Source: Ascaphus truei
Taxonomy: Eukaryota > Chordata > Amphibia > Anura > Ascaphidae
Assembly: GCA_036426205.1 (NCBI GenBank)
Contig: CM071568.1
Location: 36,381,499 to 36,445,498, forward strand
Direction of reading: 5' to 3'
Length of the DNA: 64,000 bases
The notes below the pieces were generated by a model, which saw only the letters and a program-made list of their open reading frames with translations, was not told the DNA's origin and did no database searches. Below are positions 1 through 64,000 of the stretch, in pieces (within the stretch, counting starts at the first letter, position 1; the number at the start of each line of letters is the position of its first letter). The position numbers and the translations under genes are program-made.

Positions 1-222
1 TGTAGGTGAATAGAGGTGGTGATTAAAACAAAATCTTTAATAATAGCCAATTCTAAAAAATATATTTATGTCAAGATTAAATCAAGTGACTTACAAATTA
101 GAATCACAAATTACGCCTCAATTAGTTAAAAATGGATTGCCTATTGAGCCTCGGCCACACACAGAGCAATTCACTACTCTGTGGTCAATATATAATTATA
201 ATTGTCAATTGTATGCTGTTTT
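1..222. other. AT-rich intronic sequence, nothing recognised
   Basis: I see no coding, RNA or repeat signal here. The short open frames are chance. Confidence 0.4.
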
Positions 223-1241
223 TGTCACGGTAGACCAGCACTTTTAACACCTTTATACCCGGGGATCATACGATTGAGCAAAGCTAAGAGATAAAATAAA
301 TTGTAATTTAGTTTCAAAAATGACATACTGTACACACTATGTTACACAATTACACTTAAAATACACTTACTGGGACGGGGCAAATGAAATATCTTGTTCT
401 CAACACAAAATCTTGCGAAACAGAGTCTCTAGGAGCAATTTCCCAGGAGCAGGAGTTGCTCGCAAACAGAGCTGGAAACAGTCCTCAGTCAGCGGTGCAA
501 GTTGCCAACGCTGTGTACTCCGACGGAGCTGCTTCATTCATTCTGCCACTGTAGTATTGGTACTTGGAACTTTAGTTCTTATGAAATTCTGAAGCTTGTT
601 ACGAAATCTTGTAGGATTATTGAACTTTAGATGATTCTTAGGTGAATCAGGTTCCCGATGGACTGCACAGATTCTTATAGGGTTACAATGCTTATAACTA
701 ACCTGTGCAGCCAATCCCTCCGTGGGAATAATTTTCCCCACCTATCCTGGAGTTGCCCATACCTTACAAGCATGGCAGAGGTGGCTTTCATTCTGCTAAG
801 GGTATTCGCAAACCTTGCACCTTTGCCGGTTAGCATATGAGACCCAACCTCCTTACCTAGTGACACTCTAGGAGCTTCCTAGCCAAAGTTAGCAAAAAGC
901 CACTTTCAATGCTGCCAATCGCTGGACTTTAAAACCATTTTTCCTTTATACTGCACAGGAAAACACTGCTACATTTATACACTTTACCCTGAGAAATGAC
1001 ATTACTCTCGCCACCTTATACCTGGTGGCAGATGTTCTGAACCACACATAAATTTTATTATAATTACAGTGTTTCTGCTATCATTGGGTTGCAGAGCTGG
1101 CACTTCACAATTCCCCAATATGGCTCTGGGGCACCCAGCCTGGCATAATACCTTTATCATTGGCCTGGCTACCCCCTCACTGTCACAGTGTTCAACAAAG
1201 CAAGCATACAGTGGCTGTGTCTATGTACACAGAATGTGACA
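223..1241 (-). repeat. Possible LTR (family A, copy 1)
   Basis: The left end reads tgtcacggtagaccag and the right end closes with gaatgtgaca, so the block has the inverted TG...CA ends of an LTR. The left end is shared with sequences at 3131 and 36725, so it is a dispersed family. In the sister copies a minus-strand AATAAA lies about 90 bp inside this end, which makes it the U5 side and the LTR minus-oriented. I find no matching target-site duplication (tttt against ataa), so the right boundary is a guess. Confidence 0.3.
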
Positions 1242-3130
1242 ATAACCCTGTGAGTATCTGGATTTAGATCTATAGTATGTTGTAACTGCTGTGAGACACA
1301 TATAATTGGCAATTACTATTGATGATAGCTATCAAAGAATAACCCCATTCAGAGAACGTGAGTAGGATGACCTAAGTAGAGTCATAGCCTTAGGATACAT
1401 ACTGACACAAATTTATATGATACATTTGCTGGGTGAATTTATGGTCAGCTACTGTATATTCGGCGGAAACAGCAGCTCCTGGCTATAGAGTTTGTAACTA
1501 TCCACATTAATAGTGCCATAATACCTAGTAGGCGAGAAATTGGGCTAAAGACCATTAGTACTTCTATTGTTTTTATCTCAGTAAGTCAGAGTGCCACCAT
1601 ATAGTATAAATTAGTCAAAATCCTGTATTACTAGCCGGCACAGGAGACATGTCTGGATGCCGCTACTACAGATAGTAGGTACACATAATCGCTGATCGTA
1701 AAATAAGTTATGGATTTATGACAAACCCGAAACGGGAAACGTGCTAAGCCTGGTTGGGTGGATGCTACTTTAATGCTAACACATATGACACAGGCAATAG
1801 GGGGAACTTGACATCAGGATGTAAAATATCCTATCCTGGTTCCCTCAAAGAAAAAAGTGGAGAGATTTAAAAACAAAAGAATAAAAGTGCCCTCTTGTAA
1901 GCGCCTATGAACGGGAGGAGGGGTAACAAGTTACACCATCATTAAACTCTCTCTCCCTGGGACGTCATATGGAGCGGATGTCGGAGACTACTGATGAAAT
2001 TTTCTCTTTAACACTTTCTCAAGGCAATGAGCTGACTCCCTCAAGGAAGAATTATTTAATTGATAAACACCTTGTTAATCCTTTCAGTGCTTATATCTAC
2101 AGAAAACACAGATGTCCCTGTTTAATGGGTAAGTGAAAACATTTATTAAGGACAATACAATCAGAAAATAAATTAGCAGATAAAATTATTTGAGCTGGTT
2201 TATTGATTGTCACTAGATTCTGAGGTTCTAGGCATAAAAACAGACCTTTAAGGGGTCAGATTTTAAGGTTGATAGCTACTGTAGTTTAGATAGAGTTTCT
2301 TGTGGCACTCGTTGTTCATGGTGGATACTGAAATTATACAAATCTGTAACCAGTAGAGATGACACATTTACAAATGTGTGCAGTTTTAAATGTATCCGTT
2401 TTAACCAGGTCTGTTTGAGGCAGCAAGTTGTTCTTCACTTTAATTCACTCTCAGCATTGAGGCATAGCAACATGTGCACATGCACAGATGGGGTGATTGT
2501 TGCTAGTTGGAGATAAAACACCATGGTACAGACCACAATATAATAAAACACCTTGAAAGGGATATGTTTTGAGGGTTTAAATTAAACTGGATCTGGGATC
2601 ATGGGTGATAGCTTTTAGCCCACATAAAACTGTTAGTTGCTGTTTCTTTTCTATGTATTATTGTATTTGATTGATTTTTTAGATCTAAGAACACGATTTC
2701 CTCTTTACTATGCTCAAAGATTAATCTCAGATTATGATCCTTGTTAAGAGTAGTTATACATTGTTGGAATAATTCTAGAGGTAGATGTCACAGGAGGAAA
2801 ATGTTCACTATAAATCCATCCAGATGTCAATATACTTGGTGAATCAATCCATTGGATTAAAAAAAAAATAGTCTCTGTCTCCAACCACCTGAAGTATACA
2901 TTTGCACAGGATGGGTATAGTTCTCTATCAAATAGAAAATATTTTTTGGTCAGGACCAAATCAAGGAGATGAAAGACTAAAGTATTATGTGCTTTGTACT
3001 GATGTTCCCTTGTGTTCAAGAAGTATGATACTGCCTATACCCCAGCTATATCGGGATACTCCCTTCTACGCTAGGGACACAAGGATAATATCCTCAGTGA
3101 CGGTGATCCCATCTAATTTTTGGTGTATGT
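1242..3130. other. Non-coding stretch, nothing recognised
   Basis: About 1.9 kb of AT-rich DNA. The overlapping open frames around 2744-3186 show no domain, no splice context and no codon-like composition. I treat them as chance. Confidence 0.4.
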
Positions 3131-3310
3131 TGTCACGGGAAACCAGTACTTTTTACACTGAAACCTTCTGGGCTCATTATCACTAAGTACAGGACAAAGT
3201 AATTTAACAAACAGAGTTTATTCTGGGTAAACCAGCAAATACACAAATACACAATATAACATATGCTTACCACACTGGGGACCTGGGGGGGAAGTCTCTA
3301 GTCTCACTAG
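3131..3310 (-). repeat. LTR-end fragment (family A, copy 2)
   Basis: It begins tgtcacgggaaaccagta, close to the block ends at 223 and 36725. About 75 bp in is gtttattctg, a minus-strand AATAAA in the same place as in the 36725 copy. This suggests the R/U5 end of a minus-oriented LTR. The other end cannot be placed; 3310-4100 may belong to the same LTR. Confidence 0.35.
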
Positions 3311-4823
3311 GTGCAAGGACCCGCTGCAAAGTGGTTTACCCTGTCCACTTTTCTGCTTCAGGATATCAGAGTGCTGAACACACAGCAGCCACTCTAACAT
3401 GAATTTCCAGCTGGTCACAGTCAAACTCCACACTCCTTCCCTTTGTGTTTTTCAGATGGACTAGTGCTCTGATCAGCAGAGCCCCTTATGTATTCCTTGG
3501 TGGCTATCCTTTAACATTGAAAAAGGGCAGCCAGCCAAGAGAGAGAAACAGTGCTTGGAGCTCAGACCTGGTCACTTATTCTATCAACTAGTCCCCTACC
3601 TTTTGTCCTGGTCATATCTTTTCTATGGAACAGCTCAGCTAAATGGATTACAGAAACTCCCTTCATAATTTTTGGGGGGAAAGGCATATAACATAATTTG
3701 CATTTGCAGGGCTGACCTGTTACATTCATCATCACTCTATACCAAGTATCTAATCTGGGGGGAATTGTTAACACAGGAATAAATACAGACATAAGGTATT
3801 TATGTAAATGAAAGGACTTAGAATTACACACAGCTAGTCCATATTCACTGTAATTCCCCAGACATTACATACATTGGGCTGAAATATACTTTACTTAGCC
3901 AGCATGTTATATGTTTTTTTAGGGCTAACTAGTTGGGATTTCTCTTTATTAGGTCAGCCAGCTACCCCTACGTCACATATATCTTTAGTGTCTTTTAGAT
4001 GAGGGCAGTGCGATAACAAAATGTCTTAATACTTGATCAATTTAGGTACTTGCTCATTCTGTGTGGTTTCCTATACCAGATACAATCGTTCGGCCAGTCG
4101 ATGGTGATTTATTTTTGTGGATTTTGGGAAGGATGTAAAGGTTGCATTTTTGGAGACTAGTTTTTATAGTCGAGTCTTAAACTGTCGAATCATCGACAAT
4201 CCCCATGCAGTGCTGACATCCATTACCAGAAAGTCAACCTCCGGGTGTCCCAATCTTGAGCACTTCAAGCAATGGAGTCTATGTCCAGGGGAAACTGGAT
4301 CTTTTCTTGGCTATTGGCTCCTTTCTGCCTTTTAGCTCAGATACGGTACCCAAAAGATTCCCCTTGGTTTCCAATACATGATGCCAGTCTCCTGGTCTCC
4401 ATTTGATACCCTGCAGTCACATACACACATGAAGTTATACCCCTTACCCCGAGGGATTCTATTCCAGCACTGCCAACAACTGTAACGGGTGTATTCAGGG
4501 CTGTGTTGCTGACACAAACGCAGAAAGAAGCTTAAAATTAGCAGCTCTTCAGAGCAGCCTTTATTGCAGCACAAACATATGTAAAGAACTAAAAATTACA
4601 AATAAAATTATGTGACTGGTGCTACCTTGCACATCCTGCCTAAATGCTCTGTCTGAGTCTTACACACATTAGTGACATTCTAGTGATCTACAATCAATCC
4701 AGCAAGGTTTCTCTATGCAGTCTCTCTCTAGGCTCGAGTATCCTGTACTGTTCTTGTCAGACTTTTATTAGGCAGAGAGGATGATTAACTCTTGCTGCAT
4801 TGCACCTGAGTTTAATTACACCA
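3311..4823. other. Non-coding stretch with a possible LTR-like piece
   Basis: No gene is visible. Near 4480 the sequence tgtaacgggtgtattcag, followed about 80 bp later by ctttattgcagc (a minus-strand AATAAA), has the form of the U5/R end of another minus-oriented LTR, perhaps related to the one starting at 42507. The evidence is weak. Confidence 0.25.
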
Positions 4824-5510
4824 GCCGAGTTAAGAACATAAGAACTATCAATACTGGATCAGACCAAATATTTCATCAGTCTAGTACAGATGTAGTCAGA
4901 ATCACATTCCCGAAGCTGCAAAAAAAACATTTTGTTTCAGCTCTGGGGAAGGTGACATCCATGGAGGACCATTCTTTCTTATGGGACCCATTTCACAGTA
5001 TTAATCCCAAATGCAAAAGAATGCCAGGGTTACGTTCTCGTGTCATTCCCTGGCAGCGGGAAGAATAAGTCTGACTACATCTGTATTATGTCTCCCCCAA
5101 TGGCAAAAACTGGAAGCTTCGGGATAGGGCAGCAGAGGGCATCACTCACTTCCTACGTCCAGTTGTGGGCATGCTGATATTATCCATGTATAGACTTTTC
5201 CACTACTTCAATAAATCTAATCCTCTTTTAAAGTTATTTGCTGTTACTAACTCCAGTGGTATTGAATTCCAGAGGATGATAAGAAAAAGTGCTTCCTTTA
5301 ATTTATTTTATATACAGACAAAAATAATTCTACTGTGTGTACCCAAGTCCCTATACTTTGTGAATTTGTAAATGTAAGTCTCTTATTAATTTTCTTGGCA
5401 CCAATTGAGATGTTGTACAAATCTATCACATAGTTTTTCTCACTTTCCTTTCTTGCTCTATTGCATCCCTATTCCAGTCTACCCCTTTTGCTCAGCCAGT
5501 TTGATGCTTC
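4824..5510. repeat. Degenerate CR1-like LINE 3' region
   Basis: The wording of this stretch (aagaacataagaact...ggatcagacc, then a cttcaataaatctaatcc motif, a gaattccagaggatgat motif and tgcttcctttaa) resembles the tail region of vertebrate CR1-type LINEs as I remember it. It is heavily mutated and has no open frame of note. A shorter stretch near 11795-11880 carries the same cataagaa...accaaat phrase. Confidence 0.3.
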
Positions 5511-6540
5511 TAAGTAAGGATGGGTGGTTCAGGCGCCTTGGTATCCAAACCCCCTGATAAACTGAGTGTTATTGTATTCAATGAATTCACCCAAAATTTA
5601 GGACTTTCCTAGTGTAGTTTAATCTGGACCATGGCTTGGATTTATGGGCCCAAATCAGAGTAAGAAAAACAAAACAAAACCATGTTTCTTTCTCTGTTTT
5701 GGGCTGAGGTCACGAGAGAGATGCTTTATCCTCTGCATCCTTTGAAATAAGTTGTTTTGGTGTCTTGTCTTCTTTGACTGAGAACTTGAGAAGTGACTAA
5801 CAATTTAACAACTTTTTAGAAAAGAAAAACATTTTTTTTTAAACAAAAGTGAATTCCCTTAGTTTACATATGAATAGAATATGTGTTAATAGTATACAGT
5901 AAAGTCACTGGCCATGGTTTGAGCTAGGAGAAGAGGTGTTCTTCATTAGAGAATTAGATCAATACAAACAGAAAGTCGTTTCAACCCTTTAATGAGTGGA
6001 GTCTGATAAATAAGAGCAGATATATCTGATTATTTGGGGATTCAGATTGAATCATCTAGGTGATCTTGTGCTAGACATATTTGTACTTTGAATTGTCATT
6101 GCGTAACAGTTGTTATCATTGGTTTTGTGTCAGAAACTTACATTTGGGCAAGTAACATTTTTATATTTAACAGGTAAGTATATATTTAAAACTATAACAG
6201 TTAGTACAGAAAATGTAAACTTTAATAAGATATTCACACTGTATTCTCAAAAAACAAGTCAAATTTTGTTTACATTACAGAACCCGCAATGTATTTTGAG
6301 CCATTACTTCAACATATAGCTATAATTCAGTTACATTAAAAAAGAAGACTTAATGGATAGAAAATTTAAGGGGAAGAGTACATCAACCTTAACACTGTTC
6401 ATATCCTGGAGCAAACATGCATTTGCTTTCTGGCAGCTACTATACTAACCAAATTTGAGGTTGATGTCCGTTTTTACAGACAGATCCAATATTATTATGA
6501 GGGAACTGTCAGGTTTGTCTCACTGAATAATTTTTTGTAT
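5511..6540. other. Non-coding stretch, nothing recognised
   Basis: AT-rich sequence with no supported feature. Confidence 0.4.
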
Positions 6541-6542
6541 TA

Positions 6543-7000
6543 CAGGCAGTCCTCGTTTTACAACGCTTCACTTTACAACGAATGGCTTATCCAACGCTAT
6601 GCAATGCATACCTATGTTCATATGTTCATGCCAAAACGGCTTATCAAACGCTCTTACAACGCTTTGCAAAGTTGTTTATGTATATAATATATTATATTAT
6701 TATATTTTATGTTATATATATATAATACAGTATATACACTATATAATTTATTATTTATTGTTATATTATATATATATATATAATACAGTACTGTATATAC
6801 ACTATATAATTTATGTGTGTGCTGCGTATCTTATTGCCTGCATAAAATATTTTGTGTATTTTAGCATTAAAAATGCCTTCATGAACCGAACCTTTAATTT
6901 AAACAGTGTTCCTATGGAAAAATGTGTTTCGCTTTAAGACGTTTTGCTATCCAACGCCATTTTTAGTAACGCATTGTGTCGGATAACCGAGGACTGCCTG
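6543..7000. mobile_element. Tc1/mariner-type MITE (TA target site)
   Basis: The ends are inverted repeats: caggcagtcctcg at 6543 and cgaggactgcctg ending at 7000. Each is bordered by TA (6541-6542 and 7001-7002), the duplication made by Tc1/mariner transposases. The 458-bp body has repeated phrases of the type tacaacgct, ccaacgct and tcaaacgct, plus a TA-rich core at 6680-6800. It has no transposase, so it would depend on one supplied in trans. Confidence 0.75.
6680..6805. repeat. TA-rich low-complexity core of the MITE
   Basis: Two near-identical runs (tatatatataatacagtatatacactatataat and its repeat about 70 bp on, quoted here in part) form a small internal duplication inside the MITE. Confidence 0.6.
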
Positions 7001-7002
7001 TA

Positions 7003-7620
7003 CTTAATTATAAATAGCTTGCATTTCCATGTAGTAAACATTTTGTTTTGTGTTGTGGATAGATACAGTACACAACAGACTTCATATACTAAACAAAAAT
7101 GTCTCTTTTTATTCAGGGAATTTGAGGTTTAATTACTCGTGCTATGCTAACACTGCATATGCATAAGAACATATCTATTTAGAGCAGCAGGACACTTTGA
7201 TGTAATGACTGCTATCTGGATAATGATCAAAACTGGTAAAGAAGCATGTGAAAATATGGATAAATAAAATGCCTAATTGACAGCTGTACTTTATCCTTTG
7301 ACAGGACAGCTCCCTTCTTTGCTTGTTCCGAGATTACTGCACAATTGTAAAAGGAAAGTATGATGCGTGCAATTGTCACAGAAAATAGTATTGCATTCCA
7401 CGTTGCTACTTAGTTATTTGATTCTTAATGCAAATTTAAAAAAAAAATGAGAAAAGAAAGCATTTTTACATCAGTCATTTTTTGCTATAAATACTGCAAT
7501 ACTCAATGACATATTATGCGTAAATATTATTGCACCTGCTTAATTAAAATATACATTTAAAAGGCAAGTCACAAAATTAAACGCAGTAGATCTTTTATTG
7601 TCTCGTTAGTGGTTGCAATC
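7003..7620. other. AT-rich sequence before the LINE insertion
   Basis: I see nothing coding. The open frame of the LINE runs by chance through the left target-site duplication into this DNA. Confidence 0.5.
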
Positions 7621-10600
7621 AAAACAGGTTGGTCTAAATTACATTCCCTTATCTTAAACCACAAATCTAATCCCGACTCACAAACAACTCATGATCTAAA
7701 AGATACAAAAATTGAACTAAACATGCTATTGACTTCCAGAGCAGATAACTCCCTGAGTTGGTCCAAGAGGAAATTCTATGAAAAAGCTAACAGGCCGGAT
7801 ACGATGCTAGCTCGAGCTTTAAAAGATAGGCAATCTAAGTTTAACATCCAAGCTATACGCTTAAAATCAGGCATACAAACAGCCAACCCCAAAAAGATAG
7901 TAGAAGAATTTGGTTCATTTTATAGTTCCCTATATGATGGTAAGAAAGTGGCACATAATATCAACACGAGCAGAGCTCTAAGAGATTTCTTAACCAGCTC
8001 AAAGATAGAGAGATTGACAGAGCAGGACAAAGAGGCCCTGGGCGCCGACTTCACATTGGAAGAAGTGTCTCAGGCCATCAAAGAACTTAAACCATCAAAG
8101 GCACCAGGACCAGATGGTTTCTCGGGGCTATACTATAAGAAGTTTTCAAATTCACTAGCCCCACAGCTGCTCCACATGTTCAACGCTATACTAGCGGGAG
8201 CCCCAATCCCCGAGGATATGCTGCGGGCGTCTATATCTCTAATACACAAACCTGGCAAGGATCCGCTGAATTGTAAAAGCTATAGGCCAATTTCCTTAAT
8301 CAATACCGATATAAAAATATATGCTAAATTGTTGGCCAACAGATTAAGTCTAATCCTACCCAGACTAATACATCCAGATCAGGTCGGCTTCATCAAAGGA
8401 AGACAAGCAGCGGATAACACCCGACGATTTATTGATCTGCTAGAATTGGCAAATAAAAATAACACTCAAACTATGCTATTAAGTCTGGATGCTGAAAAAG
8501 CTTTTGATAGGATCGACTGGCCATACTTAAAAGAGACGCTAGCAGCATTTGGCTTCGGGGATAGGGTGAGCGGAGCGATTATGTCGCTGTACTCAAGCCC
8601 ATCCGCTAGGGTTATATATCAGGGCTTCCCCTCACTTCCATTTCAAATTCAAAGCGGCACAAGACAGGGGTGCCCTCTATCTCCCCTCCTGTTTGCCCTA
8701 TGTATCGAACCACTGGCAGCACGCATCCGAGATAATACTGATATCTCAGGGTTAAACGCATACGCTCAATCCCATAAAGCGGCCCTGTATGCAGATGATA
8801 TCTTACTAATCATTTCAAAACCCCTCACTTCATTACCAAATCTATTTGATCTACTAGACAAATTCTCCAAAATCTCTGGGTTTAAAATAAACCAATCCAA
8901 ATCTGAAGCTCTGAATATCAATCTCCCTAGACATACGGAAAAACTATTGAAACTAAATTTCAAATTCAATTGGCAGAAGAAGTCTATAAAATACCTAGGA
9001 ATTCATATCACCAAAGATGCAAAAAGCATCTACAATGCAAATTATCCCAACCTAATTTGGACGTTGAAACAGGACCTAATCAGATGGTCTTCCAAGAAGA
9101 TTTCTTGGATAGGTAGGATACATAGCGTTAAAATGAATCTACTTCCCCGTATCCTATACCTCTTCCAGACACTACCAGTGCCACTCAAACTGAAGGATAT
9201 ACTCTCACTTCAGTCTGCAATATCTAACTTTATCTGGAACGGAAAGAAACCGAGAGTAAATAAACTGAATATGAAAAGACCTACCTTAGCTGGCGGCTTG
9301 GCGGTACCCTGCCTGTTAGCATACTATAAAGCGGCTCAATTAAGTCATATTATTCAATGGCATTCTGACCCTACATTGAAGAGATGGGTAGAATTAGAAA
9401 GTGCCGCGTGCTCTCCATTAGAGCTCAGTAGTCTGATTTGGTTACCTAAATTAGCGAGGAAACCCGCTACCCTGCCGCTCACCTCAATGACCAACTCTCT
9501 ATCGGTTTGGGAAGCAACTAGAATTAAAAACTCACTCACATCAAGATGCTCTTTGATGTCCCCTATTTGGAACAACCCGAATTTTGCACCGGGCCTAATT
9601 GGTAACAACAGTTCTATCTGGAAACTAAAAGGATATAATAGACTCAAAGATTTGGAAGGATACAACCTAAAAATCAAAACATTCGACCATATCAGACTAG
9701 AAAAAGACATCCCCCACACAGAATTCTATAAATACCTCCAGATAAGAGCATTTTACAACAAATCCGCCCCATACCCTCCCCTGACAAATTTCGAAAAGCT
9801 CTGCCGGGTAGAAACCGACACTAAGGGACTTATATCTACGATTTATGGAGAGGTAGTCGAGTCCGCTACATCTAAATTGCAAACCCCTTCATTCCAAAAC
9901 CAATGGGAATTAGACCTAGGGGAGACCTTAAAGGAAGAAGATTGGAACTCCATATTTTTAGCCACTGCCAAAAGTTCCATATGCACAACACTGAAGGAGA
10001 ACGCATATAAAGTCCTAATGAGGTGGTACCTCACCCCACTCAAATTATCTAAGTTCGCTCCAGGGTCCTCCCCACTGTGTCCCAAACAATGTGGAGGAAC
10101 AGCTGACCTGTTACATATGCTGTGGTCTTGCCCTCGGATCTCCCTAGTTTGGGAACAAATTAGGAATTGGATCCAGAGGATTTTTGACCTCTCTATTCCC
10201 CCAGACCCATGGCTGTTTCTCTTAAACAGACCAGTAAAAGGCCTATCAAAATCGCATAATAAACTCATTGCACATTTCGCAATAGCAACGCGGTGTGAGA
10301 TCGCAGCACTATGGAAACGCCCCGAAGTTCCAATTATCCCAAAGATTCGGAATCGTATTTGGTTTATTTGCCAGATGGAAAAATTAACTAGCTTAGTTAA
10401 TGACACTGGCGACAATTTCCTAAAAGTCTGGACCCCTTGGCTAGCACAGACAGACATCCCCGGGGTAGAGCGTGACACAATTTGGCTATGATAGCAATAG
10501 ATGCGTTCTCCTACAGAGAGGTGAAGCCCATTTCCACAACAAATACCTCACACAATATGAGTTCGCTCATATATACCTTTCCTTAGCTACTGCGGCTATT

Positions 10601-10979
10601 CGGCGGCAGCAAAGACCTCTCAACAGCCTTCAGAGAATATTCCATCCATTTCCTCTGTTCTCCCATTCCCATCCTACACCCCTTCCCTCTTCCCTCCTCC
10701 CTCCCCCTCTTAATTTTTTTTTTTTTTTTTTTTTTTAATTATAATTTATTTCTGTTATTATTATCCCCCGACTCCTCACAATATGAATGACTATCCTTTA
10801 CCACATGGTTAAATAGGGCTCGAAAAACCATGTGGGTCAGTTATGTGTTAATTAATGTTCACTACATGCTATTTTGAACAATATTTGTTTAAATGTTTTT
10901 TTTTTATATATATATATGTATAACAAGCATGTACTCATCAATAAAATTCAAGTTATAAAAAAAAAAAAACAGGTTGGTC
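7621..10979 (+). mobile_element. Young 5'-truncated Tx1/L1-clade LINE with 14-bp TSD
   Basis: The 14-mer aaaacaggttggtc occurs at 7621-7634 and again at 10966-10979 and borders the element, a textbook product of target-primed reverse transcription. The element proper is about 7635-10965. It lacks ORF1 and the endonuclease part of ORF2, has a 3' UTR with a long T run (10716-10736), an AATAAA at 10940-10945 and a terminal A run directly before the right duplication. A perfect duplication and an undamaged ORF over 2.8 kb show that the insertion is recent. The 5' truncation means this copy cannot move by itself. Confidence 0.92.
7633..10491 (+). CDS. ORF2 C-terminal part: reverse transcriptase of a Tx1/L1-like LINE
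   Basis: One open frame of about 950 codons, without a stop, encodes the reverse transcriptase and C-terminal region of a non-LTR retrotransposon. Numbering from the chance GTG at 7609: the fingers region carries SKAPGPDGFSGLYY near 162; SYRPISLI follows near 224; the first catalytic Asp is D294 in LSLDAEKAFDRIDW; GTRQGCPLSPLLFAL follows near 350; the YADD box is 394-397. The C-terminal zinc motif C824-x3-C828-x7-H836-x4-C841 is the L1-type CX3CX7HX4C pattern. The protein would copy its own RNA at a nicked target. The apurinic endonuclease domain that normally precedes the RT is missing through 5' truncation, so there is no native start codon; the upstream GTG lies in flanking DNA. Clade placement (Tx1 or L1) is from motif style only. 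Confidence 0.9.
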   Translation, partial: SKLHSLILNHKSNPDSQTTHDLKDTKIELNMLLTSRADNSLSWSKRKFYEKANRPDTMLARALKDRQSKFNIQAIRLKSGIQTANPKKIVEEFGSFYSSLYDGKKVAHNINTSRALRDFLTSSKIERLTEQDKEALGADFTLEEVSQAIKELKPSKAPGPDGFSGLYYKKFSNSLAPQLLHMFNAILAGAPIPEDMLRASISLIHKPGKDPLNCKSYRPISLINTDIKIYAKLLANRLSLILPRLIHPDQVGFIKGRQAADNTRRFIDLLELANKNNTQTMLLSLDAEKAFDRIDWPYLKETLAAFGFGDRVSGAIMSLYSSPSARVIYQGFPSLPFQIQSGTRQGCPLSPLLFALCIEPLAARIRDNTDISGLNAYAQSHKAALYADDILLIISKPLTSLPNLFDLLDKFSKISGFKINQSKSEALNINLPRHTEKLLKLNFKFNWQKKSIKYLGIHITKDAKSIYNANYPNLIWTLKQDLIRWSSKKISWIGRIHSVKMNLLPRILYLFQTLPVPLKLKDILSLQSAISNFIWNGKKPRVNKLNMKRPTLAGGLAVPCLLAYYKAAQLSHIIQWHSDPTLKRWVELESAACSPLELSSLIWLPKLARKPATLPLTSMTNSLSVWEATRIKNSLTSRCSLMSPIWNNPNFAPGLIGNNSSIWKLKGYNRLKDLEGYNLKIKTFDHIRLEKDIPHTEFYKYLQIRAFYNKSAPYPPLTNFEKLCRVETDTKGLISTIYGEVVESATSKLQTPSFQNQWELDLGETLKEEDWNSIFLATAKSSICTTLKENAYKVLMRWYLTPLKLSKFAPGSSPLCPKQCGGTADLLHMLWSCPRISLVWEQIRNWIQRIFDLSIPPDPWLFLLNRPVKGLSKSHNKLIAHFAIATRCEIAALWKRPEVPIIPKIRNRIWFICQMEKLTSLVNDTGDNFLKVWTPWLAQTDIPGVERDTIWL

Positions 10980-12819
10980 ATTTTATAGAATTTTAAGAAA
11001 TTAAATCAAATAAACATGAGGTTCATTCAGTACATTTAATTTTGTAATTTGTTTTGTGAAGGTAATTAAAAAAGTATTGGTCATGGGGATAATATTGTTT
11101 TTCTATTATGTTACCTAGAAAATTTAAGATACTGTATTAACGAATATATATATTGCCCTGGGCAGATTTTTTCAAATTTTTTCAAATTTTTTCACCCATC
11201 AAACACGATTTTGTGACCAAATACATTATTTCTACAGTGTGTGTGAAAATGTACAGGTTTTAAGAAAGGACATTTTTTTTTAACTGTACTGTAAATGTAA
11301 AAAGTACATTTCTTTTTGACTTTACCTTTCATATTTGAAAATACTAGCTTTATACCTCTTTGCTGCCATTGGGTCTTGCAAGTAAATTTTCACCCATTTA
11401 CTATCTAAAGTAAAATGTAGAACAATTGTATTGTTTTAACACATACATCCTGGAATATTGTTCTTACACCTTCTGTTATTTTGAAGGGTCTTTCTTAAAA
11501 TGCCATGGTTTAATTTTACCTTCAGATTAAGTCAATCCATATGTGGATGACAGGATGCCATTGATGGACTCTGTGCAAACCCACATTTAATTACCCCAGT
11601 AAGGTACAAATGAGGATAAAGCAATTCATGAATCTAATTGTGTGCTTAGCTGCTTTTCAAAATTAACCACACAAATAGCAGATAGATTACTGCTTTGATA
11701 GACAGGAAGCAGTTTGTTAGAAATGTAGGGCAGTAAAGTAAGTGGAATTAGAGGTTTATTTATTTCAGTATTGTTAAAAATAACATACCAAGAAAAGAGC
11801 ATAAGAATTGTCCATACCAAATCAAACCAAATGTCCATAATGTCTAGTATCTGACCTCTAAAAGTGACAGCAATAGGATTCAATATCTAGTCCCAGATTC
11901 CAGAAATTGTGTTAAAAAAATCATGGAACTTTTGTGTGATGATTATGACTGTCGGCTCCTCTACCTCAGACAGTCATAATCATCGAACTTCCTGGAAGCC
12001 GATTACCAGAGGCACAAGTTCTGATATTTGACCACAGTGTCCCATGTTCCCTCCACGGAGAATGTGACCCACAAGCTGCCAATTAAACATTTTAGTGGTC
12101 TGTACTTGAGGTTTCATCAGAAAATAAATAATTATGCAAAAAATTGGTACCAAATTTAAAAATGGAAAACTACTGGAATATTTCACCAATAAATATGTTT
12201 TGGATGCAAAATGTAAAGTATTTTTTTTTTACTTCACTTAGTGGGGCATACACTTATCACACTACAGTATCTTATTTGGTTACATCTGAGATATTATGAG
12301 AAAGATTCATATTATTTAAGCTTATCCTTAGTATCATATTCTTATGGTAGGCGAATATGATGGTACAGTAGGATGAATTAAGTCAATTCAAGACTTCTTT
12401 CAAGCGGAATGGTTTATGCTAATTAAATTGGTTTTTGCAGTGATAGGGTGATTAAGACAATTGAATCCTCCAACTGTGCCAAAATGAGTATGCAATGTTT
12501 GATAAAACAGATACAAAGGAGTAATAATGGTTTTAATTATTGCATTCTAACTTAGATCATACACAATTGTCCAAAATCGCTGTCACGTAAAAGCTGTTTG
12601 ATTAAGGTTTGCTGAGGCATACTGGAAAAAGACAAGTTAGGGAATATATAGGTAGATAATTACACTATAAACCATGCCTGAATTCATGAGCAATTACATT
12701 TTTACACAGATATGACCAATTTAAAATAATTTGAGAAGAAAATGAATTCTAGTATTGGAGAAAAAATGACAATGATTTTACAACACAGTTTAATCAATAT
12801 CACTCAGCATCAACACATA
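10980..12819. other. AT-rich intronic stretch
   Basis: No gene is seen. It holds three tandem aaattttttc units (11166-11192), a short CR1-like phrase near 11795-11880 and the perfect hairpin listed separately. Confidence 0.4.
11938..11984. repeat. Perfect 15-bp inverted repeat (hairpin)
   Basis: gatgattatgactgt (11938-11952) is exactly complementary to acagtcataatcatc (11970-11984) across a 17-nt loop. I see no flanking duplication or known family. Confidence 0.8.
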
Positions 12820-14462
12820 CAGTTAGGTCCGGAAATAATTGGACACTGACACAATTTTTATAATTTGGGCTCTGTACGCCACCACAATAGTTTTGAAATG
12901 AAACAATCGAGATGCAATAGAAGTGCAGACTTTCAGCTTCAATTCAAGGGGTTGAACAAAAATATCGTATGAAACGTTTAGGAATTGCAACCATTTTTAT
13001 ACACAGTCCCCTTATTTCAGGGGCTCAAATGTAATTGGACATATTAACACAATCATAAATAAAATGTTCATTTTTAATACTTTGTTGAGAATCCTTTGCA
13101 GGCAAAGACTGCTTGAAGTCTGGAACACACGGACATCACCAAACGCTGGGTTTCCTCCTTTGTGATGCTTTTCCAGGCCTTTACTGCAGCTGTCTTCAGT
13201 TGTTGTTTGTTCATGAGTCTTTCTGCCTTAAGTTTTGTCTTCAGAAATTGAAATGCTTTCTCGATGGGGTTGAAATCAGGTGATTGACTCGGCCATTGCA
13301 GAATATTCCACTTCTTTGCCTTAAAAAACTCCTGGGTTGTATTCGCAGTATGTTTTGGGTCATTGTCCATCTGTAAAGTGAAGCGCCGCCCAATCAACTT
13401 CACTGAATTTGGCTGAATTTGAGCAGACAATATATCCCTATACACGTCAGAATTCATCCGGCTCCTTCTGTCACATCATCAATAAACACTAGTGACCCAG
13501 TGCCATTGTAAGCCATGCATGCCCACGCCATCACACTGCCTCCACCATGTTTTACAGATAATGTGGTATGCTTCGGATCATGAGCCGTTCCAAGCCTTCT
13601 CCATACTTTTGTCTTCCCATCATTCTGGTTCAGGTTGATCTTAGTTTCATCTGTCCAAAGAATGATGTTCCAGAACTGGGCTGGCTTTTTTAGTTATTGT
13701 TTGGCAAAGTCTAATCTGACCTTTCTATTCTTGAGGTTTATGAATGGTTTGCACCTTGTGGTGAACCCTCTGATTTTGCTCTCGTGAAGTCTTCTCTTTA
13801 TGGTAGACTTGGATAATGATATGCCTACCTCCTGGAGAGTGTTCTTCACTTGGCTGGATGTTGTGAAGGGGTTCCTCTTTAACATGGAAAGGATCCTACG
13901 ATCATCCACCACTGTTGTCTTCCGTGCACGTCCAGGCCTTTTTGTGTTGCAGAGCTCACCAGTGCGTTCTTTTTGTCTCAGAATGTACCAAACTGTTTAT
14001 TTGGCCACTCTTAATGTTCCTGCTATCTCTCTGATGGATTTTCTTTTTTTTGCAGCCTAAGGATGCCCTGTTTCACTTGCATTGAGAGCTCCTTTGATCG
14101 CATGTTGTGGGTTCACACAACAGCTTCCAAATGCAAATGCCACACCTGGAATCAACTCCAGACCTTTTACCTGCTTAATTGATGATGAAATAACGAAGGA
14201 ATAGCCCAGACCTGTCCATGAAACAGCTTTTGAGTCAATTGTCCAATTACTTTTGGTCCCTTGAAAAAAGAGGGGGCTACATATTAAAGAGATGTAATTC
14301 CTAAACCCTTGCTCTAATTTGGATGTGAATACCCTCAAATTAAAGCTGATAGACTGCACTTTAAGCCCATATTCATTATTTAACTGTAACTTGAATTTAT
14401 TTTGGTACACAGCCGAAATAACAAAACTTGTATCAGTGTCCAATTATTTCTGGACCTAACTG
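12820..14462 (-). mobile_element. Complete Tc1-like transposon, inactive
   Basis: The inverted termini match at about 31 of 33 positions: cagttaggtccggaaataa at 12820 and, read from the other strand, cagttaggtccagaaataa from 14462. Each end abuts TA (12818-12819, 14463-14464), the Tc1 target. The length of 1,643 bp is usual for the family. The transposase gene lies on the minus strand and is broken. Confidence 0.93.
13074..13912 (-). pseudogene. Tc1-like transposase, DD34E, disrupted
   Basis: Three consecutive pieces of a transposase can be read on the minus strand. The first (13912-13694) is the paired-type DNA-binding region (VDDRRILSMLKRN, then SKSTIKRRLHESKIRG). It ends at a stop where a [10 protein letters not shown] catalytic stretch should follow; this is still readable at about 13680-13640 and holds the first Asp. 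The last piece (13457-13074) carries LQMDNDPKHTAN with the second Asp and SPDFNPIEKAF with the Glu. Exactly 34 residues separate these two, defining DD34E. A +/-1 frameshift near 13455-13470 parts the middle and last pieces. The protein would cut and paste the element at TA sites. At least one stop and one frameshift make it non-functional. Confidence 0.9.
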
Positions 14463-15110
14463 TATATACCTCCTGACTAGCTCATCTTCTTACTTACCCT
14501 GTCCCCTGTTTTCCTGGCTAGTTTAAACTAACCCCTGTGAATGTCAGCTTCTCTGCACATGGACAAGAGCCAACACAGGTTAAATATATTGAGTAATTTA
14601 TTGATCCATGATACTTGTGATCAGTAAGGAAAGTCAGGGAGAATAACTGAGCGCTATTCTCACAGATCTTTTATACATAATTGCGTACATAGGCTAACAT
14701 TGGTTGCTAGGTATATTATAATGACATCACTCAAGCATTCACTGTGCACAAGGTATACTCCTCTTCTAAGCCAATCAAGTTACAGGTAATTTCATTTATC
14801 CTAGACTGGTTCTTCAGATTATAGCTGAGCACAACATTCTTTAGTGTTTGAGCAACAAGGCATAGTCCATATCGCCCCCGCCGGAGCAAAGTTCATTATT
14901 GCGACAACACACATACTGACATTAACAGACAAGACATGTAGAAACAAAATATAAGATGGATGCCGGTGAAACAAAATGGATTCCATTCTCCAGAGACCCT
15001 CCATTCCATATTTCACAGACCCTTCTCTTATACATTTCTCTTTGAAGAGTTCGAAAAGTATCATATCTAAAGTTTTCTCCTTATTCGGAGAAGGTACGCT
15101 ATCCATCTAT
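14463..15110 (-). repeat. Endogenous retrovirus 3' LTR (approximate limits)
   Basis: Read on the minus strand, this block has an LTR layout: a U3-like part (about 15,100 to 14,690), a TATA-type motif gtataaaaga near 14,670, an AATAAA-type signal (atcaataaatt) near 14,605 and a U5-like remainder. It lies just downstream of the env-like and pol-like remnants in the same direction. The Tc1 element abuts the far side, so the LTR end may be lost. I could not fix the TG/CA ends. Confidence 0.5.
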
Positions 15111-15128
15111 TGTTCAGAGTATCATATG

Positions 15129-15413
15129 TTATTCACCCAGTTCTGGGGTGTCGATACCTTGGAGTCTCACCCACTCCGTATCCACTGCCAATTGCTTTAC
15201 CTTGTCTTGGCATTTCTGTAATTGTAATTGAAACTCATCAAGAGAGATTTCTGCATCATTATAGTCCAGTTCCATTCCTTTATCTGTAGCATCTTCTCGG
15301 AGGGGCATGGAGGGAATAACTTGTGAAGTCATTTTGGCAATGATTCCTTTAACACAAGAGATGACAATGAACAGTACAACAGTAACACAAACACAGATAA
15401 TCAAGCCTTGCAC
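15129..15413 (-). pseudogene. Retroviral env remnant: membrane span and cytoplasmic tail
   Basis: The minus-strand frame encodes a strongly hydrophobic segment (residues about 3-26) followed by a polar acidic tail. It lies between the integrase remnant and the LTR, where the C-terminus of a retroviral transmembrane envelope protein belongs. Nearly all of the surface and transmembrane ectodomain is missing. The frame at 15754-15960 has another hydrophobic stretch and may be a second env scrap. Assignment is from position and hydrophobicity, not from a conserved motif. Confidence 0.4.
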
Positions 15414-15989
15414 AAGTTTTGCTCCTAGGGATCCAAAACAGCCTTCTAGCCCAAAACCCCAAGTTTGTGGGCTGATTTAACTGTCTTCTAATTCGATTAC
15501 TGTGTGCCGAATACCAAGAATATCATGGGTTATATCTCCCGTATTATCAGGTAGTTACATTAGTTCAACTTGATGCTTTGAGCTGGTTCCAACAACAAAT
15601 TTCTATCCTCCGACCATCCTTTGTTTATTAACATACATCATCCTACTGTTATTATTGTTATCCTCATCTTCTAGATTTCTACTTTTACAATTTATATGGT
15701 AAGTGTTTATTGCCTTGCGATAATATTTATGGTTAAAAAATTACGGACTATAACTATTTAGTTTTGTCTATTCTTCTGACAAATACGGCCAAAAGTATCA
15801 CAACACAAATAGCTATCAACATAACCCCCTCCCCCCACCCCACCCAGCATCCACTGGTCTTGTGCGTGATCCCCAGTAATAGATTATGAAACAGAAATTG
15901 GGGCAGCACTGAGTAGAAGCATGTGATTATGCATGAAAAATAATAAGTATAAAAAAACACAGCTGTTATTAATAGTCACTTATATAAAT

Positions 15990-16812
15990 CTAATTTCTTT
16001 GGTTCTCCGAATATGTATATAAATGGATCCGTAAATTGCCGATACCAATTTCTAATGTGACGTGTATCCAAGATGTAAGTTTAGTGACTTTTGACGCAGT
16101 ATTTGTTGTTAAAAGTACTTGATACGGGCTATTCCACCTGGGTTGTAATGCGTGTTTCCTTTGGAAAACCTTTACCATCACCCAACAACCAGGTCCCAGT
16201 TGGTGCACTTTCAGGTTCTCAGTTGTTGGCTGTATAGCTTTTACCTGTGCATGGGGAGACTGCAAAAGTTTTGATAATTGCATGCAGTATTTACTAAGTG
16301 TCTCATCAAAGATTGTCCTGTGTATGTTTTATAGCCTTCATTATGTTGCCTTCAAATAGCACATGGCTGGCAAAAAATCTGTAGCAGCCTTGGACAGGCC
16401 TAGTGCCCACCAGTCTCTGCTGATAAATTCTTTAATCCCTTCTTTTTTCACATGGGACATCCCATGTGCCATGCGAACAATATAAAATAATAGCGAAGAA
16501 GGCAAAGCCAGGGACCATTGGGGCAAATCCACTTATTGCCCCCCAGCTGTGTGGCCCCATGAGACTCCCACTAGTCACTTTTATGGTGAAGAAAGTATCA
16601 TAGAAAGTCTGTAAGTCAATAGGCAAAGTAATAGTGTCTGTGCTATTTGTGTCATGTTGAGCAACATAGAGAGTTGTTACAGAAAGATATTGGGCTGCAG
16701 CATGTTTCATACTGTAGCTTGATCTGCTTTAGAATTGCCAATAGAAATAGGGCCTTTAGTGGTGTGAGCTGCTTTAATCTTCAATCTTTTAAAATCAGAC
16801 AGGACCAGTTCA
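15990..16812 (-). pseudogene. Retroviral pol remnant: RNase H end and integrase, core deleted
   Basis: Read on the minus strand this is the 3' part of a pol gene. At about 16,812-16,700 the end of RNase H is recognisable (a GPISIGNSKADQA stretch holding its last Asp). It is followed by the integrase N-terminal zinc region (paired His residues in MAHGMSHV near 16,480, and a remaining Cys). At 16283-15990 is the integrase C-terminal domain (motifs GCWVMVKVFQRKHALQPRW and TSWIH). The integrase catalytic core that should lie between is absent, at least one frameshift separates the N-terminal pieces, and a stop follows the RNase H end. The sequence style is gamma/epsilonretrovirus-like. It is a fossil with no coding capacity. 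Confidence 0.75.
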
Positions 16813-17332
16813 TTTAAGAAAACAAACAGTTAGTTTCCTATAATAGGTTTGAACAGAGAAACCTTAATAACTAAAAAAAAATGTAAACAAAAATCTCTAA
16901 AATCTTTCTGATAAAACATAAAATCTTATTGTTCAATCACTATTTATTTCTAATCCCTTATCTCTCTTTTATACAACTTTTCTATGCCTACAACTTTCTC
17001 TACTACCATTCTCCATCTCTTGTCACTATTATCATACCTTCCATCAGCATTCTGTATAACCCATTTAACAGCTTTTAGTTCTACCCTTTTTGTACTCAGG
17101 AGTCTTTTTCCCTTTTAAAGATTATAGAAGAATGAACAAAATTAACAAAACTCCAACATTTTATCAATCCTGTGATTGGAGTGGACAGGGGTAAAAATCT
17201 ATAAATCTTTCTTCCATTATTGGATTCCCTTTCTTTTGTCTAATTTCATTAACCTAAAAAGCTTACTTTACCTTTCAAAACTTGTGCTTTAGATGTATTT
17301 ATGTATTTAGTTACAGATATGACTCCTTTAAA

Positions 17333-17335
<3 letters not shown>
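16813..17335. other. AT-rich stretch, possibly more ERV
   Basis: No domain can be read beyond the RNase H end. It may be decayed upstream pol or plain intron. Confidence 0.3.

Positions 17336-17413
<78 letters not shown>
17336..17413. repeat. Compound microsatellite (TA)n(GA)n
   Basis: A TA run passes directly into a GA run. The open frames over it are translations of the repeat. Confidence 0.95.
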
Positions 17414-17417
<4 letters not shown>

Positions 17418-17559
17418 TGCGATAAAGAGCGCACACCCCATAGTATCAAACTGTTTTTTAATGATGGGAGACTGGAGGTGGTTAGGAAAAGGGTGATGTT
17501 GATATTGGAGGTGTTTCACTTCAGCTGGCTTATCCGAGACGCAACCGCTTAACGAATAC

Positions 17560-18010
17560 CAAGGAACTGCGTAGAAATTCCTACGGACGGAGCACTAAAC
17601 GGTCCCGACATTGTTTCCACATATACTCTCACCCTCTTTCGGTGATAATATCACCACCATCCGGTATCTTTACTTCGATCAAACGTCCGTCAGTCTCTAG
17701 AGGTGAAGGAACCATGATCATCAGGATGTGAAGGCGTGAAGAAAGTATCAACGAAATCGTGCTGGAATCCCAGAAAATCTCCTTGCTGGATGGCCTCTGT
17801 GATGTTGAACGCACGAACCGGCCTCTTCCTGCGCACACGGGATGACGTAATGTCCGTACGTTTGCGTGATGATGCTCCCTGACGCGTTTCGTCACACAAA
17901 GTCGCCCAGCGTTCTCAGACCCTATGGGGCAGCGGCAACAGCACACAGCACTCACCCGGCATCTGGCAGCTCTTCTCCCTGTCTCTGCTTCCTGCTTCTG
18001 CTTCCGTCTT
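17560..18010 (-). repeat. CpG-rich repeat block with a PLE-type tail signature
   Basis: This CpG-rich block contains, on the minus strand, gtgacgaaacgcgtcaggg (about 17,893-17,875). The GAAACGCGT core is shared with the 3' tails of the Penelope-like elements at 54.0 kb and 37.05 kb. The upstream hammerhead half is poorly kept (ctgagaa). No protein domain is recognised. Confidence 0.35.
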
Positions 18011-18011
18011 G

Positions 18012-19143
18012 CGAGAGAAGATAGAGGCTGACATAGCGGGGATACATCATTTGCTCAGTGTTCAAGCCCCTGTTTCCCCGACGCCGGAGCAGGAGGGTGG
18101 CATGGATGTGATGAATGGGAGCATCGACCACCTTCCATCACCAAGCGCACCCCCTCCACCAGAAGATTTTGTGTACATGTATGCCATTGAGGAGGACATG
18201 ACAACCCCGTCACGACCACGCCAGGAGACAACGCGGTGACCAAGACAGGAGGAAAGCTTCCTCCCAGCGAACCTACCCTTGCCCGCCGCCACAAGCACAC
18301 CCGCTCACAGAAGACCTACATTCGCTCGCATCAATACGATGCCTGACATCATCCTGCGCGATATGCCACCGGCACTAATGGAGATGTATAGGGTGATGAG
18401 TGCTGGTGCACCCCACAAGTATGCCTTGTTAATTTTTAAGAGAGGAATATTGAGGTAGAGTCCCTCAATAACTAGTGCTGCAGAGCATTTGACCCACTTG
18501 AGGAGATAAATTACTGCATCCGGATCACTTGTTGTAATGAAAAGCTGTGTGGAGCTATATGATTAACCCCTAGTTGGAACACGGTCTGGCAAGGATAAAA
18601 AGGGATGTCTTGGGGGAAGTCCTGAGACCCACCCAGACCCCTTATATAAATCCAGCAACAATATGATCCAGTGAACCTGGGGAAGCTCCCACTTTCAAAT
18701 AGTAATCATAATGTACTCACATAAGTCCATTTTTCATCCGGGTCTGTGTGCTCCTTGCTGTATATGGATACAAACGAAATCACCCTTCCCAAGGTGAAAG
18801 GTAGATCAGCGGGCACAACAATGCAGGAAAGAGTTGCAAAAGGCTGGACTGGGCTATCTTGCGCGATATGCCACCGGCACTCAGGGAGAAGTATAGGGTG
18901 ATGAGTGCTGGTGCACCCCACAATGATGTACTTCGACTGGGCCTTCAAAGTGAACTACGAAGGAAATCGCCTAAAAAAGGCGCTTCCTGACAATTTAAGA
19001 AAGTCCATTCTGGATGAATTGCGGCGCTTTTTTTCAATTACAGATCCTGTAATGAAAGGCGTTCGAGACTGCATTAATGGCATTTTGCGCCATGCAAGGC
19101 ATTGGCCATGGAAGGACAATCTGGTGGAGTACGCATTTGAGTG
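18012..19143 (+). pseudogene. BEN-domain-like repeat protein, copy 1 (broken)
   Basis: This is a partial copy of the gene at 48005. 18012-18236 encodes IEADIAGIHHLL, a Pro-rich linker (LPSPSAPPPPED) and DMTTPSRPRQETTR, then a stop. The reading continues recognisably to about 18,440. A block of about 440 bp then interrupts the gene and is bordered by a ~64-bp duplicated gene segment (18355-18418 and 18861-18924). The C-terminal domain resumes at 18940-19143 (FKVNYEGNRLKKALP, then GVRDCINGILRHAR). Differences from the 48-kb copy in that domain are mostly conservative (D/E, L/V, I/V, F/Y), a sign that the family evolved as protein. Function unknown; DNA or chromatin binding would be the guess from a BEN fold. 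Confidence 0.65.
18355..18924 (+). repeat. 64-bp direct repeat flanking an unknown ~440-bp insert
   Basis: gcgcgatatgccaccggcac and the following ~44 bases occur at about 18355 and again at about 18861. The insert between has no recognised family and no TIR that I could find. It could have come from duplication plus insertion, or from a junction of two gene copies. Confidence 0.6.
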
Positions 19144-19182
19144 AGTGTTCAACTGTTGTAAATGTTTGGTAAATGTTTTGTT

Positions 19183-19285
19183 CCAGTCCCCGATGGCCGC
19201 AAACAGGCCCGGTTTTTAAGGTTGTCCTGAAAACCGGGCCTGTTTGCGGCCCTCGAGGACTGTAGTGGTGCAGGCCTGACTAATT
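19183..19285. mobile_element. Foldback MITE (copy 1)
   Basis: The block runs ccgcaaacaggcccggttt...aaaccgggcctgtttgcgg with an extended palindromic margin (agtcccc.../...gaggact). Together with copies at 19515 and 49455 it forms a family. The three copies share the flank on the right (cctgact...ccatcccactgtaaatg, then ttctttaataaaggagat), so the insertion predates the split of the BEN-like repeats. Confidence 0.7.
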
Positions 19286-19514
19286 GTTCTGCACACCATC
19301 CCACTGTAAATGTTTTGACTTGCCGTTCTTTAATAAAGGAGATGTTGCGTTTTGTATATTTTATGAATAAAGAATTTTTTTTTATCACAGGTAAGACCAT
19401 ACTGTTGTGCTGAACTGTACTGTACATGTTTTGACCTGCTGTACTTAAATAAAGGAGATATTGTGTGTTTTAACTTGTATTAATAAATAAATGTTTGTAT
19501 TTACTGTACACAAG

Positions 19515-19618
19515 ACCTGCACAATTCCAGTCCCCGAGGGCTGCAAACAGGCCCGGTTTTCAAGGTTATCTTGAAAACCGGGCCTGTTTGCGGCCTTCGA
19601 GGACTGTAGTTGTGCAGG
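19515..19618. mobile_element. Foldback MITE (copy 2), near-perfect palindrome
   Basis: Arms of about 48 bases start at cctgcacaattccagtcc and return as ggactgtagttgtgcagg around a short centre (aaggttatctt). Read as RNA it would give a long hairpin just ahead of an AATAAA (19676). Confidence 0.8.
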
Positions 19619-19790
19619 CCTGACTGACTGTTCTGCACACCATCCCACTGTAAATGTTTTGACTTGCAGTTCTTTAATAAACGAAACACCTGCAAGTCGC
19701 ATTACTGAAGCGCATGCGCATTACAATTCATGAATATCTACCATCTGGCGGACACGCGAAGAATTGCAACCTATTAAATCCGAACCATTC

Positions 19791-20911
19791 TCAATAAACG
19801 CATGAACCGCGCATCAACCGCGCATGACCCGCAGCTGAGAACGCAACATGAATGCGGCATGCACCCGGTGAAGTGCGTCGCATTCGGAAAACAATCCAGG
19901 AAAAATGCGGTGATGTTTTAGAATAAAATGGGCTGCACCAGTACACTCCACTCTCAACTGCAGGGGAAATTAAAAAAGAAATAAAACTGTTTGCTTCATT
20001 AGGAAAAACATGATCTATAAAACATGGGTATAAAAGATCAAGAACCTGACTTGGCAGTTTATCAATAAAATCATGCAAACATTTCTCAACAAAACGAATT
20101 GACCTAATGTGAAGCAATGCAGCCACCTGTTGGGGACATTTCCAAGAACATTTCTGAAAATCAATGAGATGACACACTTTAGTTAACCCAGCCCTGACAA
20201 ACGTACAGATAAGACTATGATGTTTGAAGTACTGAGAAGGAAATAAAGGATTAAAAAACAAGAGCTCCTGCAAAAAGCCAAGAAATGTGCATTTCACCAC
20301 GTTCAACTTTTACCATTTTCCAAGCATTAAAGAGACCTTTATAAAAAGGAAGGTAAACTAGTATCATCATAACCAACAGGGTCCATTAAAAACAATTGCC
20401 TATCATATCCAAACCCCCCCACTCTATGAAAAAGGGCAAAAGCAAAATTTCTCCAGACTAACTCGCTCTCACAAAATAACAATCTCTGAACCGCCGGTAA
20501 ACGAAAAGCTGTCACACGACTAATTAAGTCTTTGAGTCCCTTTCCACTCTCAGCCAAAGGTAAAAATAACACACACTGCTTTAACCAATGGTTACTATCC
20601 AAGAAATAAAATCCAAAATACATTTCTGCATTGCCTCAAGTAGGCCTGCAGGAGGGTCAAGGCACACAAATTTATGGTACAACTACTAGATTATTAATCA
20701 CCAGCACCCTTCCATGGAAAGACAACTGAGGACGCAACCAGAGCAATTTCTTCAACTTTGCTTTCACTTTTTCTTGTAGTCTTTCCCAGTTCTTCAGCAC
20801 AAAGGCATCACTCCCCAGAAAAGTACCCAGGACTTTTATACCATCTCTATCCCACTTCAAATCTGCAGGTAAAAAAAGTGGATTACAACCAAGCCAGCTA
20901 CCAACTAACAA
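19791..20911 (-). pseudogene. Tx1-like LINE ORF2, C-terminal part (broken)
   Basis: Three minus-strand frames are consecutive parts of one Tx1-type ORF2 C-terminus. 20911-20672 has PADLKWDRDGIKVLGTFLG and SFHGRVLVINNLV (the thumb region after the RT). 20623-20339 continues with NHWLKQCVLFLPLAESGKG. 20306-19791 is the last part (VCHLIDFQKCSWKCPQQVA). The shifts between the frames show loss of function. The RT core should lie upstream at about 21 kb and beyond, but unrelated DNA is there instead. The ORF1 and endonuclease start of the same element are found at 23.4-25.4 kb in the same direction. Confidence 0.8.
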
Positions 20912-20914
20912 AGG

Positions 20915-23395
20915 GGGTCATGCACTAAGCTCCGTTAAGGCACTTTTAGAGCGCACAGTGCTCTTAGAACGTGATGTTGCGATGAACACGATGCACTAAG
21001 CCACGCAAACAGGCACTTTGCGCTCTAAAACTGACTTTTTTCAGGAAATTGTTCTAAGTCCAACTTTGCTCGTTCGTTACCCTGTTTGCGTTAATTTCTG
21101 CCCTTAAGCGGGATGCACTAAGCTACGTAACCTTAGCGTTCGCAAAAGTTGCGTTCAACAGAACACGTCAGCTCAAAGTAGATGCAAAAAAAGCTGGACT
21201 ATGAAAAATTTCTTGCTTTACATTTTTGCATGCGCAACACCCATACAACAGGCCGGCGGGTGTCGCCGGCTGACCCCACGGGGGTCCCCGAGGGAGGCCG
21301 GAGGTCACGCGGGTGTCCCCGGCTGACCCCACGGCCATCCCGGGGTCCCCGAGGGAGTCCCGGGGTACCCGCGGGCCTGCGATACCAATGTTGTGCCTAC
21401 AAAAATACAAACATTATTTCTAACTAAATTCACCCCCCTAACACATACAGTACAATAATGTGCAAAATTACTATTATCCAGATATGGATAATAGATTATT
21501 TGCCCATTTAAACACTGCATTAGCATACCTAAATAAAGTAAATAAATACAGTAGCCAGCTAATCCAATGAATACAAGCAGTAACAACATCAACAATGAAT
21601 TAATTAAACCATTAACCAAGGCTGTGCTTCATTTGCCTTTAAGATGACGTGACGAAGCCGGCGTCACATGGTATTTCAGCCAATCAGATCGTGGGAACCA
21701 ATTCCACACTTGGCCGGCCATCTTGGATTTAGTGATGTCATCTTAAAGGCAAATGAAGCACAGTCATTCTGATTGGCTGGCATCATTCCCTTTAAGTGAC
21801 ATCATGTAAAAAAAATAAAAAAATAAAGTCAGAACATGGTTTGAAAAGACAATCAGGTGGCTGTTAACCATTTTGAGGCTAAATGTGACGTCACGAGCCC
21901 TATTTAAGGCCGTGACGCCTCATTTGAGCCCAAGAAGCCGACAAGACACCATCGGTTGGGATTTACCATGGGGTTTTTTGGATTGACAGATGAAGATAGA
22001 AGATAAAGAAGATCAAGAAATGGTTACAGATAAAGATAGAAGAAGGTGATTAAAGAAAGAAAAAAGAAGATTTGGGTTCCTGATCCGGATCTTTATGGCG
22101 GATGGCATCGGATGCTGTTGGAGGCCATCAAGGTACGTGAGCTTCCTGTTTCCCCGGGAGTCGGAGGGCCACCGCTTCCAATGGTAAGTAATATATTGAA
22201 TGTTTGTAAATGTCTTTTTTAACAGGGTTTTTCATTGGATGTGTTTTTTGATTTTTTGGGGAGGCACATTGACTGATAATATATTAATTTGTACCACTTT
22301 AGGTTACAGATTAATAGATTATTATGACAATATTTGGGGGGCATTTCTGGCTTGGTATTGCTGTTGTTTTTTTTTAATTTCATTTTCTTATGTGGATGTC
22401 ATTGTTTGTTTTTTCCTGCTTAATGGTAATACAATTTTTGCGATTGGTGTTCGTTTGTAGTTAATGTTGTGTTATGTTAGCTAATGCGTTTTATGGTTAT
22501 TTCAGAGATGGTTTGAATTTATTTCTTTGTATTTGAATGTTTAAATTCATTAATGTTGTAGTAATTAATTTGTTTGATTGGTTAGTGTTACTATTCATTT
22601 TGAGTTTGTTTAGTAATTAATTGGTTTGATTGGTTAATGGTTTAATTAATTCATTGCTGATGTTGTTATTGCTTGTATTCATTGGATTAGCTGGCTACTG
22701 TTTTTATTTAGTGAAGTGTGTTTTTTTGGAGTTATGTTTTATTATTGTGTATCTGGTGCATTAATGTATTGTAATTAGGGTGCCCATTGAGTTCTATAGA
22801 GGCTTATCATGCCCATATTATTATTATATGGGTATGGTGTACCACAATACTATTCAGTGGGTACAGGTTGGGTATAGTCAGTCCGGGGTGGGTGCTTAGG
22901 CGTCCCGGGTTTGTATGGGGGCAGGGTGGATTATCCCCTTAATGACTATAGCGGTTAGTAACCGCTAAGGTGATTAAGTAGGTAGGGGCCATTAGAATGT
23001 CTTTATTATGTATATATGCTTTCTTGGAACGGAGGACAGAGGGACCTGCTGTTGTGGTAAGTATAACTGTATTTATTTACTTTATTTATGTATGCTAGTG
23101 CAGTGTTTAATAATGGGCAAATAATCTATTATCCATATCTGGATAATAGTAATTTTGCACATTATTGTACTGTATGTGTTAGGGCGGAGGGGGTGGGGGG
23201 TTGTTTATTGATATTTGTTAAATAATTTTTAATATACATGTGTTTCATAGTGTAGATGTGCAGGGGATCTCCGGAGCTGAACCGCATTGGTTTCAGGTCT
23301 GAGGACCCCCTACTTCAGGAGATACAGGCCCCGTTATGGGGTGCCGGTACCCCCTGCACTTTCAAGCGTCCGCGTCACGTGACCGGGAAATTGAA
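20915..23395. mobile_element. Composite of non-coding DNA elements splitting the Tx1 element
   Basis: This 2.5 kb replaces the middle of the Tx1 ORF2. Its left part (20925-21180) repeats the phrase atgcactaagc three times (20930, 20992, 21112), a subterminal-repeat pattern of DNA transposons. 21240-21380 is a GC-rich imperfect tandem (ggctgaccccacgg twice). 21436-23184 has the long inverted arms listed separately. 23245-23395 is a half copy of the palindromic MITE found whole at 39053. No transposase is seen, and no TSD could be fixed. Confidence 0.55.
21436..23184. mobile_element. Element with ~117-bp inverted arms and an inner 27-bp palindrome
   Basis: The left arm (21436-21552: cctaacacatacagtacaat ... 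ataaatacagt) returns inverted at 23066-23184 (actgtatttatttac ... actgtatgtgttaggg). The arms also hold a palindromic core, tattatccagatatggataata. Inside, ctgtgcttcatttgccttta (21622-21648, 27 bp in all) is exactly complementary to 21737-21763. The 1.5-kb interior has no ORF with a domain. It looks like a non-autonomous DNA transposon; the superfamily is unclear. Confidence 0.65.
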
Positions 23396-23700
23396 ACAAC
23401 CACAACTTGTGTTTGTACCATGACTGAAAACAACCTCCCCTTTCCAGTCCTTAACCCAATCAGGTTGATTGTTATCATCAGAGTGTATCTCTTGCAAAAA
23501 AAGAACATTTAACTTTTTTTGAGCAAAATACTCTTCCACCATTAATATTTAATGTCCCAATTTGGAGTTTTTGCATTGCAAATGAGGAAATAACACACTG
23601 TGAACAAAAACAAACAATACAAAAAGAAAAAAATAAATCCAATATAGCCATGATTCTTTCATAATTCAAAAAACAACAGTATGTACTTTGCAATTCCTTT
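23396..23700 (-). pseudogene. Tx1-like LINE ORF2, start of the endonuclease domain
   Basis: Minus-strand motifs LQIGTLNINGG and, a frame apart, FLQEIHSDDNN then VVFSHGTNTSCG are the beginning of the APE-type endonuclease of Tx1/L1 ORF2. It is interrupted at about 23,395 by unrelated sequence and is frame-shifted. Confidence 0.65.
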
Positions 23701-25400
23701 TTTAATCTTTTGCAATAACTTATTTAAACGATACCATTTTTGTTTATCAATATCTAACAGAGAACCTTTCTTCAAAATAAGATTCACTGAGTCCACAAAT
23801 AACCTGAAGTCATGGAAATAATCCTGCACTAAAACACCCCGCCTGCTGGTTAAGGAAATCCTTAATCTCAGTCAGATAATACTGATAGCCCTTAAAAGCC
23901 TGAGTAGAGGGAAGGTCAGAAAACTGTGAGTTATCTGTAGCATACTCATATTCTTCATCGTCCGAAGACTCAGATACATCACTTTCTGCTCCCACAAAAA
24001 CTATTTTTGAAGCATTTGATTTGTTGGATACTGCAGACAGACAGACTTATTCTGTGTATTGCTGTGTAAACAGACAAGGTGAAGCTTCCAACTCAGATTT
24101 TTCCTCCACACCAATGCAGGGCTGCAGAGCCAAGCTAGTGGTTGCCGCTGGCAGTGAATTTTTCTCCATTCTTAAAGCATTTTCAATATGACAAAAAACA
24201 CTAGATGGCGCTCTAACTCTCCCAATAAGTGCTCCCATTGACCTGCACTATGGTTTTATCTTTCTTTGTCCGAGACTGCTGACTTTACTAGCTACACCAT
24301 CCAGGAACATCACTACTACTGGCTGGATCATTGCTTCTATATTTCTACTATATTGTGAGTAGGAAATGGAGCGCCCTTATTTATTTTTCACTGTGTTTAG
24401 CATTATTGCACTACAGTATGTAGATTTTTTTCTTTTCATATGGCATCCACCTTCGCTCCCCCAGGGTTTGGTGAGATCAAAGCATTTTCAGGCAGATTAT
24501 CAGTTAAAATATTCACTGTGTTAGCCATTTTTTCCCGTTGGCCCAGACTCATCTGAAAAAGTGGCCTCAGCAATTTCAGAGATAAGAGCAGTACTTTTAG
24601 TTACCTCGAGAATTCTTTCATCTTCCTCCTATTCTAAAACTCTCTTCTTGCTAGTATTTTCACACTCCATGTCGTCACAGTCAGCTGCACGCTGCCCTGT
24701 TGCACCAGTCTGTGCTTTTTCACGCGCCATTTTTTCAATGTCTTTTCCATGCTGCCTTATAACAGCAGTCTGCGCCGTGGTACCTTCCACAGTGTCCACC
24801 TTACTGCGTTCAATAACAACAATCTGTACATCTCCTACAGTATCCTCCTCACTCTGCCCTGAATCAGCAGCCTCTGCTTTCTCCTCACCTGCATCTTTTT
24901 TGTGACCAGTACCATTCTCACTCTGACCTTTTCTAGTATTCAAATTAGGGCAAGCGTGTTTCAAGTGACCAATTTCCCCACACTCAAAGCACTTCATGGA
25001 CTCAGTGCTCGCATACATCACATAATCAAAGCCCTCAATGTTATGTTTCAAAACCAGGTCTAAACTTTTCACAGATTGATCCAAAATCATAAACACCTGC
25101 CTCCTGAAAGACATAACATATTTAATTTCAGCTTTTTTGCACCCCAAAGGAATCATTTTAATAGAATAAATAATTCTACCATAGCAAGAAAAATCCTGCA
25201 TTAACTTCTCACTACTTACAAATGGGGGAACATTAGACAGAGTAACTTTAACTGATAGACTTGATAAAGACAGAACATTAAACAAACAGCCATTAATCTG
25301 TAACCATTGCTCAACAACCGAATGTACAAGTGCAGTACTACTCAAAAAAACTACTACAGCTGTATTCATTCGGAAGCTGATTTAATATTCTCAACACCTA
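23701..25400 (-). pseudogene. Tx1-like LINE ORF1 (gag-like, CCHC zinc knuckle)
   Basis: The minus-strand frame 25369-24629 (246 codons) is an ORF1 protein. It has a conserved region with KVTLSNVPPFVSSEKLM and KYVMSFRRQVFMIL. A zinc knuckle follows, CFECGEIGHLKHACP (C-x2-C-x4-H-x4-C), then a charged Glu/Lys-rich tail. It would bind element RNA in a ribonucleoprotein. A C-terminal piece (DSVSESSDDEEYEY-type acid run, then FKGYQYYLTEIKDFL) lies at 23995-23730, separated from the first by about 230 bp of foreign-looking sequence at 24,240-24,470 and several frameshifts. ORF2 follows downstream, the usual LINE order. Confidence 0.75.
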
Positions 25401-25685
25401 CAATTTTCTCCACAGCAAACACACATTCCTACACGTAAATGTAACAATCTACCATACATGTTAACCCATGCCTATGGGTTAAATTCCCAAAACTAATTGG
25501 GGGGTTCCCCATAGTGGCTAAGGCCACAAGCTGACACAAAGTCAGTTATATAGAAAACAAACCCAAACAATAAAGGCTATAAGATAATCCAAACAAGAGA
25601 AAAAGTTTAAAGACATAGCTCAAACATTCACTCACTGCAACACTCCAACCCAGCAGCCTCACTCTAACAGCATTCCCACAATCCC
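25401..25685. other. 5' flank of the Tx1 copy
   Basis: No coding signal. It may be the 5' UTR of the minus-strand element. Confidence 0.3.
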
Positions 25686-26010
25686 TAGAAAGTGGAGGAG
25701 TTAGCAGAGTGGGCAGAGAGAGCAAATTGAGAGAGAGCAAAAATAGAGAGCAGAGAGAGAGAGAGCAGAGAGAGAGCAAAGAGAGAGAGAGAGAGAGCAG
25801 AGCAGAGAGAGAAATAGCAAAGACAGAGAGCAAAGAGAGAGAGAGAGCAGAGAGCAAGCAAAGAGAGAGCAAGCAAAGAGAGAGAGCAAGCAAAGAGAGA
25901 GAGCAAATAGAGAGAGAGAGAGCAAAGAGAGAGAGAGAGCAGAGAGAGAGAGAGCAGGGCGAGGGAGAGCAGAGAGAGAGAGAGAGCAAAGAGAGAGATA
26001 GAGAGACATG
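25686..26010. repeat. GA-rich low-complexity run
   Basis: About 325 bp of agagagagagc-type units, purine-only on the + strand apart from C. The long Ser/Leu- and Arg/Glu-rich frames in all phases are translations of it. Confidence 0.95.
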
Positions 26011-26559
26011 AGGTGGTCCTGAATTTTTTTTGCCCAGGGGCACGCACATGTCTAGCTACGTCACTGGTTCATACCTGTAAAAATCCACAGAATAGATTTG
26101 CAGTTTTTTAAGATGGAATCAATCCGCATCCGGAATGGATACAATGTAGGATTCCTATAAATCTGGGTGTTTTTTTTAGTGCCGAGTCTACAGACGGATT
26201 CCGGTGTATGAATTCGATTTTGGTAAAATCAGATGCGGAAATCTAGGAATTGGATTCAGACACGTCCATTCATCTTTATTTCTGTTTACTATGGGAGCTG
26301 AGTTCTTTGACTGAGTTGCAGTTCGTTAAATTTCAATTGGAACAAGTATGGAGTTAAAGTCATATGGAACGTTGTGTGTAGTGTATATTGCTATCATTGG
26401 TGAGCACTTTAGCAACCCGTTTCAGTTATTTTGGTTGAGATGCAGTTGCAAAAATTGGAGGAGCTAAATGAAGAATTGTAACAAGATATAGTATAGTCAG
26501 ATTAGATAATTCATTTGTTATTTAATTATTGTTACTTCATCCCATCTTCAGTCTCATTG
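26011..26559. other. Non-coding stretch
   Basis: Nothing recognised. Confidence 0.4.
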
Positions 26560-27700
26560 ATTTAATTAAAAAGGTTCTCAACCATTGTTTCCTGTCGGTA
26601 AATGTAGATGTAATGTTTGACTTCTTGTAGTACTAAGCAATTTATTTCGATCTTTTCAGAGTTGACATATTTGTTGAACATCTCTTTGGTCTTGGTAAGA
26701 ATCATATATGGCATATATGGCACACCGTTCTCTGTTTTGTTGTTGGAGGTCAACCGGACTTGTGAAAAAATAACAATGTAATCTGCTAATAATAGATGAT
26801 TCTAGTATTCACCATTGATTGTGATTCCTTTTTCTTCCCAATGCAATGTCTTGATCAATTCTTCAAATGTTTATGTGAAAATCTTTTTTTGTGACATTGT
26901 GACATGGTGTCTCCCTGTCACACTCACTTGCTGATCCTTATCTTGCTTGTATCTTCATGTAATGGTTGATATAGCATTGTCGTAAATGTTCTTTATAATA
27001 TCAATGTACTCTTCTTCAAAACCTTGTCTTCTTACTACATTTAGAACCACTGAGGTATAGACAGAATCAATGCTTTTTTGTTATCTATGAATCCTAAAAT
27101 GAGAGGTAGATCACATCCATTATTTTGGGAAATTATTTATTGTACAACTTTAATGGTCCATTGTGTTGTATCAATGTTTTTGGGAGAAACAAGAGAATCT
27201 TTCAAGTGTACCATCCACTGTTCCTCAAGTGGAAGGTTTTCAACCAGTGTATTCTGCCTGTGCACAGGTATGGATGTGAAACTTGGACCCTAAATGTTGA
27301 AGATAATTCAGAAGATTCAGGCAACTCAAAGAAGTATGGAGTATGCTGGGTATTACCCAAAGAAACATGAAAAGGAATGAGCGCAGGAGCAGGATTGAGA
27401 ATGCAAACTTTGAAATCTCATATCGTTTACCAAGAAGGGATGTTATTAATCTATTACTGAGTTTGCTGCTCACTAAGCAAAGGCTGTCTGGGACTAGTGG
27501 CATGGAGGGTGGAGTTGTGGCAGAGGTGCAGGCACAGGTGGGCAGAAATTGAATCAGGGGGAGAAAAAGAGGCAGACCAGGTCTCATCTAGTCCATCCCA
27601 ACACATTTGGCAGATTAAGTGAAGCTTTTGAGTGAGCCAGGGCAGAAATTCCGAGCTGGGGCAGACTGTTTCTTCTAGGAATGGTGGTATGAGTCGTTCA
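26560..27700. mobile_element. LINE fragment with inverted 5' part (twin priming)
   Basis: The minus strand of 27066-26560 encodes, with stops, an RT core: DSVYTSVVLNVVRRQGFEEE, then LLADYIVIFS (the YADD box region with the second Asp lost) and KTKEMFNKYV ... HYIYI. The segment that should come next is on the plus strand at 27150-27700: NKRIFQVYHPLFLKWKVFNQ, then YGCETWTL, then MLGITQRNMKRNERR and RGRKRGRP. An inverted 5' part followed by a forward 3' part is what twin-primed reverse transcription makes. The family is RTE/Rex-like by motif (VFNQC.LPV..YGCETWTL), with low certainty. It is non-functional. Confidence 0.7.
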
Positions 27701-29202
27701 TTAGGAAGGTAAAAAATGAAATCTTTTGCCATAACCCTGTGAACCCAACAGTTTGCGATCTCCAGCATATTCAGATTCAGCAGATTGTCGGGAAAAGCTG
27801 TTTAGCAGCATGCCAAAGTTAAAAGGGAATGGAGGGTCCTAAAACTGATTTCAGGAATATATTCCCAAATTTAAGGCAAGGAACTCTAATGAAGTATACT
27901 ACGAAATATAACCAGTGTCATGTGCTACCCTAGGTAGTAGGATTTTAGGGAGATTAATCCAAGACTGTAACATTGATGTAGAAACTAGGGGTTTTGGTCT
28001 ATAGAGCACTGGGAGTCTTTCTTTGAGAGGTGTTATATTTAATGTAGGATTGATTGTACCTCAACAAAGAGGAATCTTCTGCTCTAGGGAGAGGAGGTTT
28101 AAAAAGTTGGAGGAGATATTAAACTAGGTGATAGGGGGACGGAGAAGAAAATAATGAGTTTGACAGAATAGATAGGAATTAGCTATGGTCATAGGGATAG
28201 AGTACAGGGACAAGATAGCTCAGCAAGTAGAGAGGTACCCATAAAAAAATACACATACTACGTTAATACCTATAAAGAACATGGAAGGAGAAAGGAAGGA
28301 GCAACTAATTAAACAGATACAGTAGTATAACATTTAAAACAATGACAGAGACTGGCAACAACCTTGAGTGTATGCTTACTAATGTAATGTCTGTTAGATA
28401 AATGGAAAACATGAAGCTTGCAATCTAAATGGGAGAGAGATGATATAAGAATAAGTGGGGATTAAGCATGGGTAGGTAATGTAAGGATTTGCATAGTGAA
28501 GCAGGACACTAAGAAAACAGTTGGAGGTAGATGAGCCTGGCAGCTGCATTTAGCAAGGACAAGAGGGGGAAATTCGGAAGAGGGCAAGCAGATTAAGAGC
28601 AGGTTACAGTAATCCAGACAGGATATTAAAAGTCAAGGCGTTTTCCTTCCCACTAGACCAATATAGTAGGACACCACATATTACATATTTTTTTATGAAT
28701 AGACCTTAATGGTGGAAGTGAAACACTTTTAAAAATAAAAAAGACAGTTGAAGGCAATAACTTTGACAACTTTAATGTTGTTTGTTACATTAGTATTGCA
28801 AAATTATTGCAGCAGAAAGTTGTTAATAAACGATCACCTCAATGTCTTCATAACATGACAGATGGACTAAAATGCATTCCTAAGCAGTTTTACTTTATAG
28901 CTTTGAGCATATGATGTCTTGCACACTGTAAAGAAGGTCAAACGCATCAAAAGTCTGTTTAAGATTTGGAACAAGAGAAGTGAGCTTTTTATTATTTGTT
29001 TCAAATGGTACACGAATTTGTCAAGTTATTACAATTTCTTGTAAACATTTTAGTTCTTAGTCAAATGTTAAGTTCTTGTATATTTCATTAAAATATGTAC
29101 CCTGTAAATGACATTTGTCTTCGTATGCATGCTGATATTGGAACATGAGAATAGAATTATGGGGCATACTGTACATGTTTGTCTTATTTTTTTTAAAGTA
29201 TA
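27701..29202. other. Non-coding stretch, decayed repeats
   Basis: No gene. Phrases such as gaagcttgcaatctaaatgg (28410) and cagtaatccagacagg (28606) look like old SINE or LINE tails, but I cannot assign them. Confidence 0.3.
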
Positions 29203-30888
29203 TGTAGCCCCGAGGTAAAATTTGAATCCCTGGCCCCTCTCCGCGAGTGCCGTGAGGTAGCGGGTGCCGCCGGAGGCTGCGACGGACCCGCCGGCACTTC
29301 GCGAGGGTGGGGGCCAGTGCAGGGAGCGGTGCAGGCTGGTTGCCGGGGACGCGATCGGGCCGTCGCTAAGGCCGCGATCGCGTTGCCACCGGCTCGGCGG
29401 CTTGAGGAGAGTGCGCCGCCATTGCGCGTAGGTCCGCGCATGCGCAGTAGGGCGGAAGCGCGCGATAGGACTCCAGGGATAGGGAGAGGTCGCGCGAGAG
29501 TAGGGAAGTGTAGAGGGAGAGTGAGGCGGCTATTAGGGGTTCGCGCATGCGCAAGGGAAGCGCGCACGCGGCCCCAATGCATAGACAGCCCCCTGGGAAC
29601 TACAATTCCCAGGAGGCTTAGGGAGACAGGCATCAGGTGCCTGAGTGTGGCCAATAGGGCTGGAGGAAGCTCAGCCCGGGAATATAGATACATTTCCCGG
29701 GCTTTGCAACAGTCAGTCAGGGCAGAGCAGAGGAAGGAGTAGGAAGGGTGCAGGGAGCGCGTGGCTCCTGCATCAGGTAAGGGTCCTCCCTAGATTCCCA
29801 GGCAGGCCCCAATTCCCGGGTAAAGGGCAGGGGGTAACTGAAGAGGGACGCCTTAGCTAGGGAGGTGACCCTTGAGTGTGGAAGGTGCTGGTTTGGCAGT
29901 GCCGCAGCGGAGAGTGCTGTGGGCACTGTCAAAGAGGCACGGTGTGCTAGCAGTGTGTTTGCTGCGGGATCCAGGGGCTGTGTGTGATTGCAGCTGCCTG
30001 TGAGTAGTGTCGCTGTATGTGCTGGGCACAGTGCGTGCAGTGTGTGTGAAGTGTGGATCCCTGCAGGCTGACAGTGTGTGCGGTGTGTCAGCTGCAGGTG
30101 AGTTGGGAATAGCTAGTAGCAGTTACAGTTAGGACTGGGTAGCTAGGGGAAGGGGGGGCAGGTTATGTCCACAGGCCCTAGGAGTTTCCCTCAAGCCATC
30201 CCAGGTTGCAGTTCTTCAGGGACAGGCCCTAGGTTAGGGTTGCTGTTCCCATGCGGTTGGTGTTGCCGTGGTCCGGTTGCAGTTCCCGTTGAGCGGTGGG
30301 ACCCTCGTTGGGGTCCACCGGCAGAGTACCTGGAAAGGATCAGACGGACGTCTGACCCTTTTAGAAGAGAGTTGCGGTCCCGAGCATCGGAGTGCTCGGA
30401 AGGTATCTTCAATATTATAAAGTGCACCAACTGGGCCCTAGCTTAACATAGTGACTGCGCAGTCACCCACGACCTTTCGCAGGATTGCGGGACACTGGGT
30501 GGGGAATACCAGGCATTGGGCTGAGGTGATGCGGGTAGAGCATCTGGTTATGTAAGGGTTATGTTATGTTATGTAATGTGTTATGGTATATGATATGTGT
30601 TCTCAAGTAAAGTGTTAGTATTGTTTTATCTACGTGTGTTATGGTATTTCTTATTCAGGGCTATCTTTCCTAACGGGGGATCCTGGGTAAGTGGAGGCGC
30701 TGCACCAGGTAATGGTAAGGGTTTTCCCAGGCTCCCAGCTAGCGGAGGCTCAGATCTCCTGGAGCCACACAGGTTATGCAGTACCAGTAGTCCTTTAGAG
30801 CAGGTGTGTTGCAGGGAAGGGGACCGGTTAGACCACGAGGGGCCAATGTGATATTGGGTGGGTCGGCCGGTTCACAAAAAGGGCTACA
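29203..30888 (+). repeat. Solo LTR, 1.69 kb, GC-rich, with 4-bp TSD
   Basis: The ends are the inverted pair tgtagccc (29203) and gggctaca (to 30888), bordered on both sides by TATA (29199-29202, 30889-30892). TG...CA ends and a 4-bp duplication mark a retroviral-type LTR. The CpG-rich part (29240-29580) has two cgcatgcgca motifs; a CCAAT box (gccaatagggctgg, 29650) and a TATA-like aatatagatac (29681) follow. A polyadenylation-like caagtaaag lies near 30605. There is no internal retroviral sequence, so the provirus was lost by recombination between its LTRs. Open frames inside are GC-driven. Orientation + follows the CCAAT-TATA-poly(A) order. Confidence 0.8.
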
Positions 30889-31310
30889 TATAGAAATTAT
30901 ATGAGCATTGAATCAGTCATTGAAAATATAAAATTGGATGGATAAATTCAGCAGATGTTAGTTTCATAACTTAAACATTTCTTTTGTAGGCAGAGTTTAT
31001 CAACCTAACGTGTGATGAGACAGCTCGGTTTCCATCAAAAACAAAATTATGCAGTTCTAACATCTACCTTTGAAAACAAAATAAACACTATCACAGTAGA
31101 ACTGGGGGGGGGGGGAGTTATAGACTCACAACTGAGCTATGAAAGCTTTACTACAAAGCTATTATTTATGCAATTTAACTTATTGTGTACTGCTACCGGT
31201 TAGTGTAGCAAAAGGAAGAAGTCCTATGGCGCGTAGACCAAGTGAGAAAATATGAGGAGCACAAAGAGAAAAATAATGGCGTAACACTATAATGGTATCA
31301 AAATACAGTA
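30889..31310. other. AT-rich stretch with a G run
   Basis: Nothing recognised apart from a run of G at about 31,107-31,116. Confidence 0.4.
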
Positions 31311-31641
31311 CAGGCATACCCCGGTTTAAGGACACTCACTTTAAGTACACTCGCGAGTAAGTACATATCGCCCAATAGGCAAACGGCAGCTCACGCATGC
31401 GCCTGTCATCACGTCCTGAATAGCAATACCGGCTCCCTACCTGTACCAAAGCTGTGCGCAAGCGGGGAGACTATAGAGGCTGTTACAAATGCGTTATTTA
31501 CATCAGTTATGCACGTATATGACGATTGCAGTACAGAACATGCATCGATAAGTGGGGAAAGGTAGTGCTTCACTTTAAGTACATTTTCGCTTTACATACA
31601 TGCTCCGGTCCCATAGCGTACGTTAATGCGGGGTATGCCTG
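31311..31641. mobile_element. Tc1/mariner-type MITE, 331 bp
   Basis: The ends caggcataccccggttta and gcggggtatgcctg are inverted repeats, each bordered by TA (31309-31310, 31642-31643). Subterminal phrases such as cactttaagtac recur in the interior. It is non-coding. It is built like the MITE at 6543 but its termini differ. Confidence 0.78.
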
Positions 31642-31643
31642 TA

Positions 31644-32484
31644 TATAATATTTTCCAAAATACAAATGTGGACCTCACATTCCCCTTAAAGTGAAGGAGG
31701 GAGATAGCCCCACACCATACATTCCATAATAAGGCAAACATATGCAGCTACAATTTTTTTTAATTACTAAGTTTACAATTAATGTATAGCCCCCACACTA
31801 CGCACAACTATTAGTGTTAATCCCACAACAAAGATTACTGGTACCCCCAGTTAAAAACCCTATGCACTCTAAGAGGGCTTCTATAACACTAATAAAAGAT
31901 TCCAGATCCCTGGACAGAGCCCCATGGTTATCTCCAAATAGTTGGAGGGGAAAGATAGAAGTTGGAAAGTAAATTTAATAATTAAAAATCCAGATGGAAA
32001 AAAGGAATAAATAAACAAGAAAACAAGATCAAATATATAACCCTCAGAAAATTATATTTAGTAGCACATGCAGATGCAGTAATATAATTGACTGATATTT
32101 TGGACCCTCAGATTCAGGCTGATTATCGATAACTGGAGTCCAGGTTCTTTGAAAGAAAGAGTAAGTTTATTGATACTTACAATACAAACACGTGCAGGGA
32201 GATTCAATTTGTTATACAAGACTTCAGGCTGATTCTGAAGAAAGGCATTGTCTCTTCAGTCTTTATACAATTTTCTATACATCACATGTTACATTACAAA
32301 CAGATTACAAAAACTGACTTGTAATTCCTTAGCAATTCTATATTAAAAGTGTGACTTGTCTTTTCTCAACATTTCTATACCTGTTTTTATCTTGTAAAAA
32401 CAGACCACAACAGAATACAGTCTATCACATGCTCTGGAAGATTGACCAACCCTGATTGTAAACTGCATAGTGACAGTTTTTTAA
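31644..32484. other. Non-coding stretch, possible LTR piece
   Basis: No gene. gagtaagtttattgatac (32,158) with an aaacacgtgcaggg flank is the sort of minus-strand poly(A)/U5 phrase seen in the LTRs of this window, but no ends can be set. Confidence 0.25.
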
Positions 32485-34273
32485 CTGAGAGCCAGGGCCG
32501 CCAACAGTGGGGGAGAAAGGGTACTGGCGTCCCGAACCCCGTGGGTCAGGGGGCCTGGCCGCCCGGGCCCCCTGCGCGGCTGGGCGCCAGTTAATTAAAT
32601 ACATTTAAAAAAATAAAAAAAAGTTTTAAAAAATGGCGGCGATTCCCCCGCGGTCCCAGCGCGCATGCACAGGGCCCGCTCCCCCCGCTCCCAATGTGGG
32701 ACGGAAGGGGAAGTACCAGCTCCTCCTGCGGCCCCACCCCGCTCCCAACGTGGGACGGAGGGGGAAGTGCCAGCTCCTCCTGCGGCCTGCTTGCTCCCGC
32801 GGTCAGCTTCCCGTACTCCCCCCGAGCCCACCTCCCGTGGCCCCCCCACCCCGGAGCCCAACTCCCATTACCCCCCCCCCCGAGCCCACCTCCCGTTCCC
32901 CCAAGCCCACCTCCCCTCCCGGGCAGCTACTGCAGGGATATCAGGGGCAGGAGGGGAAAGAGTCCGGTGGAAAGCTGCACCCACCCGGTCAAGGTAAGTC
33001 ACTGTCACCCACTGTTACCCACCCAGTCACTGTCACCCAGTCACTGTCACCCACCCAGTCACTGTCACCCACCCAGTCACTGTCTCCCTCTCACCCAGTC
33101 ACTCTCACCCTGTCACTCTCTCCCACCCAGTCACTGTCACCCATTCAGTCTGCCACCCACCAAGTCACTGTCACCCACATAGTTACTTTTACCCACCCAC
33201 TGTCACCCACCCAGTCACTGTCTCCCATCCACCCACCTAGTCATTGTCACCCTCCCACCCACCTAGTCACTGTCAAAGTCACTGTCAAAGTCACTGTCAC
33301 CTTCCCAGTCACTGTCAAGGTCACTGTCACCCAGTCACCGACACCCAGTCACTGTCACCCAGTCACTGTCACGCAGTCACTGTCACCCAGTCAATGTCTC
33401 TCACCACCCAGTCAGTGTCTCCCACCCACCCAATCAGTGTCTCCCACCCACCCAGTCACTGTCATCCACCAACCCACTGTCAAGGAGTCACTGTCATCCA
33501 CCCACCCAGTCACTGTCATCCACCCACCCACCCAGTCACTGTAATTCACCCACCCAGTCACTGTCATTCACCCACCCAGTCACTGTCATTCACCCACCCA
33601 CCCAGTCACTGTCTCCCAGTCACCAAGTCACTGTCTCCTACCCACCAAGTCACTGTCACCCAATCACTGTATCCCACCCACCCATCGTGATTCACCCACC
33701 TACCCACAGTCAACATTGACCCACCCACTGTCATTTACCCACCCACCCACTGACATTGACCCACCTACCCACTGTCATTCACCCACTCACCCACTGTCAT
33801 TCCCCCACCATCATTCACCCACCCACCCACCGTCATTCACCCACCCACCGTCAATCACTCGCCCACCCACCGTAAATCACCCGCCCACCCACCCACCGTC
33901 AATCACCCGCCCACCCACTGTCAATCACCCACCCACCGTCATTCCCTCACCCACCATCATTCACCCACCCACCGTCATTCACCCAACTGTCATTCTACTG
34001 TCATTCACCCACCCAATTATCCACCCATCCACTCACCCACCCATGCATACAGTCACATGTCTTTTGTTGAAAATATAAAAATAAATAGGTGCATTGTAAT
34101 GTTTTTTTCTGTATCACAATAAGAAAACAGTTAAGTAAAAGTTGCACGCTAAAATATATTTTTTTGTGGTAGGTGCGCTATGGGTTCGGGGGGGGGGTAC
34201 GCTATGGGTTCGTTACCTGCTCCTTTCATTTGTCCCGGGCTCCATGATTTCTGTTGGTGGCCCTGCTGAGAGC
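32485..34273. mobile_element. hAT-type non-autonomous transposon with 8-bp TSD
   Basis: The 8-mer ctgagagc occurs at 32485-32492 and at 34266-34273. Directly inside are the termini cagggccgccaacag (32493) and, read from the other strand, cagggccaccaacag (from 34265), matching at 14 of 15. An 8-bp duplication and CAGGG ends define hAT. The 1.77-kb body carries no transposase. Its left third is GC-rich (CpG), most of the rest is a minisatellite and the last ~180 bp is unique. Confidence 0.88.
33000..34050 (+). repeat. Minisatellite (cactgtcacccacccagt)n inside the hAT element
   Basis: About 1.05 kb of degenerate units of cactgtcacccacccagt and shortened forms (cacccaccgtcatt). The plus strand is almost free of G. 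Unit length drifts from 18 to about 12-22 bases, and the motif changes gradually from cccagtcactgtca to cccaccgtcattca going right. The 303-codon frame at 32633 and its overlaps are translations of this array. Confidence 0.92.
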
Positions 34274-35085
34274 AGAACCATTATACATACTGACATACAT
34301 ACAGACACATTTAACCCATTCACCACATGTAGTTATTACATTACAAAAACTCTGGCCCCCTCTATTAGCAAAAAGACCCTCATAGTCCAGAATTCCATAT
34401 CACTGATAAGCCCTGCATCAGGACAGAACGACAACTGTGAAATTAAATGTTTTATATAAACTGTTCACCATTAAGATGTAGCAGCAAATAGCATATCTGT
34501 AACTAACGATACATAATGTAAATACACTTTTAAGAGCAATGCCTGATAGATATATAAATGTTTATTCTTGGTTTTAAAGATCCCGTGAAAAGGACATATG
34601 TTATAAATAATTGTATGAGCTGACCCCTAACCATCTGTACAGTGAAGGGGATGTGGACCTAGTACCTAAGCAGTACTGGCATAAGGCATGAAGCTGTTTT
34701 TGCAACACAACCCTTACTAAACCCCTCTTTTACTATAACAGAATCTTCTATTTCTGCTTTATGTTTATAGAATCAAAGCAAGGCAGTAAAGGAGCAACTT
34801 CTATGTTTGAGAGACGTGCATGCTTCACCCACGAATATATGCCATCCCTGACTCCACAATTACATGGTTGGGAATGGGACTATGGGCCATCGTGTTTCCA
34901 AGTCCTGTTTATATTTTGTTCGTTTTTGGTTTGACCCTCCCCCCCTATCCAAATCTGGTCAAGATGTGTCTATGTTTTTGCTTACCACCGGTTTTCAGTG
35001 AACGCACAACTTCTAAAATAGTAAGACCTTTTTCAGGACTATCTATACGCAGTATATAAAAATTATCCTAACTTAACTAAAATTA
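34274..35085. other. Non-coding stretch, possibly LINE 5' UTR
   Basis: No domain. The frame at 34820-35059 lies just before the LINE ORF2 start at 35090 and could be decayed ORF1 or UTR of that element. Confidence 0.25.
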
Positions 35086-35220
35086 TTAAATGTCGCTGAA
35101 AGTGCTATCCCATAATGTGAAGGGCCTGAATATGCCTGAATATGACTGAAAATAAAATCCCTGATTATTCTCCCCAATATATATAGCCATTTAGGCAAAT
35201 TTGAAACTTTGTCAGGATTT
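35086..35220 (+). pseudogene. Tx1/L1-like LINE ORF2, N-terminal scrap
   Basis: The plus strand reads MSLKVLSHNVKGLNMPEYD followed by a stop. LKVLSHNVKGLN is the opening strand of the APE-type endonuclease of this clade. A second part of a Tx1/L1-type ORF2 lies at 36305, with younger repeats between. Confidence 0.55.
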
Positions 35221-35339
35221 AGATAAACAGTCAGCCAGGATGTCTGCTCTCTTCCAAGGGATATGGGAGGCCTTACTGTCCCTAATTAAATGCCACTGTA
35301 CAACCACTAACTCTAGATTATTTAATGTCTTTTTGCAAA

Positions 35340-35560
35340 AAATACAGGTATATATATCTTTATTTATATTGCGCGACAGCGTACATAGCGCTTTAAAATA
35401 CACGTGACATAAAATTATAACATAATGGGAATAAACACTTCAGACAAAACAATAGGAAAAGTAGTCCTTGCCCCAAAGAGCTTACAATGTAACTGATAAG
35501 TGGGGAGAATTTACAGCTAAAGTAGGAGGGTGTTCTGGTAAGTGCGTCTACAAGGGGTCC
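35340..35560. repeat. Dispersed SINE/MITE-like repeat
   Basis: The phrases tatttatattgcgcgacagc, catagcgctttaaaatac and ccaaagagcttacaatgtaa form a layout common in amphibian and fish dispersed repeats, as I recall. I have no ends or TSD. Confidence 0.3.
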
Positions 35561-35759
35561 AGGTCAGTGCATATGAGATGTATATTAGTAAAATTGAGAA
35601 CTCATCAGCTAAACTTGTCTCCCTCAAAGCAAAGCACAAAAGCTCGCAATCCACATCACTATCTAAAGAGATTTGCTTTGTTTGTGTTGAACGGAACCTG
35701 ACCTTCCTGGATCATGCTGAACAGGTCTTGAGACAGACAAGACAGCATTTCCACTAAAA

Positions 35760-36295
35760 GGGTAATAAGCCTGGCACTAGCTTAGCCAAAAAACTAAGAA
35801 ACCAGCAATCCCTAAACCCCATTTAGACAAGGACAAGGGCAGTACAAAGGACTCGGGGTCATCCCTTTACGTTGGAGGAAAGGAGATTTCACCAGCAACA
35901 AATGAAAGGGTTCTTTACAGTAAGGGCAGTTATAATGTGGAATTCATTACTCATGGAGACTGTGATGGCAGATACAATAGATTTGTTCAAAAAAGGTTGG
36001 ACATCTTTTTAGAAAGGAAAGGTATAAGGGATATACCAAATAAGTAAACATGGGAATAATGTTGATACAGGGAGTAATCCGATTGCCAATTCTTGGAGTC
36101 AGGAAGGAATTTATTTTTCCCTTTATGAGATATCATTGAATGATATACTGTAACACTGGGGTTTTTTGTTTGCCTACCTCTGGATCAATAAGTAAGTATA
36201 GATAGAGGATAAAGTATCTGTTGTCTAAATTTAGCAAAGGTTGAACTTGATGGACGTATGTCTTTTTTCAACCTCATCTACTATGTAACATTTGA
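35760..36295 (+). repeat. CR1/L2-type LINE 3' end
   Basis: The stretch runs ggaaaggagatttcaccagc, then tgtggaattcattactcatg and ggttgaacttgatggacgta, and ends tctactatgtaac. That ending (tgatggac..atgtctttttcaacc...ctatgtaac) is the hallmark tail of CR1/L2-type LINEs in frogs and fish, from memory. There is no open frame. Confidence 0.55.
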
Positions 36296-36304
36296 TAAAA
36301 GAAT

Positions 36305-36724
36305 GACGTTCCCACTTATCACCCTACAGGCAATCTACAGGCATTGCATGATTACTATAGCACTTTATACCATGGGGAAATAAAGTACAGATCACAAATC
36401 AATGCCTCCTACTATTATGTCCATGCTTTGCAGCCTCGCTCCTCCCACAGCTTAGTATTGAAGCCTGAAACTCACTTAATGAACCCATTACAACAAAAGA
36501 AATAGGCCTAGCAATTAAGTCTCTTAAAATATCTAAGGTGCCCCAGACCTGACGGTTTCACTGGCTTATAGTATAAAAAATCATCAAGCATATTAAAACA
36601 GCATATAACTGATCTTTTTATCCGCCTCCTCAAAGAAGGAACTTTCTTTAAAGAAATAGCAATTATATCTCTAATCCCAAAACCAAATGAAGATCTATTA
36701 TACTGTAAAAACTACAGACCAATC
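36305..36724 (+). pseudogene. Tx1/L1-like LINE RT fragment
   Basis: With stops, the plus strand reads LAIKSLKISK.PRPDGFTGL, then KEIAIISLIPKPNEDLLYC, then KNYRPI. This aligns with the same stretch of the intact RT at 8.07-8.3 kb (AIKELKPSKAPGPDGF, SLIHKPGKDPLNCKSYRPI), but it is a different, much older family. It stops exactly where the LTR fragment at 36725 begins. Confidence 0.75.
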
Positions 36725-36910
36725 TGTCACAGAAGACCAGGTTATTTACACCTTTTTACCAGGATCATTCATTGAGCAAAACAAGGTAATGAAATAAATT
36801 GTTGTTTATTCTGCATAAATTCACTTACACACAATGATACACAAAATACAGACAAAAATACACACACTTTGGAACTGGGGTAGAAAACTAGACTTTCCTG
36901 GGTGCAGGGA
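36725..36910 (-). repeat. LTR-end fragment (family A, copy 3)
   Basis: It starts tgtcacagaagaccagg inside the RT fragment and carries gtttattctgcat (minus-strand AATAAA), matching the copies at 223 and 3131. It interrupts the LINE, so it is younger than that LINE. Confidence 0.45.
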
Positions 36911-37547
36911 ACTCTGTGGGAGAGAAATGGAGAGAGAATCCGGCGCTACTGCAGACGGCAAAAAATCCAGGCAAAATCCGGTATGTGTATATGAAATGGC
37001 TTTATTCCGACATGGCACACACAAAGAACACAGGCTACACCTCATCCTCCCCCTCAACGCGTTTCACGCTATGGAGCAGTGCTTCGCCCTGAAGTGGGGA
37101 GGTGAGGTCTGAACCAAACATTTAAATAAAAAAGCCTGCGAACAGCAGACTGATTCACCCGACGTCATCCACATGCACCTGTGTGACTAAATGTATAGTT
37201 AAGTAGTCCACAGAGATACTCACAATACGTAATAAAAATACTTATTCAAGTATAGATTCAATTATCATGCTTATAATGTGAGAGATATAGAGATATACAT
37301 AAGTATCTATATTACTTAGACTATCTAAAGGTGCAGTGTTTGACTAGGGTATGTTAAAGTCATAGCAACATAATCTAGAGGCTAGCAGATAGAAATACTA
37401 ACAACAGTGATACAAAGTAAATTCAATTCAAATTCTAAATAAAGTTAAACCGTAATGAATTGGCAACTATATATAACTAAATCTTGATGTTGAATAATTG
37501 GGACAAGAAATAAAGTATTGAATCATAACTGTTGGGTCAAAGGAAGA

Positions 37548-37760
37548 AACAAGTAGAAAGGAAGGGGGGTGGAAAAAAGTAGAGAGGAGGGGGGGAATGG
37601 GGAAGGAAGGGAAATGAAAAGGGGGGAAAGGGAAAGATGAAGGGGAGAAAGAGATAAGAATGCTGAAAATGAGGGGGGGAAAAGAAAAGAAGAAAAGGAA
37701 AGGAGAGAAAAAAAGAAACAGAAACCAGAAAAAGAAAGAAAAAGAAATAGCGGGCATAAG
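37548..37760. repeat. Purine-rich low-complexity run
   Basis: Almost pure A/G on the + strand. The Phe/Ser/Pro-rich minus-strand frames are its translation. Confidence 0.9.
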
Positions 37761-37879
37761 CAATGAAACAATCATGTTAAATACCCCAATAAAAAATGGA
37801 GGAATATAGCAATTGGAACATAATGTAACACAACAAGAGGCAATTAATTAAAGAGGCAATTAATAAAAGAGGCAATTTA

Positions 37880-38597
37880 TAAAAAACATCTCAAGTCTCA
37901 TTCTGTGTTTAGTCCATTGGGTTGCAGTGTATTTTAACGCAAAAATCCAATGAGCTTCTCGCTGATGTAAAGTTTTATCACTATCTCCTGTACGAGAAGG
38001 TAAGGGAATATGTTCCAGTGCTATGCATTGGAGAGATCCCACTGAATCCAATGGACAGGTATTGAAATGCTTTGATACTGGATGCAGCATGTCTTTATTT
38101 CATATCAGTCTCGGGTGCTCTAAGATGCGAATATTGAGCACCGTACTAGTGAGGCCGACATATTGTTTGCTGCACCGACAGATCAATAAATAGATTACGG
38201 ACTCGGATTGGCAAGACAAGAATGATCTTATCTTGAACTTGCATGTCCCATCCCGGTTGGAGAAGTGTGTTGATTTGTTGATATTGGGACAGATCTTACA
38301 TCGTCCACACCTGTAAGAACCTTGTAGTTTGGGAAAAAATGATGACATGGTTCTATGGGACTTATTGGGCCGTAACATGCTCGGTGATAAAATATTCCCC
38401 AAGGTAGCCGCTTTGCGGAATACAATTCGAGGGCCGGGGCTAACCATTTTTCGAATCATGGGGTCCAAAGATAATGGGCCCCAATGTTTCTTAATAATGG
38501 ATTTGATTGCCCCAGCCTGCTCACTGTATCCTGTAATAAAGTAGGGCGCATCGGCACTCTCAGCAGAACCAGTCTGCCTGGCATGGCTCCTATCCAT
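37880..38597 (-). pseudogene. PLE GIY-YIG endonuclease domain (copy 2, frameshifted)
   Basis: Frame 38597-38100 reads IIKKHWGPLSLDP, then GPRIVFRKAATLGNIL, then the Cys cluster YRCGRCKICPN, then VIYLLICRCSKQYVGLTS, which is the GIY-YIG strand pair (here VIY...QYVG), and IRILEHPRLI. It stops there. The end continues in another frame at 38090-37880 (HFNTCPLDSVGSLQCIALEH, REAHWIFALKY). The domain would nick the target for PLE insertion. Confidence 0.75.
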
Positions 38598-38640
38598 GGT
38601 TCATCGGCTCTATGGGAGAGTTTTACCCTAACCGGGACAT

Positions 38641-39052
38641 GGTCCGGAATCTCCTGGAACCCATATCGGCATAATATTCCACACGCCACCGCTACATTCT
38701 CTTCTGAGAACTTGCTCCCTCCTGACCATGAGTTAGTCCAAATATCCTGGAATTCAAATCAGCATAAAATCTCAGCCACGACCACTACGTTTGATTCTGA
38801 GAACTTGGGTGCAAAATGCTGGACTTAGACTCTGGCGGGCAGGGTTTTCAGGCTCAAAGTTGAAGCCTGTTGCTCTGCTAGTCCCACAGAAGCAACATTG
38901 AAAATCTCACCCATGCTCTTACTACCGGAGACTGTGAATCTGATTGGCTCATCAGTTATTATAGTAATAGGGCTGAATCAGACACTCAAACTGCGCGCCT
39001 CTCATAGGTAATCGCGGGGGGTTTATTTAATGTTAAACATTACAGAAATGTA
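38641..39052. other. Non-coding stretch
   Basis: Nothing recognised. It may continue PLE copy 2 upstream, but no motif is readable. Confidence 0.3.
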
Positions 39053-39291
39053 TCAGGGGGTCCCCGGAGCAGAACCACATTGATTTCAGGTCCGGGGACA
39101 CCCTGCTTCCCGAGATACCGGCCCTGCTATGGGGTGTCAGTTTCTCCTATGCATGTAAATGCCCTCTGTCACATGACCGTGACATTTCAATGCATAGGAC
39201 ATACCGGCACCCCATAACGGGGCCTGTATCTCGGGAAGTAGGGGTTCCCCGGACATGAAATCACGCGGTTCTGCTCCGGAGACCCCCTTCT
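39053..39291. mobile_element. Palindromic (foldback) MITE, whole copy
   Basis: The left arm (39055-39154: ggggtccccggagcagaacc ... cctatgcatg) returns inverted at about 39189-39288 (caatgcatagg ... ttctgctccggagacccc), roughly 100 bp each with scattered mismatches, around a ~35-bp centre containing gtcacatgaccgtgac. A one-armed relative lies at 23245-23395 (ggggatctccggagctgaac ... gtcacgtgaccggg). Confidence 0.78.
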
Positions 39292-39765
39292 CAACTACAA
39301 TAGTAATAACACTTAAATGAAAATATTTTTATTTTGGTTGAGATTTGCGAAGGCTCTCTCTCTCTGCAGCAGAATCAACTCGTCGGGTGAGCCCTTTCGG
39401 GGGGCAGATCTCGGCACCGGCTACTGCCATCTGTTCAAATGTTGCTATCACTGGTATTCGGGCCTTTCTGCATACCGTGATAGCAACGCTGTCAAAAATG
39501 GTGAATTAGATTTTATGACAATTTGTTTTATAACTGCTTAGTGCATAGGCCTCTTAGAATGCGTTTGGTAGGGTACACTGGCGATATCTGTTTAAAACCC
39601 TCAACAGCTTTTGGCTTTGATGGAGTCTTCCTAATGATGGTAGTGGTGCTCGGTGTCTGAGCATCGGAATAATACCCGCCAAGACTGCTCCCTATCTGCC
39701 TCTGCACTTATTCACTGATTAAATTCTTATCACTATCACAAAACCGCTGATTATTCTCCCCAACT
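39292..39765. other. Non-coding stretch
   Basis: Nothing recognised. Confidence 0.35.
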
Positions 39766-40134
39766 TATATACACACACACACACACACACGAAATAAACA
39801 AAAATAGACACACAGGAGACAAACACACAAAACACATCACACAAAAAACACACACACAAACACAACACAAACACACACACACACACAACACACCACACAC
39901 ACCACCACATCACACACACACACACATACACACACACATAACAATACCAAGCATTAACACAACACACACAACCTCATACACACACAACATGCAACACACA
40001 CACCACACGCTACAACGCCACAACAAACAACACCAATGATACACCCCACGACACCATGCTATTACACTACAACACCAACACACACGCACACGACACGCAC
40101 CGCACGCACGCACGCAGCGCACGAGCATAAAGCA

Positions 40135-40174
<40 letters not shown>

Positions 40175-40245
40175 CACACACACACACACCCATGCATACA
40201 CACACACATCCATGCATACACACACACACACACACACACACAGTG
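39766..40245. repeat. CA/TG-rich microsatellite region
   Basis: About 480 bp dominated by (CA)n with interruptions. Cys/Val-rich frames on the minus strand are translations of it. Confidence 0.93.
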
Positions 40246-41052
40246 TGAGTGGTGCTTTAAATGTTGGTGGGCTGATGACATCACTCACCCCGTATCTCCG
40301 GAGCAGATCTCTTACGGCTGATGCCTCTCCTCAGGGTTCCCCTGAGCCGGTGTCAGCTCCGGAGGAACACAGGCACCTCACCCTCCCTCACGGTGCAATC
40401 TTCCTGCGGCTGTTGGTCGCGTTCGTGGGGGGGACGGGGGAGCCCCCTCCACACACAGTGGAGTAGGGGGAACCGCCAAGACTCGGCTCTCCAGCCTCCC
40501 CACTCCCTGCAGGCATGGGAGCGGGCCACATGGGAGCAGGGCAAGCATGGGAGCGGGCACGGGAGCGGGGCAGCACAGGGGAGCGGGGCAGCACAGGGGA
40601 GCGGGGCAGCACACGGGAGCGGGCACGGGAGCGGGGCAGCACACGGGAGCAGGCACTGGAGCGGGGCACCACACGGGAGCGGGGCAGCACACGGGAGCAG
40701 GCACGGGAGTGGGGCAGCTCAAGGGAGAGGGCACTGAAGCGGGGCAGCACACGAGAGCGGGAACCACCACCACCCCACTCACGTGCACAGCCGCGCAACA
40801 CAACCCCCCCCATCCCAGGTGGCGGACACCCCAGATCAGGAGGGGGAGGAGATCCAGGGAAGGGGCTAACCCAGCGCTGCCTGCCGGCCTTTTTCCCCGC
40901 GTTAACCCAATCAGGGAGGGGGATTATTTATTTATTTATTTAAAAAAAAAATTGGTGCGAGCAGGGGAATTCATAGAGCCGCAGCAACGGCTCGCCAGCA
41001 GCCTAAATCCACCCGCCACGGGCGAGTAGTTATAGTGAATTGTCGAACACTG
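40246..41052. mobile_element. GC-rich element ending in a hAT-like terminus
   Basis: The right end, read on the minus strand from 41052, is cagtgttcgacaattcac...actactcgcc, nearly the same as the left end at 46168 (cagtgttagacaaatcac...tctactcgcc). It abuts a TA microsatellite. The body is GC-rich with a tandem array. I cannot find the left end or a TSD. Confidence 0.45.
40510..40765 (+). repeat. Minisatellite of gggagcggggcagcaca units
   Basis: Degenerate units of gcacgggagcggggcagcac, about 17-34 bases, recur some twelve times. The plus strand is G-rich. The long frames here (Gly/Ala/Arg-rich) are repeat translations. Confidence 0.9.
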
Positions 41053-41056
41053 TATA

Positions 41057-41087
<31 letters not shown>

Positions 41088-41190
41088 TATTCTTATCTGT
41101 ATTATTTTTACTTTTATTTCTACAATCACCTTTTATTTTTATAGAGATATTATATTGTGATAGGTTGGCGCTAATATTTTTTCTCTTGTT

Positions 41191-41230
<40 letters not shown>

Positions 41231-41232
41231 TA
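41053..41232. repeat. Two (TA)n microsatellites
   Basis: TA runs at 41053-41080 and 41197-41224 flank a short AT-rich spacer. Confidence 0.9.
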
Positions 41233-41869
41233 TATAATAATATGATTCTTATTACTCAAACCAAGTTTTAAAGGATAAAAATTATGCACCATGGAAACGT
41301 GCAATTATAGTACTGTCTACTAATTAACTGAGTTGCAGGAGACAGAGGTGCCTACAGTAGGTATGTAGTATTATTACTGCTGTAACTCCATGGAGGCCCC
41401 ATCAAAAAGTCAACAAATTTTAATACAGTCAATTGTACAGAATTAGACCTGCTCCATTGAGGTTATTTTCTGACTAATGGAAAGCTGAGAAAAGTATCAT
41501 CTTTAGTAAAATATAACAAAGCTCTTTTTCTATTAAATATTGTGCTCTAAGCAGCATACTGTGTGTGTGCTTTCCGAAATCCCTGACCTGCCAATCTAAA
41601 CGGTGTCATGGGAGATCACTGACAATGTAATAATTGTGCTGGCTGAGAGAAGATGTGTTAAAGTCAGCATTATTATACTTCATACAACAAGTGGGCCTTC
41701 AATTTGCAGCAACTAAATGAGCTACTGTATATAAAATATGCATAGTATTATCACAGATGTTTCACAATACACATATGTAAATTTGCAGAAAACTATATTT
41801 TCAAATACAAAGGTATAATATAACGCATACCATTTTAATATAGGTATATATACTCTGTGTGTAATTAAA

Positions 41870-41877
<8 letters not shown>
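41233..41877. other. AT-rich intronic stretch
   Basis: Nothing recognised. Confidence 0.4.
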
Positions 41878-41904
<27 letters not shown>

Positions 41905-42339
41905 CACAGTCTTCTAGGGTTATTTAATACCAAAAACATGATCATGCAAATATTAAGCTGCTTAACTCAGCTCTGCCTGCTTTATTTTCATCCAGTAAGT
42001 ACTGCAGCTTAACATGTGTAGATTAGAGGTACTCAATACTTTCATTCAGCAGTTCACTCATTTCATTGTTCAGTATTTCCCCACTGTTATTTCAAGTAAA
42101 AAGAAACCAAACATATAAACAAAATCCTATCCCTTTCAGGATCTAACTACACATCAAAATCAGTCTCTCTAACAGCTGCTGGCCAACTAAACTGGTTCCC
42201 ACAGCTTAAACATGCTCTCTCATTTAGGGTCACCAAGATAAGCACAGTCTTTTAGCAACCACAGTAACCATTTGTTTTGTCTTATCTGTTTGGGGTGTCC
42301 AGGCAAATCCTCTGGTACTGTGATACGTGGAGAGGCCGC

Positions 42340-42366
<27 letters not shown>
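41878..42366 (-). repeat. LTR fragment (family B) between TG microsatellites
   Basis: 41905-42340 (cacagtcttctagggtta ... tcctctggtactgtgat) aligns along its length with 54450-54900 of the complete LTR at 54394, with many small indels. It lacks both LTR ends. On the left it joins a (TG)n run (41877-41901) and on the right another (42337-42366). The poly(A) signal (ctgctttattttc, minus AATAAA) sets the orientation. Confidence 0.7.
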
Positions 42367-42370
<4 letters not shown>

Positions 42371-42506
42371 TAAATCTATCAATTGTGCTATGTGCTGTAA
42401 TAAAAATTAATAAATATAACTAGTGTATTGATTGTGTTTATATATAGACACATATGTATAATAAATAAAATCTAACATTAATGATCATGTGATCATATAC
42501 TGTATG

Positions 42507-43288
42507 TGTAACGGTTTTACGGGCCCCCACCCAATCTCACATTGGCTCCTGTGGTCTACTGGCCCCATTACATGTCTGTGTGATGTGTGGTGCACCTGTT
42601 GGCAACAGGATTCCTGAATCTCCCGCTTGGTTGGTATGGGGAATATCACCATGACAGGCGTCTGAGGTAGTGGCTTAGAGTCTTACTCACATTTGGTTAC
42701 AGCGCCTCCACCCCCATCAGGATCTCTGCGGCAGCAGGGGAAGTATCTGATGGGAACTCCTTCTTGGTGCATCCTTCTGTGCAATAACTTCACTCTCACA
42801 CAGAAGGGATCTTTTGAACCAGGGCATCTTTAATGACATCTTCATGGACAGACTGCCCTTCATAGCGGTCATGCTTAGCCGCTCATCTTGTTGATGTACC
42901 CCCCTTCAGCAGGTTCCTCCTTTTTCAATAGAGTTGGTTTACCTCTCCCCTGAGGGAGATCACCATCTGTGCCAGGTCCCTGGACACATGGTGTAGTTAG
43001 CTTGCACTTGACTCTGACAGCCTTGAACTGCTGCAGACACTCCTTGTAAACACCACTAGAACGTAGACTCAACCACTAACTTTAGGAAGTTCTGTGTCTT
43101 ATATAGACTCCAGAAAGACCCACCCTTTGTGTCACTAACAGTGGACACAAAGCATGTTGTCACTTCCTTTGTTACATATGACACGTCACCAGGGTTTGAG
43201 GGCAAACCTTCATGATTGATGCTGGCAACCCTGCATACTTACCAGGCTTACTGCCAGCATGAGAAAGAGATGTACACCATTTTTTACA
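42507..43288 (-). repeat. Possible LTR (family C)
   Basis: The ends read tgtaacggtttta and cattttttaca, and the flanks are tatg and catg (3 of 4). The phrase acagcgcctccaccccca inside also occurs, in similar form, in the LTR-like block at 56.8 kb, and inverted in the solo LTR at 29203 (gtggaggcgctg). So it may be a distant relative in minus orientation. Confidence 0.4.
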
Positions 43289-43559
43289 CATGGCTACATA
43301 TGTTAACCAAATTGTGATGTATAAAAATGCACAATTATGTATATTTTAATAAAATAAACTATTAAATGTATCTCTAAATAAACTATACAAACTTAGAATG
43401 TGATTTATTTCAAATAAATATTCTATCTTGTGTTTGTGAATTTGTTGTATAATATGTTGAATGAACAGCACATTAGTTGAGAACCCCCATGAGAAAAAAC
43501 ACAGAGGGAATATGTCTAGCATGTTCAACCCTGACCTCTATTTCATGTCACTAGATGGA

Positions 43560-43993
43560 GGAAAATCGTGAATTCAAACAACAGTGCTGATGTCAATGCA
43601 ATCATTTAGACCATCTGGATTCATTGTATTGAGAACATATATCCAATATGTTTCTCTTAAACTTAAAAGTTTATGTCTGTCACCACTTAATTAAGTAGAT
43701 TTAATAGCTTCAATACGCATAACCACTAACGTGGCTGGCTCTTGATTATGTTTGAACTTGTAGTGATGACACAAACTATGTGTTTGTAGTCCATGTATTA
43801 TATGTCTTCGATGTTCAATGAACCGTGTACTTAAAGTACGTGTGGTCCTTCTAATATATTGAATGCCACACAGATTCATAATAGCATAAACTATAAAAGT
43901 TGATAAACCATCAATATGTCCTATCACTTGATGTGTAGATCTATTTGAGTGTGATGAAATAGTATCTGTTGTTTTCAAATGTTTTAAAAACAC
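43560..43993 (-). pseudogene. PLE GIY-YIG domain (copy 3, frameshifted)
   Basis: Frame 43993-43691 reads VYAIMNLCGIQYIRRTTRT then RFIEHRRHIIHG, the GIY-YIG core (VYAI...QYIRRT) and its helix. It continues in a second frame with a WIY...LN.CIDIST pattern near 43,640-43,580, which matches the end of PLE copy 1 (WIYSLDTLSPKGLNECIDTS). The Cys cluster upstream is absent. It is decayed and non-functional. Confidence 0.7.
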
Positions 43994-44075
43994 ACAGGAC
44001 CCCTATAAGCTCATATTGAACCCCCAAAATAACCACAACATATATATAAGCGCATAAGTGTCAAAGAGGAGTGCT
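43994..44075. other. Spacer between the PLE piece and the inverted repeats
   Basis: No signal. Confidence 0.3.
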
Positions 44076-45421
44076 ACTGAGCATGGCAATATATATTTAA
44101 AACCAGAGACAGAACATGAAACACAGACAGAGCCCAGTGCTACATCCAAAGACACAAATACACAGTACAGTGCCTATATATATACATATCCACATATACA
44201 TATCCACATATATATGTATGTATATATATATATATATGTAGAGGTATCAGTACCGTGTTAGCCGAGCTTCAATAATCAAAAAATAAATAGATGATACCGT
44301 TCTGTGGCTAACTAAATGCTTTTATTTGTGCGAGCTTTCAAGATACACTGATCTCTTCTTCCGGCGATGTTACAATGAATGAAGCAAGCAAAAGCTATAC
44401 TATAAACAGTGTCTATTGGAATGTTATCTGTGCTGGTCCTTCCCCCGGTGTGGATGTGTTTTATGGCTGGAGGTGTCAAAAGGTTCCTGAAAGCAAGTGA
44501 TGAAAGAGTGTGTATGTGTATCAGTGTGAATTAACATGAATGGAGAGCCCACAGTATATACAGTGCTTTACAAAAGGTGTGTGTGTGGAGTGGGAGCGGA
44601 TATAAATGGTGTGGGTGGGAGTGGAAATGTGAGAGTTAGTAGCATAACTAAAAGTGTGTGTGGATACTATGTGGTCCCTATTGGTGTATAGGGATGGAAA
44701 ATCAAGGAGTATAAGTATGTGTGTTCCTGTGTTGTTGCTGTTGCTGTTGTTACCTGATTTCTTCAAGCATTTAAAACTACCAGAAAAACTTTGCACATTC
44801 ACAGAAGGATTGGACTGGCTATTTATTTGGCAATTTGCAAATGGACTACATTTTAAAAGACAATCTTCTGGTGCTTTGCAACTTTCTGGACATTATCCTC
44901 TGTTTCTCTACCCGTAAGTGTAATTATTAAGTTTATTCTGCAGTTGTCGTGTGTTTGCCTATCAAGGGAATAAATCTCAGTTTATTTTGCTCAACCTGTT
45001 CTGCTCAATCAGGATCCACGAAATATAAATGTGTTATTAAATGCGTCTCCCTTGACAAGCGTGTTTTTCCATCCCTATAAACCAATAGGGACCACATAGT
45101 ATCCACACACACTTTTAGTTATGCTACTAACTCTCACATTTCCACACCCACCCACACCATTTATATCCGCTCCCACTCCACAGACACACCTTTTGTAAAG
45201 CACTGTATATACTGTGGGCTCTCCATTCATGTTAATTCACACTGATACACATACACACTCTTTCATCACTTGCTTTCAGGAACCTTTTGACACCTCCAGC
45301 CATAAAACACATCCACACCGGGGGAAGGACCAGCACAGATAACATTCCATTAGACACTGTTTATAGTATAGCTTTTGCTTGCTTCATTCATTGTAACATC
45401 GCCGGAAGAAGAGATCAGTGT

Positions 45422-45477
<56 letters not shown>

Positions 45478-45503
45478 CATACATACATACATACATACAT
45501 ACA

Positions 45504-45539
<36 letters not shown>

Positions 45540-45965
45540 TCTTTTGAATAAAATGGTCTTTTAGTTTAACTCTTTGGCCAAAGTGTTGTAAGCCCTTGAG
45601 CCCCTCCAAGGCAGATCACGTCTCAAGGGCCCTAACACTAATATAAATTCTTAATAACATTTACATTACCAGGAAGAATGATGCTTCAAACTAGGGAAGG
45701 AGGAGCCACCCTCCAAATCAGCCAGGACAAGCTGAACAAGAATTACTTAATGTTAGGACCCTTGAGACGTGGTCTGCCTTGAAGGGGCTCAAGGGCTTAT
45801 TACACTTTGGCCAAAGAGTTAAACTAAAAGACCATTTTATTCAAAAGATATCTATATATATATATATAGGCACGGTACTGTGTATTTGTGTTTTTGGATG
45901 TAGCACTGGGCTCTGTCTGTGTTTCATATTCTGTCTCTGGTTTTAAATGTTTTCAAATGTTTGCA
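44076..45965. repeat. Nested inverted repeats (foldback structure, 1.9 kb)
   Basis: Three inverted pairs are seen. Outer: 44090-44165 (accagagacagaacatgaaa ...) with 45886-45950. Inner, long: 44337-44700 (tacactgatctcttcttccg ...) with 45060-45424, about 360 bp per arm at high identity. A third: 45537-45640 (tcttttgaataaaatggtct ...) with 45755-45850, nested beside the inner pair. Long TA and TACA runs sit between 45425 and 45540. Sequence just beyond the inner arm (gtatcttgaaagctcgcaca read on minus) resembles PLE tails I remember from frogs; the PLE piece at 43.6-44.0 kb is next door. No ORF. Confidence 0.8.
45425..45540. repeat. (TA)n-(ACAT)n compound microsatellite
   Basis: A TA run to 45470 is followed by about 14 acat units to 45530. 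Confidence 0.95.
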
Positions 45966-46110
45966 AGTTAAACATCTTGTTCGTTTACACAGAAAGTTAC
46001 CATTAGTTATTTTTGTATTTTTTATCTGACATACAGAAGTATTTAATCTACTGGGTGCCGATTTTCTATTTCTCGCCTTTTGGAAAACTACTGGTATTCT
46101 GGAGGCTAAC

Positions 46111-46167
<57 letters not shown>
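45966..46167. repeat. AT-rich stretch with (TA)n
   Basis: A plain AT-rich stretch leads into a long TA run (46115-46167). Confidence 0.85.
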
Positions 46168-46170
<3 letters not shown>

Positions 46171-46290
46171 TGTTAGACAAATCACCCAAAAATCTACTCG
46201 CCCAACCAAAAAATCTACTCGCCACCTAGTCCCACCCCAAACCCCGCCCCCAACTCTGCCCCAGTCCCGCCTCCAACCCCGCTTTAAAAT
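46168..46290 (+). mobile_element. hAT-like left terminus
   Basis: cagtgttagacaaatcaccc and tctactcgcc start directly after the TA run. The same terminus occurs, pointing the other way, at 41052. It is followed by a C-rich stretch (cccaccccaaaccccgcccc). The other end was not found. Confidence 0.4.
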
Positions 46291-46744
46291 AAAATATATA
46301 AATAAAATACATTTAATAAATTCCTAGTCAGAACAACATTCATTTTTGACATAAATGTATTTATTGTATTACATTATACTACAATTAGTCCTTGTTACGT
46401 GTGTGTGTGTGTGTGTGTGTAAATGTCGGATCTAGAAATAAAAGCCAGATGTGAATGACTAGTTTCCTGAACCCTTTAACCAGTGTCTGGACGTCCCTGC
46501 TTCACAATATCTAAAGCAGCAATCCCGGCTGGGATCTTACCTGATCCGCAGTCCCTCAATGTCCAGGTACCCTCATTCCTGCAATGTTATACATTGGAGG
46601 GGATGTGTTCCCTACCTGTCTTCTGGGTTAGGGGGGGTTCCGATGTCTTCCGTGTGAAGCTTGAGTCAGATCTGGAAGAAAGCAGTATAGGTTATTTTGG
46701 TATAGTATAGGGCAGTTAAGATATATAGGGTAAATAAGAGATCC
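46291..46744. other. Non-coding stretch
   Basis: Nothing recognised apart from a (GT)n run at 46401-46420. Confidence 0.35.
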
Positions 46745-47130
46745 AAAAACAGAGTGTGAGACAGACACAGAGAGAGGGTGAGAGAGAGACAGAGAGAGAG
46801 GGAATGAGAGAGACAGAGAGAGAGAGAGAGAAAAATAAGAGAGAGAGCAAACCAGGCGCTCGCGCGGAGAGAACCAACAGAGCGAGCGCGCTCGCAAAAA
46901 ACCGCCGGCAAGCGCCCAGACCCGCAAGCAAAGAGGCGCGCCGAGATAGGCGAGAGAAACCCGGCGCGAGGGCCGGCGCAACCGCGCGGGGCACGGCGTG
47001 TCGTTCGTCACCCCGACGACCCTCTTCTCTTCACACCCCTCTCTCATCTCACCCCCTTGTCCTCTCTTCTCTCTCTCTCTCGCATAACACTCTCTTCTCT
47101 CTCTCTCCTCTCTGTCTCTCTCTCTCTCCT
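46745..47130. repeat. GA-rich / CpG-rich / CT-rich block
   Basis: A purine run (46753-46850) and a pyrimidine run (47038-47130) flank a CpG-rich core (46855-47020, with gcgagcgcgctcgc). The arms are roughly complementary by composition, so the block could fold back. The 226-codon minus frame across it is repeat-driven. Confidence 0.75.
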
Positions 47131-47139
47131 GTTGTACTA

Positions 47140-47425
47140 TAAATATAAATATACAAAATAAATATACTGTTGTAAAATAAATATAAATATACATCCTATA
47201 TATACCGTTGTAAGATAAATTGAAATATACAAAAAATGTATACTGCTGTACTATAAATATATATAGACAAAATATATATACTGTTGTACTATAAATATAA
47301 ATATACAAAATAAATATACTGTTGTAATATAAATATACATCCTATATATACCGTTGTAAGATAAATTGAAATATACAAAAAATGTATACTGCTGTACTAT
47401 AAATATAAATAGACAAACTATGTTG
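47140..47425. repeat. Tandem duplication of ~147 bp
   Basis: catcctatatataccgttgt and the sequence after it recur at about 47191 and 47338, with further degenerate tactgttgtactataaata units around them. Confidence 0.85.
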
Positions 47426-47562
47426 TAATTTAAATCAACAAAAATAACAACAGTATTACAGTAGATACTGAACTGGACTGTAGGTGTACTGTACTGTATA
47501 AACAGTACAGTACGTACAGTTTTCTATATTTTTTTTTTGTTAGGTTTTCTAAATATACTTAC

Positions 47563-47750
47563 GCGTTTGTTACCCTTGGTGCCCTTTTCCGGTCTCTGTT
47601 TTTTCCGTATGCATGATAGCTCACGGTGTTTGATGGCACAACGAGGCCAGAAGTAGCTAACCATCATTGGATAGCAGCAATTCGGTGTCCGCTAGTGTAG
47701 ATCTCCTTAATTCGCATGCTGAGATCCTTTGAAATCTTTTTAACAGGCAT
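47563..47750 (-). pseudogene. Helix-turn-helix exon, divergent partner of the BEN-like gene
   Basis: Starting at the minus-strand ATG (47750) the frame reads MPVKKISKDLSMRIKEIY, then SGHRIAAIQ, a TGA stop at codon 29, then WLATSGLVVPSNTVSYH and a basic KNRDRKRAPR end. It closes at a good splice donor, CGC|GTAAGT (47562-47557). The DLS..I..IY..G..I..IQ.WL......P...TV pattern is the paired-type helix-turn-helix seen at the N-terminus of transposases of the Tc1/IS630 kind. The stop is most simply a CGA-to-TGA CpG decay. Later exons were not found; the 147-bp tandem repeats start just beyond. It would be the DNA-binding start of a transposase or regulator. This is inference from one 62-codon exon. 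Confidence 0.5.
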
Positions 47751-48004
47751 TGCTGCGAGTAGAAAGAAATACAAACACAAGAATGTATATTCGATGTTTA
47801 GTCGATGTGTATTCTATGTGCAGTCAATACACAAAATGGATGGTGTATTTATACAGTACGGTAATGACTCACATTAGAGTACGCCCACTTTCAACACCTG
47901 TACCTGGTCGCCATGCATAAAAGGTCACAAACTTTGCATAACCCACCACTCCATGATCTTTATCTGTACTTGCACTTGTCCAGTGCATTGTGCCACCTGC
48001 TTCC
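47751..48004. promoter_or_regulatory. Probable bidirectional promoter with two opposed TATA boxes
   Basis: Only 254 bp separate the two divergent start codons. On the minus strand tataaata (47853-47846) lies 96 bp ahead of the HTH ATG. On the plus strand cataaaag (47916-47923) lies 82 bp ahead of the BEN-like ATG. The two boxes are 62 bp apart and point away from each other. Confidence 0.5.
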
Positions 48005-49351
48005 ATGGAGCAACCCCGGTTCTATGGACGCAAGAACCCACTCACCTCTGCCGTGCCTGTCAAGCTGAAAAAGCGAAAGGCGGTTGCCGTTTCCATGCCT
48101 TCTGCTGACCCCAAAGGTGAAGGGTTTTCTTAGACGTAAGCCTCATTATGTGAAGAAGATATACGGCGATGTACTCTCGACACAAAACGATTGGAAGCCA
48201 ACCCATCGAATCCGCAGACCACTTCCTCCCATATGCTTCGACGACTCTGCTGTAGCTGTCCCGGTAAACTTCAGCCCGTCTTCTCCACCCCCATCTTCTC
48301 CGGTTCCATCTGACGACACTGCCGCCTCTGAAATCCATGGGTCACTGTCTCCTTTGCTCTTGGACGACTCTGCTTCTCGCCCGGAAATCCAAAGGTCACT
48401 TTCTCCATCCCTCTTCGATGACGCTGCCGCTTCTCCTCTACCGGGTATCCTCCACTCTCCCTCGATGCCGCTTCTGTCCATGGAACCCCCATCTCATCCT
48501 CTGTTGCACCCATCCCCCCAGATGTCCAGACGCCATGCACAAGAAGCAGCTCGTTAGACCGGATGCTGAATGGGATAAGTGTGGATCTCCCCGGGAATTC
48601 TATTGTGCTGGCAAAGATAGATCTGCTTCTGGAGACAATGGTAAATGTGGAGCAACGGATGCTACAAATGGAACAACGGATGGATCGATGGATGGAGAAG
48701 ATAAAGGCTGACATTGCGGGCATACATTATTTGCTCGGTGCTAATGCCCCTGTTTCCCCGATGCCGGAGCAGGGGGGTGACATGGATGTGATGAATGGGA
48801 CCTTCGACCCCCTTCCATCACCAAGCGCACCCCCTCCACCAGAAGATGTAGTGTACATGTATGCCGTTGTGGAGGACATGACAACCCCGTCAAGACCACG
48901 CCAGGAGACAACACGGCGACCACGACCGGAGGAAAGCTTCCTCCCAGACAACCTACCATTGCCCGTCACCTCAAGCACACCCGTTCCCAAAAGACCTACA
49001 CCCGCTCGCATCGAAACGGTGCCCGACATCACCCTGTGCGATCTGCCATCGAAGCTCAGGGAGAATTATAGGGTGAAGAATGCTGGTGTACCCCACAAGT
49101 ATGCCTTGATAATTTTTAAGCACCATGTTCCCTACTCGTTGTACTGCGAGTGGGTGTTCAAAGTGAACTACGATGGGAATCGCGTAAAAAAGGCGCTTCC
49201 TGTCAATTTAAGGAAAAACATTGTAGAAGAAATGCGGCGCTTTTATCCAGTTACAGATCCTGTAATGAAAGGCGTTAGAGACTGCATTAATGGTGTTTTG
49301 CACCATGCAAGGAATCGGCCATGGATGGAGAATGTGGAGGACTTTCAGTGA
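48005..49351 (+). pseudogene. BEN-domain-like protein gene, copy 2 (two frameshifts)
   Basis: Three overlapping frames give one protein of about 440 residues. 48005-48130 reads MEQPRFYGRKNPLTS and a KLKKRKAVAV basic stretch. 48084-48557 reads FLRRKPHYVKKIYGDVLS, then Ser/Pro-rich repeats of an SLSPLLLDDSA type. 48563-49351 (262 codons, start MLNGISVDLPG) has a probable coiled coil (LAKIDLLLETMVNVEQRMLQ onward), then the linker LPSPSAPPPPEDVVYMY, and near residues 178-255 a domain with FKVNYDGNRVKKALP, RKNIVEEMRRFYP and GVRDCINGVLHHAR. The spacing of KKALP..LR..I...M.RF.P.....RDCIN..LHHAR fits a BEN domain, a DNA/chromatin-binding fold. Small shifts near 48,110 and 48,480-48,560 break it. The second copy at 18 kb and its divergent HTH partner point to a mobile element. 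I do not recognise the family. Confidence 0.65.
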
Positions 49352-49454
49352 GACCATACTGTTGTGCTGAACTGTATTGTACTGTACATGTTTTGCCCTA
49401 CAGTACCCGCTGTACTTAAAAAAGGAGATGTTGTTGTGTGTTTTTTTACACAGG
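49352..49454 (+). promoter_or_regulatory. Start of the 3' UTR of the BEN-like gene
   Basis: accatactgttgtgctgaac follows the stop in this copy and recurs at 19388 in copy 1. A tacttaaa(t)aaaggagat phrase supplies the AATAAA in copy 1 only. Confidence 0.4.
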
Positions 49455-49560
49455 ACATGCACAACTCCAGTCCCTGAGGGCCGCAAACAGGCACGGTTTT
49501 CAAGGTTGCCCTGAAAACCTGCCCTGTTTGCTTCCCTATAGGACTGAACTGGTGCAGGTC
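49455..49560. mobile_element. Foldback MITE (copy 3)
   Basis: gcacaactccagtccctgag ... gactgaactggtgcag is the same palindrome as at 19515, with more mismatches in the right arm (gccctgtttgcttccctata). An AATAAA follows at 49616. Confidence 0.75.
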
Positions 49561-49637
49561 TGACTGACAGTGTTGCGCACCATCCCACTGTACTGTATAC
49601 AGTACTGTGTTTCTTTAATAAAGGAGATGTTACTTAA

Positions 49638-52046
49638 AATGCTTCAACATTGCATTTGTAAATAAATGTTATTGAACTGACTGCACCAATAAAAGAACAT
49701 ATTGATTTGTCTTACTGTACTGTACATTGTTTCCATTTGCTCCTTTGATAGTAATGTATAACAAAATACAGTGTTTCTAGAATGTCGAGGCTTGCTGCAC
49801 TGTTTTTTTACTGCCTGATCGTGCAATTGGCGTGGGAACTAGGTCAATTGGCGTGGGAACTTCTGTTCTAGGGCACCTAGATTAAAAATTCATTTTGCCC
49901 CTAGATGTTAGGAACCCCCTCACTTCACCCCAACAGGGTCCAAGCAGTAATGGCGGCGAGAAAGGGTCACGCCGGCGAGGAGGGTCCTACCATTGAGCGT
50001 AATGGCGGAGAAAGCTTTGAACCGGCTAAGTCAGAATGAGCAGAAACCTGGAACCCACAACTCCGGTTCTGTTCAACCTATAGGTCTCAGATTCGGTCAC
50101 CATGTAGTCCTAGTTGCGGCAGGATTGCATGGCAAATTGTGACCCTCTCTTGGCAACAGAACGGAGTCAGGGTAATGTTAAAGTTTAGGTTTCTGCCAAT
50201 GACTTGCATGGCAGAAAAAAAGCCACTTTGGTAATGTGCTTTTAAACTGTCTTTTGGTATCTCCGGTTCCGGGGGTCGTGCAAGGCTTATATTTTGCCAC
50301 TATGGCAAGGGTCCTTCCGCATGAGGACCAGGCGAATTTCAACCCGCTCAGACCCACAGAACGGATTATTTTAAATTATATTTATATATTTATATATTTT
50401 TATTTTAAAGATATTAAAGAATGTACTGTATTGTATTTAAAACATGTGACGGTAAACCATACTGACTGACAAATGTTTTCACACCCTGATGAAATATCAG
50501 TTTACTCTCAATTCTCACAGTGCTGTGCACATCAGATTTACATTTCAAATTCGAGAGGGGATTTTCCAAAGCGTTACCGTTAACAAAACAGGCCTCTAAG
50601 GGTTGGGGGAGGGGAACGGTGTGATTAGATGCAGGTGTACTGAGTCTTTGTATCTCGGCTATGGGCGGATTAAGAACACAATGGCAATATGCAGAAGATT
50701 AACGACCCAGTGGAGAGAGGGGGTTGGTTGGATAGGATGACTCAGCCGATTGACGCTTGGCTAGGGAGGGATTAAAAACTCTGGAGGTGTGTGGCTGAAA
50801 TAATTAACTGCACTGTAATTTCAAAAGGCAGTTCATCATAATAATTTTATGAATAAACCCCCAAATACAACCCCAAATACAGTACATAAAAAGCAAGTCA
50901 CTTTAACTCCCTGTGCCCCATGCACCAAAAACAAACAGTAGATTATATATATATATGTATATATATTATAAATTAATATTCATACAGTATAAACGTCCAT
51001 TTTTCATGTATCTCCATGTTTTACAAATGTTTTGTAAATGTTTCTCCGATTTCAATCTGCCAGAAGAATGTAATAAAGGCTGCAGTATGTATTATTGTGT
51101 GTTGATGGTTAGAATTGCTGTGCGCTTTAAATGTTTCAACATTGTACAGTATTTGTAAATAAATGTTTTTGTACTGACTCCACCAATAAAAGAACATGTT
51201 GAATTGCCTCACATTGTTTCCATTTGCTCCTTTGACAGTGTAATAAATGTACTGTAGAGGCTTGCTGCACTGTTTTTTTACTGCCTGACCGCAAAGCTGC
51301 AAGATCGGCAACATTGTAAAACAAGAGCAACGAGCGCGCAATTGGCGTGGGAACTAGGTCAATTGGCGTGGGAACTTCTGTTCTAGGACACCTAGAGTAA
51401 AAATTCATTTTGCCCCTAGATGTTAGGAACCCTCTCACTTCACCCCAACAGGGTCCAAGCAGTAATGGCGACGAGAAATGGTCACGCCAGTGAGGAGGGT
51501 CCTATCATTGACCGTAATGGCGGAGAAAGCCGCGCTGCTTTGAAACGGCTAAGTCAGAATGAGCAGAAACCTGGAACCCATAACTCTGGTACTGTTCAAC
51601 CTAGAGGGCTCAGATTCGGTCACCATGTAGTTCTAGTTGTGGCAGGATTGCATGGCAAATTGCGACCCTCTCATGGCAACATAACGGAGTCAGGGTAATG
51701 TTAAAATTCAGTTTTCTGCCATTGACTTGCATGGCAGAAAAAAAGCCACTTTGGTAATGTGCTTTTAAAATGTCTTTTGGTTTCTCCGGTTCCGGGGGTC
51801 GTGCAAGGCTGATATTTTGCCACTATGGCAAGGGTCCTTCCGCATGAGGACCAGGCGAATTTCAACCCGCTCAGACCCACAGAACGGATTATTTTAAATT
51901 ATATTCGCGCAATTGGCGTGGGAACTACTTAGGGCCTCGGTCAAGTTCACGGCCAATTGGCATGGGAACTTCTGTTCTAGGGCACCTAGAAATAAAATCC
52001 ATTTTGCCCCCAGATGTTAGGAACCCCCTCACTTCACCCCAACAGG
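49638..52046. repeat. ~1.5-kb tandem repeat (two units and a partial third)
   Basis: The block 49638-50385 (aataaatgtt..tgactgcaccaataaaag; gcaattggcgtgggaac; aggaaccccctcacttcacc; gtaatggcgg; to cggattattttaaattata) recurs at 51128-51905 with a shift of about 1,470-1,515 bases. A third, shorter start follows at 51906-52046. Between the two lies 50386-51127, present once. No domain can be read in any frame, although gagcgtaatggcggagaaagc resembles part of a gene. It may be the tail of the BEN/HTH element or a satellite-like derivative. Confidence 0.8.
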
Positions 52047-52387
52047 GTCCGAGCATGTACAGTACTGTACTGTAAAATAAATTAAATATGCAATTTTACT
52101 ATTACTGCGTGCGCACGCACGCACAGACTGTGTACTGACGTAGGTTAAACCGCGAAGGTATTAGAATTCAAAGACAACAGCTCGCAAACGCCCCCATGCA
52201 TTTTTACACGGCATTGCAGAATTGCAGACAGCGGGAATAAAATGCTTAAATCACGGGCGCGAAAATAACGCAATACACTCCGGGCGAAAACGACACAAAA
52301 CCGCACATAACCGGGATAATCTTAAATTCGCGGAGGTAGCCGAGTTAGAATAAAGTTGGTCGCCACTGTAACATCAACACGCGGGTG
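52047..52387. other. CpG-rich stretch before the PLE
   Basis: gcgtgcgcacgcacgcacag and a row of scattered CpGs. It has the same character as 19700-19880 after copy 1. No domain. Confidence 0.35.
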
Positions 52388-53355
52388 CATTTCAAGGATG
52401 TGACGGTTAACAGGTATCTTCACTCGACGAGCAGCCATCACTCAAAATGGTTACAAAATATCCCCCTGAGCCAGTTTAATAGGTTCAGGAGAAACTCCTC
52501 GTCAGAACACACATTTGAAATGCAGTTGTGTCATCTAATTGACAACTTTAGACAAAAATGTTACAATCACAACATTATACAGGAGTCCTTCAACAAAGTT
52601 AGAGCAACTACGATTTGCTTATGAAATCAAAATTGAAGAATTCAGTACAGACATCCCAGTCTCAAAATAGGAACACTTTTGAGGATAGTGTGAAATTTAT
52701 TACCAAATTTACCGGTTATTCAAACAAAATTAAAAATATTGTTAACAGACATTGGAAAGTTTTGCTTTCAGATCCCCACCTTAAAGATCAACTTTCCCCT
52801 ACAGCACCCATCATCTTTCGTAAAGCTATGAGTATCAAAAATCTAATAACACCAAGCAAACTCAGCAATACTGTTCAGATTTTGGGAAATTATCAGCTTG
52901 TAAATGGGAATAGGAAATGTGGTAGATCAAGGTGCATTACATGCAGACACCTCCTAATGTCTGATACATTTACTTCACATAGTAATCATTCGGTGCATCA
53001 ACTCAAGAGTTCTGTCAACTGTTTATCTACCTATGTTGTGTACCTTTTCTCCTGTTCATGTAACATCATATATGTAGGTCGCACCAAAAGAGCACTGTGT
53101 GTCAGATTTCTTGAGCATAGACGAGCTACTATCAAGGGGGTTCTGGCACACTGTGTTCCTAGGCATTTTTCTCAAGCGCATATAAAAAATCCCAGTGAAT
53201 TTAAGATTATGGGTATTGAGACTACTCCTGAAACAAAATTGGGTGGTGATAGATTCAAAGCACTATGTGTCAGGGAATCCTTCTGGATTTATTCCCTTGA
53301 CACGCTCTCACCCAAAGGTTTAAACGAGTGTATAGATACGAGCACACAGGTTTGA
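52388..53355 (+). pseudogene. PLE reverse transcriptase end and GIY-YIG endonuclease
   Basis: 52388-52621 reads YLHSTSSHHSKWLQNIPLSQ, then FNRFRRNSSSEHTFEMQ, the thumb region of a PLE RT. A one-base shift near 52615 leads into a 246-codon frame: RHWKVLLSDPHLKDQLSPT, then IIFRKAMSIKNLI, then the Cys cluster CGRSRCITCRHLL. The GIY-YIG core is YVVYLFSCSCNIIYVGRTKR with the following helix RFLEHRRATIKG, and the domain ends at RESFWIYSLDTLSPKGLNE. PLEs use this nuclease to open the target and the RT to copy their RNA there. Apart from the one frameshift the nuclease frame is open, so this copy is fairly young. The RT palm with its catalytic Asp residues is missing. Confidence 0.82.
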
Positions 53356-53991
53356 GTCTGATCTTTTTTTGCTGTCTGTGTTCTCCCTGTTCGGGTTATT
53401 ACTTCCCTGTTCATATAGGGTCATCCCTATTCGTTACATCCAATACCACTATCTGTGGGTTTATATGGTATCTCCAAATTCCTGGGGTTTGTTTATTTTC
53501 TTCCTTCCCTTTTTGTATATAGTTGTTTATAGCCCACTCTCTAAATCTACATGGTTCATTCAATTTTATTAATATATATTGTCCCTATATAGGGAGTATA
53601 CTAATTTTCTATTTCATAAAATAAATAGTTGAGTTAATCCTTAAGTCACTTTCACATATTAGATTAGATTAGTTTAGGTTAATATAGCAATCATTAATGG
53701 GCACTATAACTTTTTATATATATATCACTTGGTATTGCTAGTGGTTATTTATATACACATATTACCAATGTATTAAAATTAAGTACTTACACTGGTTTAT
53801 TTTTGTTAGTTATAAATAGTACACTTTGTATTTTATGTTATTTTATTATTAATTATTTTTACTAACACCAACATTATACTATTACTAGCTGTTTTGAATC
53901 AGCAATGCTGATTCCAGTCTTTTTTTGAGCATTGTTGCTGTGTTTACGTGGACTTTGCCCTATATAACTGGCTATTCTACACAAACCAATC

Positions 53992-54032
53992 TCTCCTGAG
54001 GAAGTCACGCAACGTGACGAAACGCGTAGAGA
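53992..54032 (+). ncRNA. Hammerhead ribozyme motif of a PLE
   Basis: All parts are present in order. Stem I is tctc (53992-53995) with gaga (54029-54032). The core CUGAGGA (53996-54002) fits CUGANGA. Stem II gtcacg (54004-54009) pairs perfectly with cgtgac (54013-54018) over loop caa. GAA (54019-54021) follows. Stem III is acgcgt (54022-54027), self-complementary, then A28 as the cleavage-site H17 (GUA|G). A 6-base palindromic stem III is too short for a normal hairpin, so cleavage may need a dimer, as known for other hammerheads of PLEs and related repeats. Confidence 0.75.
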
Positions 54033-54393
54033 CGTGGTGACGTCATCTTAGACGGACGTGTGGGAGGAGGTCCTGAGTTCTCTTTTTGGCTGATCCGCCT
54101 TCACTTCCAGCAGTGAACTACACACGGAAGTGATCTGAGCATTGGAGACGCTGAAATGCTGCAGCACTCGTGGCAGGAGTTTCAAACAGCCACATCAGGT
54201 GCACAGTATCATTGTCGGACCCTCCCGCTCCTGTAGATGACGCCCCTTACAGATTCTCTCCAATGTTTGTGTTATTTTAGCATCCTGTAAGTGTATCTCC
54301 TAGGGACACTTTCCTTTAAATAAATGTACCCATTTTGTACACAGTTACGCGCTATGGAGCTTGTGCTTTTGTGTGTTTTGTTCTTCAACATAT

Positions 54394-55183
54394 TGTGACA
54401 AACGCCCCTCTTTTGTAGCGCTGACGTCTGTCTGGGTTCTTCCCGACACAGTCTTCTAGGGTTAATTATACAAAAACAGGATCATGCAAAGTATTACGTT
54501 GCTTAACTCAGGCTTTTGCCTGCTTTATTTTCATCCAAGTAAGGTACTGCAGCTTTAACATGTGTAGGCAAGAGGAACTCAGATATTAACATTCAGCGGT
54601 TTACTCATATCAGTGTTATAGTATTTCCCACACTGTTATTTCAAGAAACAAAAACCAAATCATATAAACAAAATCCTATCCCATTCAGGGATCTAACTAC
54701 ACAGCAGAATCAGCCTCTCTAACTGCTGCTGGGCCAACTAACCTGGTTCCCCAGCTTAAAACAATGCCCTCTCATTTATGGTCACTAGATAAAGCATACA
54801 GTCTTTTAGATACAGCAATAAACATTTGCTTGTCTTATCTGTTCGTGGTGGGAACTCGGTCCCAAGTGTCCAGGCAAATCTTCTGGTACTGTGTTACTTG
54901 AAGGGGCCATCCACCCCGAACTGGATGCAGGGGAGCAGCGAAACCCCCAGTCTCCAGGCTCTAAGAAGAGAGAGTGAAATGCAAACCTCTCTGCTCTAAA
55001 TACCTGTGCTAGTGATTAGGAGAGCAGGTGAGGGAGAACTAGACACATTGTAAACTGTGGTCTGGATTTTCCATCCACCAGCCTGAGTTAATGTGTTGCT
55101 GTGGAATGGATCATTTTGAACTATTCCTACACTTTCTGACCTAAAACGGGGCAGAAAGCTGCCTAACATCTTTGGACTATGTC

Positions 55184-55186
<3 letters not shown>
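54394..55186 (-). repeat. Solo LTR (family B), 793 bp
   Basis: The ends tgtgaca (54394-54400) and tgtcaca (55180-55186) are inverted, and the flanks are atat on both sides, though the right one is part of a TA run. Inside, ctgctttattttc supplies a minus-strand AATAAA, so the LTR is minus-oriented. 54450-54900 is shared with 41905-42340. No provirus remains. Confidence 0.7.
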
Positions 55187-55235
<49 letters not shown>

Positions 55236-55350
55236 GCTGAACCCCGTTATAACGCAGTGCTCGGGGGCCACAGAATGAAACCGCGTTATAACCGGGATCC
55301 CTATTTTTTTTAAATGGCTGCCGCGATCAGGGATTCCTCGTCCGCCGGAG
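55187..55350. mobile_element. (TA)n and half of a MITE-like repeat
   Basis: A TA run (55187-55232) is followed by ccgctgaaccccgttataac and ccgcgttataaccgggatcc. This phrase is typical of frog MITEs whose termini read CCGCTGAACCCCG, from memory. Only one end is present. Confidence 0.5.
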
Positions 55351-56694
55351 AGAATTTTGCTATTAGTCAATCTAAAAAACAAGATCCATAATGTTTGTTT
55401 CACATCATTTGTCAATTTTTTTTATTCGTCGGAGGAAAAAAGCTTGTGAAATAAGGCTGTGTATTTTATGGTTTATGGTAAAATAGATTGTTTCAATTAT
55501 TTATTAATGTTTGCACAAGTGAATAGTTTTAGAAGTAGGAATCAGGACCTGCTCTAGAGTTTTGCCGGAAATGCAAAAATAACGTTGGCATTAAAATATT
55601 ATCACTGCGCCAATATAATTTCAGTTAGGTGCTACGGAGTCGTTAGCATCTGGTCTAAAATTATCTTAATGACATTTTAAATTATCATAATTGCTTATGT
55701 TCAGATTGTACATCTGTTGCAGTTATATGACTGTGCATAACAAGCACATGTGCATAAGGCTTGTGCTTATTTTCATCATCCGATGATTTTAAAAACTAAA
55801 CTCTTTGGGGTGTGACTTTTGTTTGCAACCATAATATCCCAATAAATTATTCCCTTCTCTTACCTCCTGCTCTATTGTACTGTAAAACATTCTGTGTCAG
55901 GTAGCGACTGTGCATTACTAGAGCAGGAAAAAAAGCCATGGCATATGTCCATGTAGAACACTTAAACATGCCATTTCTTTCAAGGAGATTCCGTTTCTTC
56001 GACATATCAGGTATTATTTGTTTCATTTATTTTTGCACCAGTTTTGTAGTTGCAACACTTTTGTAAATATCTCCCAAAGTAAAAGTGGTCCAATTCTGGG
56101 GTAAAAAAAACCGCACCAGGTGAATCAAAGAAAAATCATGTTGACTTCAACGGAAGCTTTATCTTTGATACATTTGGTGCATATTTTTGATCCAGAATTA
56201 CAATATTTTTCTTTGAATATTTCCCTCTGTGAATGTTGTGAACCATAATGCATAATACATGTTTAGTTATAACAATGTCCCTTTGAGTTGTGAAATATGT
56301 TGTGGCAATCTGTAGTGGCATCTTGTACAGTAAGATGTTTGTATGTTTCTTCAGCACACATGGTGGAATTTTCATTAAGTGTTGCACACTGCTTTTTTAG
56401 ACTGCGCTAGGCATACAGATGTTAATAATATGTACTCAAAATTAATGTGCCTGTGTGTCAAAAAACAGACAAAGTGTTTCAAAATCGTTGGCCAAGTTCA
56501 ACTTGGCGTAAACCCTAAAAAGGATGTTTAAAGTGGTAGGGCCAAGTGGAAGTTGCTTAGGTTAGCAATATATAATATTGTCACTATATGGCTACTATAA
56601 ATAATATCACACTAATAATTTATCTTTACTAACACTAGTTATAAATAAAAATGCACATGGTTTACATTGTATTTGTAGTGCACTTTCCCCGACC
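55351..56694. other. AT-rich intronic stretch
   Basis: Nothing recognised. Confidence 0.4.
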
Positions 56695-57890
56695 CCCTGG
56701 GAGATGTGTGGCTACGGTCTGTGTTGTGCAGTGCAATACCTGAGGCTCACAGGAAACCTGAGCCTCTGCTACTGGGAACCTGGGGTGTACTTGAGACGAT
56801 TATCATAGCGCCTCCACCTGTACAGGATTCTACTATGTGGAATTACCCTGTTACAGGACCCAATGCAACAAAAAACACTTGTGTAAGTATAACAGTTTTA
56901 CTGCACAGAATAATAGTAATAACACTCCAAAACTTACAAGCCTCGCAGGCGTGGCCCTTCACCGTGCTTCCCTGTGCACCGTGTCCTCACCCTCACAGGT
57001 TTACTCCCAAGTACTAAGGTGCCCCATGGCACCCAACACCCTGATGTCCACAGAGTCACTCACTCTCTCACGTGTGTGTTTGACAGCACTGCCCCACTAG
57101 CCCGTGTATAGTTGATGCACTTGGTGAGATGAGGTACCTGCCGGGTGCACCCACACCCGGGCGCGCAGTGATGAAGCGATGCGATGCCTCTGCCTCTACG
57201 TTGGGTGGGTCCCGCGTGGAATGTACCACCATGTACAATGTCTCTTGGATTAGATGGGTGATCTGGTCCCAGATCACCTAAGGCCAGCGCAGCCGTGTCC
57301 TGGCTAGATCCCTATCACTATAGAAACTAATGGGGCTAGTCCGTGTCTAAGGGGCCTGTCCCTGTAGCAGCTACAATCTGGTTTGGGTCTCAGGGTCTAC
57401 CTTGGGCTTAAGGTGGTTAAGCTAGGCCTTATAAAGGGAAGCACAGATCCCTGGACACTACCTCTCAGCTTCATCTCCCTTCATAGACTGGCGTGCTCCT
57501 CAGCGCGCAAAAATTTATCATCCCAGAAGATCCTCCAAGCCCTATTGGCTGTTGCACACCGTATGACTATCAGCTCCTGGCATCATGGGGCTTGTAGTCC
57601 CCGTGGAGCCCTCTCTGGCTAATAGCCGCCACTATGCGCTGTACTGCGCATGCACATCTTTCCTTCTAATGGCCCCCGTCCTCAATAGAGTTCTGTGCAT
57701 ACGCCGAGTCTCGCGCATGCGCAATTGAAAACAAGATGGTGGTGCGCCTTTGGTGATGCACTCACCTCTTCCAGCAGCTGCTCATTGCCTGCATCTCCCT
57801 CAGCAGTGACCGGCACCTACCTGACACCCCCGCATCACCAATGGGGGGAATAGGCGGGGAATACAGAGAACCGGGGGACAAGATTACATA
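56695..57890 (-). repeat. LTR-like block related in layout to the 29-kb solo LTR
   Basis: On the minus strand the order of parts follows the solo LTR at 29203: CpG-rich U3 with gcgcatgcgc; ggactacaagccccatgatg (against ggaactacaattcccaggag); gccaatagggcttggagga (against gccaatagggctggaggaag); TATA-like ctttataaggcc; and a ggaggcgctatg phrase near the end. The termini are unclear. A related but distinct LTR is likely. Confidence 0.5.
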
Positions 57891-58792
57891 TTATTCAGTC
57901 ATGTTCTGATAAATGCTGGACCGAAATATCAGTATTCTTAATATGTAACCAATTTTTTTTCAATATTTATATCCATGTGCCCAGCTTCACTGTTTTTTTT
58001 TTTTTTTTGGCTTTACAATTACTGATGATTTGGGACATTCACCTAAAGTACTAGCTCGAGGCTCTGTTTTTGCATAGTTCTGAATTTTCCTTATTTGTTT
58101 TCTTCTCTGTGTGCTCAATCATATTACTTTTTTTTTATAAATCGTGTATTCAACATGCGCCAACATTTGTTTGAAAAAGCATAATATGTCTAATATGTGT
58201 GAAGTTGTCATACATACAACACAGCTTTTATAACTGTTTGCACTGGAATTTTGATGCACAAAATAATATACAAGTATTAATTTAGTTTAGGCCCCATGGT
58301 GCTGAACCACAATGCTGCAAAACCATCTTATTTAAGACATTAATGTCTAATTTAGTGGATTTAGAACATGTTTCTCGTTTTTGGATTGTGGTGTTATATG
58401 TTTTTCTAATGTATAGAACCATGATTTCCTCTGTTACCATTTTATATACTGTACTTCACCTATTATAATATTAATAGTTCAAATTAAATATTTCTAATGT
58501 CTCTGTTATAAGAGGGAAACAGTTTTCTTTCCAATCTGTAAGAAAATTAAAAACAGTTAAAACAGGTTAAAATCCCTGATATTGTGTTTCTATGCGGTAA
58601 ATCCTAATTTAGATTTTTCTTACTGTACTGGAACAGTAGTTATGAAAATATTACAACATTGATAAAGTACAGACTGTGCATATTACCGTGCTCCTCCTTC
58701 TGGAAGTATGTTGTTGGTAAAAGGATTGGCCTTACATGTATGAAAAACAAAAGAACAGATCCTGCGCTACTACCAATTTGGGCTAAAATATA
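57891..58792. other. AT-rich intronic stretch
   Basis: No gene. The sequence acagtagttatgaaaatatt (58632) is repeated beyond the MITE at 59242. Confidence 0.4.
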
Positions 58793-59298
58793 CAGATGCA
58801 GCGGCCCTTATTTGAACAAATCACTGCGCCGTTTGTGTGCGCTGCTGTACTCCACGCGGCATTAACGCCGCCAATCGCCCCAGGCGCACGTGTTTATCGT
58901 GGTTGCTTTGTTAGAATTTCATGGATTGTGTGTAATTAAATGCAATGAAATTAATGAATTGTAATGTGTACAGTACTGTGCTACTGTGCTACTGTGTCAA
59001 TTTCAGGCGTTTAAAAACCAGAACACTAAAATGCCATTTTCTGCACTCACGTCTTAAGGCGGTACAGTTGGAAGAAATCCTGTGCCATTACATGGGTATT
59101 CCGAGGTATACACTACGTGAAGTGTTTCAATAACTGCCGCTGCATCTGTACTGTGACATGTTTACATTTAGAACCTAAGCCTGTGTAACAAAGGCGTCAT
59201 TTGGTTGCATCTTTTGATCAAAGCATGACTCAAGCCTGCCGGTACAGTAGTTGTGAAAATATTACGACACTGATAAAGTGCAAGCATGGAATATGCAC
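58632..59298. repeat. ~50-bp direct repeat flanking the 58.8-kb MITE
   Basis: acagtagttatgaaaatatt...ttgataaagta at 58632 and acagtagttgtgaaaatatt...ctgataaagtg at 59245 are diverged copies on either side of the MITE, too long to be its target duplication. Confidence 0.6.
58793..59148. mobile_element. Tc1/mariner-type MITE, 356 bp
   Basis: cagatgcagcggc at the left end and gccgctgcatctg at the right end are perfect 13-bp inverted repeats, each bordered by TA (58791-58792, 59149-59150). Similarity continues inward (ttattgaac / gtttcaataa). Non-coding. Confidence 0.78.
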
Positions 59299-59389
59299 AT
59301 GCTAATAAATCCAATTTAAGGAGGAAGAACAAATTACATTTTCTACCAAGTACATGTTTCCAAAAAGTGTTTCATGAATGTTTTCATAA

Positions 59390-60720
<1,331 letters not shown>

Positions 60721-60900
60721 AATAGGAACAAGGTGATACACACCTTGATAAAGGGCGTACAGCCCGAAACACGTAGGTGCGTTGTTATTGTATCAGGGGT
60801 CTGTCATGATCCAATAAACTTTTTCATTTTTCAAATGTGAGCCTCCTCCTAATAATTTGTGGCAGTGCTCTGCCCTGTTCCTATTTTTAGTCTTTTAACA
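60721..60900 (+). repeat. PLE-type 3' tail with a decayed hammerhead motif
   Basis: At 60741-60779: stem I cacc / ggtg; core ttgataa (CUGANGA with the C and the second G changed); stem II gggc / gccc perfect over gtaca; GAA; acacgt; A. A ccaataaacttttt poly(A)-like phrase follows at 60811. The layout equals the motif at 53992, but with two core changes that should stop cleavage. Confidence 0.6.
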
Positions 60901-61700
60901 AGGCTACAGTATGAGAGAAGCTGTTGCAAGCACTATGCAACTTCTGTAAATCAGCTCTAGTCTGTAATGTACAGTAGAGGAATAGTTACAAATAAATAAA
61001 TCAATTATAATATTAACGACCATATTTACTGCACGCAATACTAACTCTTAAGTACACAAGTGAGGGCAAATTATAGAGAATTGGGGAGCAAGCATATTGG
61101 GTAGTCACACATGAGATACATACATATACAAACACAGATACATACGTATACACCATACATATACAAACACAGATACATTAACTATATAGTTACATCTGGA
61201 AAATGCACAATAAAGAATGATTGGTTAAGAAATCTATGCGGTTGGGGGTGTCGGATCCCCAAATTTCGATAGTTCATGGCTTCCACAGTTCAGTTTAATA
61301 TGAACCGTAGCTCCAATCTATAGTCGTGTATCCAAGACAGAAATTAACCAAAACCTTGTTTCTGATGCAGTTCAGGTCCCCTTCTCTGACCCCAGACCAT
61401 CTGATGCCCCTCCCTGTTGCTTGGGAAAGGGAAACTTAAAATTCTGTAGGGGTGAAAGCCACGGGGGTGGACAATTCCCTTCAAAAACTGATGTCATATA
61501 ATTCCCCCTGCAGATCCCTACATCCTCCAGAGCAGCTGTATGGTCCATGTGGGTTAACTGTAGATTTAATGCACCCTCTTTCTCCTGCTGTCTCTGCCTC
61601 CTCTGATACTGGGAATCCAATAATCAAAAGAAGTGCGACCAAGAGAAAGCTCTGATCTTAAGTTTAACCTGCAGATCCTACAGCTTGACAGGAGGAAGTA
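60901..61700. other. Non-coding stretch
   Basis: A small tandem of tacatatacaaacacagatac occurs near 61,120-61,175. Otherwise nothing. Confidence 0.4.
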
Positions 61701-62380
61701 GGACACTCCCCCAATCTTACCCACTGCCCCACCATATCACTCATTCTCCTCCACTTTCCCCTCCTATGTCACCCCCTCTTCCCCATGTCACCCACAACCC
61801 CTTCATGTAACCTACTTTCTAACTTCTCTCTCCACTTTACTTCAGTCTCTTCCTTTCACACCCACTCCGACCCCATGTCACCGACTCTGACCCTATTTCC
61901 CCCATTTGACTCCATGTCACTCTCTCCCATTCCATGTAACTCTCCCATCACATTTTTTCTCTTCTACCATGTTATTCTCTTTTTCTCCATTTAATTCTCT
62001 CTGTCCCATGTAAATATCTCTCTCCTTTGTCATAGGGAAGATAGAGAGTGACATAGAAAGGGAAATAATGACATGGGAGAGAGTTTGTGACATAGGGGGA
62101 GAGTGGGTTTCATGAGGATAGTGGATTACATGGGTAGAGTCGAATTGATGTAGAGAGTGGATGACAGAGGAACTTGGAGACATAAGAGACAGTGGGTAAC
62201 ATGGGGTGTGAGTGACATGGGGTAAAGTGGGTGACACAGTGGCTAGAGAGTGGGTGACATCCAGACGTATAGTGAAATGGCTTTGAGTGGGAGACATGGA
62301 GGAGAGTAATTTACACTGGAGAAGTGGATACACGAGAGGGGGAGTGGGTGACATGGGGAGCAGTGGTGACATGAAGGGGA
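61701..62380. repeat. Two-sided minisatellite that changes strand at ~62,030
   Basis: 61720-62030 is made of ccccatgtcaccc / ctctcc units (C-rich). 62035-62380 is made of gtgacatgggg / gagagtg units (G-rich), the reverse complement of the same theme. The pair forms a long imperfect palindrome. Confidence 0.8.
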
Positions 62381-64000
62381 GTTTCCCTATCTCCTTCGTT
62401 GCAGGTGTAGGATCTCAACTGCATATCAGAGCTTATCCCTATCTACTGCTTACTCAAATTCAACTGATTATTGGATCCCTTTTATCAGAGATGTTTGGCA
62501 AGCAGGAGACAGAGAGAGTCTCTCCAATCTGCAACTAACCCATGCAGCTACATTGGAGACGGTAGAGACCCATGGGGGATATGTCTGGGGGAGGGGGAGA
62601 AAATACCACCAGTTTATGGCACAATAAATGATTTTTTATTTAAATCCATGTACCATTGTCCATCAGTTACACTGATATATTGGGTGAAATGTTGGTCTTC
62701 CCTTGGACTAAGGAGCACCAGTAAATGTATCATTATTTATCTTGTTTCTGGTGGACAGCAAACATCCACAATTTGCCCATTAAAGTTGGAGACATAGTGT
62801 TTGGGTTGAATTATGACATTGAAGGTGGAGCCATGATGCCACAAGAAGAACGGCACTGATGGTACCTTGTGACCCACTCATTAAAAGGTCATATATCGCT
62901 AGGTTTGTTTCAAGCAGCAATCCCACACAAATTTTGAATTGATTTTTTAAACAGGATTTGAACGAAGTGGATCATACAAGCTGAGTTGTTCTAGTCTCAG
63001 CTCATGAGATATTGAAAGTTTTAAATGAAGGTGCACTGTCTGTTTTTTTTTTTTAAATATAGTGCCCATGGTCATCCATCATTTTCGTGGTCATTTTGGG
63101 AAGTTAACACCGGCACCTAAAACTATAGTGAATCTGGCACTAAAAGCCATATTTACAAAGCGATGCTACTCCAAAAGATATCTTAAGGCCCATCCAAGTG
63201 TATTCCGGTGATGGAAGGTGTCTTGAAGAGCAGCACCACTTTGTAAATATGGCCCTAAATCTGTAGAAATATGTATTTAAAGTTGCTATTTGCATTTTGT
63301 TTCTGGCACAAAAATGGTTAAATGCATTACAGAAGTAGGCTTTAATAATTAATCTGCAGATGTAGCGAGATTTACTGGCTCTGGGGCTGCAGCTTAAAAG
63401 CCTTTAGCTGCGGCTCTGGAGATAACGCTATGGCGATCATGCTATGGGGGTTCCATTCCTTGGTATGGGACTCCCCATAGCAATAATCCTCCAGCCTTGG
63501 GGCAGTTGAGGGCTCGCTGCATGCCCCATTGCCGAAAACAGTAAGGATTGCTACATCTGTATTTTCAAACACTGCCCTTAATGAAGAGTTATTGTCACCC
63601 AAAACCTTCTGATATTTGTACTGTTAAATGAATCAGCAGAATAAAAACATCAAGATATGGTAAAGCCCTGTGTTTGTGAAACATTTATTTTGTGTGTGCT
63701 ACATATGATTACATAGATTATACAGATTTTTGCCAGTTTTTGTGCTTTTGGGATCCACCATCCAGCTAGCCACTACACTTACTGCTGATTGTTTTTTTTC
63801 AAGTTGGAGAAATTGGTGCATGTGCTGTATAGAGACTGTTTTTTTTTTACATCTGTATTGTGTATATCAAAATAAATACTAATGTAGCATGCATCAATTT
63901 CCCCTTTTGGTGGAATATGATGGGATATTTTAGGTTGTAATATTCTGCACTAACACTGCTATTGAATCCTATGGAAACAATGATATTCTGCATTTTTACA
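62381..64000. other. AT-rich intron to the end of the window
   Basis: No gene or repeat recognised. Short frames are chance. Confidence 0.4.

Follow-up and report, generated by a model that had tools for sequence, protein, structure and literature searches.

The divergent gene pair at positions 47563-49351 of the window, i.e. of the whole 64,000-nucleotide stretch of the Ascaphus truei genome that was analysed here, most probably constitutes the core of a large transposon of the Tc1/mariner superfamily (probability roughly 0.85 for anatomy and superfamily jointly). As read from its copies, the element comprises a gene for a DDE transposase in five exons, a divergent gene for a 465-aa coiled-coil protein and a forkhead gene near one end, enclosed by imperfect terminal inverted repeats (TIRs) next to TA.

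The divergent gene pair in the window

The opposed start codons, i.e. the ATG of transposase exon 1 at 47750 (minus strand) and the ATG of the second gene at 48005 (plus strand), are separated by 254 bp, so that two units point apart as stated in the original prediction. This intergenic stretch (47751-48004), which can be aligned in 21 copies, presumably serves as two-way promoter and contains the two opposed TATA-like boxes that had also been proposed. Of these, GTATAAATA at 47854-47846 (minus strand), facing the transposase gene, is intact in 18 and CATAAAAGG at 47916-47924 (plus strand), facing the coiled-coil gene, in 17 of the 21 aligned copies, among which the window copy is counted. Exon 1 (47563-47750, minus strand) encodes an N-terminal helix-turn-helix (HTH)-like part, to judge by its translation and by 83% identity across the exon to the public protein P0005, and is present in 21/21 copies, as is the good splice donor attributed to it, GTAAGT at 47557-47562 (minus strand). 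The HTH coding unit of the original prediction is the first exon of a transposase gene, but in the window it is interrupted by a TGA at codon 29. The donor is followed by a remnant of intron 1 (47129-47556, minus strand) with a ~38-bp minisatellite, identified by alignment to the copies L010, L016 and L020.

The coiled-coil gene (48005-49351, plus strand), whose product had been called BEN-like, was predicted to encode ~440 residues. In the window it is no single open frame, as alignment to the open copy L010 reveals that 38 and 13 bases have been deleted at two sites, with a shift of frame in each case, and the list of open reading frames shows it open from 48422 to 49351; in L010, however, the frame is open over 465 aa from the ATG. 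Further to the right lies an arm with subterminal repeats (49628-52024), which matches the right arms of L016 and L020 at 88.6-89.1% identity and, compared with the left arm found in whole elements, is inverted. On its right side the copy is closed by a left-type TIR (52344-52368, minus strand), recognized by an exact match of 27 bases where 0 would be expected; TA comes directly after it (52369-52370). On the left, homology to other copies ends at ~47129, and thus transposase exons 2-5 are absent from the window copy; likewise, a tblastn search with P0005 found exon 1 only in the window. With a TGA in exon 1, two frameshifting deletions and neither exons 2-5 nor the forkhead gene, the window copy is dead and truncated.

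The second copy of the BEN-like part that had been noted elsewhere in the window was recovered as a partial, diverged copy of the coiled-coil gene. It consists of a first piece (18015-18440, plus strand, 87.6% identity to L010) and a C-terminal piece (18860-19128, plus strand, 76.2% identity to L010 across the piece), and a diverged right-type end follows at 19667-19943 (plus strand), with which the right end of L010 shares 79.2% identity.

Several other features were observed in the window. An open frame of 976 aa at 7561-10491 (plus strand) with a reverse transcriptase domain (RVT_1, 8.2e-42) represents an L1-like non-LTR retrotransposon. At 24632-25381 (minus strand) an open frame of 250 aa includes a CCHC zinc knuckle (3.8e-4) and possibly encodes a retroelement Gag-like protein. 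Another open frame of 250 aa (52603-53355, plus strand), which lies immediately to the right of where the element ends and has weak likeness to GIY-YIG (E 0.087, below the cut-off), may be the terminal part of a Penelope-like element. Two inverted arms of 363 nt (44342-44704 and 45062-45424), 99% complementary and 357 nt apart, are a young foldback or MITE-like element, and a minisatellite of CACTGTCACCCACCCAGT-like units occupies 32978-34011.

Dispersal of the unit

Using 47563-49351 as DNA query against the 2.82-Gb assembly (19235 contigs) of which the window is part, we obtained 5645 candidates at first look and scored 40 of them. In 33 of these 40 places, the window itself among the 33, the match extends over the entire unit to within two bases, and the full-unit places other than the window are 90-93% identical to the query. 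Dispersal of the unit, as originally proposed, is therefore confirmed, and both frames are parts of a single mobile element instead of being unrelated repeats that lie side by side by chance. Twenty copies were fetched with their flanks and three of them were extended; as these are best matches, the sample favours intact copies. Four copies (L010, L016, L020 and L019) could be traced to both ends, and rearranged copies, e.g. L009 and L012, exist as well. Protein relatives were found for the coiled-coil protein (n=3), exon 1 (n=1) and the forkhead protein (n=1), all labelled Ascaphus truei; the search, which reaches similar-length proteins sharing exact 5-residue words, returned none from outside Ascaphus.

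The transposase gene

Exon 1 alone has no Pfam match, and a search with its residues yielded P0005 (255 aa) as single relative. Past exon 1, P0005 exhibits weak Tc1-type matches (HTH_Tnp_Tc3_2, 0.0011; DDE_3, 0.052; both under the cut-offs), and its residues 64-116 and 116-200 map by tblastn to the left of exon 1, beyond the minisatellite intron. Inspection of the sequence added two more exons, in which the second D and the E are encoded, giving five exons in total. All four introns are GT-AG and in phase (L020/L010), the first two joins matching the public gene model P0005. Of the 20 fetched copies, 18 can be aligned over exon 2, 17 over exon 3, 17 over exon 4 and 16 over exon 5; all four exons are absent from L013 and L017, and L009 has a stray exon 2 only.

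The joined protein of 329 aa matches DDE_3 with 1.7e-15 (57.6 bits vs a cut-off of 28.6) and has the catalytic domain of Sleeping Beauty as best relative in the PDB (2.5e-13). Its acidic residues are D150, D233 and E266, 32 residues separating the second D and the E, and HTH_Tnp_Tc3_2 scores 18.5 bits at a curated cut-off of 31.5. Hence, the HTH exon does lead leftward into a longer spliced open reading frame, and from the two relationships originally suggested, i.e. Tc1-like or Harbinger-like, the former is borne out by the DDE_3 nuclease, the TA flanks and the TIRs. PIF/Harbinger elements are characterized by a Harbinger-type nuclease, a Myb-like partner and a 3-bp target site duplication (TSD). 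This assignment was rejected since the nuclease is of the DDE_3 type, neither a Harbinger nuclease nor a Myb model is among the matches, and the ends are flanked by TA.

In the intron-1 minisatellite the FOX-type motif RYAAAYA occurs at a count that 0 shuffles reach in three of four segments and 5/200 reach in the fourth; as such an excess is trivially produced by a tandem repeat it was not used as evidence.

Ends, inverted arms and core orientation

Pairwise comparison of the three extended copies revealed common outer limits. Left ends read TA-CAGTGGCGACCAACTTTATTCTAAC and right ends, on the reverse strand, TA-CTGCTGCGGCAGCTTTTATTCTAAC; the TIRs that had been sought on collected copies are thus present, though imperfect, with an inner TTTATTCTAAC common to both ends. 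In the 21 sequences searched TA precedes 12/12 left-type ends (≤3 mismatches) and 6/7 right-type ends (≤2 mismatches); 7 extra end matches with 5 mismatches, including the ends of a related short element (see below), were set aside. The whole elements are 10487 (L010), 10484 (L016), 11027 (L020) and 8319 bp (L019) long. As to the TSDs that were also sought, three of the four are flanked by TA at either end, L020 having no TA on the right. Comparison of the four joined flanks with the fetched copies and the window gave no match clearly across a junction, i.e. no empty site.

The core is surrounded by inverted arms of about 1.46 kb with 94.6% identity in L016. The 17-bp motif CAATTGGCGTGGGAACT (≤2 mismatches) occurs 10-12 times per element in L010, L016 and L020, often 21 bp apart, and is found exclusively on the minus strand in the left arm and exclusively on the plus strand in the right arm. 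In L019 the right-type end and the forkhead gene are located left of the core and the left-type end right of it, and in L018 and L021 the forkhead gene is on the left, too, indicating that the core occurs in both orientations. The window copy, the left part of which is lost from ~47129, carries a left-type TIR at its right end, as in the flipped form. The simplest cause would be a flip of the core by recombination between the inverted arms.

The forkhead gene

A third gene lies outside 47563-49351, between the core and the right end, and is usually convergent with the coiled-coil gene. In L010 it is an open reading frame of 193 aa from the first ATG, near the right end and in convergent orientation. 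The protein contains a forkhead domain (PF00250, 6.2e-15, 55.5 bits vs a curated cut-off of 27) and its best PDB match is FOXL2 (1.7e-9). In the alignment the W-Q-N-S-I-R-H of FOXL2 corresponds to W-K-R-A-V-R-K in the element protein; in FOX proteins that Asn and His contact DNA bases.

A genome search with the forkhead protein gave 18213 candidates, possibly including host FOX genes, and 99 of the best 150 scored places have no stop. A forkhead place is located within 9 kb of a coiled-coil place in 13 of the 90 scored coiled-coil places, both lists being composed of best-scoring matches only, whereas 0.086 would be expected, and therefore the element includes the forkhead gene. Eleven of the 13 pairs are convergent (arrangement A) and two show the mirror arrangement (B); 17 further units from the unit search added four pairs (two A, one B and one fitting neither). 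Some elements, the window copy among them, have no forkhead gene in the fetched stretch or a broken one. A diverged relative, P0008, which is known as protein alone, shares 58% of 154 aligned residues with the forkhead protein and has a conserved C-terminal end, but did not match Pfam Forkhead at 0.01.

The forkhead gene of L016 harbours a short element of ~400 bp, about 4927-5328 right of unit base 1. It is 96.8% identical to part of the L010 flank, its ends are related to those of the large element, and it is probably a non-autonomous relative.

The coiled-coil protein

The coiled-coil protein gave 22184 candidates in the genome, and 49 of the best 90 scored places have no stop. Scanning viral contigs with P0001 confirmed no viral relatives. 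The C-terminus of the protein had been designated BEN-like, and a diverged BEN domain is indeed conceivable, as by eye, and in the register of hhalign, this region parallels frog BEN domains (Y-x-G, KKxL, YP, C-x-x-x-N). None of the searches added to this likeness, however. Neither the whole protein nor pieces of it had a Pfam match, the cut-off of PF10523 not being reached, and the PDB, searched by sequence and by profile, returned no BEN chain at the limits used. The search for PF10523 across the whole genome resulted in 19 candidates and 13 matches, none of them at the listed unit, forkhead or coiled-coil places. Against four frog BEN domains hhalign gave a probability of 0.5% and a P of 0.12, the domain-only score of 12.8 was within the range of 60 column shuffles (maximum 20.2), and in hmmsearch against frog BEN domains the first 12 rows were all shuffles. 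The AlphaFold2 model (pLDDT 38.7) was too poor for use. We thus regard a BEN domain in this protein as doubtful. As by-product, the PF10523 search uncovered a BEND3-like open frame of 745 aa that contains four BEN domains (L035-L038; G000:C11422:56518-58152).

Selection

Relative to the majority sequence of each gene, pN/pS is 0.66 for the transposase (bootstrap 0.56-0.80; 21 rows, some without certain exons) and 0.74 for the coiled-coil gene (0.66-0.85; 21 rows), and 1.20 for the older copy of the coiled-coil gene in the window. The values for the transposase and the coiled-coil gene indicate purifying selection within the young family, in a set of best-match copies that favours intact ones. 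For the forkhead gene, pN/pS is 0.71 (0.41-1.54), i.e. indistinguishable from 1, in 7 of 11 rows, L016, L017, L025 and L028 having been dropped as badly aligned, and selection on this gene is unproven. Indels amount to 0.31 per kb in the coiled-coil gene and to 52 events in 5776 aligned bases in the intergenic stretch; this contrast is not pressed, as the intergenic stretch may contain a repeat-prone site that raises its count.

Discussion

With Tc1, Sleeping Beauty and Traveler the Ascaphus element shares TA flanks, short TIRs, a DDE_3 nuclease of ~330 aa and the motif NPIE, and with Frog Prince and Passport, for which a CAGTG tip is quoted, it shares CAGTG at its left tip (available part of PMC7093834). 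Tc1/mariner elements are generally 1.3-2.4 kb long and have one gene (PMC7093834), encoding a single transposase of ~340 aa (PMC7093834, PMC7325037; available parts). In contrast, the Ascaphus element is 8.3-11.0 kb long, has a spliced transposase gene, two extra genes and long inverted arms, and its D-E spacing is 32. As this differs from the 34 of the DD34E/Tc1 family, and is none of the spacings named in the available parts of PMC7093834 and PMC7325037, we file the element under the superfamily only.

Elements of other eukaryotes offer parallels by description. The ciliate elements Tec and TBE are of the Tc1/mariner type with three open reading frames and a DD34E transposase; Tec has long TIRs, one frame in the complement and a site-specific recombinase, and TBE a zinc finger protein (available part of PMC7325037). 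The Ascaphus element resembles them in having several open reading frames, but that text names a recombinase or zinc finger protein rather than a forkhead or coiled-coil gene. TET/JBP elements of fungi are DNA transposons with a captured non-transposase gene (available part of PMC12730594), as in Ascaphus, although the gene is another one and the host a fungus; this, too, is a comparison by description. The forkhead protein is like FOX transcription factors in its winged-helix domain, which scores above the Pfam cut-off, and in its best PDB match, but differs from them in being encoded within a transposon and in the altered W-K-R-A-V-R-K segment. The original prediction knew of no described transposon with this gene pair, and we found none in the open-licence literature either. 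The open-licence full texts searched likewise yielded no DNA transposon with a forkhead gene: 'forkhead' and 'mariner' are absent from a review on giant eukaryotic transposons (PMC6431247), and the available parts of PMC12477816, PMC10175614 and PMC12822217 do not describe such an element.

Most likely the transposase would, like others of its superfamily, bind the TIRs and cut and paste the element at TA. The forkhead and coiled-coil proteins probably would act as accessory DNA-binding, regulator or end-bridging factors, either at the shared promoter of the element or at the phased subterminal motifs; that they have such an accessory role is a tentative proposal, to which we give slightly less than even odds.

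The forkhead gene might instead be passive cargo, i.e. a piece of a host gene that was caught once between the core and one end and was amplified by hitch-hiking. A pN/pS indistinguishable from 1 is in line with this, as are the several elements, including the window copy, in which the gene is missing or broken, but the 99 of the best 150 scored forkhead places among 18213 candidates that are free of stops speak against it, as does the diverged P0008, which, although known as protein alone, retains 58% identity over 154 residues and a conserved C-terminal end. We consider passive cargo plausible, if somewhat on the improbable side. That core and forkhead part are separate elements, nested or adjacent, is very improbable: the same two ends enclose both in L010, L016, L020 and L019, and where 0.086 pairs within 9 kb would be expected, 13 were counted, of which 11 share one arrangement and two show its mirror, even though some copies have no forkhead gene within the fetched stretch, rearranged copies such as L009 and L012 occur and one pair among the 17 further units fits neither isomer.

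Returning to a single element with accessory genes, we speculate that a vertebrate lineage of Tc1/mariner captured, and depends on, forkhead and coiled-coil genes for DNA-binding proteins, that the altered recognition helix reads element-specific sites, and that the element of ~10.5 kb has a core that flips between its inverted arms, a scenario we hold at a little under an even chance. If true, an animal would harbour a multi-gene DNA transposon that regulates itself, a departure from animal Tc1/mariner elements, which are generally described as short and with one gene (available parts of PMC7093834 and PMC7325037). The element, of which one genome has at least 150 forkhead places, makes it possible to test whether a DNA transposon can carry and use a transcription-factor-like regulator of its own, and it would also supply repeat-derived forkhead-like genes and binding sites to the frog genome.
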